NCBI RefSeq assembly: GCF_003403315.2
Contig: NZ_CP048407.1
Span: 930,001-994,000 of the forward strand
Length of the DNA: 64,000 nucleotides
Direction: 5' to 3'
Source: Thermaerobacter sp. PB12/4term
GTDB taxonomy: Bacteria; Bacillota; Sulfobacillia; Thermaerobacterales; Thermaerobacteraceae
Position 1 is the first letter of the stretch. Each line of letters starts with the position of its first letter. The translations under genes were made by a program, and so were the position numbers. Below, in pieces: positions 1 through 64,000 of the stretch. The notes under the pieces were generated by a model. That model saw nothing but the letters and a program-made list of their open reading frames with translations. It made no database searches and was not told where the DNA came from.

Positions 1-2
1 GC

Positions 3-977
3 GACCCCACCGGGGCCGGGCCGGGGTTCGTGGTCACCCTCTCTCCCCTGGGGGGCCTGGATGCGTCCATGGCCGATTTCCGCGTCCTGCTGACCGGCCT
101 GGGCGCCCTGGGCCTGGTGGTGGCGGGGGCGGGCAGCTGGGCGGTGGCCGGCAGCGCCCTTCGCCCGGTGGCCCGGCTGACGGAGACCGCCCGTGCCATC
201 GCCAGCTCCCGGGACCTGTCCCGGCGGGTCCAGGCCACGGGGCGGGACGAGCTGGCCATGCTGGCCGCCACCTTCAACCAGATGCTGGACAGCATCGAAA
301 CCGCCTACCGGCTGCAGCAGCGGTTCGTGGCGGACGCTTCCCACGAGCTGCGCGCGCCCCTGACGGCCATCCTGGGCAACCTGGACCTTTTGCGGCGCCG
401 TCCCGACCTGCCGCCGGAAGAACAGGCCCAGGCCCTGGAGGAAGCGCGTAACGAGGCCGAGCGCTTGAGCCGGCTGGTGGCCGACCTGCTCTCCCTGGCC
501 CGGGCCGACGCGGGGGTCCCCCTGGTGATCAAACCCGTGGACGTGGACGCCGTGGTCCTGGAAGCCTTTCAGGAGGCTCGGCGGCTGGTGCGCGGGCAGG
601 AGCTGGTGCTGGATCCTCTGGAGCCCGTGCGCGTCCCCGGCGACCGGGACCGGATCAAGCAGCTCTTGCTGATCCTGCTGGACAACGCCATCAAGTACAC
701 CCCCGCCGGCGGCCGGATCACCCTGGGCCTCCAGGCCGCCGGGGACGGCGGTGCGGTCCTGACGGTAGCCGACACCGGCGTCGGCATCCCTCCGGCCGAC
801 CTGCCCCATGTCTTTGAGCGGTTCTACCGGGCCGACCCCGCCCGCAGCCGCGACCCCGGCGGAACGGGCCTCGGCCTGCCCATCGCCCGCTGGATCGTGG
901 AACAGCACCAGGGCCAAATCACCATCGACAGCGCCCCCGGCCGCGGCACCACGGTGACCGTGCGCCTGCCCGCCTGA
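3..977 (+). CDS. Sensor histidine kinase, 5' end cut off by the window edge
   Basis: The reading frame is open from the first bases, so the N-terminus (first membrane segment and sensor region) lies outside the window. What is visible is one hydrophobic segment (about residues 22-45), a HAMP linker, the HisKA dimerisation helix with the phospho-accepting His in SHELRAPL (about residue 114), then an HATPase domain with the N box (DNAIKYTP), G1 box (DTGVGI) and G2 box (GTGLGLPIA). This is a complete cytoplasmic kinase core of the HAMP-HisKA class that normally works with an OmpR-family regulator; the partner is probably encoded just to the left. Direct repeats of OmpR type in front of the next gene (1278-1296) fit that view. 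Signal unknown. Confidence 0.93.
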   Translation, partial: DPTGAGPGFVVTLSPLGGLDASMADFRVLLTGLGALGLVVAGAGSWAVAGSALRPVARLTETARAIASSRDLSRRVQATGRDELAMLAATFNQMLDSIETAYRLQQRFVADASHELRAPLTAILGNLDLLRRRPDLPPEEQAQALEEARNEAERLSRLVADLLSLARADAGVPLVIKPVDVDAVVLEAFQEARRLVRGQELVLDPLEPVRVPGDRDRIKQLLLILLDNAIKYTPAGGRITLGLQAAGDGGAVLTVADTGVGIPPADLPHVFERFYRADPARSRDPGGTGLGLPIARWIVEQHQGQITIDSAPGRGTTVTVRLPA

Positions 978-1266
978 GGGGCTGGCTGGCGCAGCCGTCG
1001 GGCGCGGCCGTCCGGGTGGGCGGCCGGTGGGGGGGCGGGCGCCGGCCTGCCCGCGATGCTGCGCCGGGTAGGTGGGCCCCGGGCCGTCCCCCGGCGGTTG
1101 GATTGGGGGTTCCGGCTGCGGGCCGTTCAAGGTATCGGGCCCGGGCGGCTCCGGAACCGGGGAGACCCTCGGAAAATCGCGCCGGAAGGCGCCGGCAGCG
1201 CGGGAAGGCGCCGGCAGGCGGGGGAGGGGCGGGGACCGGGCCCGGACGGGGCCGCTGGCGCCGCTC

Positions 1267-1309
1267 TTCAGCCCATTCTCAGGTTGCCCTCAGGTTCCTC
1301 CGCTACACT
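1267..1309 (+). promoter_or_regulatory. Putative OmpR-type operator with -10 box
   Basis: Two perfect CTCAGGTT repeats start at 1278 and 1289, exactly 11 bp apart, with a weaker third half-site (TTCAG) at 1267. OmpR-family response regulators bind direct repeats spaced about one helical turn. A TACACT -10 candidate follows at 1304-1309, and the repeats occupy the place of the missing -35 box, as in activator-dependent promoters. The target would be the reductase gene starting at 1467, about 150 nt downstream. The adjacent kinase makes its partner regulator the natural candidate (inference). Confidence 0.5.
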
Positions 1310-1466
1310 GGTTCCTCTGGAAGAACCGGCATGCCGTGCTGCTCCGGAGGGCCGGCGGGGGCAGCCGCCGTCACAGCGGGAGGCGTCCCGCCCACAGGGG
1401 CGGTGTCGCCGGCCTTGCGGCCGGCCGGGGACGGGCGGCAAGCCGGGGACGGGAGGCGGAGGAACC

Positions 1467-2627
1467 GTGGGACCGGAGAGCCGGAACGGGACCGGGGCAC
1501 AGGACAAGGCGGGGTGGAACGGGGTGGGGGAAGCGGCCGGGACGCCCGAGCCGCTCGAGACGTCCGAGACACCTGAGCCGCCCCTCTACGACGTGGCCAT
1601 CATCGGCGGCGGGCCGGCGGGCCTGTTTGCTGCCTTTTATGCGGGCCTGCGCAGCATGCGGGCGGTGATCCTCGAGGCGGCGGGTCAGCTGGGCGGCCAG
1701 CCGGCCCTGGTTTATCCCGAGAAGTGGATCTACGACGTGGCGGGTTTCCCGCGGGTGCGGGCCCGGGAGCTGGCCGAGCGGCTGATCGAGCAGGGCCTGC
1801 GCTTTGGGGCCGATGTACGGCTCAACACCCGGGCGGAGACCCTCACCCCCGAGATAGCCGGGAGCGGAGCGGAGGAACCGGTCTGGCCGGAGCGGGGCAC
1901 CGGCGCGGCCGGTCCGGAGGACCTGGTGGCCTACCGCATTGGCCTCTCGGGAGGCGGGTTCGTCCGGGCCCGGGGTGTGGTGGTGGCGGCGGGGCTGGGC
2001 GCTTTTGAGCCCAAGCGGCTGCCGGCCCGGGGGCTTGACCGCTGGGAGGGGCGCGGCCTGATGTACGGCGTCCAGCGCCTCGAGGACCTGCGGGGCAAGC
2101 GGGTGGTCATCGTGGGTGGCGGCGATGCGGCCGTCGACTGGGCGCTGATGGCCCTGGAGGTGGCCGAGTCCGTCACCCTGGTCCACCGCCGCCGCCAGTT
2201 CCGCGCCGTGGAGGAGAGTGTTCGCGCCCTCCAGGCCAGCCCGGCCCGGCTGGAGCTGGATGCCGAGGTGGTCGACGCCGGGGGCGATCGGCAGTTGGAG
2301 TGGGTGCGGGTGGCCCGCAAGGACACGGGGACCACGGTGGACCTGCCCTGCGACGTGCTGGTTCCCTGCCTGGGTTTCAAGGCAGATCTGGGCAGCCTGG
2401 CCGGCTGGGGCTTTGAAGTGCAGGGCCACGAGATCGTGACGGGCCCAGGTGGCGCCACCTCCCTGCCCCGGGTGTACGCCATCGGCGACGTGGCCTGCTA
2501 CCCGGGCAAGATCAAGCTCATTGCCGTGGGCTTCGCCGAGGCCGCCATGGCCATCAGCCAGCTGAAGACCCAGCTGGACCCGGAGGCCTCGCTGCAGCCG
2601 GCCCACAGCAGCGACCTGCGGCTCTAG
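1467..2627 (+). CDS. Thioredoxin-reductase-like ferredoxin-NADP reductase (YumC/FNR2 type)
   Basis: 386 residues. After a low-complexity N-terminal stretch of about 40 residues comes the FAD motif VAIIGGGPAGL, then a GQLGGQP segment, the NAD(P)-binding motif VVIVGGGDAAVDWA near residue 215, and the C-terminal GDVACYPGKIKLIAVGF signature typical of the TrxR-like FNR family. There is no CxxC redox pair in the NADPH domain, which separates it from true thioredoxin reductase. Expected reaction: FAD-dependent electron transfer between NADPH and ferredoxin. The GTG at 1467 was chosen because GGAGGCGGAGGA lies just upstream; longer in-frame starts run through non-coding-looking sequence. Possibly controlled by the repeats at 1278-1296. 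Confidence 0.9.
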   Translation: MGPESRNGTGAQDKAGWNGVGEAAGTPEPLETSETPEPPLYDVAIIGGGPAGLFAAFYAGLRSMRAVILEAAGQLGGQPALVYPEKWIYDVAGFPRVRARELAERLIEQGLRFGADVRLNTRAETLTPEIAGSGAEEPVWPERGTGAAGPEDLVAYRIGLSGGGFVRARGVVVAAGLGAFEPKRLPARGLDRWEGRGLMYGVQRLEDLRGKRVVIVGGGDAAVDWALMALEVAESVTLVHRRRQFRAVEESVRALQASPARLELDAEVVDAGGDRQLEWVRVARKDTGTTVDLPCDVLVPCLGFKADLGSLAGWGFEVQGHEIVTGPGGATSLPRVYAIGDVACYPGKIKLIAVGFAEAAMAISQLKTQLDPEASLQPAHSSDLRL

Positions 2628-2770
2628 GCGCCCGCCCGGGCGCCCGGTAGGGTGGCGAAGCCGGGCGACCGCAAGGGTCGATAAGCCTAGGGACGTAAGC
2701 GGGGCGGTCCTGCCCGCGCGCCCGGTAGGGCCGGAAGGGGGCGGCCCGCCTGCGCGCCCCCTAGGGCCGT
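2628..2770. repeat. Imperfect tandem repeats (about 36-40 bp) at a convergent gene junction
   Basis: Four imperfect units can be lined up on a TAGGG core at 2648, 2688, 2726 and 2762. They share GCGCCCGGTAGGG and AAGCGGGGCGG words. The last unit supplies the stop codon of the minus-strand gene ending at 2761. No terminator with a clear T run is seen here. Confidence 0.5.
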
Positions 2771-4194
2771 GAGCGGGGCGGCCGCCAGGCCGGGGGAAGC
2801 CCCAGGATGTCGGCCGCCTCCGGCGTCCGGGCCACCAGGTCCGAGCGGTCGACGGCCCGCAGGCTGTCGCGGCCCAGGGCCCGGGCAGCCTCGGCCATCT
2901 CCAGGGTGCAGGCCCGCAGAAAGTTGGCCACCGTCCGCGCACCCTGGCCGGGGTCGAACCGGCCGGCCAGCTGGCCGGTGGCCCACGCCAGCTGGGTGAT
3001 GGGCTCAAAGGGGATCGCCTTGCTGAGCTGGCCGTGGGTGGCCGCCATGATCACCGCTGTACCCAGGTAGACGGCGTCGGCGCCCAGGGCCAGGGCCTTC
3101 AAGAACTCGCCCGGCGTCCGCAGGCCGCCGCCGGCCAGCAGGCTGACCCGCTGCCGGACGCCTGCGGCCTCCAGCAGGGCGGCGGCCCGGACCAGGGCGT
3201 AGAGGGTCGGGATGCCGAAGTCGTCGGCCAGGATGGGCGGGGTTTCGCTGGTCCCGCCCTCCGAGCCGTCGATGGCGATCACGTCAACCCCCGCCTGCAG
3301 AACCCACAAGAGGTCGTGCTCCAGGTGGTGGGTGGCCACCAGCTTGACGCCCACCGGGGCCCCGCCCGTCAACTGGCGAAGGCGGTCGACCAGTTCCCGG
3401 AAGGTCCGAAGGCTTTCAGTTTCCGGCAGGGGGGCCTCGAGGAGCAGCGACTTGTGCCCGGCCGCGCCCATGCGCCGGCGGGCCTCCTCCGGGAGGCGAT
3501 CCGGGCGGATCAGGCGGCCCAGGGCGCCCCGGGCGCCGTGCCCCAGCCGGATCTCCACCATGGCCGCCCGGGCCAGTTCGTCCGGAACCTGGTTCCACGG
3601 GCCTCCCGTGTACTGGAGGATCACTGGACCCCCGGCTTCCAGGATCTCGGGCAACACGGGCCCGGACCCCGCGTTGTACGCCGTGCCCGCCTGGTGGGCA
3701 CCCCGGGCCAGGGCCAGGGCCACGGCCTTGCTGACCCCGACGCCGTACCCCATGGCGCTGACCAGCAGCGGTGTCGCCAGGTGAAGGGGACGCTCCGCCC
3801 GGGGACCCAGGACGGCCGACGTGTCCACCCGCGCCCCGGGGGGCAGGGGCCGGCGGGCCAGCTGGGCCGGGTTGAAGGCGATGTCCTCCCAGCGGCTGTA
3901 GCGGCGGAGCCCGCCCAGGGGGCGTTCCAGCAGCTTGCCCTTGTCGGCCCGCAGCTCCAGTTCCAGCAGCAGCGGCGGCGGGATCCGCTGCATCCCGACG
4001 GCCAGATCCCAGAGGTTCTCCCGGTACGGGTCTTTGAGGAACCGGCGCACCACCCGGTCGGCGAGGCGGTCCAGCAGCAGGCCCCGGGCCAGCCAGAGCA
4101 CGGCCCCTGCCACGGCGAGGGACGCCAGCACGGCGATCATGACGATGATGAACAGCCGCCCATCCCCGGGCGAGAGGGCCGGTGCGGGGGGCAT
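2761..4194 (-). CDS. FMN-binding glutamate-synthase-domain protein, membrane anchored (YerD-like)
   Basis: 477 residues. One N-terminal membrane segment (about residues 13-35, IIVMIAVLASLAV) is followed by the FMN-binding barrel of the large subunit of glutamate synthase: ATPLLVSAMGYGVGVS, QYTGGPWNQ, GVKLVATHH, DGSEGGTSETP and AGGGLRTPGEFLKALALGAD. The glutaminase domain and the GltS C-terminal domain are absent, as in the stand-alone family that includes Bacillus YerD. Substrate and physiological reaction are unknown for this family. The ATG at 4194 has AAGGAGGG six bases upstream; an in-frame ATG at 4296 has no such site and adds a Gly/Pro-rich leader, so it was not used. Confidence 0.88.
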   Translation of the reverse strand: MPPAPALSPGDGRLFIIVMIAVLASLAVAGAVLWLARGLLLDRLADRVVRRFLKDPYRENLWDLAVGMQRIPPPLLLELELRADKGKLLERPLGGLRRYSRWEDIAFNPAQLARRPLPPGARVDTSAVLGPRAERPLHLATPLLVSAMGYGVGVSKAVALALARGAHQAGTAYNAGSGPVLPEILEAGGPVILQYTGGPWNQVPDELARAAMVEIRLGHGARGALGRLIRPDRLPEEARRRMGAAGHKSLLLEAPLPETESLRTFRELVDRLRQLTGGAPVGVKLVATHHLEHDLLWVLQAGVDVIAIDGSEGGTSETPPILADDFGIPTLYALVRAAALLEAAGVRQRVSLLAGGGLRTPGEFLKALALGADAVYLGTAVIMAATHGQLSKAIPFEPITQLAWATGQLAGRFDPGQGARTVANFLRACTLEMAEAARALGRDSLRAVDRSDLVARTPEAADILGLPPAWRPPRSRP

Positions 4195-4808
4195 ACCATC
4201 CCTCCTTCCACCGGGAGCCCCGGGACCGAGACCCTCGGGGACCTCCCAGGTCGCCGGGACTTCCGGGGCCCCAGGGCCCCGAAAGCCTTGTCCCACCCCT
4301 TGAAGCCCGCGTGCGGCGCCGCAAGGGAGGCACCCGTTCTCTGCCGGGACGGTGGTTAGGTTCTCCCCTCAAGTCTTGCCACCGCGCAGGGAAGCGCCGC
4401 CGAGCCGCCCGAGGAGCTGCCGGCGGGGGCCAGGCGAGCCCACCGGCCCGTACGGCGCAGGGGAGGCGGCCCCTTGCCCCTGAAGTGCCGCTGCGTGTTG
4501 CCCTGCGGGTTGACCTTCGTCCGCGGGCCACGGGGCATCCGCTGGCTATGCGGCGGCGCTGGCGGCCGGTTCCTCTGGCCGGGTCCGGGGCCTGACGGTG
4601 GCTCGGCCTCAGGCCGGCCGCATGCTCCATCATCTGCCCCGCTGGCCGCGAGCGCGCTGGGTTCCCGGTACAATGCCATTGAGAGGGCGCGCCAGGTACC
4701 CGGCCAGCCCAAGGAGTTACCTGCCCGGCCAGAGCCAAGCGGGCGGCGGCCCGCGCCGGGTGGCCCGCTGGCTCGCCAGGCCGCTCGCCGGCCCAAGGAG
4801 GGACAACC
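4195..4808. other. Divergent intergenic region, 614 bp
   Basis: No gene is supported. A TACAAT -10-like hexamer at 4669-4674 precedes the plus-strand gene at 4809, but no matching -35 box is visible at 16-18 bp. No convincing promoter was found for the minus-strand gene starting at 4194. Confidence 0.4.
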
Positions 4809-5495
4809 GTGATCCCAGAGCACCCGAATCCCGCTCCCGAGGCGGACGAACCCGCCCTGGCCGCAACCCGGGCCGCCCTGGCGGACCGGCGGCAAGAGAT
4901 CCGCCCGCCCGGGGGCTTTGATGCCTGGCTGCACCTGCTGGCCGCCCCGGTGCCGCTTCCGCCGGGAGCAGGCGGGGCGCGGGAGGGGGCGGTGCGGGTG
5001 GCCACCGCCAGCCTCACGGCTCCCAACGATCCGGAGGATCCCCTGCCCCTGTTCTTCATCGCCCCGGCTCGGGTGGAGGCGATCCTCCGCCGGTGGCTGG
5101 AGGAGCTGGCGGCGGAGGGGGGCGGGGCCGGGCATGGGGAGGGGAAGCCGGCCGATGACCGCGGCGTGGTGGGCGGGCGCCCCCCGGCTGGGCAGCCCGC
5201 GCCGGCGGTCGGGACCGCACCGGCGGTCGGGCCCGCGCCGGAAGGCCCCCTTCAGCCGGCGGTGGGGGGCCCCCGGGGGTGGCTCTTGCAGGTGGGGGCC
5301 AGCGGCATGCAGCTCCGGGCCTTCGCCGAGCCCCCGGCCGGGTTCATCCCCCGGTACCGGCTGCCCCACCGGGACGGGCAGGAACCGGTCTGGGCGCCGG
5401 GCGAGCCCCTCTGGTGCCCCCAGCCGCAGCTGGCGGCCGCCCCGGGCGAAGTGGCCCGGCGGCTGGTGGAGGCGCTGGTGGCGCAGCTGGGCTAA
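4809..5495 (+). CDS. Hypothetical protein
   Basis: 228 residues with no family I recognise. The GTG start has a textbook AAGGAGG seven bases upstream, and codon use is that of a real gene. The N-terminal half contains FDAWLHLLAAP and a conserved-looking stretch DPLPLFFIAPARVEAILRRW. The middle (about residues 100-155) is a Gly/Ala/Pro-rich spacer. The C-terminal part GWLLQVGASGMQLRAF through EPLWCPQPQL looks like folded beta structure. No signal peptide or membrane segment. It stands alone between a divergent flavoprotein gene and a decayed tnpB fragment, so context gives no clue to function. Confidence 0.7.
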   Translation: MIPEHPNPAPEADEPALAATRAALADRRQEIRPPGGFDAWLHLLAAPVPLPPGAGGAREGAVRVATASLTAPNDPEDPLPLFFIAPARVEAILRRWLEELAAEGGGAGHGEGKPADDRGVVGGRPPAGQPAPAVGTAPAVGPAPEGPLQPAVGGPRGWLLQVGASGMQLRAFAEPPAGFIPRYRLPHRDGQEPVWAPGEPLWCPQPQLAAAPGEVARRLVEALVAQLG

Positions 5496-5523
5496 GCGGT
5501 TCCCGGCGCAAGGGCGGGCTGGG

Positions 5524-5781
5524 CACCACCTGGCGACCACCGATGGCGTGGTGGCGGTGCCTGAACGTGCCGGCCCGGAATCTCGCGGCCCGGTTCGCCG
5601 CGTCGCCGGGAGTGGCGCGGAGATGTTCAACGCCCGCGGACGGGATGCAAGACCTGCCGCCAGGCGGGCCGTCCCCGAGGCATCGGGAAACCGGCACCCG
5701 CCCATGGACGGGTAAGACCGGCACCGCCGATCCATGTGGATCGGCCGCCGGGAACCGGTGACGACGTTTCGGGTGACGGCT
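5524..5781 (+). pseudogene. Decayed tnpB 3' end plus transposon right end
   Basis: Nucleotide similarity to the intact element at 41.6-43.0 kb is visible by eye. Positions 5524-5558 match 42524-42558 (around the catalytic Glu codon); about 260 bp are then missing. Positions 5566-5781 match about 42826-43027, that is, the last tnpB codons and the right end, including CCCGGAATCTCGCGGCCC and CGGGTAAGACCGGCACCG. The reading frame is lost. The right-end hairpin survives as GCCGATCC/GGATCGGC, against GTCGATCC/GGATCGAC in the intact copy, which is a compensatory change. Similarity stops at 5781, marking the old right boundary. Confidence 0.85.
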
Positions 5782-5827
5782 ACCGCCGGATGCGGCGCCA
5801 TGGTAGGCTAGGCAGCGGTGAAAGCCC

Positions 5828-6838
5828 GTGAACCCTTCCTCTGCTTCGCCCCGCCGCTCAGGCCCGCAGGATCCGAGCGGCAGGAAAGAACGGCGCCGGC
5901 GGGATGAACCGGCCCGCCCTGTTGCGAGCCCGCGACGCCCTGCCCGTAGGACGGCCGCGGCACCGGAGCCGAAGCCTGCACCCGGCGGTGGAGAGGCCCC
6001 GGCCCGGGCCACTGCAGGACCGGACCGGCCGGCGACCGTCGATCCCATGGCCCCGGATCCGGCCGGTGCTGCGCTTGCGACCGCGCCCGCAGCCGGGGAT
6101 GCCGCAGGGGCCGAGGCGGCCCGCATCGCCCGGATCCGCGCCACCCTGGCCCGCATGTATCCTCAGGCGACCACGGCCCTGCACTGGAGCACGCCCTTCG
6201 AGTTGCTGGTGGCGACCATCCTGTCGGCCCAGACCACCGACGCTGCGGTCAACCAGGTGACTCCGGCCCTCTTTGCCCGTTGCCCCACCCCCGAGGCGAT
6301 GCTGGAGCTCAGCGAAGACGAGCTGGGGGCCATGATTCGCACCATCGGCCTGTGGCGGAACAAGGCCCGCAACCTGCTGGCCGCCTGCCGCATCCTGGTC
6401 GAGCGGCACGGCGGCCAGGTGCCCCGGACGCGGGAAGAGCTGATGCAACTGCCCGGTGTCGGTCGCAAGACGGCCAACGTGGTGCTGAGCAACGCCTTCG
6501 GGATCCCGGCCATTGCCGTCGACACCCATGTCTTCCGGGTGGCCCGGCGGCTGGGGCTGGCCACCGGGACCACCCCCGAACGGGTCGAGCAGGAGCTCAT
6601 GGAAAAGTTTCCCGAAGCCGAGTGGTCCCGGGCCCACCACTGGCTGATCTGGCACGGCCGGCGAATCTGCCATGCTCGAAACCCGCGCTGCCCGGCTTGC
6701 GCCTTGCGGCCCGACTGCCCGGAGGGCCGGGCGCGGGGCGGGGACGCCGCGTCCCTGGAGGCGGCGGCAGAGGTCGAGCCTGGCCGGCTGCCGGCCGGCG
6801 AAGCGGGCGGCGCCGGCCGCCGTTCATCCCGGGAATGA
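5828..6838 (+). CDS. nth: Endonuclease III (DNA glycosylase/AP lyase)
   Basis: 336 residues. The C-terminal 225 residues are a complete Nth: the helix-hairpin-helix LPGVGRKTANVV with catalytic Lys at about 214, the catalytic Asp in VDTHVF (about 232), and the 4Fe-4S loop C281-X6-C288-X2-C291-X5-C297. It removes oxidised pyrimidines and cleaves the resulting abasic site. The first 100 residues are an Arg/Pro/Ala-rich extension not found in typical Nth (about 210-220 residues). The GTG at 5828 lacks a strong ribosome binding site, so an internal start such as the ATG at 6047 is possible. The gene begins 47 bp after the tnpB relic, so its upstream region may be transposon-altered. Confidence 0.95.
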   Translation: MNPSSASPRRSGPQDPSGRKERRRRDEPARPVASPRRPARRTAAAPEPKPAPGGGEAPARATAGPDRPATVDPMAPDPAGAALATAPAAGDAAGAEAARIARIRATLARMYPQATTALHWSTPFELLVATILSAQTTDAAVNQVTPALFARCPTPEAMLELSEDELGAMIRTIGLWRNKARNLLAACRILVERHGGQVPRTREELMQLPGVGRKTANVVLSNAFGIPAIAVDTHVFRVARRLGLATGTTPERVEQELMEKFPEAEWSRAHHWLIWHGRRICHARNPRCPACALRPDCPEGRARGGDAASLEAAAEVEPGRLPAGEAGGAGRRSSRE

Positions 6839-6851
6839 GGACGGCAAAGGA

Positions 6852-6890
6852 CGGCCGGCCCGGTCACCTCGGAGGGGGCCGGGCCGGCCG
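6852..6890 (+). terminator. Hairpin between convergent nth and the HTH gene
   Basis: A perfect 12-bp inverted repeat, CGGCCGGCCCGG at 6852-6863 and its complement at 6879-6890, lies 13 bp after the nth stop. It is not followed by a T run, so it is a terminator candidate only by position and strength. Confidence 0.4.
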
Positions 6891-7045
6891 GTTCCACCCC
6901 AGGTCCGCCGGCAGCCGGCGTACCGGCCCGGCGGCCTGCCGGCGGCGCGCTGTCGGGTGCCTGCTGCTGGCCTGCTGCTGTCCGGTTCTTCAGGCAGCGG
7001 CCGCGGCGGCGTCGCAGGCGGGCCGGTTGCCGCGGGCCGCGGATC

Positions 7046-7912
7046 CTAGCGGTGGTCGTCCTGGTCCTCGCCGGCCTCGCAGACGAAGCACCTCACCCGG
7101 AAGGGCCGCTCGCCCGCTGCGCCCACGAAGCTGGTGATCCCCTCCAGGTAACTGGCCAGGGTCGTGCCCGTGAACTCGCCCTCCAGGGTGAGGGCCAGCC
7201 GCGGCCGGCCTTCCCCGGCCTCGAAGGGGACGACCGGGTCGGAGGACTCCACCCCCCGCATCCGGATGGGTTCCAGGTGAACGTTGCCACCCCGGTCCTT
7301 CTTGATCCCCAGGCGGTAGCGCAGGTTGCGCACCTGCCACTGGCTCAGGCCGAACATCTCACCGATTTCCTCGTCGTTGCGGCCGTCCCGCACCAGTTCC
7401 AGCAGAGCCTGGCGTTGCTCCTGCGGGCTCAGCCGGTGGAAGTCGACCCGCCCGGGAGCGGCCCCGGCCGGGCCGGGCGAGCCGGCTCCCTGGGAGCCGC
7501 CGGGCAGAGCGCCGGCGGCCACCGCCGTCGCCGGGTGGCCACCGGGCGCGGCGTAAGCGGGTGTACCGGCGTGGGGCATGGGTTCCTGCATGCGTCCTCC
7601 TCCTCCCGCAGCATGGAATCCTGGACTAGCAGCCGGGCGGACCCGGCGGGCACGGCGGGCTTGCGCCGTCCCCACCGTCCCCGCCTGCACCTGGGCATGG
7701 CCGGCCGGGCGTGGGCTGCCCGGTTCCTTGCCGCCCGCCGGGGGCCCCGCGGGCGGGTCCGCCGGCGGGCCGGCGCCCGGTGCGGCCGGCGCCAGGGCCT
7801 GGTCGTCGAGGCGGTAATGGATGACGGGGCCCGATCGCGGCCTGCTGGGTCCGGCCTGACCCACCAGATCGGACGGCATGATGACGCGACGCGGCCTGAT
7901 CTTGCCGACCAA
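7046..7912 (-). CDS. HTH-domain protein of unknown function
   Basis: 288 residues from a TTG at 7912 that has AGAAGGAGG seven bases upstream. A second good start is the in-frame ATG at 7591, also behind GGAGGAGG, giving 181 residues. The region between the two is Pro/Ala-rich and may be a linker or untranslated. The recognisable part is a helix-turn-helix at about residues 172-210 (NDEEIGEMFGLSQWQVRNLR) followed by YRLGIKK and a C-terminal domain ending FRVRCFVCEAGED. The helix pattern resembles small sigma-like or resolvase-type DNA-binding domains, so a regulator is plausible, but I cannot name the family. It faces nth tail to tail. Confidence 0.7.
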   Translation of the reverse strand: MVGKIRPRRVIMPSDLVGQAGPSRPRSGPVIHYRLDDQALAPAAPGAGPPADPPAGPPAGGKEPGSPRPAGHAQVQAGTVGTAQARRARRVRPAASPGFHAAGGGGRMQEPMPHAGTPAYAAPGGHPATAVAAGALPGGSQGAGSPGPAGAAPGRVDFHRLSPQEQRQALLELVRDGRNDEEIGEMFGLSQWQVRNLRYRLGIKKDRGGNVHLEPIRMRGVESSDPVVPFEAGEGRPRLALTLEGEFTGTTLASYLEGITSFVGAAGERPFRVRCFVCEAGEDQDDHR

Positions 7913-8330
7913 GCTGCTTCCTCCTTCTGGTGCCCGGGCACGTTCCAGTATGGCCTGTATGCTGGCGGCTCATACATGCCGGATACACGCCCCAGGTTGC
8001 AGCCGCGGCTCACCTTTTCGTTGCATTCCGTCAGCAGCCGGTGCCTAGCCGCCCGCGGGGCGGAGCGGGGCAGGGCGCCGCGGTGGCTGCGGGCCGGCGG
8101 CAGCGACCACGATGCTGCGGGCGCCGCGCCGCGGGGCGCGGGAAGGATGCGGCGGCTGCGGGGTCGGCAGGCGGCAGGCCTGGCGGTGGGGGACGGGGGC
8201 CGCCTGGGGACCGCTGCGGACCGGGCGCCGGGCCGGGAGCCGGCCGGCCGCGACGACCAGCGCTCCGCGGGAGCCGCCGGCAGGGTGGCGCAAACTAGGG
8301 CCGCAGGCCATTGCAGAGGGGGCGAGGACC
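7913..8330. other. Divergent intergenic region, 418 bp
   Basis: Between the start of the minus-strand HTH gene and the plus-strand hemerythrin-like gene. Open frames here are shadows. A moderately AT-richer patch (7950-8035) may hold the promoters, but no hexamer pair at proper spacing was found. Confidence 0.3.
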
Positions 8331-9359
8331 GTGGACCAGAGGATGGAGGAGGTTGCCGGCAGGATGGGCGAGGTCGCCGGAGGCCGGAGGGACCGCCTGC
8401 AAACCGGTACGGGGATCCCCGCGGGTCCCGGCGGGGACGCAGAGACCGTCGCCGGCCCCGGGACGGGATCCGTCACCGGCCCCGATGCCGGGGCCGGCCG
8501 GCGGGCCCTGGAGATCCTCCGCGATCAGCACCGGCGGCTGTCATCCCTGCTGGACGACCTCCGCCGCGGGGACCTGCGCGGCGGCCGCGAGACCCCCGAC
8601 CCTGGCCTGGCGACCCGCTTGCTGGATGAGCTGGACGCCCACCGCCGGCTGGAACAGGAGGTGTTCTATCCCGCCCTGCGCCTCCACGGCGGCCACGACC
8701 TGGCCGGGACCCTTCAATCTCGCGTGGCGGAACACCGCCGCCTGGACGAACTGGCCCAGCGCCTGGGCAACGCCCTGGAAAGGATGCAAGGGCTGGAAGG
8801 GGAATCGCCGCCGTCCTCCGATGGCAATCCCGGCGCCGCCCGCCTGGCCATGGCAGCCGGCGGGCTGGCGACTCCCGCTCCTGCCGGGACGGGCGGCCGG
8901 TACGCGGCGGGCGGTGGCCACGGGGACGAAGGCACGCCGGCTCCGGCAGCGCCCGCGGAGGCTCACGGGCCATGGGCAGGGACCCAGCCCAGCGGGGATG
9001 CTGGCGCCGCAGGTGACGCCACGATGGCGGGCGTAGCAGCGGGTGGTGCGGCGGCGGCAGACGGCACAACGGGTGACGCCAGGGCGGGGGCGCCCGGGCT
9101 GCAGCGGCTGGTTGCCGAGCTGGCTGCCGCCTTCGAGCGCCACCGGCAGGCGGAGGAAGGCGAGCTCCATCCGCTGGCCGGGCAGCGACTGCACAGCCAC
9201 CTGGGTGGCGTGGCGGCGGAACTGGTGCGGGGCATGGAGGAGTTCCGCTTCGACTACGACGACGTGGTCGAAGGGACCTTCCCCGCCAGCGATCCCCCGG
9301 CCACCATGGCCGCGCCGCGGGTACGAACGCCCAGGCTCTACGCCCGCAGCCGTAAATGA
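8331..9359 (+). CDS. Hemerythrin HHE-domain protein with a large low-complexity insert
   Basis: 342 residues from the GTG at 8331 (GAGG upstream; the ATG at 8343 is an alternative). The four-helix hemerythrin elements are present: LRDQHRRLSSLL, LDAHRRLEQEVFYPAL, VAEHRRLDELAQRL and FERHRQAEEGELHPL, which supply the His/Glu ligands for a di-iron centre. Helices three and four are separated by about 100 residues of Ala/Gly/Pro-rich sequence, whereas the usual domain is about 130-150 residues in all. HHE proteins bind oxygen or nitric oxide, or act in iron or redox sensing; the specific role here is unknown. No operon partner. Confidence 0.82.
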   Translation: MDQRMEEVAGRMGEVAGGRRDRLQTGTGIPAGPGGDAETVAGPGTGSVTGPDAGAGRRALEILRDQHRRLSSLLDDLRRGDLRGGRETPDPGLATRLLDELDAHRRLEQEVFYPALRLHGGHDLAGTLQSRVAEHRRLDELAQRLGNALERMQGLEGESPPSSDGNPGAARLAMAAGGLATPAPAGTGGRYAAGGGHGDEGTPAPAAPAEAHGPWAGTQPSGDAGAAGDATMAGVAAGGAAAADGTTGDARAGAPGLQRLVAELAAAFERHRQAEEGELHPLAGQRLHSHLGGVAAELVRGMEEFRFDYDDVVEGTFPASDPPATMAAPRVRTPRLYARSRK

Positions 9360-9793
9360 GGGTGGCCCCCCGAAGGGCCCGCCCGCTGCAAGGGCCCGCA
9401 CGCTACCGGCTGCGAGTCCTTGGGCGACCCTGCCTCAAGCCCGGTGCGGCACCGCCGGACCGGCGCTCGATGGTTCGGTGCCTCGCGGGGCCGACGGACC
9501 GGAGCCGCGGTTGCGGGGGCCGCCGGGCGGGCCCGCCGGCCTCCCGCCGCCCTTGGAGCATGGTCCGGTACGGGACCACGCGCCCCCCTGCACTCACGTC
9601 GCCCGGCCGGAGGGCATAGAGTACGCCTAGCCCGGCGGGATGAACGCCCAGGCAAGCCGGGCCGGTGACCCGATGGGCCGGCCGGTCCGCGACGGCCCTT
9701 AGGGGCTGCCCGTTGCCCAGGGGCCAGGGGCCTGCGGGCCCCGGCTTTGAACGGCACCGGACAGCTGCCCCGCCGGGCGGGGAGGAAGGCACC
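9360..9793. other. Intergenic region, 434 bp
   Basis: No gene or clear terminator seen between the hemerythrin-like gene and the tctC-like gene. Open frames on both strands look like GC-driven shadows. Confidence 0.3.
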
Positions 9794-10954
9794 ATGGGAA
9801 GCGGGATCCGGACACAGCCGCCCGCCTGGGGGGCCGGGCCGTCGTCCCTGGGACCGGCGCTCCCTCCGGCAGGAGAGCACCGTCGCCGGTGGCGGCCCGC
9901 GGGGTGGCGGAGGCTGGCCGGGCTGGCGGTGCTGGTCCTGGTGCTGGCCCTTGCGGGCTGCAGCGCTGCCGGCGGAACGGGCGGTGCGGCCCCGGGTGGA
10001 GGAGCCGCCGCAGCCGGTTCGTCCCCGGGCGGCGGGGGCGCCGGCTCGGGCGGTGAGGCCGCGGGCGGTGCCGGAGCGGGCGGCGCCCGCGGGCCCCTGA
10101 CCTATCTGGTCTGCTTCGATCCCGGCGGCCAGTCGGACATCGAGGCGCGGCGCCAGCAGCCTCACCTGGAGCGGCTGCTGGGACGCCAGGTGGCCATCGA
10201 GTACAAGGTGGGCGGCGGCGGCGCCCTGTGCTGGAGCGAGCTGGTCCGCAGCCGGCCCGACGGGTCGGTGGTGGCCGGGATCAACCTGCCCCACATCATC
10301 CTACAGCCCCTGCAGCAGCAGACGGGCTACCGCACCGAGCAGATCGAGCCCGTGGTCCTCTTCCAGTCGACCCCGCTGGGCTTGGCGGTACCGGCCTCGA
10401 GCCCGTACCGGACCCTGGACGAGTTCATCGCCGCGGCCAAGGCGAACCCGGGGGCCATCACCGTGGGGGGATCGGGCACCTTCTCCGGCCACCACGTGGC
10501 CACGGTGCGGCTGGAGAAGCTGGCCGGGATCGACCTGACCTACGTGCCCTTCAGCGGGGCGGCGCCCCAGATCACGGCCTTTCTGGGCGGCCACGTGGCG
10601 GCGGTCTTTGCCAACTCCAACGACCTGGTGAAGTATCGCGACCGCATCCGCGTGCTGGGCATCGCGGCGGACGAGCGGTTTCCCGGGCTGCCCGGTGCAC
10701 CCACCTTCAAGGAGCAGGGCATCGACCTGGTGGAGCGCATCGACCGGGGCGTGGGGGTGCCGGCGGGAACGCCGCCCCAGGTGATCGCCGAGCTGGAGAA
10801 GGCGTTCTTGACCATCGCCCGCGACCCCGCCATCCGGGCCCAGATGGAGGAACAGGGTTTCGTGCCCCTGGCCATGGGCCATGCCGAGAGCAAGGCGTAC
10901 ATCGAACATGTGACCGCGACCTACAAGGCGCTGGTGCAGGACCTCGAGCAGTGA
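9794..10954 (+). CDS. Tripartite tricarboxylate transporter substrate-binding lipoprotein (TctC family)
   Basis: 386 residues. Arg-rich N-terminus, a hydrophobic segment and the lipobox LALAGC place the lipid-anchored Cys at about residue 56; a Gly/Ala-rich tether of about 40 residues follows. The mature domain is TctC/Bug type: LTYLVCFDPGGQSD at its start, then NLPHIILQPL, FQSTPLGLAV, ITVGGSGTFSGHH and YVPFSGAAPQITAFLGGHV. Outside the membrane it would capture a carboxylate and deliver it to the TctAB membrane proteins encoded next. The ATG at 9794 follows GGGAGGAAGG. The ligand cannot be told from sequence; citrate or another dicarboxylate or tricarboxylate is typical. Confidence 0.9.
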   Translation: MGSGIRTQPPAWGAGPSSLGPALPPAGEHRRRWRPAGWRRLAGLAVLVLVLALAGCSAAGGTGGAAPGGGAAAAGSSPGGGGAGSGGEAAGGAGAGGARGPLTYLVCFDPGGQSDIEARRQQPHLERLLGRQVAIEYKVGGGGALCWSELVRSRPDGSVVAGINLPHIILQPLQQQTGYRTEQIEPVVLFQSTPLGLAVPASSPYRTLDEFIAAAKANPGAITVGGSGTFSGHHVATVRLEKLAGIDLTYVPFSGAAPQITAFLGGHVAAVFANSNDLVKYRDRIRVLGIAADERFPGLPGAPTFKEQGIDLVERIDRGVGVPAGTPPQVIAELEKAFLTIARDPAIRAQMEEQGFVPLAMGHAESKAYIEHVTATYKALVQDLEQ

Positions 10955-11117
10955 ACAAGGTGATCACCGGCAGGCAGCAGGGTGGCCGTGCCCTGGCCCG
11001 TGCCCGCTGCTGGCCGCCCGCGGGGCGGGGCGATGACAGGGAAGGACCGGCGGGCCGGGGCAGGGGCCGGGGGTCCGGCGGCGGCCACGGCGCGGTTGCA
11101 GGAAGGGGGAACGGGCG

Positions 11118-11795
11118 ATGAAGCGGGATGCGGCGGCGGGGGCGGGCCTGGCCCTGCTGGGGCTGGTAGCCCTGGCCGGCGCGCCCTCCCGGGACCCGGT
11201 GGCCGGTGTGATGGGGCCCGGCGTGCTGCCGTCGCTGGTGGCCCTGGGGCTGGTCCTCACCGGCCTTGGGCTGGTGCTGGCCGCCATGGTTCAAGGCCGG
11301 GCCCGTTCCGGGGCGGGAGGCGCTCGCGGTCCCGCCCAGGCGGCGGGGGTGCCGGCGGCGGTCACCGGTACCCCTGCGGTGACCAGCGGGGCCGCGGCGA
11401 GCACCAGCGCCGGGGCGCCGGCGGAGGCGGCCGCCGGGGCTCGGGCGGATGTCATAGCCAAGGATCCGGCGGCGGGCGGCCTGGAAGCGGCGGGCCGGGG
11501 TTCGTCCACGGTGGGGGCGGGTTCGCCCGCGGGGGCTTCCCCCGCGGCGGCTGCCCGGGAGGGGAGGGTGCGGCTGCTGGTGACCATCGGGGCCCTCGGC
11601 GCTTACACCGTGGCGCTGCCGGTGCTGGGCTTCCCGGTGGCCAGTGCCGTGCTGGTTTCCGGGCTGGCGTGGTATCTGGGCGAGCGGCGGCCGCTGGCGG
11701 CCCTCCTCTGGGGTGTGCTGCTGGCCGTGGCCCTGTGGGCCGGGTTCGTCCGGGGGTTGGGGGTGCCTCTGCCCATGGGGGTGCTGGACCGTTGA
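11118..11795 (+). CDS. Tripartite tricarboxylate transporter small membrane subunit (TctB family)
   Basis: 225 residues, four predicted membrane segments: two N-terminal (GAGLALLGLVALAGAP and LPSLVALGLVLTGLGLVLAAM) and two C-terminal (LLVTIGALGAYTVALPVLGFPVASAVLV and LAALLWGVLLAVALWAGFVRGLGVPLP). The central loop is expanded to about 80 residues of Ala/Gly/Thr. The final VPLPMGVL resembles the usual TctB C-terminus. The gene lies 163 bp after the binding-protein gene, and its stop overlaps the start of the TctA gene (TTGA), indicating translational coupling. It serves as the small subunit of the sodium-driven uptake system. Confidence 0.85.
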   Translation: MKRDAAAGAGLALLGLVALAGAPSRDPVAGVMGPGVLPSLVALGLVLTGLGLVLAAMVQGRARSGAGGARGPAQAAGVPAAVTGTPAVTSGAAASTSAGAPAEAAAGARADVIAKDPAAGGLEAAGRGSSTVGAGSPAGASPAAAAREGRVRLLVTIGALGAYTVALPVLGFPVASAVLVSGLAWYLGERRPLAALLWGVLLAVALWAGFVRGLGVPLPMGVLDR

Positions 11796-13309
11796 CATCC
11801 TTCGAATGGCTGGTGCGCGGGCTCGATCTGGCCCTGGAACCCCAGACCCTGCTCTGGGGGCTGGTGGGTTGCCTTTTGGGGACCCTGGTAGGGGTGCTGC
11901 CGGGGATCGGTCCGACCTCGGCCATCGCCATGTTGCTGCCGCTGACGGTGGTGCTGCCGCCGGGGCCTGCCCTGGTGATGATGGCGGCCATCTACTACGG
12001 CGCCATGTACGGCGGGTCGACCACGGCCATCGTGGTCAACATCCCTGGGGAGGCCTCGTCGGTCCCCACGGCCCTGGACGGGTTCCAGCTGGCCCGGCAG
12101 GGCCGGGCGGGACCGGCCCTGGGCATGGCGGCCCTGGCGTCCTTCGTCGCCGGGACCCTGAGCCTGGTGGGGCTGACCTTTTTCGCCCCGGCGCTGGCGG
12201 AGGTGGCGCTGGCCTTCGGGCCGCCGGAGTACTTCACCCTCACGGTGCTGGCGGGGGCGCTGGTGGCCAGCCTCTCGGGCGGGCACGGGCTGAAGGGCAC
12301 CGCGGCGGCCCTCCTCGGCCTGCTGGTGGCCATGGTCGGCCTGGACCCGGTGACGGGAGCGGCCCGCTGGACCTTCGGCTGGCTGCCCCTCATGGCAGGC
12401 TTCCCCTTCGTGGCGGTGATCATCGGGCTCTTCGCCGTCAGCGAGGTCCTGCTGGCGGCGGAGGAACGGGTGACCCACCTGTACGCGACGCGGCTCCGGC
12501 GTCTTTTCCCCACCCGGCAGGACCTCAGGGCGGCGACCCCGGCCATGCTCCGGTCCAGCGCGATCGGTTTCCTGCTCGGGCTGCTGCCGGGATGCAGTCC
12601 CTCGGTCACCACCTTCGTGGCCTACGATGCCGAGCGGCGGCTGAGCCGGCACCCCGAGCGGTTCGGGCGGGGTGCCATCGAGGGCGTGGCGGCGGCCGAG
12701 GCGGCCAACAACGCGACCTCCACCGGCGGGTTCGTCCCCCTGTTCTCGCTGGGGTTGCCGTCCGGGCCCGTGCCGGCGGTGCTGCTCGGGGGGCTCATGA
12801 TGTACGGCCTGGACCCCGGGCCGGGGCTCTTTCAGGAGCACCCCGACCTGGTCTGGACCATCATCGCCAGCATGTACGTGGGCAACGTCATCCTGCTGGT
12901 GCTGAACCTGCCCCTCATCGGCCTGTGGGTACGGGTGGCCCGGATCCCCTTTGCGCTGCTGGGGCCGGCCATCTTGGTGCTCTCGGCCCTGGGGGCCTAC
13001 AGCCTGCGGTACTCCCTCTTCGACGTGGGGGTCGCCATGGTCTTCGGCCTGGTGGGTTACGGGCTCCGCAAGCTGGACTTCCCCATCGCGCCCCTGGTGC
13101 TGGCCAACGTGCTGGAGCCCATGCTGGAGGAGTCCTTCCGCCAGTCCCTGACCATGGCGGGCGGCTCGGCGGCCATCTTCGTGACCCGGCCGCTGGCGGC
13201 GACCTTCCTGGTGCTGGCCGCGGCGGTGCTGGCCCTGGGCATCCTGCGGCGGCCGGGGGCGCCGGCCGGCCGGGCGGCAGAGGCGGGGCAGCAGGCGGCC
13301 GCCGGCTAG
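11792..13309 (+). CDS. Tripartite tricarboxylate transporter large permease (TctA family)
   Basis: 505 residues, the normal size of TctA. The TTG at 11792 overlaps the tctB-like stop as TTGA and has GGGGG upstream. Family motifs: GTLVGVLPGIGPTSAIAMLLPLT near the N-terminus, YYGAMYGGSTTAIVVNIPGE, and the second-half repeat GFLLGLLPGCSPSVTTFVAY; about twelve membrane segments follow the two-repeat plan. It is the ion-coupled channel that imports the carboxylate presented by the binding protein. The C-terminal 20 residues are Ala/Gly-rich. No transcription factor or kinase gene for the system is adjacent. Confidence 0.93.
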   Translation: MTSFEWLVRGLDLALEPQTLLWGLVGCLLGTLVGVLPGIGPTSAIAMLLPLTVVLPPGPALVMMAAIYYGAMYGGSTTAIVVNIPGEASSVPTALDGFQLARQGRAGPALGMAALASFVAGTLSLVGLTFFAPALAEVALAFGPPEYFTLTVLAGALVASLSGGHGLKGTAAALLGLLVAMVGLDPVTGAARWTFGWLPLMAGFPFVAVIIGLFAVSEVLLAAEERVTHLYATRLRRLFPTRQDLRAATPAMLRSSAIGFLLGLLPGCSPSVTTFVAYDAERRLSRHPERFGRGAIEGVAAAEAANNATSTGGFVPLFSLGLPSGPVPAVLLGGLMMYGLDPGPGLFQEHPDLVWTIIASMYVGNVILLVLNLPLIGLWVRVARIPFALLGPAILVLSALGAYSLRYSLFDVGVAMVFGLVGYGLRKLDFPIAPLVLANVLEPMLEESFRQSLTMAGGSAAIFVTRPLAATFLVLAAAVLALGILRRPGAPAGRAAEAGQQAAAG

Positions 13310-13664
13310 CCAGTTCGGAGGCTGCGGGGCGGGGCCCGCGAGAACGAGGCCCGGGGCCCCCGGCCTGCAGACCGCGGCCTGCCGGCGGGCCCCGGGCGCC
13401 GGTACCGGACCCTTCAGGGCCGCCACCGGCCGGGGCATTGGCCCCAGCAAGAGCCCCACGGGGCCGGTGGCCCCGTTCTGGCGCCGGCCCGGCGGGAACG
13501 GGCTTGGGCCGGCACCGTGGCAGGGGGCAAGGGAGTTTGCGACAATGGTAGCGGTGTCCCGCCGGGCCGGCGCCTCGCCGGCGGCCGGGGCGCCCGCCGG
13601 TCACCGCGCCGGGCGGCGCGGGTTCTTGCTGAGCGCGGGGTCCGGATGAACAGGAGGGTCCGGC
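13310..13664. other. Intergenic region, 355 bp
   Basis: Contains a GC-rich inverted repeat (GCCCGGGGCCC at about 13350, complement at about 13390) that may end tctA transcription, and a GACAAT -10-like word at 13541-13546 without a credible -35 box. No gene. Confidence 0.35.
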
Positions 13665-14513
13665 ATGCTGGATGCGGAGTCGTTGCGCAACGCGGTGGTC
13701 GACGTGGCCCTGCGGGGCGGGGAGATGTTGCGGCACCACTTCGGCGCAGCCCGGGGCGTGCGCACCAAGACCTCCCGGTATGACCTGGTCACCGAGGCCG
13801 ATGAGGCCATCGAGGCCGAGCTGGCCCGCTACATCCAGCGCCAGTTCCCGGGGCACGCCGTGGTGGGCGAGGAGGACATCTCCCGCCGGGTGCTTTCAGG
13901 GCAGGCGGGCTCGCGGGAAGGGGCCGTGGCCCAGGCCGCGGGGGAGCGGGAGTGGGAATGGCTGATCGACCCCATCGACGGGACCACCAACTTCATCCAC
14001 GGCCTTCCCATCGTGGCCACCTCGGTGGCGGTGATGTACCACAACGAGGTGCTGGCCGGGGCCGTGTTCAACCCCATCCAGGACGAGCTCTACGTGGCCG
14101 TGCGCCGGCATGGCGCCGCCCTCAATGGCAGGCCGTTGCGGGTGTCGGCGGAGGACGCGCTGGCCCGAAGCCTCCTGGCCACGGGGTTCCAGTATGACGC
14201 CGTGGAGGGCAAGCGGGTGAACCTGGACCTGTTCCGGGCGGTGCTGGCCGAGGCGCGGAACGTGCGAGCCATCGGTTCGGCGGCCCTGTCGCTTTGCTAC
14301 GTGGGGGCCGGCCGGCTGTCGGGCTTCTGGGAGCTCCGCCTGGGGCCGTGGGACCTGGCGGCGGGGACCCTGGTGGTCCGGGAGGCGGGGGGCCGCGTGA
14401 CCCGCCTCGACGGCGGTGCCTTCGACGTTTGGCAGCCCTCGGTGGTGGCCACCAACGGGCGGATTCACGACGCCCTGGTCACCCTTCTCAAGGAAGCCGG
14501 CCGCGGGCTGTGA
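13665..14513 (+). CDS. Inositol monophosphatase family protein (SuhB-like)
   Basis: 282 residues, normal length for the family. Metal-binding motif 1 (WLIDPIDGTTNF, about residues 98-109) is intact and carries the Asp residues that bind Mg2+; the preceding metal ligand Glu is in VVGEEDIS, and the second family motif is LGPWDLAAGTLVVREAGG. A phosphatase acting on inositol phosphate or a similar sugar phosphate is expected. The ATG follows AGGAGGG at the right distance. There are about 25 extra residues between the GEED and WLIDPIDG motifs. Single-gene unit between tctA and a convergent Nudix gene. Confidence 0.9.
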   Translation: MLDAESLRNAVVDVALRGGEMLRHHFGAARGVRTKTSRYDLVTEADEAIEAELARYIQRQFPGHAVVGEEDISRRVLSGQAGSREGAVAQAAGEREWEWLIDPIDGTTNFIHGLPIVATSVAVMYHNEVLAGAVFNPIQDELYVAVRRHGAALNGRPLRVSAEDALARSLLATGFQYDAVEGKRVNLDLFRAVLAEARNVRAIGSAALSLCYVGAGRLSGFWELRLGPWDLAAGTLVVREAGGRVTRLDGGAFDVWQPSVVATNGRIHDALVTLLKEAGRGL

Positions 14514-14565
14514 CGGCCGGGCGTGGCGGCACTCGGGCCGCACCGGCCGGCGGCGAGGGCCCGTT

Positions 14566-15012
14566 CTACCGGGCGAACCCCGCCTCCTGGGCGGCCCGCC
14601 ACGCCGCCAGCACCTGGTGGGTGCCCGGGACCAGCTGGAAGCGGTCGATCTCCTCCCACGGTACCCATGCGGCTTCCGCGGCGTCGTCGGCCGCCTGGAG
14701 GGTGCCGCCGACGGGACGCGCTGCAAAGAACAGGATGACGTAATGAAAGCGAATGCGCTGGACCTCGTCGCGGTTGACCGCGTCCTTGTAGGTCAGCAGT
14801 CCCTGCACCTCGACCTCGAGCCCCGTTTCCTCCCGCACCTCCCGGCGGAGGGCCTCCTCCACCGTCTCGCCCAGCTCCACCGCACCGCCGGGCAGCCCCC
14901 ACCACCCGCGGAAGGGCTCGCCGCCCCGCCTGACCAGGACGACCCGCCGGCCGTCGCTGACCACCGCGTGGCACGAGGGCCTGGGGTGGGTGGGATACTG
15001 GAAGGTCGCCAA
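14566..15012 (-). CDS. Nudix hydrolase
   Basis: 148 residues. A complete Nudix box, G-x5-E-x7-REVREETGL, lies at about residues 42-64 (GGAVELGETVEEALRR onward). The N-terminal SCHAVVSDGRRVVLVRRG and downstream RIRFHYVILFFAARP fit the beta-grasp-like Nudix core. It hydrolyses a nucleoside diphosphate linked to another group; the substrate is unknown. The TTG at 15012 was chosen because GGGAGG lies eight bases upstream; an in-frame ATG at 15057 without a good site is the alternative. It ends convergently 52 bp from the SuhB-like gene. Confidence 0.85.
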   Translation of the reverse strand: MATFQYPTHPRPSCHAVVSDGRRVVLVRRGGEPFRGWWGLPGGAVELGETVEEALRREVREETGLEVEVQGLLTYKDAVNRDEVQRIRFHYVILFFAARPVGGTLQAADDAAEAAWVPWEEIDRFQLVPGTHQVLAAWRAAQEAGFAR

Positions 15013-15095
15013 CCGGTCCACCTCCCGGGTCGGGCTTGCCTTGCCTGGGTGTAGCATACGCCCCCAGCCCGGGAACGGCAAATCACTCAATATGG

Positions 15096-15112
15096 CGCGA
15101 AATTTCGCGAAA
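15096..15112. promoter_or_regulatory. Overlapping perfect palindromes in an AT-richer patch
   Basis: CGCGAAATTTCGCG at 15096-15109 is a perfect 14-bp palindrome. TTTCGCGAAA at 15103-15112 is a second one overlapping it. They sit in the divergent gap between the Nudix gene and the exported-protein gene, in one of the few AT-richer patches of the region. The arrangement suggests a regulator binding site, owner unknown. Confidence 0.4.
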
Positions 15113-15384
15113 TGATGTGATCCATGGCGACAATCCGTGGACAATCCCCAAAACAACCGATAATGAATCGAAACTCTGTCACGGGTGGGGGAAGAACCGG
15201 CCCCGCGGCCCTGGAGGGCGCGGGCCTGCCGGCCGGGATCCTCCGGCCAGGCCGCCGGCACCGGCCCCGACCTCGCCGGATCCGGGGAGGGGACGGCAGG
15301 CGGGGGCCGGCGCCGGGCGGCGGGCTGCGAAGGCCGCGGGGGATTCAGACCTGGGAGGGACGGACAGGAGGTGGGTTCCAGCGG

Positions 15385-16350
15385 ATGCGTTTCCGGCCGA
15401 AGGCAAAGGGATCCTGGCATCTGCTGACGGTGGCGCTGGTGCTGGCCGGCACCCTCCTGGCCACGCCCCTGCGGGCTGCGCCGGGAACCGGCACGGCGGC
15501 GGGGACCCAGGCGGAGGTGGTCACCCGCGCCCAGGTGCTGGCGGAAGCGGCTGCCGTCTTCGCAAGCCAGGGAGTGGAAGCCGCGGCGGAGGGGGGCGGG
15601 GAAGCCCAGGTCACGGCGACAGGCGCCGGCCCCGAGTCGCCAGCCTCTGGCGGCGGAGCGCTCCGGGCAGAGGGTGGCCTGGCCGCGACCACCGGGCAGG
15701 GTGCCCCCGGACAGGGTGCCTTCGGGGCGGTGACCTGGATGTGGCAGGCCGTACGCGGCTGGTTGACCTCCCTCTGGCAGCGGGTTGAAACGGTGCTGGC
15801 CCCGGGATCCGGCGGGGCGGAGGGGAGCACCCGGCGGGCCGGGCAGGTGCCGGGAGCGGCGGCTGGTGCCGGGGGCGGGCACGTCGCCGGGCGGGCGGCC
15901 GGGCAGGCGGCCGCCACGGCGGGGAACGCCAGCGGCAACGGCGGGGGCCAGGCTGCCGAAGCGGGCGGTGGCTCCCCCGAGCCGGTGGACCTGCCGCCGG
16001 AGCTGGGCGGCAAGGCGAACCTGCGCTTGGCGGGCACCTTGCTGGAAAGCCCGGGGCTCGAAGCGCTGCTGGCTTCGCTGGAAGGCTCCGCCGGGGCCGG
16101 TGCGGGTGCGGAGGGCGAAGCCGGCGCCGGCGGTTCGGGCCGGGCGGCCGGCCGGGCGGGGGGCAAGGTCCAGCTGCGCTTGCGGCTGGATGACGGCCGG
16201 GTGGTGACCTTGCCCGTCGACCCGCGCCGCCTGGCTCTGCAAGGAGGCAACGGGCTCTTCCTGGGCATCGACCTGGCGGACCTGCTGGGCCAGCGGGTGG
16301 AAGTGGTGGTCCAGGGCGGGTCGGTAGCGGAGATCCGGCCCGGATCCTGA
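15385..16350 (+). CDS. Exported hypothetical protein
   Basis: 321 residues. The N-terminus RFRPKAKG plus the hydrophobic run LLTVALVLAGTLLATPL and an ALA-type end (LRAAPG) form a Sec signal peptide, so the product should be secreted or cell-wall associated. The middle is strongly Ala/Gly-rich. The C-terminal 65 residues (VQLRLRLDDGRVVTLPVDPRRL, then GIDLADLLGQRVEVVVQGG) look like a small beta domain that could bind a ligand or metal, but I recognise no family. The ATG at 15385 starts the signal peptide. A GGAGG lies 14 bases upstream, slightly far. Confidence 0.65.
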   Translation: MRFRPKAKGSWHLLTVALVLAGTLLATPLRAAPGTGTAAGTQAEVVTRAQVLAEAAAVFASQGVEAAAEGGGEAQVTATGAGPESPASGGGALRAEGGLAATTGQGAPGQGAFGAVTWMWQAVRGWLTSLWQRVETVLAPGSGGAEGSTRRAGQVPGAAAGAGGGHVAGRAAGQAAATAGNASGNGGGQAAEAGGGSPEPVDLPPELGGKANLRLAGTLLESPGLEALLASLEGSAGAGAGAEGEAGAGGSGRAAGRAGGKVQLRLRLDDGRVVTLPVDPRRLALQGGNGLFLGIDLADLLGQRVEVVVQGGSVAEIRPGS

Positions 16351-16841
16351 GGCATCCTGAGGCCAGCCCCAGGGGCCGGCAGGCGGGCCGGGCCAGCGGG
16401 TTCGAATGCCGGTTCGGCCGGCGGTCGACCGGCTGTTCGGCCGGCGGTGCTGTTTGGCCGGCGGTTCGGCGGGCGGTTCCGCCGGAGCGTGCGGCCCGGC
16501 CCGTTGCGAGCCACGTCGGAAGCCACCGGGGCGGGCGGCGTCGACGCCGCCCGCCCCGCCCTTGCCTGGGTACCTTCCATAGCTGGGACCCCGCCCTGGC
16601 CTGGGGTACCTTCCGTAGCTGGGCCCCCCTGGCCTGAGGCACCGCCCTTGCCCGGGGCCCCGCCCCTACCTGGGCCCCTTACCTGGGACACCGGCCGGCC
16701 GGATATATTCGCAGTAGAATGACTTTTCCCCAGCGGGCGGTTCGCCGTGGGACCTTGGTGGCCGGGGAACATCGGCCCCCCTCACGGTCCCAGGCAGGTG
16801 GGCGTCCCGACCGCCCCGCAGGAAGAAGGAGGCAGACGCCC
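16351..16841. repeat. Intergenic region with degenerate tandem repeats
   Basis: Two repeat families. At 16400-16475 GGCCGGCGGT plus TTCGGC words recur about four times. At 16556-16690 a unit of about 18-38 bp built on GCCCTTGCCTGGGTACC and TAGCTGGG recurs five or six times with decay; two long copies (about 16558 and 16597) share TACCTTCC-TAGCTGGG. A TAGAAT hexamer at 16715-16720 and TATATT at 16704-16709 may serve the next gene, but no -35 box is clear. No gene. Confidence 0.5.
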
Positions 16842-18305
16842 TTGGCGGAGATCCTGCCGGAACTGCTGTGGATCGCCATCCTGGTGCTGGTCAACGCGTT
16901 CTTCGCCGCCAGCGAGATCGCGGTGATCGCCGCCCGGGATGCGCGCATCCACCAGCTGGCGGAGGAGGGGCACCGGGGCGCCCGGGTCGCCCAGCGCCTG
17001 ATGGCCGACCCCAGCCGGTTCCTGGCCACCATCCAGGTCGGTATCACCCTGGCCGGGTTCCTGGCCAGCGCCTCGGCGGCCGTCACCCTGGCCCAGCCTG
17101 TGGCCGCCTGGCTGCGGACCCTGGGCCTGGCGCCGGGGGTTGCCACTTCCGTGGCCGTCACCCTGGTCACCGTGGTGATCTCCTACGTCACCCTGGTGCT
17201 GGGTGAGCTGGCGCCCAAGCGGCTGGCGTTGCAGAACCCGGAGGGCCTGGCCCTGAGGGTGGCCCGGCCCATCGCCATGCTTGCCCGGCTGGCGGCGCCC
17301 TTCACGGCGCTGCTGGCCCGTTCGACGAACCTGGTGGTGCGGGCCCTGGGGGGCCGTGCCGACGTGCAGGAGCGGGGGCTGACGGAGGAGGAGATCCGCT
17401 TCTACGTGGCCGAGCACCAGGACCTGCGGTCGGAGGAGAAGCAGCTGATCGAAGGCGTGTTCGACTTCGGCGACCGCATCGTCCGCCAGGTCATGGTGCC
17501 CCGGCCCGAGATGCACACGCTGCCGCGGCACCTGTCCCTCTCCCAGGCGGTGGAACGGGCCCTGAGGGCGGGGTTCGAGCATTACCCGGTGACGGGGGAA
17601 GGGCCCGACGACATCGTCGGTCAGGTGAGCACCCACGACCTCCTGCGGGCCATGGTGGAAGGGGATGGCCCTGACACCGTGGAAGGCTTGCTGCAACCGG
17701 TCCGCTTCGTCCCCGAGACCAAACCGGCCCTGGACCTGCTCAAGGAGATGAAGCGGGACCGGTTTCGGCTGGCCGTGGTGGTCGACGAGTACGGCGGGGT
17801 GGCGGGGCTCGTCACCCTGGACGACCTGCTGGACGAGATCGTGGGCGAGATGGCCGGCGGGTTGCCGGGCGGCCGGCAGGTGACGGCCAGCGAATGGGTG
17901 CTGGAAGGGGACACGTCCATCGAAGACGCCAACGAGCGCCTGGACCTGGACATCCCGGCCAGCCCCCACTACGAGACGGTGGCCGGGTTCGTCCTGTACA
18001 ACCTGGGCCGGCTGCCCGAGCCCGGGGAGGGATTCGAGCACCGGGGCTGGTACCTGTCGGTGGAACGCCGCGAAGGCCTGCGCATCGCCGCCGTGCGGGT
18101 GCGGAAGCTGGCGGGCGCCTTGCCGGCCCCCGGGGGGCCCGCGGCCGGGTCCGGAACGGGGGGTGCTGGAGAGGGCCCGGTCCCGGGGGGCGGTGGTGAG
18201 GCCGGCAGGGGATCCGGGGGTGCCGGTGACGGGGGGCCGGGCGCCGGCGGGCCGTTCGACTTGCGGACCACGGGGCCGGCCGCACCGGGCCCAGCGGAAC
18301 GTTGA
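16842..18305 (+). CDS. Hemolysin-C/CorC-type membrane protein (CNNM transmembrane domain plus CBS pair)
   Basis: 487 residues. N-terminal CNNM/DUF21 domain with four hydrophobic stretches (LLWIAILVLVNAFFAASEIAV first; the motif LVLGELAPKRLAL is diagnostic). Two CBS domains follow (about residues 200-340; VMVPRPEMHTL and LAVVVDEYGGVAGLVTLDDLLDEIVGE). A CorC_HlyC domain comes next, then a Gly/Pro-rich tail. Family members affect Mg2+ or other cation export. The TTG at 16842 follows GAAGAAGGAGG and puts the first membrane helix at the N-terminus; the ATG at 16719 has no site. Confidence 0.9.
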   Translation: MAEILPELLWIAILVLVNAFFAASEIAVIAARDARIHQLAEEGHRGARVAQRLMADPSRFLATIQVGITLAGFLASASAAVTLAQPVAAWLRTLGLAPGVATSVAVTLVTVVISYVTLVLGELAPKRLALQNPEGLALRVARPIAMLARLAAPFTALLARSTNLVVRALGGRADVQERGLTEEEIRFYVAEHQDLRSEEKQLIEGVFDFGDRIVRQVMVPRPEMHTLPRHLSLSQAVERALRAGFEHYPVTGEGPDDIVGQVSTHDLLRAMVEGDGPDTVEGLLQPVRFVPETKPALDLLKEMKRDRFRLAVVVDEYGGVAGLVTLDDLLDEIVGEMAGGLPGGRQVTASEWVLEGDTSIEDANERLDLDIPASPHYETVAGFVLYNLGRLPEPGEGFEHRGWYLSVERREGLRIAAVRVRKLAGALPAPGGPAAGSGTGGAGEGPVPGGGGEAGRGSGGAGDGGPGAGGPFDLRTTGPAAPGPAER

Positions 18306-18386
18306 GGTACAGGGGCCTGCCACCGGCGGAGGGATTCTCGGAACGGCAGGCGAGGCGGCTGGTGGCGGAGGGGGAAGGGGAGAGGC

Positions 18387-19001
18387 ATGGGCCGGGGATT
18401 TGCCATGGCCTGGCCGGCCGAATCGGCCGCGCCGGCGTGGATCTGGGTCGTCCCCCTGCTGGGGTATCTCCTGGGTGGGGTGCTGCCCGCGGAGTATCTG
18501 GTGCGGTGGCGCCGGGGCGCCTCGCCCCGGGAACTGGGGGACGAACCCGGCACCGCCGGCACCTGGCGCCAGGCCGGTCCGGCAGCGGGGCTGGCGGTAT
18601 TCGCCTTCGATTTCGCCAAGGGGTTGCTGCCCGTAGCGCTGGTCGACCACCTGGCCGGGGAGGGGTGGTGGCTGGTGGCTGCGGCGGCGGCTCCGGTGGC
18701 CGGCCACAACTGGCCGCTGCAGCGGTGCCTGCGGCCGGGGGGCCGGGGCCTGGCCAGTGCCATCGGCGCCACCGTGTACCTGGCACCCGGCGCCCTGATC
18801 CCTGCCCTGCTGGCCGGCTGCGTGGTGGCCTTGTGGCGCCGGCGGACGCCGTGGGTCGGCATCGTGGGCTTTCCCCTGGGCCTGGTGTTCATGCTGGCCG
18901 GCCGGTTGCCAGGGTGGAGGGTGCTGGCCGCGATGGCGGCCATGGTGACCGTGGGGCTGCGCTACCTGCAGTGGACCCGGCAGCGGGGCCGCTGGATCTA
19001 G
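18387..19001 (+). CDS. Divergent PlsY-like membrane acyltransferase
   Basis: 204 residues, five or six membrane helices. The layout matches glycerol-3-phosphate acyltransferase PlsY: helix 1 ending GGVLPAEYLVRW, the helix AFDFAKGLLPVALV, and GHNWPLQRCLRPGGRGLASAIG in place of GHNFPVFLRFKGGKGVAT. The second catalytic loop, normally GSGNPGATN, reads GDEPGTAGT, and the GGKG phosphate loop reads GGRG. It may be a paralogue with altered substrate or lost activity rather than the housekeeping PlsY. The ATG has a GGAGGGGGAAGGGG tract upstream. It starts about 80 bp after the CBS protein, so the two may be cotranscribed. Confidence 0.75.
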   Translation: MGRGFAMAWPAESAAPAWIWVVPLLGYLLGGVLPAEYLVRWRRGASPRELGDEPGTAGTWRQAGPAAGLAVFAFDFAKGLLPVALVDHLAGEGWWLVAAAAAPVAGHNWPLQRCLRPGGRGLASAIGATVYLAPGALIPALLAGCVVALWRRRTPWVGIVGFPLGLVFMLAGRLPGWRVLAAMAAMVTVGLRYLQWTRQRGRWI

Positions 19002-19290
19002 CCGGATGGAGCGGGGTGGGGCTGCGGGAATCAGCTGGCTGGAGTGGGTGGGGCCCACGGGCCGGAGGCGGCTGGGTTGGCGGTCTGGACGGCCAGCGTT
19101 GCTGGTGTCCAAGGGGCTGTCCCCACGGCTCTTCCCAGCCGGCCAGGGTGCCGGCCTGGTCCCTGCCGGCAGGAGAAGCAGGGGACCAGGGAGCCCGGGC
19201 CGCCGGGTCCGGAGGCAGACGCGCCCAGCCGGAGGGTGCCCCGGCTTACGGTTCCGCGACCTGCCGGCGACGGCTTGATCAAGCAGGGAC
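19002..19290. other. Intergenic region upstream of the recombination operon promoter
   Basis: About 290 bp between the PlsY-like gene and the LexA-box promoter. No gene supported; TTGATCAA at 19276-19283 is a perfect 8-bp palindrome just ahead of the promoter. Confidence 0.3.
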
Positions 19291-19319
19291 TTGACCAGGG
19301 AACGCACGTTCTGTAATCT
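19291..19319 (+). promoter_or_regulatory. Promoter with LexA/DinR-type box for yhaO-yhaN-addB-addA
   Basis: A TTGACC -35 box (19291-19296) and a TAATCT -10 box (19314-19319) are separated by exactly 17 bp. Inside the spacer, GAACGCACGTTC at 19300-19311 fits the GAAC-RNRY-GTTC core of the Bacillus LexA (DinR) operator. A repressor bound there would block RNA polymerase. The first ATG (19328) is 8 nt past the -10 box. The hexamers and box are seen directly; SOS control is inferred. Confidence 0.75.
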
Positions 19320-19432
19320 ATATCCAGATGATCACGGGCCGGCGGTCACGACACCGCCGGCCGGCCTCGTGTGCGTGGGGGACCGGCCGGTGGGAACCTG
19401 AGACCTGTGTTTGCCCGCTGGGGGGACAAGCC

Positions 19433-20572
19433 TTGTTTCGCATCCTGCACCTGGCGGATCTCCACCTGGGATGGGAACCGCGTTTCATGGCGCCGGACCG
19501 GGCCGCCGAGCGCCGGCGCCGCCGGGATCGCCTGCTGGCCCGGGCGGTGGATTACGCCCTTGAGGCCAGCCATCAGGTGGGCCTGGTGCTTATCGCCGGG
19601 GACCTGTTCGAAACCCACCGGCCGCCGGAGTCGCTGGTTCAGGAGGTCATCAGCCAGCTGCGCCGGCTGGAGGCCGCTGGGGTCCCCGTGGTGACCGTGC
19701 CCGGCAACCACGACGAGATCACCTATCATGACTCGGTGTACCGGCGCTTTGCCGCCGCCTGGCCGGGCGTGCTGGTCCAGAACCCCCTGCCGGAGCCCGT
19801 GGCGACCCTGGCCGTAGCCGGCTTTCCCGTCCACATCTACAGTCTTGCCTACACGGGCGGGGTCACACCGGCGGGAAGTCCCTTGACGGCTTTCCCCCGG
19901 CTGGACGAACCGGGCCTCCATGTGGCCGTGTTCCACGGCACCCTGGGGCACTGGGGCGGCGACCGCAGCCTGCCCCTGGACCGGGAGGCCCTGGCCCGGG
20001 CGGGGTACGACTACGTGGCCCTCGGCCACATCCACCAGGCCCTGGAGGAACGCCTGGGACGGACTCCCGCGGTGTATGCCGGGGCTGTGGAGGGCAAAGG
20101 GTTTGACGACCCCGGGACAGGGGCCTTCACCCTGGTGGAGGTGGAGCCGGGGCGGGGAGTGGTGGCCGTCCGGCGGGAGCCGGTCCCGGTGCAGCCGGTG
20201 GAGACCCTCCGCATCGACGCCGGCACCTTCGGCAGCGCCGCCGAACTGGGCTCCTACCTGGCCAGCCTGGCCGCGCCCGACCGGATCCTGCGTCTCGAGT
20301 TGCATGGCACACCGGCCTTCGCCGTCGACGGGCCCGCGCTGCAGGCCGAACACGCAACCCGGTTCTTCCACCTGGAGATCCACGACGCCACGGAGCCCGT
20401 CAGCTGGGACGACCTGTTGCAATGGTCCCGGGAACCGACCATCACCGGGCTGTTCGTGCGGCGGTTGCTGGATCAGCTGGAGGGCGAAACCGAACCCCGG
20501 CGGCGCCGGGTGGTGGAGCGGGCCTTGCGCCTGGGGGTACAGGCGCTGATGCGGGAGGGACAGGCACGGTGA
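19433..20572 (+). CDS. SbcD/YhaO-like DNA exonuclease (metallophosphoesterase)
   Basis: 379 residues. Metallophosphoesterase motifs in order: HLADLHLG (metal ligands Asp and His), IAGDLFE (GD), VPGNHDEI (GNHD), VFHGTLGHWG and ALGHIHQ. This is the Mre11/SbcD nuclease fold in its YhaO branch. With the SMC-like ATPase encoded next it should form an SbcCD-like DNA-end processing complex. The TTG at 19433 gives an N-terminus just before the first motif and has GGGGGGAC six bases upstream. A leaderless ATG at 19328, just behind the -10 box, would add 35 residues that look non-native. Its TGA overlaps the next start (GTGA). Confidence 0.88.
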   Translation: MFRILHLADLHLGWEPRFMAPDRAAERRRRRDRLLARAVDYALEASHQVGLVLIAGDLFETHRPPESLVQEVISQLRRLEAAGVPVVTVPGNHDEITYHDSVYRRFAAAWPGVLVQNPLPEPVATLAVAGFPVHIYSLAYTGGVTPAGSPLTAFPRLDEPGLHVAVFHGTLGHWGGDRSLPLDREALARAGYDYVALGHIHQALEERLGRTPAVYAGAVEGKGFDDPGTGAFTLVEVEPGRGVVAVRREPVPVQPVETLRIDAGTFGSAAELGSYLASLAAPDRILRLELHGTPAFAVDGPALQAEHATRFFHLEIHDATEPVSWDDLLQWSREPTITGLFVRRLLDQLEGETEPRRRRVVERALRLGVQALMREGQAR

Positions 20573-23500
20573 GCAAGGCCTTTGAGCTGCCGGCCGGAGC
20601 CGGTCCGGAAGGCCACCGGCCCCTGGAGCCGGGCTCCCCTGGTGAGACCGGCTCCGGTGGCCAAGGGCGGGACCGCGCGGATGCTGCGGAGGTGCCCGGG
20701 GCGGGCCCCGGCAACGGGCATCCGGTTCGCTGGCACCGCCTGGTGCTGCGCGGCTTTGGACCCTTCCGCGACGAGGTGGAGTTCCGCTTCCCGGAGGGCC
20801 TGTCTCACTGGGTGGCGCCCAACGAATCGGGGAAGTCGACCCTTCTGGCGGGCCTGGTGGCGGTGCTCTTCGGGCTTCCGGGCTCCAACGACCCCACCCG
20901 GTACGGCCAGGCCCGCTACCGGCACTGGGCGGGAGCCAGCCGCTTCGAAGGCGAACTGGAGTTCACGGCCGCCGACGGCCACCGGTACCGCGTCGTACGG
21001 GATTTCGAGCGCCACCGGGTCCGCCTGCTGCACCTCGGCGGCGGGGGGGCGGTCGAGGTATGGACGGGCACCCACAACCCGGCGGCCAGCCGGCCGGCCG
21101 AGGGGTACGAGCAGGCCCTGCGGCGGCTTTTGGGGGTAGCGTCCCGCCACGTGCTGCTTCAGGTCTACTGCCTGGAGCAGCCGCTGCCCGCACCGGAAGG
21201 CCAGGGGCAGCGCCCCGGCCTGGCCCAGGAAGTGCAGGAGATGCTGGCCGGCGCCGGGACCCGCTCGCCGTCGGCCGCTCTGACCTGGCTGCTCGAAAGC
21301 ATCAAGGGGCTGACCCGAGCCACCCGGGACCTGGGCATCACGACCCACAACCAGCGGCAGGACCGGGCCATCGAACAGGTCGATGCCCAGATCCGCCAGC
21401 TGGAGGAGGCCATTCGCCGTGACCGGCTGGCGGCCGACGACCTGGAACAGGTACGGCGGCAGCTGGCGGAGCTGGAGCAGCGCCGCCAGGCGCTCCGGGA
21501 CGAGCTGAACCGGTGCCGGCAACGCCAGGAGGCCTGGAGGGAGTGGCAGCGGCGGGTTGACCGTTACCGCAACCGCCTGGAACGCCGTTTGCAAATGGAA
21601 CAGGCGGCTCAGCAGGCCGGCCGGTTGCAGGCTGACATCGCCCTGCTGGAACGGGAAGAGACCCGCCGTTGGCCCGGCTGGGATGCGTTGGACCGCGACG
21701 GGGACGGGAATCCCCTCTCGGGCCTAGACCGCCTCCAGGAGATGGAAAGGCAGGTGGCGGCCCTCCGGCAGCAGCAGCAGGAGGTCAGGGCCCGCCAGCG
21801 CCAGGCGGCGGCTCGCTCGCTGCTGGCGGCCTGGCATCGCCATCACTTCCTGACCCAGGTAGGCCAGGCGGCGGTCCGGCTCGCCGGCCGGGTACCCCGC
21901 CTGGCCGAGGCCCCGGCGGGCGAGCTGGAGCGACTACGGGACCTGCCCCGCCAGGAGGCGGAGCTGCAGCGCCAGATCGCGGTGTGGGAGGCGGAGGAGC
22001 GGGCGCGGCGAGAGGCGCTGGACGCACTGGAGGCCGATGAGGCGGCCGTCGCCGATGCCTACGCCGACGTGCGGGAGTGGAACGCCAGCGTAGCCGCCGC
22101 AGCGCTGGAGATGCTCCAGCTGAAGGCGGAGGAGCAGCGCCGGCAGGCCGAGGCGGAGCACCTGCAGGCGGAGGCGCGGCGGCGGTGGGGCCTGGGACGT
22201 CGGGTTGGTCTTCTGGCGGCCGGCGTGACGGGATTGCTGGCGGCGGTGGCCGGTGCAAGCAGCAACCTCCCGGGTGGGGCCGTAGCGGCCCTGGCCGTGG
22301 TGGTGGCCCTGGCCGCCGGGGCTCTCGCCTGGCGGCTGGTGGCGGGTGGCCGGCCGCCGGTCGACCCGGCCGGTGAGGAAGCTTTTCGCCGCCGTCTCGA
22401 GGAGGTCAGCACCCGGCTGGGCGTCTGGGCCGGCCTGCCGCCGGAAGAGCTGGCCAGGTTGGAGCGGCGCTACCGGGAATGGGAGGCCCGGCGCGAAGAG
22501 CTGGCCAGGCGCCGCGCCCAGCTGGCGATGCGCCAGCCAGGCGAGGCGAGCCGGCAGCTGGAAGAAGCTCGGGCCCGCCTGGATGCCATGCACCGGTGGG
22601 CGACCCCCTTCCTGGCAGGTCGCCCCCTGAACGATCTACCCCGGGTGCTGGCCTGGTGGGAGGCGGTGAGCCGGCTGGGCCGCCAGGCGGAAGGCGAAGC
22701 CCGGACCCTGGCCGGCCGGTTGTGGGGCCGGGAGGGGGGGCCGGGTGGCCCGGACGGCGTTGGAACCGGGCCGGCTGGTTCAGGCAGGCCGGGAGCGTGG
22801 TGGCGGCTGGCGGCAATGGTTGCCGCCCCCGGCGGCGGCGAGGCGGCCGGCCAGGTGGCCGCCGGGCTCGCCGCGCCCCTCCCGCCCGGTCGCCCGGCGG
22901 TCACCACGGTCCAGGCGGGAAGCGCCCCGGCCGGATCCGCGGAGGGGGCCGGAACCGGGCCCGAGTCCGGCCCTGGTACGGGGGCCGGGTCCGGGGCGGA
23001 GCCGGTTCCTCCCGAGAGCGCCCGGGCCCTCGTTGAATGGCTCACCGGCTGGGACCCCCTGTTCTGGGAGGAGCCGGCCCTGGAGGCTGCCCGCTGGCGC
23101 CGCATCAGTGAGCGGATGGCCGAATGGCTGGCCGTTCTCGAGGCCAGCTGGGACGCCGGGGAAGGGCCCGATCCTGCGGCCGTGCCAGCCTGGCCGCCCG
23201 CCGTGGTGGAGCAACTGGAGCGCCTGGAGTCCGAGGGCGAGCAGGAGGCGCTGGCGGCCGGCGGCAGGGCGGAGCGCCTGGAGCAGGACCTGGAGACGGT
23301 CCAGGCGGAGGTCAACCGCCTGCGCCAGCAGTGGCGCGTTCTGCTGGAGCCTGCGGGCGGGGATCCCGGGCGGGCCCGGGAGGAGTGGCTGGAGTATACG
23401 CGCCACCGGAGCCGGCGGCGGGAGAGGGAAAAGGAGCTGGAAGGGCTTCTCTCCGCCTGGGAGGTGCCCAATGAAGAGGCCCTCCGGGTGCGGGCGGCCG

Positions 23501-24288
23501 AGGAGCGGGATGCCGCCCTCCTCGATCTGAAGGCCATCGAGGAGCTGGCGCGGCAGGATCCCGACCTCGAGCTGAAGGACCTTAACCCGGACCGGGCCAG
23601 GGAGGCCCTGGCCCGGCTGGCGGCCGAAGAAGCCAGGCTGGAGGCGGCGCTGGAAGCCGCGGACGGCACGTACCGCGACCTGGCCTCCCGGGAGCAGTCT
23701 TACCTGCGGGACGAGCCCATCAACATCGCCCAGGCGGAACTTGAGCTGGCGGAACTGCGCCGGCAGCGGGAAGCCCTTCAGGACGAGCTGGACGCCCTCG
23801 TGCTTGCCTATCGCCACCTGGAGGCCGCGGTGGAGGAGTATCACGGGGCCTACCGCCAGCGGCTGGAGGATGCATCGAGCCGCTACTTCAGCCGGCTGAC
23901 CGGCCGGCCGGGCCGCCGGGTGGTCCTCGACGGGGGATTCCGGGTCTCCGTCCAGGAACCGGACGGTACACCGGTGGTGCCCGAGCAGCTCAGTCAGGGA
24001 ACCCGCGACCAGCTCTACTGGTCCTTGAGGGTGGCCGTTGCCGATCTGCTGGCGGGCGACGTGAACATCCCCTTCATCCTGGACGACCCCTTTGTCCACT
24101 GGGACGACGGGCGCCTCGGTGAGGCCCGCGGGATCATGGACGTTCTCGCTGCGGACCGCCAGGTGATCCTTCTCTCCCACCGCCAGATCCTGGCCACCTG
24201 GGGCGAGGCCGTCGAGGTCCGCGGCGGGGCAATGGCACGGGACGGCGGGGTCGACACCGCAACAGGTAGGGGAGGGTCGGGCCTGTGA
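20569..24288 (+). CDS. SMC-like ATPase (YhaN/SbcC-like)
   Basis: 1239 residues. After about 55 low-complexity residues comes LVLRGFGPFRDEVEFRFPEGL and the Walker A APNESGKSTLLAG (about residues 83-95). Long Glu/Arg/Gln-rich coiled coils (about 270-560 and 840-1080) are interrupted near residue 560 by a hydrophobic pair of segments (VGLLAAGVTGLLAAVAG and VAALAVVVALAAGALAW), a feature of YhaN proteins. The ABC signature LSQGTRDQLYWSLR and Walker B PFILDDPFVHWDD are at the C-terminus. It is the ATPase partner of the nuclease encoded just before (4-nt overlap) and overlaps addB by 4 nt, linking break-end processing to AddAB in one transcript. Confidence 0.9.
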   Translation: MSKAFELPAGAGPEGHRPLEPGSPGETGSGGQGRDRADAAEVPGAGPGNGHPVRWHRLVLRGFGPFRDEVEFRFPEGLSHWVAPNESGKSTLLAGLVAVLFGLPGSNDPTRYGQARYRHWAGASRFEGELEFTAADGHRYRVVRDFERHRVRLLHLGGGGAVEVWTGTHNPAASRPAEGYEQALRRLLGVASRHVLLQVYCLEQPLPAPEGQGQRPGLAQEVQEMLAGAGTRSPSAALTWLLESIKGLTRATRDLGITTHNQRQDRAIEQVDAQIRQLEEAIRRDRLAADDLEQVRRQLAELEQRRQALRDELNRCRQRQEAWREWQRRVDRYRNRLERRLQMEQAAQQAGRLQADIALLEREETRRWPGWDALDRDGDGNPLSGLDRLQEMERQVAALRQQQQEVRARQRQAAARSLLAAWHRHHFLTQVGQAAVRLAGRVPRLAEAPAGELERLRDLPRQEAELQRQIAVWEAEERARREALDALEADEAAVADAYADVREWNASVAAAALEMLQLKAEEQRRQAEAEHLQAEARRRWGLGRRVGLLAAGVTGLLAAVAGASSNLPGGAVAALAVVVALAAGALAWRLVAGGRPPVDPAGEEAFRRRLEEVSTRLGVWAGLPPEELARLERRYREWEARREELARRRAQLAMRQPGEASRQLEEARARLDAMHRWATPFLAGRPLNDLPRVLAWWEAVSRLGRQAEGEARTLAGRLWGREGGPGGPDGVGTGPAGSGRPGAWWRLAAMVAAPGGGEAAGQVAAGLAAPLPPGRPAVTTVQAGSAPAGSAEGAGTGPESGPGTGAGSGAEPVPPESARALVEWLTGWDPLFWEEPALEAARWRRISERMAEWLAVLEASWDAGEGPDPAAVPAWPPAVVEQLERLESEGEQEALAAGGRAERLEQDLETVQAEVNRLRQQWRVLLEPAGGDPGRAREEWLEYTRHRSRRREREKELEGLLSAWEVPNEEALRVRAAEERDAALLDLKAIEELARQDPDLELKDLNPDRAREALARLAAEEARLEAALEAADGTYRDLASREQSYLRDEPINIAQAELELAELRRQREALQDELDALVLAYRHLEAAVEEYHGAYRQRLEDASSRYFSRLTGRPGRRVVLDGGFRVSVQEPDGTPVVPEQLSQGTRDQLYWSLRVAVADLLAGDVNIPFILDDPFVHWDDGRLGEARGIMDVLAADRQVILLSHRQILATWGEAVEVRGGAMARDGGVDTATGRGGSGL

Positions 24289-27200
24289 GCCTGCGGCTGA
24301 TCCTGGGCCGGGCGGGGTCCGGGAAGACCCATTACTGCCTGGAAGCTGTGGCCGCAGCCGAAGGCCGGCATGTTTCCGGACCCGCCCTTGTCCTGCTGGT
24401 GCCCGAACAGGCCACCTTTCAGATGGAGCAGGCCCTGCTGGCCGCGGTGCGCCACCGGACAGGACGCGCCGGCTTCGCACGGGCGCGGGTCGCCAGCTTT
24501 CAGCGCCTGGCCTGGTGGGTTCAGCAAGAGACGGGCGGCATCACACGGCCGGCCGTCAGCGAGCTGGGCAAGCGCTTGATCCTGCGGGCCCTTCTCTCCC
24601 GCGAGGCGCCCCGCCTGCAGTTGTTTCACCGGGTAGCCGACCGTCCGGGCTTCATCGACCGCATGGTCACCACCCTGGCCGAACTGGCCGCCTTCGGGAT
24701 CGACGCCGAAGCGCTGCGCCGGCAACGGGAGGCCTGGATGGCGGAGGGCCGGGAGGGCCTGCTGGCCGTGAAGTTGCACGACCTGGCGCTCCTGTTGGAG
24801 GCGTATCAGGCCTACCTGGAGGACAAGGGGCTGGCCGATCCCGTCCATGCCTTGGATAGCGTGGCCCGGCGACTTGGCGACTGCGCCTGGTTGCGGGGGG
24901 CTCGGATTTGGGTCGACGGGTTCACGGGCTTCACGCCGGGTGAGCTGCGGGTCCTGGGGGCCTTGCTGGCGGTCGCGGACCGGGTCGAGGTGACCCTTTG
25001 CCTGGACCCGGCAGAGGCAGCGTGGGCGGTCAGGGGGCAGCTGCCGGGGGTACCCGGTGCGGGCGGGACGCCGCATGGAAGCGATGGCCCCGATGCGGCG
25101 ACCCTGTTCCACCCCACCTGGCAGACGGCCCGCCAGCTTCTGGAACTGGCGCGCCGCCAGCGGGTGACCGTCGAGCCGGCCGTGACGTTGCCGCCGGAGG
25201 GGGCGGGCCAGAGGCTGCCCCGCTTTCGCAACCCGGCCCTGGCCCATCTGGAGCGGGAACTGTTTCGGTTCCCGGGACGCCGTTTTACCGGTGCACCGGA
25301 TGGGATCACGGTGGTGGCGGCGCCGGACCGGCGGTCCGAGGTGGCGGCGGCGGCCCGGGAGATGCTGCGCCTGGCCCGGGAAGAGGGGTACCGGTTCCGG
25401 GACATGGTGGTCATCGTCCGGGACCTGGACGCCTACCACGACCTGATCAGTTCGGCTTGCGCCGAGCACGGCATTCCCCTTTTCATCGATCGCCGGCGGC
25501 CGGTCGGCCATCACCCCCTGGTGGAACTGGTCCGGGCGGCGGTGGAGGTCGTGGCCGCGGACTGGCCCTACGAGGCGGTGTTCCGCTACCTCAAGACGGA
25601 CCTGGTTCCCGTGGCCCGGGGTGCGGTGGACCGCCTGGAGAACTACGTCCTGGCCTTCGGGATTCGCGGTTCGCTCTGGTACCGGGTCCAGCCGTGGCGC
25701 TGGCGGCGCCGCTTCACCCTGGAAGAGGAGGAGGCGGACGATCCGGCCTGGCAGGCGGAACTCGAGGCGATCAACAGGATCCGGGAAGAGGCCACGGCTG
25801 CCTTGCGGAACTTCCACCATCGCGTCGCCGCGGCCCGGCGCCAGCCCGTGCCGGTCAAGGTCCTGGCGGAGGCTCTTCATCACCTGCTGCTGGACCTGGA
25901 CGTGCCCGGCCAGATCCTGCGCTGGAGCGAGGAGGCGGAACGAGCGGGTGATCTGGAGGACGCCCAGGAGCACCTGCAGGTCTGGAACGGGGTCGGCGAC
26001 CTTCTGGAGCAGGCGGCCACCAGCCTGCCCGATCTCCCCCTGACCCTGGCGGACTTTCTGCGAGTCCTGGAGGCCGGCATGGAGGGGTTGCGGGTGGGCT
26101 TGATCCCTCCCGGCCTGGACCAGGTGGTGGCCGGCAGCGTGGAACGGTCGCGCCACCCCAGTGCCCGGGTTGCCTTCTTGCTGGGCGCCACGGACGACGC
26201 CTTCCCGCGGCGGATCGACGACGACGCCATCTTCACCGACGGGGAGAGGGAGGAGCTGGCCCAGGCCGGCCTGGAGCTCAATCCCCCCGGCCGGATCCGG
26301 GCCCTGCACGAGCAGTACCACGCCTACGTCGCCCTGACGCGGGCAAGGGACCGGCTCTGGGTCAGCTATCCCCTGGGTGACGAGGAGGGGCGGGCCATCA
26401 CGCCGGCCTGGCTGACCCGCCGCCTGCGGGTGTTGTTCCCCGCCCTCGCGGTGACGCCGGCGGTGGTGGAGGGTCCCGAGGGCGTCGCCACGGCCTCCCA
26501 GGCCGTTGACCAGCTGGTGCGGATGCTGGGACGCCAGGCGGTTTCGCCCGCAGCCGGCGAGCCGGCCGCAGCGGGGTGGCGAATCCTCTACCAGTGGGCG
26601 GTGACCGACCCGGAGGCCCGCCCGCGGGCCTTGCAGGCCCTCCAGTCCCTGGTCCATTCCAACCAGGTGGAACCGCTGGGCCAGGATCTGGCCCGCCAGC
26701 TCTATGCGCGGCCCCGGGGCCCGGAATGGGAGGTCCGGACCAGCGTCAGCCGCCTGGAGCGGCTGGCCGCCTGTCCCTTTCAGCACTTTGCCGCCCACGG
26801 CCTGGGGCTGAAGGAGCGGGAGGTCAGCCGCCTGGACGCGCCGCAACTGGGCCGGATCTACCACGCCGCCCTGAGCCTGCTGGCGCGGCGGGTGTGGGAA
26901 CGGGGTCTGGACTGGGCTGACCTGGATGAGGCGGCGCTGGAACAGCTGGTGGGAGAGGCGGTGGAAGCCCTCCGGCCCCGTCTGTCGGAAGAGCTGGCCA
27001 CCAGCACCGCCTACCAGAAGCACCTGCTGGCCACCGCCCGGCGGATTCTGGTCAAGACGGCCTCGCGCCTGGCCCACCATGCTCGCCAGGGTAGCTTCCG
27101 GCCGGTGGCCGTGGAGGTGGATTTCGGGCCCGAGAGTCCCGTGCTGCCGGCCGCCCCGTGGAGGGTAGGACCCGGCGAGCACCTGGCGCTGCGGGGCCGG

Positions 27201-27938
27201 ATCGACCGGATCGACGCGGCCTGCAGCCCGTCGGGGCGCTGGTTCCTCCGCGTCATCGATTACAAGAGCAGTTCCCGCGACCTGCCCCTGGACCGGGTCT
27301 ACTACGGCCTCTCCCTGCAGCTGCCCCTGTACCTGCTGGTGGCCACCCGGGCCGGGCGGCGCCTGCTGAGCAACATGCCGGGCGTGCCCCGCTCCTCCGC
27401 CGGTGCGCCGGCTTCCGACCCCGAGCCGGCGGGGCTGCTCTTCTTCCCCGTCCATGACCCGTACCTGGACGTCAAGGGCCCCCTCGACGCCGGAGAGATC
27501 GCCCGGCTCCGGGCCGTCAAGCAGTTGCGGCCCCAGGGGTGGGTGCTAGACGACGACGAGGTCTTCGATGCCCTGGGGCCCCGCGATCAACTCGATACCC
27601 TGGTGCCGGTCCGGTTCCGCAAGGACGGGCGCCCCGAGGCGCGCTCCCGGGTGCTGGGCCCAGAGCGGCTCGAGGCCCTCTTCCGGCACGTGGAAGGCCG
27701 CGTGCGGGCCATGGCCGGCGCGATGCTGGCGGGGCGGGCGGATGTGGCTCCCTACCGTCTCCGGGACGAATCGCCCTGCAGCACCTGCCGCTTCCGGGCC
27801 GTGTGCCAGTTCGATCCGCGGGTCCCAGGAAACCACTACCGGTCCATCCGGCCCCTGAGCGCCCGGGACGTCTGGGAGCGCCTCGAGGGGGCCGGCCGGA
27901 CGGAACGGGACGGCCGGGAAGGAGGGGAAGGTGGATGA
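24285..27938 (+). CDS. addB: AddB, helicase-nuclease subunit
   Basis: 1217 residues, close to the usual 1150-1190. N-terminal Walker A GRAGSGKTHYC, then an inactivated helicase fold, and a C-terminal RecB-type nuclease: LRGRIDRID, RVIDYKSS and LQLPLYLL. The four Cys that hold the AddB iron-sulphur cluster are present: C830 (AACPFQHF) and C1165, C1168, C1174 (CSTCRFRAVC). With AddA it resects double-strand breaks and loads recombinase after Chi recognition. GTG start within GTGA overlap; addA begins within ATGA at its stop. Transcription is probably from the LexA-box promoter at 19291. Confidence 0.96.
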   Translation: MSLRLILGRAGSGKTHYCLEAVAAAEGRHVSGPALVLLVPEQATFQMEQALLAAVRHRTGRAGFARARVASFQRLAWWVQQETGGITRPAVSELGKRLILRALLSREAPRLQLFHRVADRPGFIDRMVTTLAELAAFGIDAEALRRQREAWMAEGREGLLAVKLHDLALLLEAYQAYLEDKGLADPVHALDSVARRLGDCAWLRGARIWVDGFTGFTPGELRVLGALLAVADRVEVTLCLDPAEAAWAVRGQLPGVPGAGGTPHGSDGPDAATLFHPTWQTARQLLELARRQRVTVEPAVTLPPEGAGQRLPRFRNPALAHLERELFRFPGRRFTGAPDGITVVAAPDRRSEVAAAAREMLRLAREEGYRFRDMVVIVRDLDAYHDLISSACAEHGIPLFIDRRRPVGHHPLVELVRAAVEVVAADWPYEAVFRYLKTDLVPVARGAVDRLENYVLAFGIRGSLWYRVQPWRWRRRFTLEEEEADDPAWQAELEAINRIREEATAALRNFHHRVAAARRQPVPVKVLAEALHHLLLDLDVPGQILRWSEEAERAGDLEDAQEHLQVWNGVGDLLEQAATSLPDLPLTLADFLRVLEAGMEGLRVGLIPPGLDQVVAGSVERSRHPSARVAFLLGATDDAFPRRIDDDAIFTDGEREELAQAGLELNPPGRIRALHEQYHAYVALTRARDRLWVSYPLGDEEGRAITPAWLTRRLRVLFPALAVTPAVVEGPEGVATASQAVDQLVRMLGRQAVSPAAGEPAAAGWRILYQWAVTDPEARPRALQALQSLVHSNQVEPLGQDLARQLYARPRGPEWEVRTSVSRLERLAACPFQHFAAHGLGLKEREVSRLDAPQLGRIYHAALSLLARRVWERGLDWADLDEAALEQLVGEAVEALRPRLSEELATSTAYQKHLLATARRILVKTASRLAHHARQGSFRPVAVEVDFGPESPVLPAAPWRVGPGEHLALRGRIDRIDAACSPSGRWFLRVIDYKSSSRDLPLDRVYYGLSLQLPLYLLVATRAGRRLLSNMPGVPRSSAGAPASDPEPAGLLFFPVHDPYLDVKGPLDAGEIARLRAVKQLRPQGWVLDDDEVFDALGPRDQLDTLVPVRFRKDGRPEARSRVLGPERLEALFRHVEGRVRAMAGAMLAGRADVAPYRLRDESPCSTCRFRAVCQFDPRVPGNHYRSIRPLSARDVWERLEGAGRTERDGREGGEGG

Positions 27939-30900
27939 CTGCGGCCACCGGTCAGGCGGCTTCCCGCCGCCGCTGGACGGATGCCCAGCTGCAAGCCATC
28001 TCCCTGCGGGGACGGAACCTCCTGGTCAGCGCGGCGGCGGGCTCCGGCAAGACGTCCGTCCTGGTTGAGCGCATCACCCGCCGGTTGCTTGACCCCGCCG
28101 ACCCGGTGGAGATCGACCGGTTGCTGGTGGTGACTTTCACCGAGGCGGCCGCCGCGGAGATGAAGGAGCGGATCCGGAACCGGCTCGAGCAAGCCCTGGC
28201 CGAACATCCCGACGACGCCCGGCTGAGGCGGCAACTGGCCCTGCTGGGGCGCGCCAGCATCTCCACCGTCCACTCCTTCTGCCTCCGGATCACGCGGCAG
28301 TACTTCTACCGCCTGGGTCTGGACCCCGCAACCCGGGTGGCCGGCGAGCACGAGGCCCAGCTGCTGCGCTTCGCGGTCCTCGACGAGGTGTTCGAGCGGC
28401 GGTACGCCCAGGCCGCTCCGGATTTCCTGGCGCTGGTCGAGGCGTACGGCGGCGACCGCGGTGACGAGTCCCTGCGGAAGCTGGTCCTCGACCTGTACGA
28501 TAGTGCCTATGCCCGGCCGTGGCCTGAGGCGTGGCTGGACGGGCTGGCCCGGATGTACCGGGACAGCGCCGCAGCCCTGGAGCAGAGCACCTGGTTTGCC
28601 GTGGCCCGGCAGGGGCTGGTTAGGGCCTTCCAGCGCCATGCCCGCCGCCTGGCCGGCCTGGCCGCCCAGTGCCGGCAGCCCGGCGGCCCGGAAGTGTGGG
28701 CCGAAACCCTGGAGGACGATGCCCGGCGCCTGGAGGCCCTGGCGCGGGAGCTGGAGGGGGTCGGCTGGGAGGCTGCCGGCCGGCTGGTGGCCCAGGCGGC
28801 CGGGGACTGGCCGCGCTTGCCCCGCAACCCCCAATCCCAGGATCCGATGCATGCTCGCATCCAGAAGGGACGCAACCAGGTCAAGGACCAGGTCCGGGAT
28901 CTGGCCCAGGGAATGTGGAGCCGGGCTCCGGCGGAGGTGGCCGCCGACCTGGCGCGGCTCCAGCCCTACGTCCAGACCCTGGTGGACCTGTGCCGGGATT
29001 TTGCCCGGTCCCTGCAGGCCGCCAAGCGCGACCAGGGTCTCATGGACTTCGCCGACATGGAGCACTACGCCCTGCAGGTCCTGGCGGATCCGGAGGCGCC
29101 CGCCGGCGTCCTCCGCCCGTCGCCCGTGGCCCGGGAGCTGCGCCGGTTCTTCCAGGAGGTCCTGGTGGACGAGTACCAGGACATCAACCCGCTGCAGGAC
29201 GCCATCCTCCAGCTGGTGGCCGGTGATGGCGAGGAGGTTCCCTTCAACCTCTTCATGGTGGGGGATGTCAAGCAGAGCATTTACGCATTTCGCCAGGCCG
29301 AGCCGGGCATCTTCCTGGCCCGCTACCGGGCGTACCCGCCGGCGCCGGGGCCGGGCGATGCCGCCGGAGGCGGTGCCAGCGGAGCCGGGGCTGCCCCGGC
29401 TCGCGGTCCGGAAACCGCCCATGGGACGGCCGGGGTGGAACCGCCTGGCGCCGGGGACCCGGAAGCGGCCGCGGGCCGTGGCTGGCGCATCGACCTCAAC
29501 GCCAATTTCCGCAGCCGGCCGGCGGTCCTGGCGGCGGTCAACGACCTCTTCCGCCGCATCATGGTGCCGGATCTGGGCGGCCTGGCCTACGACGAGGAAG
29601 CCCGGCTCAACCCCGGTGCCCCGTACCCGGACCTGCCTCCGGGGGCCTCCGGCGGGGAGGCGCCCGTTGAGGTCTACCTTCTCGAGCGGAAGCCCGAGGC
29701 CCTGGATGAGGACTGGCCGGACCGCCTCGAGGGAGGGGCCGGTTTCGACCCTGCCGGGTCCCTGCCGGCCGGCACCGCCGGCGCCAGGACCGGCGGCGCC
29801 GGGACCCGCAAGGCCGAACCGGAGGAAACCCCGGCCGAGCCGCCGGCCGGGGACGAGGATGACGGCCTGAGCGGCGAGGAAGCGGCGGACCTGACGGCCC
29901 TGGAACAGGAAGCCCGGCTGGTGGCGTGGCGGATTCGGGAGCTGGTCGAAGGCACCGGCCGGCAGCCGCCGCTGGTCATCTGGGATCCCGATCAGAATGC
30001 CTATCGCCCGGTCCGGTATCGGGACGTGGTGGTCCTGTTGCGCAGTGCCCGCCTGCGGGCCTCGACTTTCGTCGAGGTGCTGGACCGGGAGGGTGTACCC
30101 GTCTATTCCCGCTCACGCACGGGTTACCTGGTGGCTCCCGAGGTCGAAGTCATGCTGGCCCTGCTGCAGGTGCTGGACAACCCGCGGCAGGACATTGCCC
30201 TGGCGGCCGTTCTCCGCTCGCCGGTGGTGGGACTTGACGCCCGTGATCTGGCCCGCATCCGCCTGGCTGGACCCGGCCTGTCCTTTTATGAAGCAGCTTG
30301 CCGGGTGGCCGGATGGGATCCCGAAGCCGAGGCTCCGGTGGGCGCGGCGGGGCAGGACCTGGAGGGCCTCTCCCAGTCGCAGGACGCCGCCCGTGCAGCC
30401 CACGGCCGCAGTGCCGCTGGGGTCGACGCCGGTACAAGCACCACGGGCCGGGGGGCGGGCGGGGATGGGGAAGCGGCTCAGGACCCGCTGGCCGCCCGCC
30501 TGCGGCGGTTCCTGGCCGACCTTTCCCGATGGCGGTCGGCTGCCCGGCGATACCCGCTCTCCCGGGTCATCCAGCAGCTGTACGACGAGACGGGCATCCT
30601 GGCCTACGTGTCGGGCCTGCCCGCAGGGGAGCAGCGGCGGGCCAACCTGGAGGCGCTGCGGGATCGGGCTCGCCAGTTCGACCAGTTTGCGCGGCAGGGC
30701 CTCTTCCGCTTCCTGCGGTTCATCGACCGGCTGCGGGAACGGGGGGACGACCTGGGTACCGCACCGGCCCTGGGCGAAAACGACGACGTGGTCCGCGTCA
30801 TGACCATCCACCAGAGCAAGGGGCTGGAGTTCCCGGTAGTCGTCGTGGCGGACCTGGGGGTCGAATTCCAGTTCGACCGCGGCCACGCCCTGATCCACCG

Positions 30901-32401
30901 GGACCTGGGGCTCGGCCTGAAAGTGGCCGACCCAGACCTGCGCATCCGCTACCCCAGCCTGGCCTATGAGGCGGTGCGGACCCAGCAGCGGCTGGATACC
31001 CTGGCGGAAGAACTCCGCATCCTCTATGTCGCCCTGACCCGGGCCCGGGAGCGGCTCATCCTGGTGGGGTCCGCCCAGGACCTGCCCGCGTCGGCCGCCC
31101 GGTGGTGGGCCGCTGCGGGCGGTGCACTGGCCGGTGGCGACCGGCCCCTGCCGGCGGAGGCGGTCGCAGGAGCCACCCGCTACCTGGACTGGCTGGGTCC
31201 GGCCCTGATCCCGCACCCCGATGCCGCGCCGCTGCGACAGCTGGCCATGGCCCCCAGCCCGCTCGAGCCGGCTGCGGGTAGCGAGGGGCTGGCCAGGGAG
31301 GGGTGGACCTCGCGCTGGCGCTGGACCGTCTGGCTGCGTCCGCCGGCGACGCCCGGTGCAGCGGCGGGCCCCTCGGCGGTTCCCGGCCCCCAGGATCCGG
31401 AGTCGACTCACGCGGAGAGACCGGCGGACGGGCACCGGGACGAACCGGTGGCGCCGGCGCCACCGGGTACCGGGCAGGGGACCGGTGGCCTCCCGGCCCC
31501 CAGCTGGCTGGAACCGCTGGTCCGCGGGCAGCCCCTGCCCGCCGGCGCCGTCGACGGCCCAGCGGTCGAGGCCCTGCGCCGGCGGTTGCGCTGGCGGTAT
31601 CCATACGCGCCTCTGGCCAACCGGTTCGCCAAGCGCTCGGTCAGCGAGCTGAAGGGGCAGGACGATCCGGAGTGGCAGGCATATCCGCTCCCTGCCGACC
31701 TGCGGCGGGGCCTGCGCCAGCCCCGCCTCCATTGGAATGGAACGCCCCCGGGGGCGGAGCCCGCCCGGCCGGACGAACCGGCGACGGCTGCCGCGGTGAC
31801 GGGGGCCGCCCGGGGCACCGCCACCCACCGGGTCCTGCAGCACCTCAACCTGGCCGGCCCGCTGGACCGGCGGTCCATCGAACGGCAAATCGAGAGACTG
31901 GTCGCCCGCCGGCTGCTGGCGCCGGCGGAAGCCGCTGCCGTCGACGTCGCGGCCCTGGCGCGGTTCTTTGCCGGCCCGCTGGGCCGGCGCCTTCTACACC
32001 GTCCGGACCGTGTCTACCGCGAGTGGATGTTCACCCTGGGCGTGCCGGCGGTGGAGATGTACCCGGATCTGGTGCCGGCACTGGAGGCGGCCGCGCAGGA
32101 GGCCGGTGTGCAGGAGGCGGGTGCAGAGGAGGCCGGCAGGATTTCCGGGAGGCCGGTCCCTGCGGGCGACCTGGTGGTGGTCCAGGGCATTGTGGACTGC
32201 TTTGTCGACGAGGAGGACGGCCTGCTCCTGCTGGACTTCAAGACCGACGAGCCACGGCAACGGTCCATCGAACAGCTGGCGGCCTTCTATGCCGGTCAGG
32301 TGCGCTTCTACCGGCGGGCGCTGGCGGAGATCACGGGCCGTCCCGTCAAGGAGGCTTACCTTTACTTCCTGGCCACGGGGGATGCCGTGCCCGTCGGGTG
32401 A
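27935..32401 (+). CDS. addA: AddA, ATP-dependent helicase/nuclease subunit
   Basis: 1488 residues, about 250 longer than Bacillus AddA owing to Ala/Gly/Pro-rich inserts (about residues 470-520, 590-650, 820-860 and 1150-1210). UvrD-type helicase motifs: AAAGSGKTSVLVERI (Walker A, about 33-47), TFTEAAAAEMKERI, VDEYQDINPLQ (Walker B), GDVKQSIYAFRQAEP, VMTIHQSKGLEFPVVVV and YVALTRARERL. The C-terminal nuclease has GTATHRVLQHL, LLLDFKTDE and FYAGQVRFYRRAL. It is the 3'-5' motor and nuclease of AddAB. The ATG at 27935 overlaps addB as ATGA, with GGAAGGAGG upstream. Confidence 0.96.
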   Translation: MTAATGQAASRRRWTDAQLQAISLRGRNLLVSAAAGSGKTSVLVERITRRLLDPADPVEIDRLLVVTFTEAAAAEMKERIRNRLEQALAEHPDDARLRRQLALLGRASISTVHSFCLRITRQYFYRLGLDPATRVAGEHEAQLLRFAVLDEVFERRYAQAAPDFLALVEAYGGDRGDESLRKLVLDLYDSAYARPWPEAWLDGLARMYRDSAAALEQSTWFAVARQGLVRAFQRHARRLAGLAAQCRQPGGPEVWAETLEDDARRLEALARELEGVGWEAAGRLVAQAAGDWPRLPRNPQSQDPMHARIQKGRNQVKDQVRDLAQGMWSRAPAEVAADLARLQPYVQTLVDLCRDFARSLQAAKRDQGLMDFADMEHYALQVLADPEAPAGVLRPSPVARELRRFFQEVLVDEYQDINPLQDAILQLVAGDGEEVPFNLFMVGDVKQSIYAFRQAEPGIFLARYRAYPPAPGPGDAAGGGASGAGAAPARGPETAHGTAGVEPPGAGDPEAAAGRGWRIDLNANFRSRPAVLAAVNDLFRRIMVPDLGGLAYDEEARLNPGAPYPDLPPGASGGEAPVEVYLLERKPEALDEDWPDRLEGGAGFDPAGSLPAGTAGARTGGAGTRKAEPEETPAEPPAGDEDDGLSGEEAADLTALEQEARLVAWRIRELVEGTGRQPPLVIWDPDQNAYRPVRYRDVVVLLRSARLRASTFVEVLDREGVPVYSRSRTGYLVAPEVEVMLALLQVLDNPRQDIALAAVLRSPVVGLDARDLARIRLAGPGLSFYEAACRVAGWDPEAEAPVGAAGQDLEGLSQSQDAARAAHGRSAAGVDAGTSTTGRGAGGDGEAAQDPLAARLRRFLADLSRWRSAARRYPLSRVIQQLYDETGILAYVSGLPAGEQRRANLEALRDRARQFDQFARQGLFRFLRFIDRLRERGDDLGTAPALGENDDVVRVMTIHQSKGLEFPVVVVADLGVEFQFDRGHALIHRDLGLGLKVADPDLRIRYPSLAYEAVRTQQRLDTLAEELRILYVALTRARERLILVGSAQDLPASAARWWAAAGGALAGGDRPLPAEAVAGATRYLDWLGPALIPHPDAAPLRQLAMAPSPLEPAAGSEGLAREGWTSRWRWTVWLRPPATPGAAAGPSAVPGPQDPESTHAERPADGHRDEPVAPAPPGTGQGTGGLPAPSWLEPLVRGQPLPAGAVDGPAVEALRRRLRWRYPYAPLANRFAKRSVSELKGQDDPEWQAYPLPADLRRGLRQPRLHWNGTPPGAEPARPDEPATAAAVTGAARGTATHRVLQHLNLAGPLDRRSIERQIERLVARRLLAPAEAAAVDVAALARFFAGPLGRRLLHRPDRVYREWMFTLGVPAVEMYPDLVPALEAAAQEAGVQEAGAEEAGRISGRPVPAGDLVVVQGIVDCFVDEEDGLLLLDFKTDEPRQRSIEQLAAFYAGQVRFYRRALAEITGRPVKEAYLYFLATGDAVPVG

Positions 32402-33103
32402 CCGGCCTCCGGCGGGGACGGCTTGCGGTGGCCTCGGAGGGCGGCTGCGGTGCCGGTGCCGGCCGGCCGGGGCGGCAGGTAGCGGCCTCCCGGGAGCCAT
32501 ACTAGGCCGGGGGTGAAACCATGCCCGCAGCGCCCCAGGACCGGGAGTTGCCGCCGGCCGCACCGGCCCGTCCGGATCGCCTCCGGAACCATCCGCCAGC
32601 CCGCCCCCAGGCCAGGGGGCAGGGGGAGTGGGCCCAGGGGATCGAGCAAGGGGCAGGCGGTCCCGTGGTCCCTGTGGACGGCGGCGTCCCGGGACCGCAA
32701 TCGGTAGCTGCCGCTCGGCTGTGGGGAGCGACCTACGGGCCGGCGCCGGGCGGCGGCACGGACGATGAAGCGACCCGCCAGTCCACGGAAGCCATCCGCC
32801 GCTCCCACCGGGTCGCCCGGGGACCCGGCAACCCGCGCCGGGAAGGACAAGATCGCCGGCCAGGTCCGTGATCTTGGGGATCCCGGGACGGACGGGGCCG
32901 CCGGGGGTGCCGGCGGCGTGACTCGCCTGCTGGCAGGTCCACCGGGGACGCGCCCTGGGAGGGTCGCGCGAACACAGAAAGCGGAAGGACGGAAGCGCAT
33001 GTTTCAACGGGTCGCTCCCCGGGCCGGCGTGGGAACCCGTGGCGTAACGCGTGCTTCCTGCTTGGCTTGACGGGTGGCTTCACGGTGGTCGTGACTCGTG
33101 GCT
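32402..33103. other. Convergent intergenic region, about 700 bp
   Basis: Lies between the ends of addA and the minus-strand MATE-like gene. An ORF at 32521-32871 (116 residues, GGGGGTGA before its ATG) is low-complexity Pro/Ala/Arg sequence and not convincing. A perfect 9-bp inverted repeat (GCGGTCCCG at 32657-32665, complement at 32690-32698) and an 11-bp direct repeat (GTGGCTTCACG at 33074 and 33098) are the only structure noted. Confidence 0.35.
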
Positions 33104-34732
33104 TCACGCGGGCGCGCCATGCCGCAGCGGAGCAGGGGTGCGAGCCACCATGGCCGTGCCTGCGGCCAGGACCGCCCATTCGGCCCCATAGGCGGCAAGC
33201 AGGGCCACGGCGGCGATCACGGTACCCGGCAGGGCCGGGGCCAGGAGCCGGACCAGGAACGCCGTGGCCGTCAGCACGCCCACATTGGCCAGGGCGGCCA
33301 GGTGGATGAAAACGGTCCGCCGGGTCCGGACCAGCCGCCCGGCCTCGCAGGAGGCAAGAGCCACGACCAGGGGAACGGGGATCATCGCCAGGAGACCCCA
33401 GCGCGCCGCTGCGGCTACGTCCCCGGAGACGGCCACCACGCCGGCGAGATACGCCCCGGCCGCCGGCGTGGCGCTCAGCAGGGCCATGGCCAGCACCCCG
33501 CCCAGCCCGGTCCGCCAGGCAAAGCCCCTGACGGCCCGCCACGCGCCGTCTTCGCCGTGGGCGATGGCCACCTGCTCCACAGTGCGCATGGGGAGCATGA
33601 AGAGCAGCACCGTGCTCCAGGTCACGGGCCATGCGGCCAGGGCCACGGTGGCATCGGCGGCCCGGGCCAGGAGGCCGGTGAGCACGGGACGGGCGGCGAA
33701 GGTCGTCACGCTGGTGAGAGCCAGGGGGATATAAAAGCCCAACAGGCCTCGCCAGCTCAGCCCTCCGGTCCGGCTGGCTGCGTGGCCGCCTGCCCGGCCG
33801 GCCGCCCCGGGGGCGGCGTGGTGGCCGCCCGGGTCTCCCGCTCCCGTGTCGTCGCGGGCTTCCGTGGCGCCGCCTGCCGGCCAGTGGCGCTGAAGCCAGC
33901 GCCGGGCGCAGGCATGCACGTACGCGGCCTCGGCGGTGACGGCCGCGGCCAGGCCTGCACACCCGGCCAGAGCGCCTGGCATGCCCAGGGAACCGCCGGC
34001 GGCCAGGACGGTCCCCAGGGTAGCCAGCCGGATCACGGTGCCCCGGCTGGCCACGGCGGTGTGGCCGTGGCGAATCAAAAGCCCCTGATGGAGCCGCCGC
34101 CAGGCGATGGCCGCCGTCCAGGGCAGCATCACCGCGAAGGCTGGTCGCACCAGGGCCAGCAGCTCGCCGTCCAAGCCCAGCGTCTGCCCAAAGTACAGGT
34201 CGAACAGGCCCGTGAAGGCCAGGGCCCCGTGGAGGAGCGTCAGGGTCCCTGCCAGCAGCAGGGTGAACTGTTGGAGCCGCCGCAACGCCTGGGGGTGGGT
34301 GGCGAGGGCATTGCCGGCATGAAGCAGCATGATCACCGGGCTTTCGATGAGCAGGCACGTGGCGATCACGGCGCCGTAGACCGCCAGGGAGAGCTCCGGC
34401 GCCGCCAGGCGGGCGATGCCGGCGTTGACGGCGGTCTCGGAAGCGCCCATGAGCAGGTCGCTGGCGGCCAGGGGCAGGTAGAATCCCCAGAGCCGCCGGA
34501 ACCCGCCGGCCGGCTCATCCTGGCCTCCGCGGGCTGCCGCCGGCCGGTGGTGGCCCGCAGCGGCTTCCTGGCCGCGGGGCCCGGGTCCTCCGGGACGGGC
34601 GCCCTGGGCGCCCTCGGTGTCTCCGGCGGCGGTGCGGCCGCCGGCGCTCGGGCCTGCTGCCTCCTGGGGCAAGGGGAGGGTCGCCGTTTCGTGCGGCTTG
34701 GAATGGGTTGCCGGCTCCTGCCCGTCCGTCAC
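33104..34732 (-). CDS. MATE/MOP-type integral membrane exporter
   Basis: About 542 residues with roughly twelve membrane helices in two halves: FYLPLAASDLLMGASETAVN opens half one, and GFYIPLALTSVTTFAARPVL opens half two after an Ala/Gly-rich cytoplasmic loop. This repeated (F/Y)xLPLA start is the pattern of MATE and related MOP-superfamily flippases. Substrate unknown (drug, lipid-linked or spore-coat precursor are all possible). The GTG at 34732 has AAAGGACGG upstream. An ATG at 34825 adds 31 residues but sits inside a possible promoter (TTGTGG, 16 bp, GCTAAT), which argues for the shorter form. Confidence 0.75.
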   Translation of the reverse strand: MTDGQEPATHSKPHETATLPLPQEAAGPSAGGRTAAGDTEGAQGARPGGPGPRGQEAAAGHHRPAAARGGQDEPAGGFRRLWGFYLPLAASDLLMGASETAVNAGIARLAAPELSLAVYGAVIATCLLIESPVIMLLHAGNALATHPQALRRLQQFTLLLAGTLTLLHGALAFTGLFDLYFGQTLGLDGELLALVRPAFAVMLPWTAAIAWRRLHQGLLIRHGHTAVASRGTVIRLATLGTVLAAGGSLGMPGALAGCAGLAAAVTAEAAYVHACARRWLQRHWPAGGATEARDDTGAGDPGGHHAAPGAAGRAGGHAASRTGGLSWRGLLGFYIPLALTSVTTFAARPVLTGLLARAADATVALAAWPVTWSTVLLFMLPMRTVEQVAIAHGEDGAWRAVRGFAWRTGLGGVLAMALLSATPAAGAYLAGVVAVSGDVAAAARWGLLAMIPVPLVVALASCEAGRLVRTRRTVFIHLAALANVGVLTATAFLVRLLAPALPGTVIAAVALLAAYGAEWAVLAAGTAMVARTPAPLRHGAPA

Positions 34733-35298
34733 ACCGCGTCGCCGTCCTTTGCCCGGCCCGCCGGTTCTTGGCCCGGATCGACTACCTCGACCCGTTCCTC
34801 TGCCCGGGATTGACGGCTCCAACATTAGCACCGCGATCCCTCCCGCCACAACCCCGGGCGGCGGTGCAGAGCCCCAGGGGGCCCCAGGCCGGCAGCAGCC
34901 GGGGCTCTTGCGGCCCGCCTGATCCTTCCGTCCTGCGGTAAGATGGAACCGCACAACCGTATGCTTGAGACCGCAAGTTGCCAGCGGGCCCGGGTCCGCC
35001 GGACGGCGGCGGGGCCCAGCCCCGGCCGGTGCACGCTGCCGCCGGGCACCTGGCGGGGCACGCCGGGGTGCACCCTCGCCGGCTCGGCTTGACGCCATAC
35101 ATCGACCGGAGCGGGGTCGCGGGCGCGGCTCGCCGGCGCGCGCTCGCCGGCGCACGCGCGCCGGGGCGGGGTCGCGGGCGCGGCTCGCCGGGGCACTCTG
35201 GCCGGTATCCTCTTGCTGGTTGCCGGTGCAGCGTGCCGTTTCCCCTGCGGCCCGCGGCGGCGAAGGACGGAGGACCTTTTGCGGCGGGGGGTTCATCC
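34733..35298. repeat. Intergenic region with a 26-bp perfect direct repeat
   Basis: A 26-bp sequence beginning GCGGGGTCGCGGGCGCGGCT occurs at 35111-35136 and again, identical, at 35166-35191. The 29 bp between them are CG-dinucleotide-rich and partly repeat the same words. The region lies between the divergent MATE-like and SDR genes, about 110-190 bp before the SDR start. No gene is supported. Confidence 0.7.
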
Positions 35299-36021
35299 AT
35301 GCCAGGTCGACTGCAGGACAAGGTGGCCATCGTGACGGGGGCTAGCCGAGGGATCGGGGAGGCCATCAGCCGGGTGTTTGTCGCCGAGGGGGCCAGGGTC
35401 GTGGGCGTCGCCCGGTCGGCCGGCGCCCTTGAGGCCCTTGCCCGGGATCTGGCGGCTGCCGGCGCCGGGGGCCGGTTCGTCCCGCGGGTGGCCGACGTCA
35501 CCTCGCCGGGAGCCGCCAAAGAAGCGGTGCGGGAGACCCTGGAGCGCTGGGGCCGCATCGACATCCTGGTGAACAACGCCGGGGTAGGCCATTTCGCGCC
35601 GGTGGCCGATCTGGCCGAAGCGGCCTGGGACGAGATGATGGCCGTCAACCTCAAGGCGCCCTTCCTCTGGAGCCAGGCCGTGCTGCCCCATATGATGGAG
35701 CGGCGGGACGGCCACATCATCATGATCTCGTCGGTGGCCGGGACGACCACCTTTGTCAACGGTGCCGGGTACTGCGCCTCCAAGTGGGGGCTGATGGCGC
35801 TGGCCGATACCCTGCGCCAGGAGGTGCGCCCCTACGAGCTGCGGGTGACCGCCGTCTGCCCGGGTTCGGTGCAGACCCACTTCGGCGGCACGCCGCCCCG
35901 GGATTATTCCCTGCGCCCGGAGGATGTGGCCCACACCGTACTGGAAGTGGCCGCGGCCCCGCGCCGGGTGGTCTACGGCACGGTGATCGTGCGGCCCCTG
36001 GTCCCGGCGGACCGCCAGTAA
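35299..36021 (+). CDS. Short-chain dehydrogenase/reductase
   Basis: 240 residues, a classical SDR. TGASRGIG (NAD(P) binding, about residues 13-20), NNAGVG, then the catalytic Ser in MISSVAG and the YCASK (YxxxK) pair; CPGSVQTHF follows. The Arg after TGAS suggests NADPH preference. Substrate unknown. The ATG follows a GGCGGGGGG tract. A 32-bp gap separates it from the YpdA-like gene, suggesting a two-gene operon of redox enzymes. Confidence 0.92.
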   Translation: MPGRLQDKVAIVTGASRGIGEAISRVFVAEGARVVGVARSAGALEALARDLAAAGAGGRFVPRVADVTSPGAAKEAVRETLERWGRIDILVNNAGVGHFAPVADLAEAAWDEMMAVNLKAPFLWSQAVLPHMMERRDGHIIMISSVAGTTTFVNGAGYCASKWGLMALADTLRQEVRPYELRVTAVCPGSVQTHFGGTPPRDYSLRPEDVAHTVLEVAAAPRRVVYGTVIVRPLVPADRQ

Positions 36022-36053
36022 CGACCCAGGCGGGGAGGTCACATGGAGGTAAC

Positions 36054-37244
36054 ATGGTGAACACGGAGGAACCGGCGATCCGCAGCGGGGGCCCGGCACC
36101 GGCGGGAGCCCCCTATGATCTGGTGATCATCGGCGCCGGCCCCTGCGGGCTGGCCTGCGCGGCGGCGGCCCAGAAGGCGGGCCTGCGTTACCGCGTGCTG
36201 GAGAAGGGGGCCATCGTCAACTCCCTGGTCCACTTCCCGCTGCAGATGAACTTCTTCAGCACCAGCGACAACCTGGCCATTGCGGGCATCCCCTTCGTCA
36301 CCGAGCGGGCCAATCCGACCCGCCGGGAAGCGCTGGACTACTACCGGGCGGTGGTCCAGCACCTGGGCCTGCAGGTCGACACCTTCACCGAGGTCGTCGA
36401 CGCCCGGCGCGAGGCGGACGGCACGTTCCTGGTGATCGCCCGGCCCGCCCCTCGCCTGGTGGCCGCCTGGCCGCCTCTGGAGCCGGCGGCGTCGGGCTCC
36501 CTGGAGCCCGCGCAGGACGGCGGGCCGGAGCCGGCGCCCGCCCAGGGCCAGGAGGGGGGCGAAAGCGGAGAGGGCCACGGGGCCGCCCAGCGGAGAGGCC
36601 CCCTGTGGACCTTGCGGGCCCGGAACGTCGTGCTGGCCACGGGCTATTACGATTGCCCCAACCGCCTGGGCATCCCCGGGGAAGACCTGCCCCACGTCAG
36701 CCACTACTACCGTGAAGGCCACGCCTTTTACGGGCGGCGGGTGCTGGTGGTCGGCGGGCAGAACTCGGCCGTGGAGGCGGCGCTGGACCTGCACCGCTGC
36801 GGAGCCCAGGTGACGCTGGCCCACCGGGGGCCGGCCCTGTCCGAGCGCATCAAGCCCTGGGTGCTGCCGCCCTTCCGCAGCCTGGTGGACAAGGGGCGGA
36901 TCACGGTGCTTTACAACACGGAGGTGCAGGCCATCGAGCCCGGCCGGGTGCGGGTGGCGGTGGCGGGCGAGCCGCGGCAGCTGGAGGCCGATTTCGTCTT
37001 CCTGCTGGTCGGCTACCGTCCCAACCACACCCTGGTGCACCGGCTGGGGATTCCGGTGGACCCGGCCACGGGCGAGCCCCGGCACGACCCGGAAACCATG
37101 GCCACGCCCGTGCCCGGCGTCTACCTGGCCGGGGTGGTGGCCGCCGGCTACGACGCCAACAGGATCTTCATCGAGAACGGCCGCTGGCACGGGGAGCGGG
37201 TGGTCCGGCACATCCTGGCCCAGCGGCGCGGAGCAGCAGGTTGA
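36054..37244 (+). CDS. YpdA-family flavin disulfide reductase (putative bacillithiol disulfide reductase)
   Basis: 396 residues. FAD motif YDLVIIGAGPCGLACAAAA and the YpdA-type NSLVHFPLQMNFFSTSDNLAI; NADPH motif RRVLVVGGQNSAVEAALDL at about residue 230, then VFLLVGYRPNH and a C-terminal VYLAGVVAAGYDANRIFIENGRWHG. No CxxC pair, as in YpdA. A 40-residue Ala/Glu/Gly insert (about residues 135-180) interrupts the FAD domain. In bacilli the enzyme reduces oxidised bacillithiol with NADPH; whether this organism makes bacillithiol is not shown. GGAGGT precedes the ATG. Confidence 0.88.
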   Translation: MVNTEEPAIRSGGPAPAGAPYDLVIIGAGPCGLACAAAAQKAGLRYRVLEKGAIVNSLVHFPLQMNFFSTSDNLAIAGIPFVTERANPTRREALDYYRAVVQHLGLQVDTFTEVVDARREADGTFLVIARPAPRLVAAWPPLEPAASGSLEPAQDGGPEPAPAQGQEGGESGEGHGAAQRRGPLWTLRARNVVLATGYYDCPNRLGIPGEDLPHVSHYYREGHAFYGRRVLVVGGQNSAVEAALDLHRCGAQVTLAHRGPALSERIKPWVLPPFRSLVDKGRITVLYNTEVQAIEPGRVRVAVAGEPRQLEADFVFLLVGYRPNHTLVHRLGIPVDPATGEPRHDPETMATPVPGVYLAGVVAAGYDANRIFIENGRWHGERVVRHILAQRRGAAG

Positions 37245-37302
37245 TGAAGGCCGGCGCGAAGCCGTGCAACCCGAATGCGGAGGCCTTCCTGAACGCGCAT
37301 CC

Positions 37303-37650
37303 TTATTCCAGGACACGGGAGAAGAAGACGGCGCTGACGGTTTCGTCCAGGGAGACCGGGCGGTCGTAGATCCGTTCCAGGAAGCTCGCCAGTTCCCCGG
37401 GGCTTTTCAGGTTGGGGTCTTCCGCCGCCAGCTCCGCCGCCGTCAGCTGCCCCAGGGGCTTGACCACCACCCGGTCGATCACCGCCGCGAAAAGCTTCTG
37501 GCGGGGTTCGAAGCGGTTTCCGTAGGTCACCCAGACCAGATCGCCTTCCCGGTACTTGTCGCGCTTGTCGCCCAGGCGGATGGTGCAGCGCTTTTCCGCC
37601 GCCAGCAGATTGGCCTGGTAGACCGTGGAGTAGAAATTCAGTGCCTTCAA
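37303..37650 (-). CDS. ASCH-domain (PUA-like) protein
   Basis: 115 residues. KALNFYSTVYQANLLAAEKRCTIRLGDK, then GDLVWVTYGNRFEP and AVIDRVVVKPLGQL fit a small ASCH fold, a beta barrel that binds RNA or modified nucleotides. The TTG at 37650 was chosen because GGGAGGG lies eight bases upstream and the protein then begins MKALNFY, as expected for the family; an ATG at 37671 has a weaker site. Role unknown. It ends convergently 58 bp from the YpdA-like gene. Confidence 0.75.
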   Translation of the reverse strand: MKALNFYSTVYQANLLAAEKRCTIRLGDKRDKYREGDLVWVTYGNRFEPRQKLFAAVIDRVVVKPLGQLTAAELAAEDPNLKSPGELASFLERIYDRPVSLDETVSAVFFSRVLE

Positions 37651-38110
37651 GGCAAGCCCTCCCGTACTCATGCTCCGGCGCGGCTTCAGGCCGGCGGGGT
37701 GCGGCTCCGGGGCGGCGCACCGCCGCCGGGGCGCTACGGCGCGCACCCGGCACCCGGGCGGTACGGCCCGCTCCAGGGCGGTACGGCGCGCTCCAGGAGG
37801 TGCGGTTGCAGCGCCGTCCGGCGCGGCTCCGGTTTCCCGCGCCGCCCCCGGCGGGCCGTTGCCTCCGCCGCCCCCGCCTGTTGCCGCCGCCCGCGCTCTT
37901 TGCCACCGGATCGAGCTTTGATTACCCGCTATTCGTCCAGTCTTCTGGGTATTCCTTCCGAAAAGCGCTGCGCTGTTCCAAGATTCAGCAGGTTTTCAGG
38001 CGGCGTGGGCGCCGGCGTTCCGGCAGCCGCGGATGGCGGGCTTCCGGCGGGTGCGCGGGGCCGGATCGGAGGGCGGGCGGCAGGGGGAAGGCGGGGCCGG
38101 GGAAAGCGAG
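37651..38110. other. Intergenic region, 460 bp
   Basis: A 20-bp near-identical tandem pair built on GCGGTACGGC-CGCTCCAGG lies at about 37760-37800. An AT-richer patch follows at 37915-38000 (TTGATT at 37917 with TCTTCT 17 bp later is a weak promoter-like pair with no gene behind it). No coding sequence supported. Confidence 0.35.
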
Positions 38111-38135
38111 GGGCGCACCCGCCTGGGGTGCGCCC
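38111..38135 (-). terminator. Rho-independent terminator of the SASP gene
   Basis: A perfect 10-bp inverted repeat (GGGCGCACCC at 38111-38120 and its complement at 38126-38135) with a 5-nt loop lies 41 bp past the minus-strand SASP stop. On that strand it is followed by a short CTCGCTTTCC tract. Confidence 0.65.
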
Positions 38136-38176
38136 GTCCGGTTCTTGGCGTTGCTTGTGGCCTCACGGGCGACGGC

Positions 38177-38422
38177 TTACTTCTTCGGGTCCGGCGGCAG
38201 CGCCTGGCCGCTGGCCAGCGCCTGCTCGGCCAGGGCGATCATCCGCCGCACCATGTGCCCGCCGACGGCACCCGCCTGACGGGCGGGAATGTCACCCCAG
38301 TAGTCTTCGGAACCCTGGTGAACGGGCAAGCCCAGCTCGGCCGCAATCTCGTACTTCAGGTTGTCGAGGGCCGGGTGCGCTTCCTTGATCAGCAGCCGGT
38401 TGGTCTTCTGACCCAACGCCAT
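38177..38422 (-). CDS. Alpha/beta-type small acid-soluble spore protein
   Basis: 81 residues. The two conserved blocks of the family are clear: LDNLKYEIAAELGLPV (with the germination protease site around YEIAAE) and GDIPARQAGAVGGHMVRRMIALAEQAL. These proteins coat spore DNA, switch it towards an A-like form and shield it from UV and heat; Gpr degrades them at germination. GAGGTGA precedes the ATG at the proper distance, and a terminator follows. A forespore sigma-G promoter would be expected but no clear one is visible upstream. Confidence 0.93.
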   Translation of the reverse strand: MALGQKTNRLLIKEAHPALDNLKYEIAAELGLPVHQGSEDYWGDIPARQAGAVGGHMVRRMIALAEQALASGQALPPDPKK

Positions 38423-39550
38423 GGGAATCACCTCGGTGGTCGAACTCGGCCCCGCACGCCCGCTGCTCCGGCACGTCCTGCGCGGCCGCCGCCACCGACC
38501 AGCCCATGCCCGGTACCGCCGGCTCGACGGTTCACCCGGCCGGGTTCGCCGGCCCGCTGTGCCGGCCTGCCGTGCCGCCGGCCGGCTCTTGCCCGCCTGA
38601 ACCCGGCTGGTTTTTGCCTCGTCCGGTCGACCTCGTCGACCTCGCGTCGCGTCCCGCACCGGTCCTGGAAGCGGTTGCACGAAGCGCTCCACCCGCTCGG
38701 GGCCGTCACTCCCGCCGGTCCGTACCCCGTGGAGAGGGCTGCCATGGCGGCGTGGGCGCTCGCCCCGAGGCCGTGTAGCGGGTACGCGGCAGGTGGCGTT
38801 CCCGATCATAATCTGCACGGCCGCAGGAGCTTTCAGGCTTGCAGTTTCGGGGCGGAGAGTGAATCCCGGGGGGCGGAGTGAATACCCGGCGGCGCCGCCG
38901 GCCACCGGCATGGTGGACGGCGTGTCGAAGCGCACGCGCCGCGGATGCCATTCGCCCCGTTGCGCCGGCCGGAGCCGCGCTCCTTCTCACGCAGGATCAC
39001 CCAAGGTGCAGCCCGCGGCGGTGTCCAGGGGCGCGCGGCCCAGTCGTGCCCCTGGTCTGCCGGTGCAGCCCGCCGGCCGCAGGTGCGCGCCACGGGTGCG
39101 GCCTTGCGGCCGCAATGTGCCGTGCCGCCGCCCTGCCAGGGCCTTGTCATGCCCCCGCCGGGCCGTGCCGGCCGCGGGCCGAGATGGCTGTGCGGCCCAC
39201 GCCCCGCCAGGCGTGGGGCGGCAAAGGCGGCGGCCAATGCAGGATGCCGCGGCGCGTCCATCGGATGCCTGGCACCCACCGGGTGCGCACCCCGCCACAG
39301 CGTGGCGTGGGGTTGCCGTTGCGCGCGCTCCGTGCCGCGCGCTCCGTGCGATGCAGGCGCGCGCTGCTCCGTGCGGTGCGGTTACCTGCCGCTCCGTGCG
39401 GTGCGGGCGCCCGCCGCACCCCCAGCACGCCGCGGCGCCTCCAGATCGTCCCAAGCCAGGCCTGGTTCCCGGGCTGCGGGCTCGCGGGGCCAGGGCCGCG
39501 AGACACCGGCCAGCCTATGATGCTAAACATTAAGCAAAATATCCTACAGT
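38423..39550. other. Long intergenic region, about 1.1 kb, no gene supported
   Basis: Open frames on both strands are Arg/Pro/Ala-rich and mutually shadowing. Noted structure: a direct repeat GGCGGAG(A)GTGAAT(A)CCCGG at about 38853 and 38874, and four copies of a GCTCCGTGC word within 39325-39405 as part of a GTGCG-rich tract. No tmRNA, RNase P RNA or tRNA signature was recognised by eye. At its right end lies the AT-rich promoter island of the permease gene. Confidence 0.4.
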
Positions 39551-39579
39551 TTGTTCGATTCATAACGAACGACTATTAT
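39551..39579 (+). promoter_or_regulatory. Promoter with operator-like dyad for the purine permease
   Basis: TTGTTC (39551-39556) and TATTAT (39574-39579) are 17 bp apart in an AT-rich island unusual for this genome. The dyad GTTCGATTCATAACGAAC spans 39553-39570, overlapping the -35 box and filling the spacer, as an operator would. The half-sites point opposite to those of a Bacillus PurR box. The leader to the ATG at 39749 is about 165 nt; no purine riboswitch core was recognised in it. Confidence 0.65.
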
Positions 39580-39748
39580 TGCTTCGCATGCAACGATATG
39601 ATATTCCGGTGTTGCAGGCCTCGCCTGGGCGGGAGCCGGGATTCCCCACGGCCTCTCCGGCACCCGGTCGCCCGTGACCAGCGGCTGCAGAGGCCGGAGC
39701 CGGCCCGCCGGGCGACCGGCCGGGCTCATCCAGAAGGGGGTTCACGAC

Positions 39749-41161
39749 ATGTCGGTGGCGGTGCGCCAGCAGGTGGAACCCGCGCCGGTGCCACGCCGCA
39801 GCGGCGGCTGGCTGGACCGGTTCTTCGCCATCCAGGCCAGCGGGTCCGACCTGCGGACGGAGATCCTGGCCGGCGTGACCACCTTTGTCACCATGGCCTA
39901 CATCCTGTTCGTCAACCCGCAGATCCTGGGGGCGGCGGGGCTCGATCCCAACGCCGTGCTCATGGCCACGGCCCTGTCGTCGGGCTTTGCCACGCTGCTC
40001 ATGGGCCTGTTCGCCCGCATGCCCTTCGCCCTGGCGCCGGGCATGGGGCTCAACGCCTACTTCGCCTACACCGTGGTACTGGGGCAGGGCATCCCGTGGC
40101 AGACGGTGCTGGGTGCGGTCTTCATGGACGGCGTCATCTTCCTGCTCATCAGCCTGCTGCCCATCCGGGAGCGGATCCTGCGCGACATTCCGCTCAACAT
40201 CCGCCTGGCCACCAGCACGGCCATCGGCCTCTTCATCGCCTTCATCGGGCTGCGCTCGGCCGGGCTGATCGTGCCCAACGAAGCCACCCTGGTGTCGCTG
40301 GGTGACGTGCGCTCGGGGCCGGCGGTGCTGGCCCTGCTGGGGCTGGTCATCACGGCGCTCCTGATGGCCCGGCGCGTCAAGGGCGCCATCCTCTGGGGCG
40401 TGCTGCTGACCACGCTGCTGGGAGCCTTCTTCCACGCCCCCGACGCCAGCGGCGCCATGCAGCCGCTGACCCGGCTGCCCCACAGCCTGGCCGACGTGGT
40501 GCGCGCGCCGGACTTCGGCGTCCTGGCCCAGGTGGCGGGCCAGCTGGACGTCCGCAGCGCGCTGCAGCTGGGCCTGCTGACGGTGATCTTCACCTTCACC
40601 TTCGTCAACATGTTCGACACCGCGGGCACCCTGGTGGGCCTGGGCACCAAGATGGGTGTGATCGACGAGAAGACCGGGACCTTCCCGCGGGTCGGGCGGG
40701 TGCTGGTCAGCGACGCCCTGGCGACCATCATCGGCGCGGGCCTGGGCACCTCCACCGTGACCACCTACGTGGAGAGCGCGGCCGGCATCGGCCAGGGCGG
40801 TCGAACGGGCCTGACGGCCGTGGTCACGGGCCTCCTGTTCCTGCTGGCCGTGTTCTTCTGGCCCCTGGCAGGCGTGATCCCGGCCGCGGCCACGGCGCCG
40901 GCGCTGGTCATCGTGGGCCTACTGATGATGGAGCCGATCCGCAAGCTCAACCTGGACGACATCACCGAGGCCCTGCCGGCCTTCCTCACCGTGCTCGGCA
41001 TCCCGCTGACCTTCAGCATCGCCACGGGCATGGTGCTGGGGATCGTGTCCTATGTGGTGCTCAAGCTGGTGACGGGCCGCATCCGCGAGGTCTCGGTGAC
41101 CATGTGGATCCTGGCGGCGATCTTCATCGCCCACTACGCCTTCATGGGCTCCGGGGCCTGA
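39749..41161 (+). CDS. Guanine/hypoxanthine/adenine permease (AzgA-like NCS2 family)
   Basis: 470 residues with about twelve to fourteen helices. Family signatures: DLRTEILAGVTTFVTMAYILFVNP, ALAPGMGLNAYFAYTVV, FVNMFDTAGTLVGLG, GAGLGTSTVTTYVESAAGIGQGGRTGLTAVV. This is the AzgA branch, which imports purine bases by proton symport. The ATG at 39749 follows GAAGGGGG and puts the usual short cytoplasmic N-terminus before helix 1. Its AT-rich promoter with a dyad suggests control by purine supply (inference). A hairpin with TGTTTT follows the gene. Confidence 0.93.
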   Translation: MSVAVRQQVEPAPVPRRSGGWLDRFFAIQASGSDLRTEILAGVTTFVTMAYILFVNPQILGAAGLDPNAVLMATALSSGFATLLMGLFARMPFALAPGMGLNAYFAYTVVLGQGIPWQTVLGAVFMDGVIFLLISLLPIRERILRDIPLNIRLATSTAIGLFIAFIGLRSAGLIVPNEATLVSLGDVRSGPAVLALLGLVITALLMARRVKGAILWGVLLTTLLGAFFHAPDASGAMQPLTRLPHSLADVVRAPDFGVLAQVAGQLDVRSALQLGLLTVIFTFTFVNMFDTAGTLVGLGTKMGVIDEKTGTFPRVGRVLVSDALATIIGAGLGTSTVTTYVESAAGIGQGGRTGLTAVVTGLLFLLAVFFWPLAGVIPAAATAPALVIVGLLMMEPIRKLNLDDITEALPAFLTVLGIPLTFSIATGMVLGIVSYVVLKLVTGRIREVSVTMWILAAIFIAHYAFMGSGA

Positions 41162-41634
41162 GGCCCGGCAGGCCCGGGAAAGGCCGGGTTGGGGCGGCGG
41201 GCCCAGGGACGGGACGAACGAGCGGGACGAGCCGGCGGGGCGGGCGCCAGGGCGCCTGCCCCGCACTGTTTTGCGGGGCCCTGGGCGCGGCCCTGGGTCC
41301 CGGGTCGGGGCGCGGCCCTGGGCCCCGGGCCCGGGGGGCCCGGTGTAACGCGGCCCGGGGCGCGGGCCTGGGGGCCGGGGCGGGGGCCCGTGTACGCGGC
41401 CCGGGGCGCGGGCCCAGGCAGGCCGGATCGGCGGCCGCTCCCAGGCCGGATTGACGGCCGGTCCATCGCCCGACGGCCGGTGGATTGCCGGTGAAGGGGC
41501 CGGTCAGGAGCCCGGCTGCCCTCCCAGCCCGGCGGGCGGGACCGGAAGGGGCTGAGAACAGCTAGTGCGTTTCTTATCGTTTCTCGCCCAACGTCATCAA
41601 ATCTTAGCATCCCCACCCCTCCTCGGCCGGCTCG
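41162..41634. other. Intergenic region between permease terminator and tnpB promoter
   Basis: Beyond the terminator (41237-41272), 41280-41420 is a G/C-only tract in which GCGGCCCGGGGCGCGGGCC-type words recur three or four times. From 41560 the sequence becomes AT-richer, marking the probable left end of the TnpB element. No gene. Confidence 0.4.
41237..41272 (+). terminator. Rho-independent terminator of the permease gene
   Basis: GGGGCGGGCGC (41237-41247) pairs with GCGCCTGCCCC (41252-41262) over 11 bp with one G-T wobble and a 4-nt loop, followed by GCACTGTTTT. It lies about 75 bp after the permease stop. Confidence 0.65.
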
Positions 41635-41663
41635 TTGTCTAAGAACAGATGTTCTGATACGCT
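41635..41663 (+). promoter_or_regulatory. Promoter with LexA/DinR-type box in front of tnpB
   Basis: TTGTCT (41635-41640) and TACGCT (41658-41663) are 17 bp apart, with a TG one base before the -10 box (extended -10). The perfect palindrome AGAACAGATGTTCT at 41642-41655 fills the spacer; its core GAACAGATGTTC matches GAAC-RNRY-GTTC. The first ATG (41672) is 8 nt past the -10 box. A transposon-end hairpin could also use this palindrome. Confidence 0.6.
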
Positions 41664-41692
41664 GTCCTTGGATGATTTTGGGGGGCTTCCCC

Positions 41693-42874
41693 ATGCGTGT
41701 TTTGCAGGCGTACCGCTTCGCCCTCGACCCCACGCCTCGCCAGGAACGGGCGCTGGCCTCCCACGTGGGCGCCCGCCGCTTTGCCTTCAACTGGGGTCTG
41801 GCCCTGGTGAAGGAGCGCCTCCACGCCCGCGCCCGGGGCGCAGGCGTGGAGGTGCCGTGGACGCTTCCCGCCCTGCGGCGGGAGTGGAACCGGCAAAAGC
41901 ACGTCGTCGCCCCCTGGTGGCGGGAAAACTCGAAAGAGGCCTATTCCTCCGGCCTGGACGGGCTGGCCCGGGCCCTTCAGAACTGGTCAAAAAGCCGCAA
42001 GGGTGAACGCAAGGGACGCCGGGTGGGGTTCCCGCGCTTTCGGAAGAAGGGGCGGGGTCGTGAGTCCGTGCGGTTCACCACCGGCGCGATCCGGGTGGAC
42101 GACCAAAGCCACGTCGTCCTGCCCCGGATCGGGCGGGTGAAGACCCACGAGCCGACCACGGCCCTGCTCCGGCGCATCGAAGCGGGAACGGCCCGCATCC
42201 TGTCGGCCACGGTCGCCCGGGAAGGGGGCCGGTGGTTCGTCAGCTTCACCTGCGAGGTGGAGCGGCAGCCGGGCCGCCCCCGGTTCCCCTGGCGGGTGGT
42301 GGGCGTGGACGCGGGGGTGAAGTACCTGGCGGTCCTTTCGACGGGCGAGAAGTGGCCGAACCCCCGGTCCCTTGAAAAAGCCCTCCGAAAGATCGCCCGA
42401 TCCAACCGCGCCTTGGCCCGCCGGCAGAAGGGCAGCCGGGGGTGGCAAAAGGCCCGCCGCCGGCTGGCCCGGCTCTATGCGCGGGTCCGGAACACCCGCC
42501 AGGACGCCCTCCACAAGCTGACGCACCACCTAGCGAGCACCTATGGCGTGGTGGTGGTTGAGCAGCTGCACGTGGCAGGCATGCTGAAGAACCGGCGGCT
42601 TGCCCGGGTGCTGGCCGATGCGGCCCTGGCGGAGATCCGCCGCCAGCTTCGGTACAAGTGCGCCTGGCACGGGGCGGTATTGGTCGAAGCGCCGCTGTTC
42701 GATCCCAGCAGCAAGCGTTGCTCGCGGTGCGGTGCGGTCAAGTCGTCGCTACCGCTTTCGCAACGCGTTTTCCGCTGTGAGGAGTGCGAGTTCGTGCTCG
42801 ACCGGGACGAAAACGCGGCCCGGAATCTCGCGGCCCTGGTGGCCGCCGTCGCCGGGAGTGGCCCGGAGACGTGA
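41693..42874 (+). CDS. tnpB: TnpB, RNA-guided transposon nuclease (IS605/IS1341 type)
   Basis: 393 residues, full length. The split RuvC active site is intact: D206 (VGVDAGVKYL), E290 (GVVVVEQLHV) and D372 (LDRDENAARN). The zinc finger has C343, C346, C362 and C365 (CSRCG and CEEC). The N-terminal RVLQAYRFALDPTPRQ is typical. TnpB cuts DNA next to a short motif using an RNA from the transposon's right end, which promotes retention of the element. No tnpA lies nearby, so mobility would need a transposase in trans. The ATG at 41693 gives the usual N-terminus (GGGGGG upstream); the ATG at 41672 would add seven residues on a leaderless mRNA. Confidence 0.93.
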   Translation: MRVLQAYRFALDPTPRQERALASHVGARRFAFNWGLALVKERLHARARGAGVEVPWTLPALRREWNRQKHVVAPWWRENSKEAYSSGLDGLARALQNWSKSRKGERKGRRVGFPRFRKKGRGRESVRFTTGAIRVDDQSHVVLPRIGRVKTHEPTTALLRRIEAGTARILSATVAREGGRWFVSFTCEVERQPGRPRFPWRVVGVDAGVKYLAVLSTGEKWPNPRSLEKALRKIARSNRALARRQKGSRGWQKARRRLARLYARVRNTRQDALHKLTHHLASTYGVVVVEQLHVAGMLKNRRLARVLADAALAEIRRQLRYKCAWHGAVLVEAPLFDPSSKRCSRCGAVKSSLPLSQRVFRCEECEFVLDRDENAARNLAALVAAVAGSGPET

Positions 42875-43027
42875 AACGCCCGTGGACGGGATGGAAGACC
42901 TGCAGCAAGGCAGGCGATCCCGGAGGAAGCGGGAAGCCGGCACCGGCTCATCGCCGGGTAAGACCGGCACCGTCGATCCGTGAGGATCGACTGCCTGAAA
43001 CAGATGACGATGTTTCAGGTAACGGCT
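42824..43027 (+). ncRNA. Putative right-end guide RNA (omega RNA) of the TnpB element
   Basis: The last 50 bp of tnpB plus 150 bp downstream are conserved in the dead relic at 5566-5781 although that relic lost its reading frame. Two hairpins are visible: GTCGATCC/GGATCGAC (42972-42991) and CCTGAAAC/GTTTCAGG (43002-43019 region). The first keeps pairing in the relic through a compensatory T-A to C-G change. In known IS605-type elements the guide RNA spans the tnpB 3' end and right end, and its guide is the flanking DNA; here that would begin at about 43028, inside the gamma carbonic anhydrase-like gene. Confidence 0.55.
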
Positions 43028-43538
43028 CGAGGCTTCCGGCGAAGCGCCGCGCGTTTTCCCGGTAACGGGCCGCCGCGGCGCGGATTTCGGCCTGTTCTTC
43101 CGGCGTCAGGGAGCGGACCACCCGGGCCGGCACGCCCAGCACCAGGCTCCCCGGCGGGATCACCTTGCCCTCGGGAACCAGGGCGCCTGCTCCCACCAGG
43201 CTTCCGCGGCCGATGCGGGCGCGGCTCAGCACCACGGCCCCCATGCCGATGAGGCACTCGTCCTCCACGGTGCAGCCGTGGACAATGGCGCCGTGGCCGA
43301 TGGTCACGTCCCGGCCGATGCGGCAGGGCTCCCCGGCGTTGACGTGGAGAACGGCGTTGTCCTGCACGTTGCTGCCCGCACCGACGTGGATGAGGTCGAG
43401 ATCGGCGCGCAGGATCGCGCCGAACCAGACGCTGCTGTGCTCGTCCAGGACCACGCGGCCGATCACCCGGGCGCCCGGCGCCACGTAGGCGGTGGGGGCT
43501 ACGTGCGGCACCCGGTCACCAAGGCGGTACAGGCTCAC
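42948..43538 (-). CDS. Gamma carbonic anhydrase-like hexapeptide-repeat protein, 3' end replaced by the TnpB element
   Basis: 196 residues. Left-handed beta-helix repeats run from VAPTAYVAPGARVIGRVVL through GSNVQDNAVLHV, TIGHGAIVHGCTVED and LIGMGAVVLSRARIG, with the His residues that bind metal in the gamma carbonic anhydrase/YrdA family. It may hydrate carbon dioxide or be a non-catalytic relative. The GTG at 43538 follows GGGGAGGG. The element's right boundary falls at about 43027, so roughly the last 26 residues and the stop codon come from transposon DNA read backwards. The helix itself looks complete, so the protein may still fold. Confidence 0.88.
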   Translation of the reverse strand: MSLYRLGDRVPHVAPTAYVAPGARVIGRVVLDEHSSVWFGAILRADLDLIHVGAGSNVQDNAVLHVNAGEPCRIGRDVTIGHGAIVHGCTVEDECLIGMGAVVLSRARIGRGSLVGAGALVPEGKVIPPGSLVLGVPARVVRSLTPEEQAEIRAAAARYRENARRFAGSLEPLPETSSSVSGSRSSRIDGAGLTRR

Positions 43539-43581
43539 GGCAATCCCTCCCCGGTGCGGGCGGGCCCGTCCCTGGGCATCC

Positions 43582-43611
43582 TTGGATCCCGCGACGGCGT
43601 TTCGATACAAT
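43582..43611 (+). promoter_or_regulatory. Promoter for the acetyltransferase gene
   Basis: TTGGAT (43582-43587) and TACAAT (43606-43611) are 18 bp apart, about 70 bp before the GTG at 43683, in the divergent gap with the gamma carbonic anhydrase-like gene. Confidence 0.5.
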
Positions 43612-43682
43612 CGTAGCGTGTCGTGGCACCGGGTGCAGCGCGGTGCCCGGCCAGCCCGGAGGGGAAGGGGTGGGGTGGAGCC

Positions 43683-44162
43683 GTGTGGAGCGTGGAACCC
43701 GCCGCGCCGGCCGACGCCGTCCAGGTCCTGGAGGTCACCCGCAGGGCCTTCCGGCGGTACGAGGGCAAGTACCCGGTGGCCCCCGAGCCGCTGCAGGATG
43801 ACCTCTCGCGGGTCCAGGACGACATCGGCCGGGGCCGGGTGTGGGTGGCGCGCAACGGCGGGCGGGTGATCGGGGTGGTGCGGGCCCGGCCCCTGGCGGG
43901 CCGGCAGGAGGCCTGGGAGATCTACGGGCTGGCGGTGGATCCCGAGTACTCCCAGCTGGACGTCGGCACCTCCCTGGTCCGCGCGGTGGAAGACCGGCTC
44001 CGCCCGCAGGGGGTGCGGGCCCTGCACCTGCAGACGGGATTGCGCGACGCGCCGGCCATCGAGTTCTGGTACCGGGTAGGGTACCGCCCGTACCGGCTCG
44101 ATGCCGATCCGGATCCCGCCGGCGGGTACGACCGGGTCTGGTTTGCCAAGGAATTCGCCTAG
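43683..44162 (+). CDS. GNAT-family N-acetyltransferase
   Basis: 159 residues. The GNAT core is visible: RVWVARNGGRVIGVVRARPL, WEIYGLAVDPEYSQLDVGTSLVRAVEDRL and GVRALHLQTGLRDAPAIEFWYRVGYRPY. The acetyl-CoA loop (usually RGxGxG) reads QLDVGT, so cofactor binding is somewhat unusual. Substrate unknown. The GTG at 43683 has GGGTGGAG upstream. It lies about 100 bp before selD and may be cotranscribed with it. Confidence 0.85.
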   Translation: MWSVEPAAPADAVQVLEVTRRAFRRYEGKYPVAPEPLQDDLSRVQDDIGRGRVWVARNGGRVIGVVRARPLAGRQEAWEIYGLAVDPEYSQLDVGTSLVRAVEDRLRPQGVRALHLQTGLRDAPAIEFWYRVGYRPYRLDADPDPAGGYDRVWFAKEFA

Positions 44163-44266
44163 GTGCCTGTGCTCGGGCCCCGCGGGCGCGGGGGTCCGGT
44201 GTGCTCGCCCGGACCGGCCTGCCCGCTGTGGGAGCGCGCCGGGCCTCGTGGGAGGGGGGAGACGCC

Positions 44267-45316
44267 GTGGAGGCGCTGCGGCTGACGCAGCTCACCGGCA
44301 AGGCCGGCTGAGGGTGCAAGCTCGGCCCGGCCGAGCTGGCGCAGGTCCTGCGCCACCTATCCCCCGAGCAGGTCGACGATCCCCACCTGCTGGTGGGGCT
44401 GGAGAGCGGCGACGACGCCGGGGTGTACCGGCTCTCCGACCGGCTCGCCCTGGTCCAGACGGTGGACTTCTTCACACCCATCGTCGACGATCCCGTGCTC
44501 TTCGGCGAGATCGCCGCCGCCAACGCGCTGAGCGACGTCTACGCCATGGGCGGCCGCCCGCTGACGGCCCTGAACCTGGTGGGCTTTTCCGTGAGCCGCT
44601 ACGGGGCGGAAACCCTGGCGGCCATCCTGAGGGGTGGCGCCGCCAAGGTGCGCGAGGCAGGGGCGGTGATCGTCGGCGGGCACACCATCGACGACGCGGA
44701 ACCCAAGTACGGCCTGGCCGTCACCGGCGTGGTCGACCCGGAACAGGTATGGACCAACAAGGGCGCCCGTCCCGGTGACGTGCTGATCCTGACCAAGCCC
44801 ATCGGCACGGGCGTCTTGAGCACCGCCTTGAAGCGCGACCTGGCGCCCCCGGCGGCGGTGGAGGCCATGGTGGAGATGATGCGCACCCTGAACCGGGCCG
44901 CCGCCGAGGCCGGGCAAGCGGTGGGCGGCATCCACGCCGCCACCGACGTGACGGGCTTCGGGCTGCTGGGGCATGCCAGCCACATCGCCCGGGAAAGCGG
45001 CGTGGCGCTGGTCATCGAGGCGGAGGCGGTGCCGGTGCTGCCGGGCGCCCGCGAGCTGGCGGAGCAGGACGTCTTCCCCGGCGGCAGCCGGGCCAACCGC
45101 CAGCATTACGGCAGCGTGGTGGATTTCCGGCGGGCCCTTCCCCAGTGGGAGCAGGGGCTGCTGTTCGACGCCGTCACCTCGGGCGGCCTCCTGCTGGTGG
45201 TCGAACCGGCCCGGGCCGGCGCCCTGCTGGAGGAACTCCACCGCCGGGGGGTCCATGCGGCCCGGCGCATCGGCCGGGTGGAAGGGGAACCCGCCGGGCG
45301 GGTCGTGGTGGAGTAG
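44267..45316 (+). CDS. selD: Selenide, water dikinase, itself a selenoprotein (in-frame UGA at residue 15)
   Basis: 349 residues if the TGA at 44309-44311 is read as selenocysteine. The frame from the GTG at 44267 (GGAGGGGGGAG upstream) reads RLTQLTGKAG-U-GCKLGPAEL. This matches the N-terminus of known SelD (SHGAGCGCK in E. coli), with Sec in place of the catalytic Cys and the essential Lys three residues on. Downstream it is a normal SelD: LVGLESGDDAGVY, VDFFTPIVDDP, NALSDVYAMGG, GGHTIDDAEPKYGL and ATDVTGFGLLGH. It makes selenophosphate from selenide and ATP. A start after the TGA (44393) would lose the active site. Confidence 0.93.
44309..44337 (+). promoter_or_regulatory. UGA selenocysteine codon and downstream SECIS-like hairpin
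   Basis: Seven bases after the TGA, AGCTCGGC (44319-44326) and GCCGAGCT (44330-44337) form a perfect 8-bp stem. The apical loop lies about 16 nt from the UGA, at the near edge of the 16-37 nt window reported for bacterial SECIS elements. It would recruit SelB to the stop codon. Confidence 0.7.
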
Positions 45317-45358
45317 CCGGCGCGGCACCGGCAGGCGGGCCGGGGTGAAGGCGCCGCG

Positions 45359-46450
45359 GTGGCGAAGGAGCAGAAGGTGCCTGAAGGCGCCGCGATGGCG
45401 GAGCAGAAGGCGCGGGTCACGGCAGGCGTCCGGGCGGGAAGGCAGGCGACGTGGATGGGCAAGATCCCAGGGCGCGCGGGGCACCGGCGGGGGCCGGTGC
45501 CCCGCGCGCTGGCCTGGGCCGCGCTGGCCGGGGGGCTGGCGCTGGCCTGGGTGAGCATGCAGCGGCAGGCACCCCCGGTGGCCGCCACGGCGGAGGCCGT
45601 GGCGGCCACCGGGGCGCTGCTGGAGGCCTGGCGGGCGGGCGAAGCCGCGGCCGCCGGGGCCTGGGTGGCCCCGGCGGCCGCGGGGCCGGGTGGTGCCTGG
45701 CTGGCAGGGCTCTCCGCGGGCCTGGAGGGCGCCGTACCGGCCCCCGGGGCGGGGCCGGAGGGCCCGCCGGCGGCGGGTTCCTCCGCCGGGGAAGGGGCCG
45801 CCGGGTTTCTCCAGGTGCCGGCCACCCACTATACCCTGGGGGAGGCCCGGCCCGATTCCCTGGGTCGCGTCCACGTGGCGGCGGTGGTCGACGTGGCCGG
45901 CCCGGCGGAAGGCTACGCGGAAGGCTACGCGGCCCGCCTGGTTCAGGATCTCTTCTGGCGCCGGCTGCTGGAAGGACCGCGCCTGGTCGGGGCGTCGGCC
46001 CGGGTGGTGCTGGAGGTGGCGGTGGAGGGGGATCGCCTGGTCTGGCGCCGGGACGGCGGCGCCTGGCAGCCGGGGCTGGGCCTGGCCGACCTGCCCTCGC
46101 GGGCGGCTCCCCCGGGGGGCCCGCCGGGGGTGGAGGTCGAAGTCTCCCGCGAGGGCTTCGGCCCGCTGGCGCTGGCCGGGGAGCGGGGCGTCCTGCTGGT
46201 GACCCGGGGACCCCGTCCCCTGGTGGCCCTCTGGCGCTGGTCCCTGGACAACCCGGCCGAAGTGCCCGGCCGGGACGTGCTGGTGCTGGACGTGCTCTAC
46301 CACGCCCGCGGCCTGGGGTGGCAGGCCGGCGCCGCCGGACGGCGGGCGACCCTGATGGTGGAGGCCGAAGACGGCTCCCGCCTTCCCGTGGTGTACGACC
46401 TGGAGGCCGGCCGGCCGGCGGATACCGCGTCCCCGGACGGCGGCGAGTGA
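45359..46450 (+). CDS. Membrane-anchored hypothetical protein
   Basis: 363 residues. One N-terminal hydrophobic segment (ALAWAALAGGLALAWVS, about residues 50-66) after an Arg-rich stretch suggests a membrane anchor or signal peptide. The mid part is Ala/Gly/Pro-rich. The remainder (LGRVHVAAVVDVAG, VVLEVAVEGDRLVWRRD, GVLLVTRGPRPLVALWRW) looks like beta-rich extracellular domains. Family not recognised. The first 24 codons contain a tandem duplication (TGAAGGCGCCGCG twice, 45346 and 45382), so the GTG at 45359 and the ATG at 45395 have nearly the same surroundings and either could be the start. It lies 42 bp after selD. Confidence 0.6.
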   Translation: MAKEQKVPEGAAMAEQKARVTAGVRAGRQATWMGKIPGRAGHRRGPVPRALAWAALAGGLALAWVSMQRQAPPVAATAEAVAATGALLEAWRAGEAAAAGAWVAPAAAGPGGAWLAGLSAGLEGAVPAPGAGPEGPPAAGSSAGEGAAGFLQVPATHYTLGEARPDSLGRVHVAAVVDVAGPAEGYAEGYAARLVQDLFWRRLLEGPRLVGASARVVLEVAVEGDRLVWRRDGGAWQPGLGLADLPSRAAPPGGPPGVEVEVSREGFGPLALAGERGVLLVTRGPRPLVALWRWSLDNPAEVPGRDVLVLDVLYHARGLGWQAGAAGRRATLMVEAEDGSRLPVVYDLEAGRPADTASPDGGE

Positions 46451-46454
46451 CCGC

Positions 46455-46738
46455 TGCCCACCACCCGCCAGGGGCTCGGGGCATCCGCCAGGGCGCCCGA
46501 GGTGCTCGCCACGGGCCTGGGGCCCTCGCCAGGGCATCCGAGGCACCCGCTAGGGCGCCCGGGGCCGGCCCGGCTGCCGCTCCACCTCGCAGGTGAACCC
46601 GGCGAACCCCCGCCCGGCCTCCCGCCCCACTGGAGCTGTGGCCGAGTGCGCCCGTTCCCGCTGCGATGCGCGGGCGCAGGGCCGCGGCCGGCACGTGGGC
46701 CTTGACCCGCCCGATCCGGGCGGACGGCGGGGCCCTCG
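46455..46738 (-). pseudogene. Decayed internal tnpB fragment with tandem-repeat expansion
   Basis: Reading the minus strand, CGGATCGGGCGGGT (46716-46729) begins a stretch that follows the intact gene from about 42120 to 42305. Its frames give RIGRVKAHVPAAALRPRIAAGTG and, after a shift, FTCEVERQPGRPR, against RIGRVKTHEP and FTCEVERQPGRPR in TnpB. At the point encoding PWRVVGV the motif CCCTGGCGGGTG has multiplied into four or five degenerate copies (46455-46570). Both ends of the transposon and all catalytic residues are gone. Confidence 0.8.
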
Positions 46739-46929
46739 CCGTCCGCCCGCATCCACCCTTTACGGCCCGGCCGGACCCTCCGGGCCGGGCATCCCGGCCG
46801 TTCCTCCCCGTGACGGGTTTTGTTACTTGGGCGCCTGCCTTCGGTCCCCCCTGCGGCCCACTTTCGTAGGATGGGATGACATCACCCGGGTGGCCTGCAA
46901 CCTGCCCGGGCAATGCAGGGGAGAGGCCG
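46739..46929. other. Gap between tnpB relic and response regulator gene
   Basis: About 190 bp. A moderately AT-richer patch, TTTTGTTACTTGGGCG at 46817-46832, lies about 100 bp ahead of the regulator start. No hexamer pair at good spacing was found. Confidence 0.3.
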
Positions 46930-47598
46930 ATGTTGAAGATCCTCGTTGCAACGGGCCGGCCGCTGGTTCGGGAAGGCCTGCAGCGCATCCTGGAAGGCGC
47001 CCCGGGGCTGCAGGTGGTGGGGCACGCCGCCGGACCCGAGCCGCTGCTCGACCGGGTGCGTGAGCTGGTCCCCGATGTGGTGCTGCTGGATTTGAGCCTG
47101 GCCGCCGGCGACGCGCGGGAGCTGGTGGGGCGGATCGGGCGCATGCCCGGTTCGCCCGTGGTGGTGGGCATCACGGACCGGGCCGACCCCCACTCGCTGC
47201 TGGGGCTGGTGCAGGCCGGTCTGGGCGGCTATCTGCTGGCCAACCGGGAAGCGGCCGGCCTGCCCGAGGCCATTCGCGCCTGCACGGCCGGGATCTTCGT
47301 GATCGATGCCGAGATCATGTCTGAGCTGGCCAGCGACTCGCCCCTCTACCGTTATGTGCCCGCCCCCGAAGAAGTGGAGCGGGCGCGGCTTTTGAGCCAG
47401 CGGGAGCTGGAGGTGCTGAGCCGCATCGCCCGCGGCAAGACCACCGCCCAGGTGGCCCGCGAGCTCTTCATCAGCCCCAAGACGGTGCGCAACCACCTGA
47501 GCCACATCATGCAGAAGCTGGGGGTGCGCGACCGGACCCAGGCGGTGATCTTCGCCCTGCGGGTGGGACTGATCCGCCGCCACGACCTTCTGGGGTAG
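46930..47598 (+). CDS. LuxR/NarL-type regulator with degenerate receiver domain
   Basis: 222 residues. The receiver domain (1-120) keeps the usual phospho-acceptor Asp (D54, VVLLDLSL). The acidic pair that normally holds Mg2+ (VDDHPLVREGL in relatives) reads VATGRPLVREGL, and the conserved Lys of GYLLK reads GYLLAN. The C-terminal LuxR domain is intact: LLSQRELEVLSRIARGKTTAQVARELFISPKTVRNHLSHIMQKLGVRDRTQAV. It probably binds DNA without classical phosphorylation, as other atypical regulators do. No kinase gene is adjacent. The ATG at 46930 follows GGGGAGAGG. Confidence 0.9.
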   Translation: MLKILVATGRPLVREGLQRILEGAPGLQVVGHAAGPEPLLDRVRELVPDVVLLDLSLAAGDARELVGRIGRMPGSPVVVGITDRADPHSLLGLVQAGLGGYLLANREAAGLPEAIRACTAGIFVIDAEIMSELASDSPLYRYVPAPEEVERARLLSQRELEVLSRIARGKTTAQVARELFISPKTVRNHLSHIMQKLGVRDRTQAVIFALRVGLIRRHDLLG

Positions 47599-47804
47599 TG
47601 CCGGACCGCGGTGGCGGGCGGTTCCACCAGGGCGAGGTGTTGAGGCCGGGATCGCCCGGCCTCCGCCTTTCTGGCGGGGCCGGCGCTTCCCCGGGGCGCT
47701 TGTCCCCGGTGCTGGTTCCCGGAGGATGCGCGGGGCGGGCGGGGCGGGGTTTGCGGGGCCTGCGATTTCCTCCAGAAATTTTCTCTTCAGGGCAGTCGTT
47801 CCTC

Positions 47805-47860
47805 TTGACGGCCGGTGTTGTCCCCTCCTACAATGGCCTCACCATGGGGAACACACGTTC
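47805..47860 (+). promoter_or_regulatory. Promoter and LexA/DinR-type box of the imuB-dnaE2 cluster
   Basis: TTGACG (47805-47810) and TACAAT (47829-47834) are 18 bp apart, the best sigma-A promoter in the window. The ATG (47844) is 9 nt past the -10 box, so the mRNA is leaderless or nearly so. GAACACACGTTC at 47849-47860, a GAAC-RNRY-GTTC match, covers codons 2-6 just downstream of the start point, where a bound repressor would block initiation. Confidence 0.75.
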
Positions 47861-49469
47861 GGTACCGATCCCGTGGATGGCTTTTGCCCGCCTCGAGGGG
47901 GCGTGGGCGGTGGCGGCCGGCGTGCAGGACCGGCCGGCGGTGGTGGCCGACGGCCCGGTCGTGGCCGACGTGTCGCTGCCGGCCAGGGCAGCCGGCCTGC
48001 GCCCGGGCATCCGGGTCCAGAGCGCCCGGCGGCTCCTCAGCAGCCTGGAGGTGGTGCCGCGGGATGCCATCGACCCCATGGCAGCCCTGGAGCCGTTCTA
48101 CGAGGCGCTGCTGTCCCTCTCGCCCCGGGTGGAGCCGGTGGTTGACCATCTGGCGGCCTTTTGCGAGCTGGACCCCCAGCAAACGGTGGACGGCGTGGTG
48201 GCCATCTTGCAGGCGGCAGGCCTGGAGCGCTACGGCCACCGCCTGGTGCTGGGCCTCGGCCACGGCCGGCTGGTGGCGCGGATGGCCGCCCGGGTGGCGG
48301 CGCGGTCCCCGACCGGCGGCGGCGCAGGGGCCACCGGCCGGCAAGCTTGCGGTTCCGGTCCCTTGTCGTCCCGCACCGGCCCCTCACCGGTCACCCGGCC
48401 ACCGGCCGGCCCTGCAGAAGGGGAGGCCGGGGCTCCCCGGTTCCGGGGCGGCACCTGGTCGTGGGCAGGGAGAGGGGCGTGGTGGGATGCGGAGGCGGTG
48501 GGCAGGGATGCAGCGGCGCAGCCGGGCTCGCAAGCCGGCTTCCCGGCGGGACGGGGCGGGCCGGCGGGCGGGCACCCGTCCCGTGCCCGGCCACCCCGGG
48601 AAGCCTGTGGCGCAGCGGGGCTGGCGGTGGTCAGCTGCTGCGTTCCTCCCGGCCAGGAAGCGGGCTTTCTGGCCCCCCTGCCCGTGGCTGCCCTGCAGGA
48701 AGAGGTGCCGCCGGCGGCTCGCCGCCAGCTGCAACGCCTGGGCCTGTACACCCTGGGGGATGTGGCCGCGGCGCCGCGGCAGGTGGTGGCCCGGGCGGTG
48801 GGCGACCAGGCTCCCCTCCTGCAGGCGTGGTGCCGGGGAGACGACCGCCGCCCGCTCAAGCCGGGTTTCCCGCCGCCGGGGGTCACCGCCACCCTGACCG
48901 CGCCTCCCGAGCTGGGGGATGAGCTCCGCGCCGGCTGGTGGCCGGCCCAGCTGCCCCTCCTGGCCCGGGATGTGGCCGCCCGGCTGGCCGCTGCCGGGCA
49001 GGCGGGCCGCCTGGTGATCCTGCAGGGGGAACGGTCCCGGGTGGGGCGCTACCTGCCCGTGGCCGCTGCCGGGCAGGACGTCCTGGCCCGCGCCGCCCTG
49101 GCGCTGTATCACCGCCTCGTGCCGGCCGAACCGGCCCCGGCCCGGCTGGACCTGACGGTGACGGCCCTGGAGCCGGCGGCCCGGCAACTGGCTCTGCCGG
49201 CAGCCTTTGACCCCGGTGCCGGCCCCGGCGGTCGGCGAGCCGTCCCCGGTAGTGAACGGCCCGGCACCGGCCGCCAGCGGGCGGGCCGTGCCCCGTTCCC
49301 GGCCGGGCAAGAGGTCGCCGGCCCGGAGCTGCCGGTTCTCCTGGATGAGCTGGCCCGCCGCTATCCGGGGCGGATCTTCTGGGGCCGGGAGCGGCCCGCC
49401 ACCCGGCGGGAACGCCAGCTGGCCTACTGGGATCCCTGGCGCGGGGCGCCCGGCCAGCCGGGCAGGTGA
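47844..49469 (+). CDS. imuB: ImuB-like, catalytically inactive Y-family DNA polymerase
   Basis: 541 residues. VPIPWMAFARLEG followed by RPAVVADGPVVADVSLPARAAGLRPGIRVQSARRLL is the N-terminal palm of a DinB-like protein, but the catalytic acidic residues (DxD and the later SxDE) are missing, as in ImuB. A helix-hairpin-helix-like stretch (LQRLGLYTLGDVAAAPRQVVARAVG) and a little-finger-type region follow, then FWGRERPATRRERQLAYWDPW at the end. A low-complexity insert occupies about residues 155-245. ImuB bridges the sliding clamp to the error-prone DnaE2. The ATG at 47844 is the only start that fits; it lies 9 nt behind a -10 box. Confidence 0.82.
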   Translation: MGNTRSVPIPWMAFARLEGAWAVAAGVQDRPAVVADGPVVADVSLPARAAGLRPGIRVQSARRLLSSLEVVPRDAIDPMAALEPFYEALLSLSPRVEPVVDHLAAFCELDPQQTVDGVVAILQAAGLERYGHRLVLGLGHGRLVARMAARVAARSPTGGGAGATGRQACGSGPLSSRTGPSPVTRPPAGPAEGEAGAPRFRGGTWSWAGRGAWWDAEAVGRDAAAQPGSQAGFPAGRGGPAGGHPSRARPPREACGAAGLAVVSCCVPPGQEAGFLAPLPVAALQEEVPPAARRQLQRLGLYTLGDVAAAPRQVVARAVGDQAPLLQAWCRGDDRRPLKPGFPPPGVTATLTAPPELGDELRAGWWPAQLPLLARDVAARLAAAGQAGRLVILQGERSRVGRYLPVAAAGQDVLARAALALYHRLVPAEPAPARLDLTVTALEPAARQLALPAAFDPGAGPGGRRAVPGSERPGTGRQRAGRAPFPAGQEVAGPELPVLLDELARRYPGRIFWGRERPATRRERQLAYWDPWRGAPGQPGR

Positions 49470-49566
49470 AGCGGTCCGGACGTCCTGCCCACCGCCCAGA
49501 TCCGCCAGGAGCGGCTGGCCTTGAGGCAACGGTCACTTGAGGCAGCGGTCGCGGAGGCACGGGAGC

Positions 49567-49809
49567 ATGGCCCTGATCGGCAAGCCGGTGCCGGTGGAGG
49601 TCGACGCCAGCGGGCGGCCCAGCCGGTTCTTCTGGCGCCGCTGGCACCGGGTGACCGGTATCCTCGACGAGTGGCGGGAAGCGGGGGCCTGGTGGGACGG
49701 GGAAGGGGAGCGGCGGGTGGTGCGGGTCCTGGTGGAAGGAGGCGGGGTCTTCGAGCTGGAGCGGTTGGCGGGAAGCTCCCGGTGGGTGCTCTACAAGGTC
49801 TATGACTGA
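49567..49809 (+). CDS. Small DUF6504-like protein of the imuB-dnaE2 cluster
   Basis: 80 residues. MALIGKPVPVEVDASGRPSRFFWRRWHRVTGILDEWREAGAWWDGEGERRVVRVLVEG-type sequence: a compact, Trp-rich, beta-strand protein. Proteins of this kind (DUF6504, as I recall the family) commonly lie between imuB-like and dnaE2 genes; the function is unknown and it may be an accessory factor of the mutasome. GGAGG precedes the ATG at 49567. It begins about 100 bp after imuB and about 175 bp before dnaE2. Confidence 0.75.
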   Translation: MALIGKPVPVEVDASGRPSRFFWRRWHRVTGILDEWREAGAWWDGEGERRVVRVLVEGGGVFELERLAGSSRWVLYKVYD

Positions 49810-49983
49810 CACCGCCGGGTGCCGCCGGGGAGCCGGCCTGGTCGATCGCCGTGCAGCGACCGGCCCGGCGGCGGGCGACCCGGCGAACCGGCTCGCAGGC
49901 CGGGCCGGGGGCTCCGGCCGGCTCGGCTCGTGTTGCCGGAGGTCTCGGAAGGACAGGCCTGACCGGGGTAGGGGGGCCGTGGC

Positions 49984-52900
49984 ATGTTCGTCCACCTGCA
50001 TTGCCATTCCGCCTATTCCTTTCTTGACGGGGCAAGCCCGGTGCAGGCTCTGGTGGAACGGGCCGCGGCGCTGGGCATGCCCGCCCTGGCCCTGACGGAT
50101 CACGACAACGTGGCGGGTGCCGTGGAGTTCGACCGGGCGGCCCGGGCCGCGGGGATCAAGCCCATTCAGGGGGCCGAGGTCACCCTCCTCCTGGACGAAC
50201 CGGCCGGGCCCGCCGCCGGCGCCGGGCCCGGCGGCGCCAGGCACGCTGGTGGCAGGCCCGGGACCGGTGGCAGGCCCGGGGGCGGAGGTCCCGGGGACGC
50301 CGCCCCCCGGCCTGCCGCGGAGGGCAAGTCGGAGCCGGTGACGGCCCATCTGGTCCTCCTGGCCACCGGTCCCCAGGGTTATGCCCGCCTCTGCCGGCTC
50401 CTGACCCGGGCCCACCTGGACCGGCCCCGGGGCAGCCCGGCCCTTTCCTGGACGGTGCTGCTGGAGGAGGTGGCGCCCGGCGGTGAGCCGCTGGCCGGCC
50501 ACGGGCTGATCGCCCTGTCCGGCTGCCGCCAGGGACCGGTGCTGCAGGCTCTGCTGCGGGGCGACCGGGCCACGGCGCTGGAGCGGGCCCGGCAGCTGCG
50601 GGACGCCTTTGGCCGGGAGAACTTCTTCCTCGAGCTGCAGGGCGGCTGGCTTCCCGGCAACCGCACCCTCAACCGGGCCCTGGCCGATCTGGCGGAGCAC
50701 CTGGGGGTCGGGCTGGTGGCGACCAACGACGTCCACTACGCCACCCGCGACCGCTTTGCCGTCCACGACCTGCTGGCCTGCGTCCGCCTGGGGATCCCGG
50801 TGGACGAACCCCATCCCCAGCGGCACCTGAACGCCGACAACGACCTCAAGTCCCCCCGGGCCATGGCCCGGATGTTCGCCGGTTACCCTCAGGCGCTTGA
50901 GGCCACGCTGGCCATCGCCGAGCGCTGCGCACCTGCGCTGCCCGCGGGGGGCGTGCCCCGCCCGGCTTTCCCCCTGCCGCCGGGAGTCCGGGCCGAAGCC
51001 TACCTGCGGGAGCAGGTGGAGCGGGGCGCCCTCTGGCGCTACGGCCGCATCACCCCCCGCATCCGGCAGCGGCTGGAGCACGAGCTCTCCATCATCGAGA
51101 AGCTGCAACTGGCGGACTACTTCCTGCTGGTCTGGGATGTGGCCCGCTATGCGCGCCAGCAGGGCATCCGCTGTGCCGGCCGCGGCTCGGCAGCCGACTC
51201 GGCGGTAGCCTACTGCCTGGGCATCACCGACGTGGACGCCATCGAGCGCGGCCTGCTCTTTGAACGCTTCCTCAGCCTGGAGCGGGCGGAGCAGCCGGAC
51301 ATCGACATCGACTTCGATGCCCGCTACCGCGACCAGGTGGCGGATTACGTCGAGCAGCGCTACGGCCCCGAGCACGTGGCCACCGTCTGCACCTACCAGA
51401 CCTACCACGCCCGCGGCGCCCTGCGGGACTTCGGCAAGGTGCTGGGTTTTCCGGAGGCGGTGATCGACCGCATCGCCAAGCGCGTGCCGTACTACCTGTC
51501 CCGGCAGCTGGGGCGGGCCCTGGCGGAGGTGCCGGAGCTGCGCGACCTTGACCTGCCCCGGGAGCGGTTGAAGCGGCTGGTGGCCCTGTGCGAAGCGGCT
51601 GCGGGGCTGCCCCGGCATATGGGGACCCATCTGGGCGGCCTGGTGATCAGCCGCCGGCCGCTTTCGGACCTCTCCCCGCTGCAGCGATCGGCCAAGGGGC
51701 GCCGGATCCTCCAGTTCGACAAGCGGGGTGTCGAAGAGCTGGGCCTGGTCAAGCTGGATCTTTTGCCCCTGCGCACCCTGGGCGCGGTGGAGGAGGCGGT
51801 GCGGGTCATCCGCCGGCGCACCCCCTCCTTCGACTACGACCACATCCCCCTGGACGACCGGGCCACCTACCGGCTGCTGGGGACGGGGGAGACCGTGGGG
51901 GCCTTCCAGCTGGAGTCCCCGGCCCAGCGGGCGCTGCAGCCGCGGCTCCGGCCCGAGAACCTGGAGGACGTGGTGGCCAGCGTGGCCATCATCCGGCCCG
52001 GCCCCATCAAGGGGGACATGGTCGAGCCCTTCCTGGCCCGGCGCCGGGGGCGGGAGCCCGTCACCTACCTGCATCCCAAGCTGGAGCCCATCCTGCGCAA
52101 GACCTGGGGCGTGGTGCTCTTCCAGGAGCAGGTGATCGAGATCGCCACCGCCATCGCCGGCTTCACCCCGGGCGAGGCCGACCGCCTGCGCCGGGTCATG
52201 ACCCACGCCCGCTCCCCGGAGGAGATGGAGGACATCGGCCGGCACTTCCTGCGCCGGGCCCGGCAGCAGGGCGTCGGCGAGGAGGTGGCCCAGGCCATCT
52301 TCCGCATGATCCAGGGTTATGCCAGCTACGGCTTCTGCGAGGCCCACGCCGCCGCCTTCGGCGTCACGGCCTACAAGACCGCCTACCTGCTGGCCCACTA
52401 CCCGGCGGAGTGGTATGCCGCCCTGCTCAGCCTCCAGCCCATGGGCTACTACCCGCCCAACACCCTGTGCGTCGAGGCGGCGCGGCGGGGCATCCGCATC
52501 CTCCCCCTGGACGTCAACGCCAGCCAGGTGGGCTTCACCGCCACCCCCGGCGCCGTCCGCATCGGCCTGCGGGCCGTCAAGGGCCTAGGGGACGAACCCG
52601 CCGCCGCCATCGTGGCGGAACGGGAGCGGGGCGGTCCTTTCCGCCACCTCATGGACTTCTTGCTGCGGCTGGCGGCCCGCGGCGGTACGGCGGCCGGCCC
52701 GGTCCTCGACCGGGAGCAGGTGGCCGCCCTGATCCGGGCGGGGGCCTTCGACGGCCTGCACGCCAACCGCCGCGCCCTGCTCTGGGGGCTGGACGAGGCC
52801 CTGGCCACGGCCCGGCAGGCCGCCGGCGGTGGCGACCTGGCCCAAGGCCTGGCGGCGGCCTGGTCGCCGCCTGTTGTGGCCGACTTCCCCGACCTGGAGA

Positions 52901-53433
52901 AGTGGGCCATGGAGCGGGAGGTCCTGGGCATCGACGTCCACCGCCGGCACCTGCTGGCCATGCTCCGGGAGGTGCTGGAGGCCCGGGGCTACCGGCCGGC
53001 GGCGGCCCTCCGCGGGTTGCCGCCGGGCGCGCCGGTTCGGGCGGCGGGAATCCCCGTCCGGCCCCACCGCCCGCCCACCCGCAGCGGCCGGGTGATCGTG
53101 TTCCTGACCCTGGAAGACGAGACCGGGCTGGTGGACGTGACCGTCTTCGAGGAGGTATACCAGCGTTACGGGCGGTGGATCTTCACCGACCCGCCCGTGC
53201 CCCTGGCGGTAGAAGGTGTCCTGCAGGACCGGGACGGAGCCCGGGCCCTGCTGGCCCGGCGGGTGATCCCCCTGGCCGCCGCCCTGGTGGAAGGGGGGCG
53301 GCGGGCCCGGGGCCGCAGCGCCGGCAGGCCGGAAGGAGCGGTGGCGCGGTGGAGCGCCTCAGCGTCTATTACGACGGCTGGTGCCCCTGGTGTCGCCGGG
53401 CCGCCCGGTGGTGCCGGCGGCTCGACTGGCTGA
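49984..53433 (+). CDS. dnaE2: Error-prone DNA polymerase III alpha subunit
   Basis: 1149 residues. N-terminal PHP domain (FVHLHCHSAYSFLDG, LALTDHDN), then the palm with catalytic Asp pair in PDIDIDFDARYRD (about 438-449) and KLDLLPLRTLGAVEEA, fingers, a tandem helix-hairpin-helix region and an OB fold (GRVIVFLTLEDETGLVDVTVF). The size, the short C-terminus and the partner genes imuB and DUF6504 place it in the DnaE2 mutagenesis branch rather than the replicative DnaE. A Gly/Pro insert lies at about residues 78-115. It would copy damaged DNA with ImuB during SOS. The last 28 codons overlap the DCC gene in another frame. Confidence 0.93.
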   Translation: MFVHLHCHSAYSFLDGASPVQALVERAAALGMPALALTDHDNVAGAVEFDRAARAAGIKPIQGAEVTLLLDEPAGPAAGAGPGGARHAGGRPGTGGRPGGGGPGDAAPRPAAEGKSEPVTAHLVLLATGPQGYARLCRLLTRAHLDRPRGSPALSWTVLLEEVAPGGEPLAGHGLIALSGCRQGPVLQALLRGDRATALERARQLRDAFGRENFFLELQGGWLPGNRTLNRALADLAEHLGVGLVATNDVHYATRDRFAVHDLLACVRLGIPVDEPHPQRHLNADNDLKSPRAMARMFAGYPQALEATLAIAERCAPALPAGGVPRPAFPLPPGVRAEAYLREQVERGALWRYGRITPRIRQRLEHELSIIEKLQLADYFLLVWDVARYARQQGIRCAGRGSAADSAVAYCLGITDVDAIERGLLFERFLSLERAEQPDIDIDFDARYRDQVADYVEQRYGPEHVATVCTYQTYHARGALRDFGKVLGFPEAVIDRIAKRVPYYLSRQLGRALAEVPELRDLDLPRERLKRLVALCEAAAGLPRHMGTHLGGLVISRRPLSDLSPLQRSAKGRRILQFDKRGVEELGLVKLDLLPLRTLGAVEEAVRVIRRRTPSFDYDHIPLDDRATYRLLGTGETVGAFQLESPAQRALQPRLRPENLEDVVASVAIIRPGPIKGDMVEPFLARRRGREPVTYLHPKLEPILRKTWGVVLFQEQVIEIATAIAGFTPGEADRLRRVMTHARSPEEMEDIGRHFLRRARQQGVGEEVAQAIFRMIQGYASYGFCEAHAAAFGVTAYKTAYLLAHYPAEWYAALLSLQPMGYYPPNTLCVEAARRGIRILPLDVNASQVGFTATPGAVRIGLRAVKGLGDEPAAAIVAERERGGPFRHLMDFLLRLAARGGTAAGPVLDREQVAALIRAGAFDGLHANRRALLWGLDEALATARQAAGGGDLAQGLAAAWSPPVVADFPDLEKWAMEREVLGIDVHRRHLLAMLREVLEARGYRPAAALRGLPPGAPVRAAGIPVRPHRPPTRSGRVIVFLTLEDETGLVDVTVFEEVYQRYGRWIFTDPPVPLAVEGVLQDRDGARALLARRVIPLAAALVEGGRRARGRSAGRPEGAVARWSASASITTAGAPGVAGPPGGAGGSTG

Positions 53434-54023
53434 ACCGTCTTGACCTGTGTTCCTTCCGCCCGCCCGGCGCCATCCCGGATGCCACGCGGCCAGGCGGGGG
53501 ACCGGCAGGCTATCCGGCAGCGGGCTCGCCGGTGCGGCTCCCTCCGACGGCCGAGGGGCCGGAGGGGCCGGAGGCGTGCCCGCCCCTCAGCCCGCAACAA
53601 GCGGCCCAGGCGGAACAGGCCCTGCTGGCCCGGGGCCGGGACTCGGGCCGGTGGTACCAGGGCTTTGCCGCCGTCCAGGCCATCACCCTGCGGCTCCCCC
53701 TGCTCTGGCCCGCGGTGCCGGTCCTGGCGCTGCTGGGCCGTCTGGGGGCCGGACCCGCCCTCTACCGGATCCTGGCCCGGCACCGGCCGGTTCTGCTGCC
53801 CGTGCCCGGCGCCTGCCCGCTGCCCCGGCCCGTCCGGTGGTCCCCATCTCTGCCGGCCGGCCAGGCTTCGCGGACCGGCCGGATCTTCCGCCGTGGCCGG
53901 GATGCCCGGTGTTTCGGGGGCGCGGCGGCAGGATCTCCGGACCGGCGACAAGGACCTTTCCCCGTTCTGGCGAAGAGGGCACCTGTTTCCACGGTGTCCT
54001 GCCGCCGTTCCGGCAGGAGGTAG
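53349..54023 (+). CDS. DCC-family thiol-disulfide oxidoreductase-like protein (DUF393)
   Basis: 224 residues. The N-terminal YYDGWCPWCRRAARW carries the DGxCxxC motif of the DCC family, a thioredoxin-like fold; RLDLCSFRPP continues the family pattern, and WYQGFAAVQAITLRLPLLWPAVPVLALLG follows after a Pro-rich insert, ending in a variable tail. Redox role likely, substrate unknown. The GTG at 53349 has GGAAGGAG about twelve bases upstream and lies inside the 3' end of dnaE2 (85-nt overlap), suggesting coupled translation. Confidence 0.78.
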   Translation: MERLSVYYDGWCPWCRRAARWCRRLDWLNRLDLCSFRPPGAIPDATRPGGGPAGYPAAGSPVRLPPTAEGPEGPEACPPLSPQQAAQAEQALLARGRDSGRWYQGFAAVQAITLRLPLLWPAVPVLALLGRLGAGPALYRILARHRPVLLPVPGACPLPRPVRWSPSLPAGQASRTGRIFRRGRDARCFGGAAAGSPDRRQGPFPVLAKRAPVSTVSCRRSGRR

Positions 54024-54033
54024 CGGGATTCGC

Positions 54034-54495
54034 ATGTTCGACGTCGTCCTGGTGGCGCCCGAGATCGCTCCCAACACCGGCAATGTGGCCCGTACCTGCG
54101 CCGTGACCGGCGCCCGGCTCCACCTGGTGCGGCCCCTGGGGTTCCGGTTGAGCGACCGGCTGCTCAAGCGGGCGGGTCTGGACTACTGGGCTCACGTGGA
54201 ATGGCAGGTCCACGATACCTGGGATGATCTGCTGGCTGCCCTGCCCGGTGCCCGGTTCTGCTATCTGGACCCCCGTGGCAGCCTGTGGTATAGCCAGATG
54301 GACTTTGCTCCGGGAGACGTCCTGGTTTTCGGCAGCGAGTCGCGGGGCCTGCCGCCCGGCCTGGTGGAAGAGCGGCCGGGCCCGGTCCTGCGGGTGCCCA
54401 TGCGCCCGGGGCTCCGCTCTCTCAACCTGGCCAGCACGGTGGCCCTGGTGCTCTACGAGGCCTACCGGCAGCAGGGCTTTCCCGGGATGGCGTAA
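54034..54495 (+). CDS. trmL: tRNA (cytidine(34)-2'-O)-methyltransferase
   Basis: 153 residues, the standard TrmL size. The SPOUT trefoil knot motifs are present: LVAPEIAPNTGNVARTCAVTG at the N-terminus, HLVRPLGFRLSDRLLKRAGLDYW, LVFGSESRGLP and the knot VPMRPGLRSLNLASTVALVLYEAYRQ. The enzyme methylates the wobble nucleotide of tRNA-Leu using S-adenosylmethionine. AGGAGG lies upstream of the ATG. It begins 10 bp after the DCC gene, so it is probably in the same transcript. Confidence 0.94.
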   Translation: MFDVVLVAPEIAPNTGNVARTCAVTGARLHLVRPLGFRLSDRLLKRAGLDYWAHVEWQVHDTWDDLLAALPGARFCYLDPRGSLWYSQMDFAPGDVLVFGSESRGLPPGLVEERPGPVLRVPMRPGLRSLNLASTVALVLYEAYRQQGFPGMA

Positions 54496-54545
54496 TCTCC
54501 CCTGGAACGGGAATGCAAGGACGAGCTCTGCAAGGGGGAGGGCCC

Positions 54546-56369
54546 ATGCGGGGATTGCGGGTGGTGGCCGTACCCATCCGGGTCGAACCGGTACCCCATC
54601 TGGAGGCCGCGCGGGAGCGGCTCCTTTCGGCCCTGCTGGCCGGCTACCGGAAGCTGGCCGCCGCCGAGGTGGTGCGGCCCCACCCGCCGCGCCTGCTCCA
54701 CGGCGCTTCTACACCCCCGCCGGCCGGGGCACGGGAACCGGAGGGCCGGGAGCGCCGGTCCGGGGAACCCGCCGGATGGGAGCCGGTGCCGGGCGGTGGG
54801 GGGGCCGGGGCAACCGGGGGTCCTCCGTCCGATACGGGCAGCCTGGACCCGTCCCCGCCGGCCGGCGCCGGCGTTTCCGGAACATCCCAAGATCCGGCTG
54901 CTGCCGGTACGGCCCGAACCACCGCAAGGCGGGCGGCCGCCGGCGCCGGGGGAGCGCGGCTCCGTTCGACGCCGTGGCCGGCGGGACTGGTGGTCCTTTC
55001 CGGCCTGGGCGGGCTTTTGCCCCTAAGCGCCCTGGCGGGGGAGCCGCCCCGCTGGGATGGGCGGCTGGCCGCCCTGGCCCGCCAGTTCGGTGACGCCGCC
55101 GCGGAGGTCTGGTCCGAGTGGGCGGCCCAGGCCGCCCGGACCCTGGGGATCTACCTGTGCCCGGGGACGGTGGTGGTTCCCCAGGGCGAGGGGTTTGAGC
55201 ACGTAGCCCTGTGCTTCGGACCCGACGGCCGGCTCCTGGCGCGCCAGGCCCAGCTGCACGCCACGCCCGAGGAAGCGGCCCTGGGGCTGATACCCGGCGA
55301 CGACTGGACACCCTTCACCCTTGGCGGCTGGACGGCCTCCCTGGTGGTCGGACGGGACGGGTGGATTCCCGAGGTGGGCCGCTGGGCAAGCCTGGAGGGG
55401 GTGCGGCTGGTCCTCCACCCGGGCCACGCCCTGGATGCCGCCAGCCGGTGGGACCTAGCGGCAGGACCCTGGCAGGTGGTCCAGCAGACCCAGGTGTACT
55501 GGGTGCACGCGGCGCCGTCGGGGCAGGCGGGCACGCGCAACCTGGTGCCCCAGGCGGCCATCTTCGCACCTTGCGAGATCACCCCCGCGGGCCGCGGCTG
55601 GCTGGCCTGGGAAGACGGAGGCGAGCCGGCGGCTGCCGTCCTGGAGGCGCCGGCCCTGGCGGCGGTGCGGGAACAGTACCCCCTGGACCGCTACCTCCAC
55701 CCCGCGCTGTACCTGCGCCAGCTCCTGCCGGCCTACCGCCGGCTGGCAGGCGCTACGGGCATGGTGGAAGAGGGGCAGGCTGCGCCGGGTGATGGGGACG
55801 GGGGACCGGTAGATCCACCTCCAGCCCTCCCGGGCCTTTCCTCCGCCCCGGCCGCCGGCGAGCCGGCACCGCGGGATGCCGGGCGAGCACGCCGGCGCCC
55901 GGCCGGCAGGCGGCGCCGGCGAGCCCGCAGGGCGGGTCCCGCCGGTCTCCCTCAGCACGCCGGAGGTGCAGGGCGCACCGCCGCGGCCGGCGCCCCGCCC
56001 GCCGATGCGGCAGCCGCCCGGGAGCCCGGTAGAACGGCTCCCGTTGCTGCGTCACCGCCAGCGGCCCGGCCCGGGGAGGCGGAGCCGGCTTCCGCCACGG
56101 ACCCCGGGCCTGGCCCGGCGCCGTGCAACGGGCCGGAAGGGGCCGGCGGGCCACCGGCGTTTGGCCGCACCGCTGCCGGGCCTGCGACTGCACCGCCGGG
56201 AAGGAAGCGGCGGCGCAGGAAGCGGCGCCCCAGGGCGGCGCCAGCGCCCCATGGGACGGGGCCCGGCAACGGCGGCAACGGCATCCCGCCGGCCGGGGGG
56301 CAAGGAGGGAGCCCGGCTTCCAGCAGCGGAACCCAGCCCCTAGACGGTGACGGGACCGGGGGAGCGTGA
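54546..56369 (+). CDS. Nitrilase-fold pseudoenzyme with Arg/Pro/Ala-rich tail
   Basis: 607 residues. Its order of segments follows the carbon-nitrogen hydrolase encoded next: an RVVAVPIRVE opening strand, HVALCFGPDGRLLARQAQLHATPEEA, WTASLVVGRDGWIPEVGRWASLEGVRLVLHP, then RWDLAAGPWQVVQQTQVYWVHAAPSG. The catalytic Glu, Lys and Cys positions appear to read Gly/Leu, Gln (ARQAQLH) and Gly (VVGRDGW), so hydrolase activity is unlikely. About 100 residues after the first strand and 175 at the C-terminus are low complexity; the tail is basic. It may be a structural or regulatory partner of its neighbour, only 3 bp downstream. GGGGGAGGG precedes the ATG. Confidence 0.7.
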   Translation: MRGLRVVAVPIRVEPVPHLEAARERLLSALLAGYRKLAAAEVVRPHPPRLLHGASTPPPAGAREPEGRERRSGEPAGWEPVPGGGGAGATGGPPSDTGSLDPSPPAGAGVSGTSQDPAAAGTARTTARRAAAGAGGARLRSTPWPAGLVVLSGLGGLLPLSALAGEPPRWDGRLAALARQFGDAAAEVWSEWAAQAARTLGIYLCPGTVVVPQGEGFEHVALCFGPDGRLLARQAQLHATPEEAALGLIPGDDWTPFTLGGWTASLVVGRDGWIPEVGRWASLEGVRLVLHPGHALDAASRWDLAAGPWQVVQQTQVYWVHAAPSGQAGTRNLVPQAAIFAPCEITPAGRGWLAWEDGGEPAAAVLEAPALAAVREQYPLDRYLHPALYLRQLLPAYRRLAGATGMVEEGQAAPGDGDGGPVDPPPALPGLSSAPAAGEPAPRDAGRARRRPAGRRRRRARRAGPAGLPQHAGGAGRTAAAGAPPADAAAAREPGRTAPVAASPPAARPGEAEPASATDPGPGPAPCNGPEGAGGPPAFGRTAAGPATAPPGRKRRRRKRRPRAAPAPHGTGPGNGGNGIPPAGGQGGSPASSSGTQPLDGDGTGGA

Positions 56370-56372
56370 ACC

Positions 56373-57491
56373 ATGCCCGGCGGCATCTGGCAGGCGTTGC
56401 AGCAACAGGCCTTCCGGCTGATCCTGCGCTGGACGGCGCGGGGCGGCCCCCTGCGGCGGGCGGTGGCGGCCATGGGGATCCGGCGCAGCCCCAACCTGCA
56501 CCGGCTGGATCCGGCTCGGGTGCGGGTGGCGGCGGTGCAGCTGGAGCTGGACACCTTCCGCCGCCCGGAGGACTTCGCCCGCTGGGTGGCGCGGCCGCTG
56601 GGCGACGCCGTGGCCCGGGGTGCCCAGCTGGTCGCCTTTCCCGAGGACGTGGGGCTGGCGCTCCTTGGCCTGCTTCCCGGCTTCGAGCGGCTGGCCGCAG
56701 CCCCCTCACCCCAGGCCGCCCTGGCCGGCCTGGGAGACGTGGCGGTGGCCGATGTCTTCCGCTTCCTGGGCCCGGCGGTGGGCCGGATCTACCACACCAC
56801 CTTTTCCGCCCTGGCCCGGGCCCATGGGGTTTTTGTTCACGGCGGCAGCGTCATGCTCCCCCGGGGCCGCAACCTCTACAATTTCGGGTTCCTTTACGGG
56901 CCCGACGGCCGCCTCGTCGGGTGCCATGCCAAGGCCCACCTGCTGCCCATGGAGGCGGAGTGGGGTGTATGCCCCGGCGATTCCTTCGACGTGTACGACA
57001 CGGTGCTGGGCCGGATCGGCATTCCCGTGTGCATGGACGCCACCTATTTTGAGACCTTCCGCCTGCTGGCCCTGGCGGGCGCCGAAATGGTGGTCGTCCC
57101 CATCGCCAACCCGGAGCCGTACAACGAGTGGCATGCCCGGCGCGGAACCTGGGCCAGGGTCCAGGAGACCCCCGTCTACGGCATCGTTCCTGCCCTCGTG
57201 GGGCGGATCCTGGGCATCGAGCTGACGGGGCGGGCCGCAGTCTACGCACCCCTGCCGCTGACCCCGGCCGGCGATGGGGTCGTGGCGCAGGCGCGCACCT
57301 GGAATCGGGCCGAGGTGGTGCTGGCCGACGTGGATCTGGTGCGCTTGCGGGAATACCGCCGGCGCGCCGGTTTCCCGGGGTATTTGCGACCCGACCTCTA
57401 CGAGCGCTACCTGGAGCCGGCCTACCGCCGCTTGCGGGACCGGCGGGCGGCGGAATCCCCCTCCGGCCGGAGGGGCGAGGCTGCCGGCTAG
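56373..57491 (+). CDS. Carbon-nitrogen hydrolase (nitrilase superfamily)
   Basis: 372 residues. The catalytic triad is intact: E91 (LVAFPEDVG), K187 (CHAKAHLLPME) and C220 (IGIPVCMDATYFETFR). Other core strands are RVRVAAVQLELD, NFGFLYGPDGRLVG and EMVVVPIANPEPYNEWHARRG. It should hydrolyse an amide or nitrile bond; the branch with a long N-terminal extension is not one I can assign. The gene starts 3 bp after the nitrilase-fold pseudoenzyme, so the two are translated together and may form a mixed oligomer. Confidence 0.85.
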   Translation: MPGGIWQALQQQAFRLILRWTARGGPLRRAVAAMGIRRSPNLHRLDPARVRVAAVQLELDTFRRPEDFARWVARPLGDAVARGAQLVAFPEDVGLALLGLLPGFERLAAAPSPQAALAGLGDVAVADVFRFLGPAVGRIYHTTFSALARAHGVFVHGGSVMLPRGRNLYNFGFLYGPDGRLVGCHAKAHLLPMEAEWGVCPGDSFDVYDTVLGRIGIPVCMDATYFETFRLLALAGAEMVVVPIANPEPYNEWHARRGTWARVQETPVYGIVPALVGRILGIELTGRAAVYAPLPLTPAGDGVVAQARTWNRAEVVLADVDLVRLREYRRRAGFPGYLRPDLYERYLEPAYRRLRDRRAAESPSGRRGEAAG

Positions 57492-58008
57492 CGGGACGAA
57501 CCCGGCCCGCCCGGACAGGTCCCTGGGGCCCTGGCCGGTCCCGCCGCCGTGGGCCCGCCTTGCGGCGCCGGCGAGCGCCTCGGGGAGGTGGTCCAGGGTG
57601 GTGGCGGCGCCAAGCTGCCGCCGGCGCTCCGGCAATGTAGGGGCCCGGCTGCCCCAGCCCCGGCGCTGGGGCAGGTAGCAGGCCGTTCCCGAGCGTTCCC
57701 CGCCCGCCAGGCCGGGGGCGGGCAATCTTCCCCACGGCGCACGGCGCATACTTTCCCCCGCCGGAGAAAGGTTAGAACCGGTTCAGTCTGGTCACCGGCA
57801 ACACATGCACACCGGGTGGGACCCAGGCGGCCGGGCCAGCGCGGTGAGGGGGGACGAACCCGCCGTGAGGGCAGGGGCAACGACGGCTTCGGGCAGCGCG
57901 GGACGGACATGGGACCGGCAGGCCAGTCGCCGGGGTTGGCACGCTGGGCGAGGGGGCGGGCCGGCCGGTCGAGGGAGCGGAGCCGGGTCAGGGGACGGGC
58001 AGGTCCTG
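57492..58008. other. Intergenic region, 517 bp
   Basis: Contains the palindrome GAACCGGTTC at 57775-57784. A CATACTT word at 57748-57754 is close to the forespore sigma-G -10 consensus, but no matching -35 element was found. A frame open from 57805 runs into the lipoprotein gene but looks non-coding before 58009. Confidence 0.35.
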
Positions 58009-58539
58009 GTGCGCCGCATCCCCCCGCCGGGTAGCTTCCCGGTCTCCGGGCGCCGGGCCGCGGCGGTGGCCCTCCTCATTGCGGGAGGGCTGTGGCTCGG
58101 CGGCTGCGCCATGGGGGGCGGGGGCGGTGGTGGGGGCCAGGCCAAGCCGTCCCCCGAAGAGGTCCGCTATGCCGTTCGCCAGGAACTTCAGAGCCCGGAG
58201 ATGCAGGCGCAGATTCAGCAGATCATCACCCAGCAAGTCCAGATGCTGGCGGCTCAGCAGGTGCTGCTGACGCCTGAGGGCCAAAAGCAGCTGGTCCAGC
58301 AGTTGAAGACCGTGGCCAGCTCGCCCCAGGGCCAGATGGCGATGCAGACGGGCGTGCAGGAGTTCCTCCGCTCCCCCCAGGGCCAGCAGATGATCCGGCA
58401 GGCCGTCACCATGCAGCTGCAGCAAATGCTGAGCGGTGCCGGCGGCGGCGGTGGCGGCGGTGCCGGCGGCGGGGGTGGCGCCGGTGGCGGTGGCGGGGGC
58501 GGGATGGGCGGAGGCAGCGGTGGGGGCGGCGGGGGCTAA
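58009..58539 (+). CDS. GerD-like lipoprotein with polyglycine tail
   Basis: 176 residues. A signal peptide with lipobox (LLIAGGLWLGGC) gives a lipid-anchored Cys near residue 32, followed by a short Gly linker. The helical mid region repeats a pattern of SPE/TPE-Q-x-Q (LQSPEMQAQIQQ, LLTPEGQKQLVQQL, ASSPQGQMAMQ, LRSPQGQQMIRQ), like the spore germination lipoprotein GerD, whose helices assemble the germinosome. The last 35 residues are almost pure glycine, which GerD lacks. The GTG at 58009 is chosen for the signal peptide; upstream start options exist. A strong terminator follows. Confidence 0.6.
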   Translation: MRRIPPPGSFPVSGRRAAAVALLIAGGLWLGGCAMGGGGGGGGQAKPSPEEVRYAVRQELQSPEMQAQIQQIITQQVQMLAAQQVLLTPEGQKQLVQQLKTVASSPQGQMAMQTGVQEFLRSPQGQQMIRQAVTMQLQQMLSGAGGGGGGGAGGGGGAGGGGGGGMGGGSGGGGGG

Positions 58540-58618
58540 GCGGCTCCCGAAGCCCCTCCCCAAGCCGCTGAAGCCGCTCCGGAAGCCGCGGAAGCCGCTC
58601 CGGAGGAGAGAAAACAAG

Positions 58619-58646
58619 GGCCGGCTCCGCCGTCACGGAGCCGGCC
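58619..58646. terminator. Bidirectional terminator between convergent genes
   Basis: GGCCGGCTCCG (58619-58629) and its complement (58636-58646) form a perfect 11-bp stem with a 6-nt loop. On the minus strand it is followed by CTTGTTTTCTCT, a good T run for the gene ending at 58688; on the plus strand by ATACTCTTT for the GerD-like gene. Confidence 0.8.
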
Positions 58647-58687
58647 GGATACTCTTTGCATGCCCCGTCCTCAGGGAATCCCCGCCG

Positions 58688-59176
58688 TCAGGACCCTGGC
58701 GTGCCCGGTTCCGGCCGCCCTGCGGCATCCCGGCCGGTTTTTTCTCCGGCAGGGCGGGCTTGGGGCGGCTGCGGAGCAGGCGGGGTTTTCACCGAGGGTG
58801 TCACCACGCCGGCCCCCGGCGGGTCATTCTGCATCGATTGGGGCGCCGACCGGAACTCCTCGGGGTGGGTCGCAAACTGCTGGAACCCCACGCTGTTCGA
58901 CAGCGGATTGTAAGGCGCCGGGGTGTCGACCCCCTCGCCCTCACCGGCATGGACCCAGGCGGGTCCCCAGTGGCCGGCCGCCGCGGTGGTCAGGGGATTG
59001 AGCCCCTCGTCGGCGGCCGGGTTGGTTTGGGCCTCCGCAGGCCTGTGGGTGCCCTGCGGGGAACCGGTCCTCCCCGGGCCCGCCTGCCGGCGGGCGCCGG
59101 CCGGGTGTCCCTGCCCGGGAAGGCCATCTTGGGGCGTGGTGCGGGTGGGTTCGTCCCTGCGCTCGTGCTGGGGCAC
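58688..59176 (-). CDS. Hypothetical small protein
   Basis: 162 residues, hydrophilic, rich in Pro, Gln, Thr and His. No signal peptide or membrane segment. The most distinctive stretch is LNPLTTAAAGHWGPAWVHAGE through YNPLSNSVGFQQFATHPEEF, with two NPL motifs about 35 residues apart; it faintly recalls small spore-associated DUF families, but I cannot assign it. The GTG at 59176 has a perfect GGAGGTGAT five bases upstream, and a strong terminator follows the stop, so the gene is real. Confidence 0.65.
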   Translation of the reverse strand: MPQHERRDEPTRTTPQDGLPGQGHPAGARRQAGPGRTGSPQGTHRPAEAQTNPAADEGLNPLTTAAAGHWGPAWVHAGEGEGVDTPAPYNPLSNSVGFQQFATHPEEFRSAPQSMQNDPPGAGVVTPSVKTPPAPQPPQARPAGEKTGRDAAGRPEPGTPGS

Positions 59177-59391
59177 GGGATCACCTCCTGCCCCTAGCCT
59201 TCCCGGGAAGCGGCCGGGTCCTGCGGCCACCTTCCCGCTGCTCCGGCCCCGGGCGACGCCACCCCGGCCCCGGGCCGGCGCCGCCCGGTATGACCCCACC
59301 CCGCCCCCGTGCCGGCCCCGTCTGGTATGGCCCCGCCCCGCCGGCCGGGGCGGCGCCGCCCCACTTGAGGCGGGGGGTTGGGGCCAGCGCT
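59177..59391. repeat. Short GC-rich duplication between two minus-strand genes
   Basis: A unit of about 42 bp containing GGTATG-CCCC-CCCCGCC occurs twice (about 59288 and 59331), along with several CGGCCCCGGGCCGG words. No gene. Confidence 0.4.
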
Positions 59392-59712
59392 TCAGCCGAT
59401 GCCGAAGCCCGGTCCCAGGCCCTGGGGAGCGGACCAGTGCACTTCCAGGCCGTCGACCCGGCCCGCGGGAGGCCCTTGCCGCAGGGCCTCCACCAGGCGC
59501 TGGAGGGCCTCGGGTGTTCCCTCCGCCACCACGGTGACGGTGCCGTCGGCGTTGTTCCGGGCGAAGCCGCGCAAGCCGAGGTCCAGGGCACGGGACCGGG
59601 CAAAGGCCCGGTAGCCCACGCCCTGCACCAGGCCATGCACCGTGACCTCCAGGCGGGCCGCGCCTACCGCCGGTGCCCCCGCCTGCCCGCCCACGGGATG
59701 GACAGGATCCAT
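59392..59712 (-). CDS. acyP: Acylphosphatase
   Basis: 106 residues. The family signature VHGLVQGVGYRAFARSRALDLGLRGFARNNADGTVTVVAEG holds the catalytic Arg (GYRAF) and Asn (RNNADGTV). It hydrolyses carboxyl-phosphate bonds such as acetyl or aspartyl phosphate. The C-terminus is slightly variable. The ATG at 59712 follows GAGGTGG at the right spacing; upstream open frame is rejected because it lacks a site. It could share a transcript with the minus-strand gene at 58688. Confidence 0.93.
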   Translation of the reverse strand: MDPVHPVGGQAGAPAVGAARLEVTVHGLVQGVGYRAFARSRALDLGLRGFARNNADGTVTVVAEGTPEALQRLVEALRQGPPAGRVDGLEVHWSAPQGLGPGFGIG

Positions 59713-59951
59713 GTTCACCACCTCGTCTCCACTTTGCCACAGCGCGCCACCTTGCGCTCCCGGTGGGCCCGCGGCCGCGCCCGAGGCCGCTCGCCGCCAC
59801 GCCGCAGCCGCCACGGGCATTCCCGGCGGGCGCTCCGGGAGGGCCGGAGAGGGCGGAAGGGCGGATGGGGCTGCCCGGGCCAGCGGGTAACGGCCGGATG
59901 GCGGGGGGCACCCTAGGGACGGGCGCGGGCCGGGCAGGGAGGGGGAGCTGC

Positions 59952-60350
59952 GTGGACCACCAGGACAACGCCCGGCGCCCGGCGTGGCGCCGCCTGGAAG
60001 GCTGGGCGCCCCTCGTCGCAGGCGTCCTGACCGGCGGGGTGAACGGCCTGCTGGGGGTCGGCGGTGGAACCTTGCTGGTTCCGGCCCTGGTCTACTGGTT
60101 CGGAGTGCCGGATCACCGCGCCCACGGCACGTCCATCCTGGTGGTGGGGCTGACCTCCATCATCAGCGCCGCGGTCTATGCGGCGCGGGGGCTGGTCGAC
60201 TTGCAACTGGCGTGGCAGGTGGCCGCCGGTGGTATGGTGGGCGCGGCCCTGGGCGCGCGGTGGATGGAGCGGCTCCAGCCCCGGGGGCTGCGGCGCCTGT
60301 ACGGCTGGTTCCTCCTGCTCCTGGGCCTGCGGATGCTGGTGTTCGGCTGA
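59952..60350 (+). CDS. Half-size TauE/SafE (DUF81) membrane protein, first copy
   Basis: 132 residues with about four membrane helices. APLVAGVLTGGVNGLLGVGGGTLLVPALVYWFGVPDHRAHGTSILVVGLTSI is the first-repeat signature of TauE/SafE exporters, and the protein ends after one repeat unit (GWFLLLLGLRMLVFG). Full-size members contain two such repeats in about 250 residues. The next gene encodes a second half, so the transporter is probably a heterodimer exporting an organic or sulphur anion. The GTG at 59952 follows GGGAGGGGGAG. Confidence 0.85.
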   Translation: MDHQDNARRPAWRRLEGWAPLVAGVLTGGVNGLLGVGGGTLLVPALVYWFGVPDHRAHGTSILVVGLTSIISAAVYAARGLVDLQLAWQVAAGGMVGAALGARWMERLQPRGLRRLYGWFLLLLGLRMLVFG

Positions 60351-60490
60351 CGGGTGGTGAACCGGGCGGGGCCGCTTGCGGCCACCCGCGGCCACCCGCG
60401 GCGGCGGGCGCCCGCCCAGTATCGCCAGGGCCCCGGGGAGGACCTGGACCGGAGCAACGCGGGAGGGCGCGGAGGGGCGGTGAGGCGGGC

Positions 60491-61372
60491 GTGACCTTTC
60501 CCTGGGCCGCTCTGGTGGCGGTGGCCACGGGCATCCTCAGTGGCCTGTTCATCGGCGGCGGATCCGTGCTGGTTCCGGCCCTGGTGCTGCTCCTGGGGGT
60601 GCCCCAGGCCGTGGCCCAGGGCGTGGTGCTGGCCACCTTTCCCGCCGTGGCCCTGGTGGCCGCCTGGGTCCACTGGCGACAGGGGTTCTTGCGCTGGCGC
60701 CTGGCCCTGCGGGTGACGGCCGGCAGCGCGGTGGGAGCCTGGGCGGGGGCCCAGCTGGGGACGCGGGTGCCCGAAGACCTCCTGCGGCGGCTGTTCGGCC
60801 TTTACCTGGTGGCCATCGGGGCATATGCCCTGTACCGCAGCCGGCGACGGGCAGAGTCGGGCCCCGCCCGCCCCGGCCCCGGGGCCGGGGCGGCACCGGG
60901 GCCCTCGGCCGAGCCGCCGCAAGCACTAAAAGCCGCGCCGCAAGAGGCTCAGGAGTTCCATCAGGACGGCGGCAAACCCCGCCGCCGTCAGGGGGCCCAC
61001 GGGAATCCCTTGAAAGAAGGCCACGCCGACCAGGGTCCCGAAGATCAAGCCGATGATCACGTGGGGGTTTTGCTCCAGCAGCACGATGCCCCGGGCGCCC
61101 AGCACGGCGGCGACGAATCCCGCCACAAGCCCCGCATAGCCCGCCAGCCCGCCGCGGGTGAAGGACTGGACCGTTTGCTGCAGGGTCACCTGCCCGTCGG
61201 CAAAGGGAATGAGCACCGCCACGATGAGCAGGATGAGCCCCAGGGACATGGCGTGTTGCTCCAGAGACGGAAGGAGCGAGGCCAGGCCGAGCAGGCGCAG
61301 CAGCAGCAGGATCCCTGCGGCCGCGGTCACCAGCGGGTTGCGGCCCAGGGCGCCCAGGCCGAGGATCGCTAG
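60491..61372 (+). CDS. Half-size TauE/SafE (DUF81) membrane protein, second copy, with long antisense extension
   Basis: 293 residues by open frame, of which about 115 form the TauE/SafE repeat: VAVATGILSGLFIGGGSVLVPALVLLLGVPQAVAQGVVLATFPAVALV, ending LYLVAIGAYALYRSRRR. The rest is Gln/His/Glu-rich sequence that arises by reading through the convergent DUF441 gene in antisense (447-bp overlap). The tail is therefore suspect: the stop may have been lost by mutation, or the natural end may lie near 60920 if there is a sequence error. The GTG at 60491 has GGTGAGG upstream. Partner of the first half-size copy 140 bp upstream. Confidence 0.75.
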   Translation: MTFPWAALVAVATGILSGLFIGGGSVLVPALVLLLGVPQAVAQGVVLATFPAVALVAAWVHWRQGFLRWRLALRVTAGSAVGAWAGAQLGTRVPEDLLRRLFGLYLVAIGAYALYRSRRRAESGPARPGPGAGAAPGPSAEPPQALKAAPQEAQEFHQDGGKPRRRQGAHGNPLKEGHADQGPEDQADDHVGVLLQQHDAPGAQHGGDESRHKPRIARQPAAGEGLDRLLQGHLPVGKGNEHRHDEQDEPQGHGVLLQRRKERGQAEQAQQQQDPCGRGHQRVAAQGAQAEDR

Positions 61373-61396
61373 AAGCACCAGATCCGGTTGACCCAA
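60926..61396 (-). CDS. DUF441 family membrane protein
   Basis: 156 residues, four or five helices: PDLVLLAILGLGALGRNPLVTAAAGILLLLRLL at the start, LGLILLIVAVLIPFADGQV, LAGYAGLVAGFVAAVLGARGI and NPHVIIGLIFGTLVGVAFFQGIPVGPLTAAGFAAV. This matches the conserved DUF441/YtwI membrane family of unknown function. The TTG at 61396 follows GGGAGGT about eleven bases upstream. It overlaps the 3' part of the TauE/SafE open frame tail to tail; codon use and hydrophobic pattern show that the minus strand is the coding one. Confidence 0.9.
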   Translation of the reverse strand: MGQPDLVLLAILGLGALGRNPLVTAAAGILLLLRLLGLASLLPSLEQHAMSLGLILLIVAVLIPFADGQVTLQQTVQSFTRGGLAGYAGLVAGFVAAVLGARGIVLLEQNPHVIIGLIFGTLVGVAFFQGIPVGPLTAAGFAAVLMELLSLLRRGF

Positions 61397-61750
61397 GCTG
61401 TAACGACCTCCCGCCCACCCGCCTTACCATACGCGCCCGCGGGCAGGGATAGACGGCGAGGGGGCGGCATGGACGGGACGGGACCGTGGTGCGGCGGCGG
61501 GGCTGCGCCGGCGCCAGCCGCGGCGGCGGGAGCGGCGGCGGGAACGGAGGGGTTCCCGGAATGCACAGGTGTGGGCCCTGCCGGATCTCCGGGGGATCCG
61601 GGGCCGCCGGCGGGGCGCCGGTGGCCACCGTGCCGGCCATGGGACCACCAAGAGGGCTGCCGCGTCGAAAGAAGGCCCGGGCATCAGGCCGGGGGACCGG
61701 CGGCTGGTGGCGAGCCCGGTCCCCCGTAACGATCCCGCCCTGGTCACCTC
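61397..61750. other. Intergenic region, 354 bp
   Basis: Between two minus-strand genes. No gene, no terminator with a T run and no clear promoter were found. Confidence 0.3.
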
Positions 61751-62356
61751 CTAGACCGGCCAGGGCCCGCCGCCCCGGGCCGCCGCCGCAGTTGTCACGA
61801 CGGCTGCGGCGGGAACCACGGGTCCGGGCTGCCTGGCCCGCCAGGGCTGAGGAGGTGCCGGGTGCCCGGCGGCCGGGGGACCGCCCGCCGCGGCCGGGTT
61901 CGTCCCCAACCCCGCCGGTGCCCCGGCGGCTGTCCGGGGACCCAGGAACCCGGGTGCAGGCAAGGGGGCGATGGCCGGTTGCGGTGCCGGTGACTGGCCC
62001 CCTGGGCCGGAGGGCTGGGCGGGCCCGGTGTGGGCGGGCCAGGGGCGTGCTGCGGCCGCGGCGTGCCCGGGCCACGGCCCGGGCCAGGGCGACGGGTTCT
62101 GGACGAACGGCGGGACCTGCGGTGATAGGGCGTGCGGAGCCAGGCCGGCCCCCTGCTGCCGGATCACCGGCGCGTCCGAGCGCCCCTCCTGCTGGGCCAG
62201 CAGGGTCTCCGCTCGCAGAACCGCCTGCTGAACCAGGCGGCCGCACTCGCGAGCCGGCACGGCACCCCAGCCGTGGCGGGCGGCCAGCTCGAACACACCC
62301 AGCTCGCGGGCCAGCTCTTCCCGCAGGGCTTCCGACATCAAGCGGCGTCTTGCCAT
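61751..62356 (-). CDS. Alpha/beta-type small acid-soluble spore protein with Pro/Ala-rich tail
   Basis: 201 residues. The first 55 ([21 protein letters not shown], then [25 protein letters not shown]) match the clostridial SASP type that opens MARRR-x-MS-x2-LK-x-ELAKELG and has GWG-x-RD-x-GN-x-V. The conserved Gly-Asn pair reads CGRLV here. It should bind spore DNA. The remaining 145 residues are Pro/Ala/Gly-rich with no recognisable fold, an extension not found in ordinary SASPs of 60-90 residues. The ATG at 62356 has GGGGGGGA upstream. Confidence 0.82.
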
Positions 62357-62661
62357 GGTTGGTCCCCCCCGACCCCGCCCGGGCGGGGTTCGACCGGGCG
62401 GGTCCAACTGTAGTGTGCCGGCCTGCCGGTGCCGGGCAACCTGGCAAGGCGTGGCACGGGTCACCCGCCATGGCCGCGGCTCGCCCGGTCTTCTATAATG
62501 AGGTCGAGGCCATGAAGGCCGAGGCCGTGACGGGAATCGCCTCGGCCGGCAACCCGCCACCGGCGGCGCCCGCTTGCCGGGCCCGAGGTGACGGTGCATC
62601 ACCGCTCCCCGGGAGTGGACCGCCCGCGCCGCGCGGCGCGGGCCGATGGGAGGGCCCGATC
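62357..62661. other. Divergent intergenic region with a TATAAT box
   Basis: A perfect TATAAT lies at 62494-62499 on the plus strand with a weak -35 (TGGCCG, 17 bp upstream). It would drive the NifU-like gene with a leader of about 155 nt. The inverted repeat CCCCGCCCGG/CCGGGCGGGG at about 62378-62394 lies just ahead of the SASP start. Confidence 0.45.
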
Positions 62662-62883
62662 ATGCGCGAGCAGGTGGAACAGGCGCTGGAATCCATCCGC
62701 CCCGCCATCCAGATGGACGGTGGGGACATCGAGCTGGTGGACGTGGACGAGAACGGTGTGGTGCGCGTGCGCCTCATCGGTGCCTGCGTCGGCTGCCCCA
62801 TGTCCATCATGACGCTGAAGGCAGGCATCGAGCGCATCCTGCGCGAGCGGGTTCCGGGCGTCACCGACGTCGAGGCGGTGTGA
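62662..62883 (+). CDS. NifU-like iron-sulphur scaffold protein
   Basis: 73 residues, the usual size of the stand-alone NifU C-terminal domain. [25 protein letters not shown] and the CxxC motif in [20 protein letters not shown] are diagnostic. It assembles or carries Fe-S clusters to target proteins, which here could include AddB and endonuclease III. The ATG at 62662 follows GGGAGGG; an ATG at 62512 just behind the TATAAT box would add a low-complexity leader and is less likely. Confidence 0.92.
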
Positions 62884-62911
62884 CGCAGCGGGCCGGGATA
62901 GGAGGGCCACC

Positions 62912-63610
62912 GTGACCTGCTTGACGGCGGGCCTTCACGCCGCCGGCGGCCTCCTGGCGCTGGTTTTCGCTGGGGAGGTCGGGCGCAGCTTCTTGCGGCG
63001 GCGCGCGCCCAGTTCCCTGTGCTGGTTCGTCGCCCTGGTGCTCTTCGCGGCCAGTGCCCTGGCCGACGCCGTCGCCTCCCTCGCGGGCTGGAGCCCCTGG
63101 CTGTATCGCCTGTGGTACGTGGCGGCGGCCTGGCTGGTGGCGGCCTTCGGGGCGGGGACTGCCTATCTGGTCTTCCGCCGGGCGTGGGCCCATGCCATCT
63201 TGGCGGTGCTGGCCGTCATCGGCATGGCCATGCTGGTGGCAGCGGCCCGTACCCCGGTCGACCTGGCGGCCCTGTCGGACGGCGGGCCCGTGGGCGGCGA
63301 GGGGTGGGCGGATCCCGGCGTCCGCGCCTACTCGCCCCTGTTGACCGTCCCCGGCGCGCTGCTGCTCCTGGGCGGCGCGGCCGCCTCCTGGTGGCGGGCG
63401 CGGCATCCCTACGCCCTGTGGCTGCTGGCCGGGACCCTGGTTCTCTCATCGGGCGGCGCCCTCACCCGGTTCGGGGTGCCGGCGGTGCTGCCGGTAGCCA
63501 ACCTCATCGGCGTCTGGATGCTGTACCGCGGCCATCGCCTTGCCCGGGAAGCCCACCGTGCCCACCGGGACGAACCGGCCGCCGGCGGCCCGGCCCGCGG
63601 CCTGGCCTGA
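62912..63610 (+). CDS. Hypothetical integral membrane protein
   Basis: 232 residues with about seven membrane helices (HAAGGLLALVFAGEV, LCWFVALVLFAASALADAV, LWYVAAAWLVAAFGAGTAYLVF, HAILAVLAVIGMAMLVAAA, LLTVPGALLLLGGAAASWW, ALWLLAGTLVLSSGGAL and VLPVANLIGVWMLY). No family recognised. The GTG at 62912 has TAGGAGGG upstream. It follows the NifU-like gene by 28 bp and is probably in the same transcript. Confidence 0.75.
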   Translation: MTCLTAGLHAAGGLLALVFAGEVGRSFLRRRAPSSLCWFVALVLFAASALADAVASLAGWSPWLYRLWYVAAAWLVAAFGAGTAYLVFRRAWAHAILAVLAVIGMAMLVAAARTPVDLAALSDGGPVGGEGWADPGVRAYSPLLTVPGALLLLGGAAASWWRARHPYALWLLAGTLVLSSGGALTRFGVPAVLPVANLIGVWMLYRGHRLAREAHRAHRDEPAAGGPARGLA

Positions 63611-63685
63611 CGGCCCGCCTGCGGGTCGGCGCAAGGCATGCCGGCGGGGCTGGCGGTGGCGCTGCGGGGGAGAGGAGGACGGCCG

Positions 63686-64000
63686 TTGCCGGAATTCAAC
63701 CTGAACCGGGTCATCGTGGGACGGCTGCGCCGGGGTGACGACATCCTGGCGGCCCTGGCCGCCGTGGCCCGCCAGCACCAGATCGTCACGGGCTGGGTCC
63801 AGCTGCTGGGCGCGGTGGAGCGGGCACGCCTGGCCTTTTACGACCAGGCGGAGCAGCGCTATCTCGACTTCCAGCTGGACGAACCGGCCGAGATCCTGGC
63901 CGGCACCGGAAACATCAGCCGGCTGCGCGGCGAAACGGAGCCTTTCGTCCACCTGCACCTTACCCTGGGCGACGGCCAGGGGCGGGCGTGGGGCGGGCAT
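63686..64000 (+). CDS. PPC-domain (DUF296) protein, 3' end cut off by the window edge
   Basis: 105 codons visible. The frame reads RVIVGRLRRGDDILAALAAVARQHQI, WVQLLGAVERARLAFYDQ and EILAGTGNISRLRGETEPFVHLHLTLGDGQGRAWGGH, the hallmark of PPC domains: a trimeric fold with conserved His residues in VHLHL and GGH that can bind metal. In plants the domain accompanies AT-hook DNA binding; the bacterial role is unclear. The TTG at 63686 follows GAGGAGG about ten bases upstream. The C-terminal part lies beyond position 64000. Confidence 0.88.
   Translation, partial: MPEFNLNRVIVGRLRRGDDILAALAAVARQHQIVTGWVQLLGAVERARLAFYDQAEQRYLDFQLDEPAEILAGTGNISRLRGETEPFVHLHLTLGDGQGRAWGGH

Follow-up and report, generated by a model that had tools for sequence, protein, structure and literature searches.

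A solo tnpB element and its promoter

The window analysed here, a stretch of 64,000 nucleotides from Thermaerobacter sp. PB12/4term, contains a solo IS607-type TnpB element on the forward strand, at about positions 41552 to 43025. Its limits were drawn from the homology limits of four genomic copies (93 to 95% identical to the window copy at the protein level) and from an empty site in the sister genome G003, and are exact only to within shared G residues. The empty site reads GGGACCGGGAGGAG followed directly by CTCGAGG, where the window has AAGGGG, the element and then CTCGAGG, and its flanks are 97% identical to those of the window element. As is typical of IS607 insertions, there is no target duplication and the insertion point is a G-rich dinucleotide. 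A complete IS607 element also carries tnpA, a serine recombinase gene; no IS607 transposase gene was found in the element or in the whole genome, and we therefore name it a solo tnpB derivative.

The tnpB gene (41693 to 42874, forward strand) encodes 393 amino acids and scores 509.4 bits against NF038280, for a cut-off of 350, with matches to PF01385, PF07282 and PF12323. The RuvC D/E/D motifs (GVDAG, VVVVEQL and DRDENAA) and a zinc finger (CSRC...CEEC) are complete. The product is an IS607-type predicted RNA-guided nuclease, and the description of the gene as intact, made in an earlier note on this DNA, holds. Translation probably starts at 41693, as in the related tnpA-tnpB copies, rather than at 41672, and a probable ribosome-binding site, GGGGGG, lies at 41680 to 41685 on the same strand. 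Downstream, still on the forward strand, come a guide-RNA scaffold-like element (Rfam RF03015, Transposase-2; 42926 to 42995; 74.6 bits against a gathering score of 42.7) and a right-end hairpin, CCTGAAACA...TGTTTCAGG (42994 to 43019), which differs little or not at all between solo and tnpA-tnpB copies. The 20 nucleotides of host DNA that follow (43026 to 43045, forward strand) are the putative guide sequence, judging from the first divergence point of the copies and from the biology of IS607 TnpB (PMC11061315). Some 3.5 kb away from the intact element, at 46541 to 46672 on the reverse strand, are the remains of a degraded tnpB (44 residues with 57% identity), and elsewhere in the genome (2470529 to 2474728) one solo tnpB copy is found within a few hundred bases of the RNase P RNA gene.

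Upstream of tnpB, on the forward strand, a -35 box TTGTCT (41635 to 41640; TTGACA in one subfamily of copies) and an extended -10 box TG-A-TACGCT (41655 to 41663; TGRTAYGMT in most copies) are separated by a 17-bp spacer (41641 to 41657), and this spacer holds the predicted LexA operator, AGAACAGATGTTCT, at 41642 to 41655. The palindrome is thus placed where the earlier note had put it. It had been called perfect, which is true of the arms, AGAACA and TGTTCT, but not of the central GA, which is not self-complementary, so that 12 of the 14 positions pair. The proposed match to the LexA/DinR core also stands: the core GAACRNRYGTTC fits the published Gram-positive LexA consensus CGAACRNRYGTTYC (PMC2248561), the outer C of which is an A in AGAACAGATGTTCT. 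Sites of the form GAACN4GTTC are over-represented, with four in the window against 0.30 expected from shuffled sequences, and 45 genome-wide against seven for the reversed pattern. In the 2.82-Mb genome there are four exact occurrences of the 12-mer GAACAGATGTTC, one directly upstream of each full-length tnpB (4/4). Given the homology limits of the copies and the empty site in G003, the box belongs to the mobile element and not to its host context.

LexA-type boxes at host genes

The host encodes LexA (TIGR00498, 259 bits). The divergent promoter region between lexA and a YneA-like LysM gene (yneA) contains two boxes, GAACACACGTTC and GAACAAATGTTC, one of which sits in a TTGACA...TATGAT promoter; the tnpB box matches the operator type found there. 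Further boxed genes of this genome are Y-family polymerase-like, SbcD-like and radical SAM genes. Two such boxes, assigned to neither strand, fall in the window: GAACGCACGTTC at 19300 to 19311, before an SbcD/Mre11-like phosphoesterase gene (19328 to 20569), and GAACACACGTTC at 47849 to 47860, at the start of a Y-family polymerase-like gene (47844 to 49466). The corresponding genes are boxed in the sister genomes too, as is uvrC in one of them (G004). Contrary to expectation, the recA loci of four genomes of the genus have no GAACN4GTTC box, and the SOS circuit of the genus is in this respect atypical.

The box in related tnpB copies

Absence of the box from related copies had been named as an outcome that would speak against LexA control. 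In three genomes of the genus, 16 solo copies have a 5' end that can be read, and every one of them has the box at the same position, even where the copy is degraded (two cases) or a remnant of 75% identity (one case). As expected for a member of a LexA regulon, the operator overlaps the promoter and is kept in orthologous copies. The cores present are GAACAGATGTTC, GAACATATGTTC, GAACAAATGTTC, GAACATACGTTC and GAACACATGTTC. On a tree of 13 copies, Fitch counts gave no change at 11 of the 12 core positions and three changes at the remaining, degenerate N, while the eight bases just upstream of the core (the -35 box and the start of the spacer) underwent 11 changes. The coding sequences of these 13 copies have a median dS of 0.27 and a median dN/dS of 0.17, indicating purifying selection on the protein. 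Copies within one genome are related and may be homogenised by recombination, so that these counts are not fully independent.

The tnpA-tnpB copies provide an internal control: none of the seven (six in G001 and a seventh, degraded) has the box. In these copies tnpB directly follows tnpA, the gene ends overlapping or abutting, and the four whose right ends were compared have the same right end as the solo copies, which are nested among or beside them in the tree. One degraded copy without a box looked solo, and actually lies downstream of a tnpA remnant. The simplest history suggested by these sequences is that tnpA was lost and that a separate, SOS-type promoter was gained. Its likeness to the yneA promoter hints at promoter capture, convergence on the consensus being the alternative.

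Recurrence in other TnpB families

The generality of the arrangement was tested by an unbiased search of 154 genomes of the class for the promoter pattern TTN6-GAACRNNYGTTC-N3-TAN3T, with the reversed pattern as a control. The screen returned 39 matches and the control none. Twenty of the 39 are tnpB genes. Fifteen belong to the genus family; the other five, of which four are in G046 and one is in G059, belong to a family of IS200/IS605 type with about 35% identity to it. The remaining matches inspected were mostly YneA-like genes, helicases and further genes of the kind expected in an SOS regulon. In this second family the promoter reads TTGACA-NN-GAACN4GTTC-GGG-TATAAT and lies just inside an IS605-type left-end hairpin. 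Six boxed copies of the family were found, including a 59%-identical relative in G059 whose spacer is one base longer, and one 83%-identical relative lacks the promoter. A further screen match (G046, contig C44, 150000 to 152100) has lost tnpB and kept the SOS promoter and the right end; it is possibly a guide-RNA-only element under LexA control.

Genome G046 has 27 GAACRNRYGTTC sites. Nineteen of them are at TnpB elements, which fall into three families with 5, 7 and 7 sites. An HMM confirmed one full-length member per family; the remaining members, some of which are truncated at contig ends, were placed by their sequence similarity. The LexA-box arrangement recurs, independently, in TnpB families other than that of the window element. 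The fit of two of the G046 families (B and C) to the RNRY pattern is not independent evidence, as they were found with it. In seven loci of family C (MKRTxVLLLLP; L359, L366, L368, L370, L372, L373 and L374) the LexA-type box overlaps the start codon, just after TATAAT. This position suggests leaderless transcripts, and coding constraint may contribute to the conservation of the box.

The same promoter pattern was also sought in 399 genomes of the phylum (8 matches for the control), and no TnpB is among the 78 matches outside the class; those at recognisable genes were mostly of SOS type, the names being read from translations and not from HMM searches. Among about 90 IS607-type relatives outside the genus, none has a perfect match to GAACN4GTTC in the 120 bp before the TnpB start. 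In the genomes covered, then, two genera of a single class have the trait. Five solo tnpB copies from Dormibacterota (L106, L131, L136, L137 and L144) have a near-box, CGAACRGATGTGCG, one mismatch from the LexA box, which overlaps a likely -10 (GATAAT).

Probable LexA control and its possible role

Operator sequence, promoter geometry and match to the host regulon argue in the same direction as the distribution of the box, which is conserved in solo copies, absent from the tnpA-tnpB ones and present again in other families, and at the sequence level the SOS control proposed in the earlier note is well supported: the tnpB promoter is very probably under LexA control. Because the box is present in all 16 solo copies and recurs in distant TnpB families, it is very probable that DNA damage induces these nucleases.

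The following mechanism can be proposed. LexA bound at 41642 to 41655 would overlap the sigma-A-type promoter and exclude RNA polymerase, so that tnpB would normally be off. Upon DNA damage, RecA would be activated and LexA cleaved, and a single transcript would then give both tnpB and the 3' guide-RNA scaffold; the processing by TnpB of its own mRNA to give guide RNA is known (PMC10278001). LexA binding, induction and guide-RNA production from the tnpB transcript are what we infer from the sequences. Programmed by the flanking host sequence, TnpB would cut element-free copies of that site, and repair of the cut by a RecA-type pathway would copy the element back or in. The benefit, on this proposal and much as the earlier note had suggested, may be that a chromosome cutter is confined to times when recombination repair is induced and loss of the element is likely, a suggestion that we make tentatively. 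With similar reserve, we consider it a plausible reading, somewhat short of an even chance, that solo TnpB elements have come repeatedly and independently under LexA as a form of SOS-timed RNA-guided homing or retention, in which damage leads to the cutting of element-free DNA during RecA repair.

Alternatively, LexA may be a mere silencer of a toxic nuclease in healthy cells, damage induction being incidental. This is the most serious competitor, if a less probable one. Selection against unregulated activity is the presumed reason why integron integrases under LexA are kept off (PMC3108266), and the solo elements, lacking tnpA, would draw no transposition benefit from constant cutting. However, any repressor could silence such a gene, and that LexA was arrived at repeatedly suggests that the timing is important. 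It is also conceivable, though quite unlikely, that promoter and box were captured from a host SOS gene such as yneA or lexA and persist as a passive relic, to which LexA may bind with no useful timing. The promoter of tnpB subfamily II, TTGACACGGAACATATGTTCTGGTATGCTG, is indeed closely similar to the host yneA promoter, TTGACACGGAACACACGTTCCGTGGTATGATGG, but a relic would not be expected to keep its core while the surrounding promoter diverges, nor to have comparable counterparts with different promoters in unrelated TnpB families, and the TnpB protein itself is under purifying selection.

The box could also belong to the transposon end, as a hairpin or as a repeat bound by the serine transposase TnpA. 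Subterminal transposase-binding repeats do occur at IS607-family ends (PMC6188088), an AGAACAG is present at the left tip (41556 to 41562), and the right-end hairpin contains AAACAGATG. Nevertheless, no such box is present in tnpA-tnpB copies that share the right end and are related at the left tip; ACATA-type repeats are found there instead, and on this comparison with the solo copies we rejected a transposase site or end hairpin. Moreover, the box is in register with the promoter, 90 bp in from the end of the element; the base at which its centre varies is the one that is degenerate for LexA, and the same box is present at host SOS genes; we hold this explanation to be very improbable. The earlier note had named an end hairpin or chance as the reading to adopt if the box were absent from related active copies, and chance fares even worse. 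Shared descent could account for the box in the four closely similar genomic copies, but a motif with no regulatory meaning is hard to reconcile with a screen in which the control gave nothing, with a core conserved despite the synonymous divergence of the copies, and with boxes in independent lineages. We attach almost no weight to this possibility.

TnpB is the ancestor of Cas12, and to our knowledge little is known about the timing of its expression in cells. If LexA control is real, a LexA switch such as that seen in several TnpB families would constitute a natural induction signal for TnpB and would link RNA-guided cutting to the cell's response to DNA damage. A role of solo TnpB in retention or homing by recombination would then be directly testable with mitomycin C.

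Comparison with known systems

The earlier note knew of no described case of LexA-controlled TnpB, and our literature search, which covered mainly open-access journal papers, found no published association of TnpB with LexA, SOS or mitomycin either. LexA control of mobile-element enzymes as such is already known, from integron integrases (PMC3108266) and from an ISCR transposase (PMC13393415, 2026), and one study of the LexA regulon of Clostridium difficile ribotype 027 lists an unspecified transposase. The integron integrases are, like TnpB, DNA enzymes of mobile elements, with a promoter repressed by host LexA and selection keeping the control in place; they differ in being cassette tyrosine recombinases, mostly with E. 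coli-type boxes, and not RNA-guided nucleases. For ISCR, again an insertion-sequence gene, LexA binding, repression and damage induction were all demonstrated. There, however, the regulated gene is the transposase, whereas here it is the accessory nuclease of transposase-less elements.

ISDra2 of Deinococcus radiodurans is a TnpB-bearing insertion sequence activated by irradiation, but according to the parts of that report available to us, irradiation acts on TnpA-driven excision and insertion, tnpB is dispensable, and no LexA box is mentioned (PMC2806898). IS607 TnpBs with RAGATH-18 guide RNAs (PMC11061315) belong to the same protein family (about 390 amino acids), with a structured 3' guide scaffold beside tnpB; 80% of those loci encode tnpA and their promoters are not discussed, whereas the boxed copies described here are solo. 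Finally, TnpB acts as a gene drive on plasmids, in the accessible portion of that work with no mention of damage control (PMC11870625), and this is the same retention or homing activity as the one we propose here for solo TnpB under LexA.
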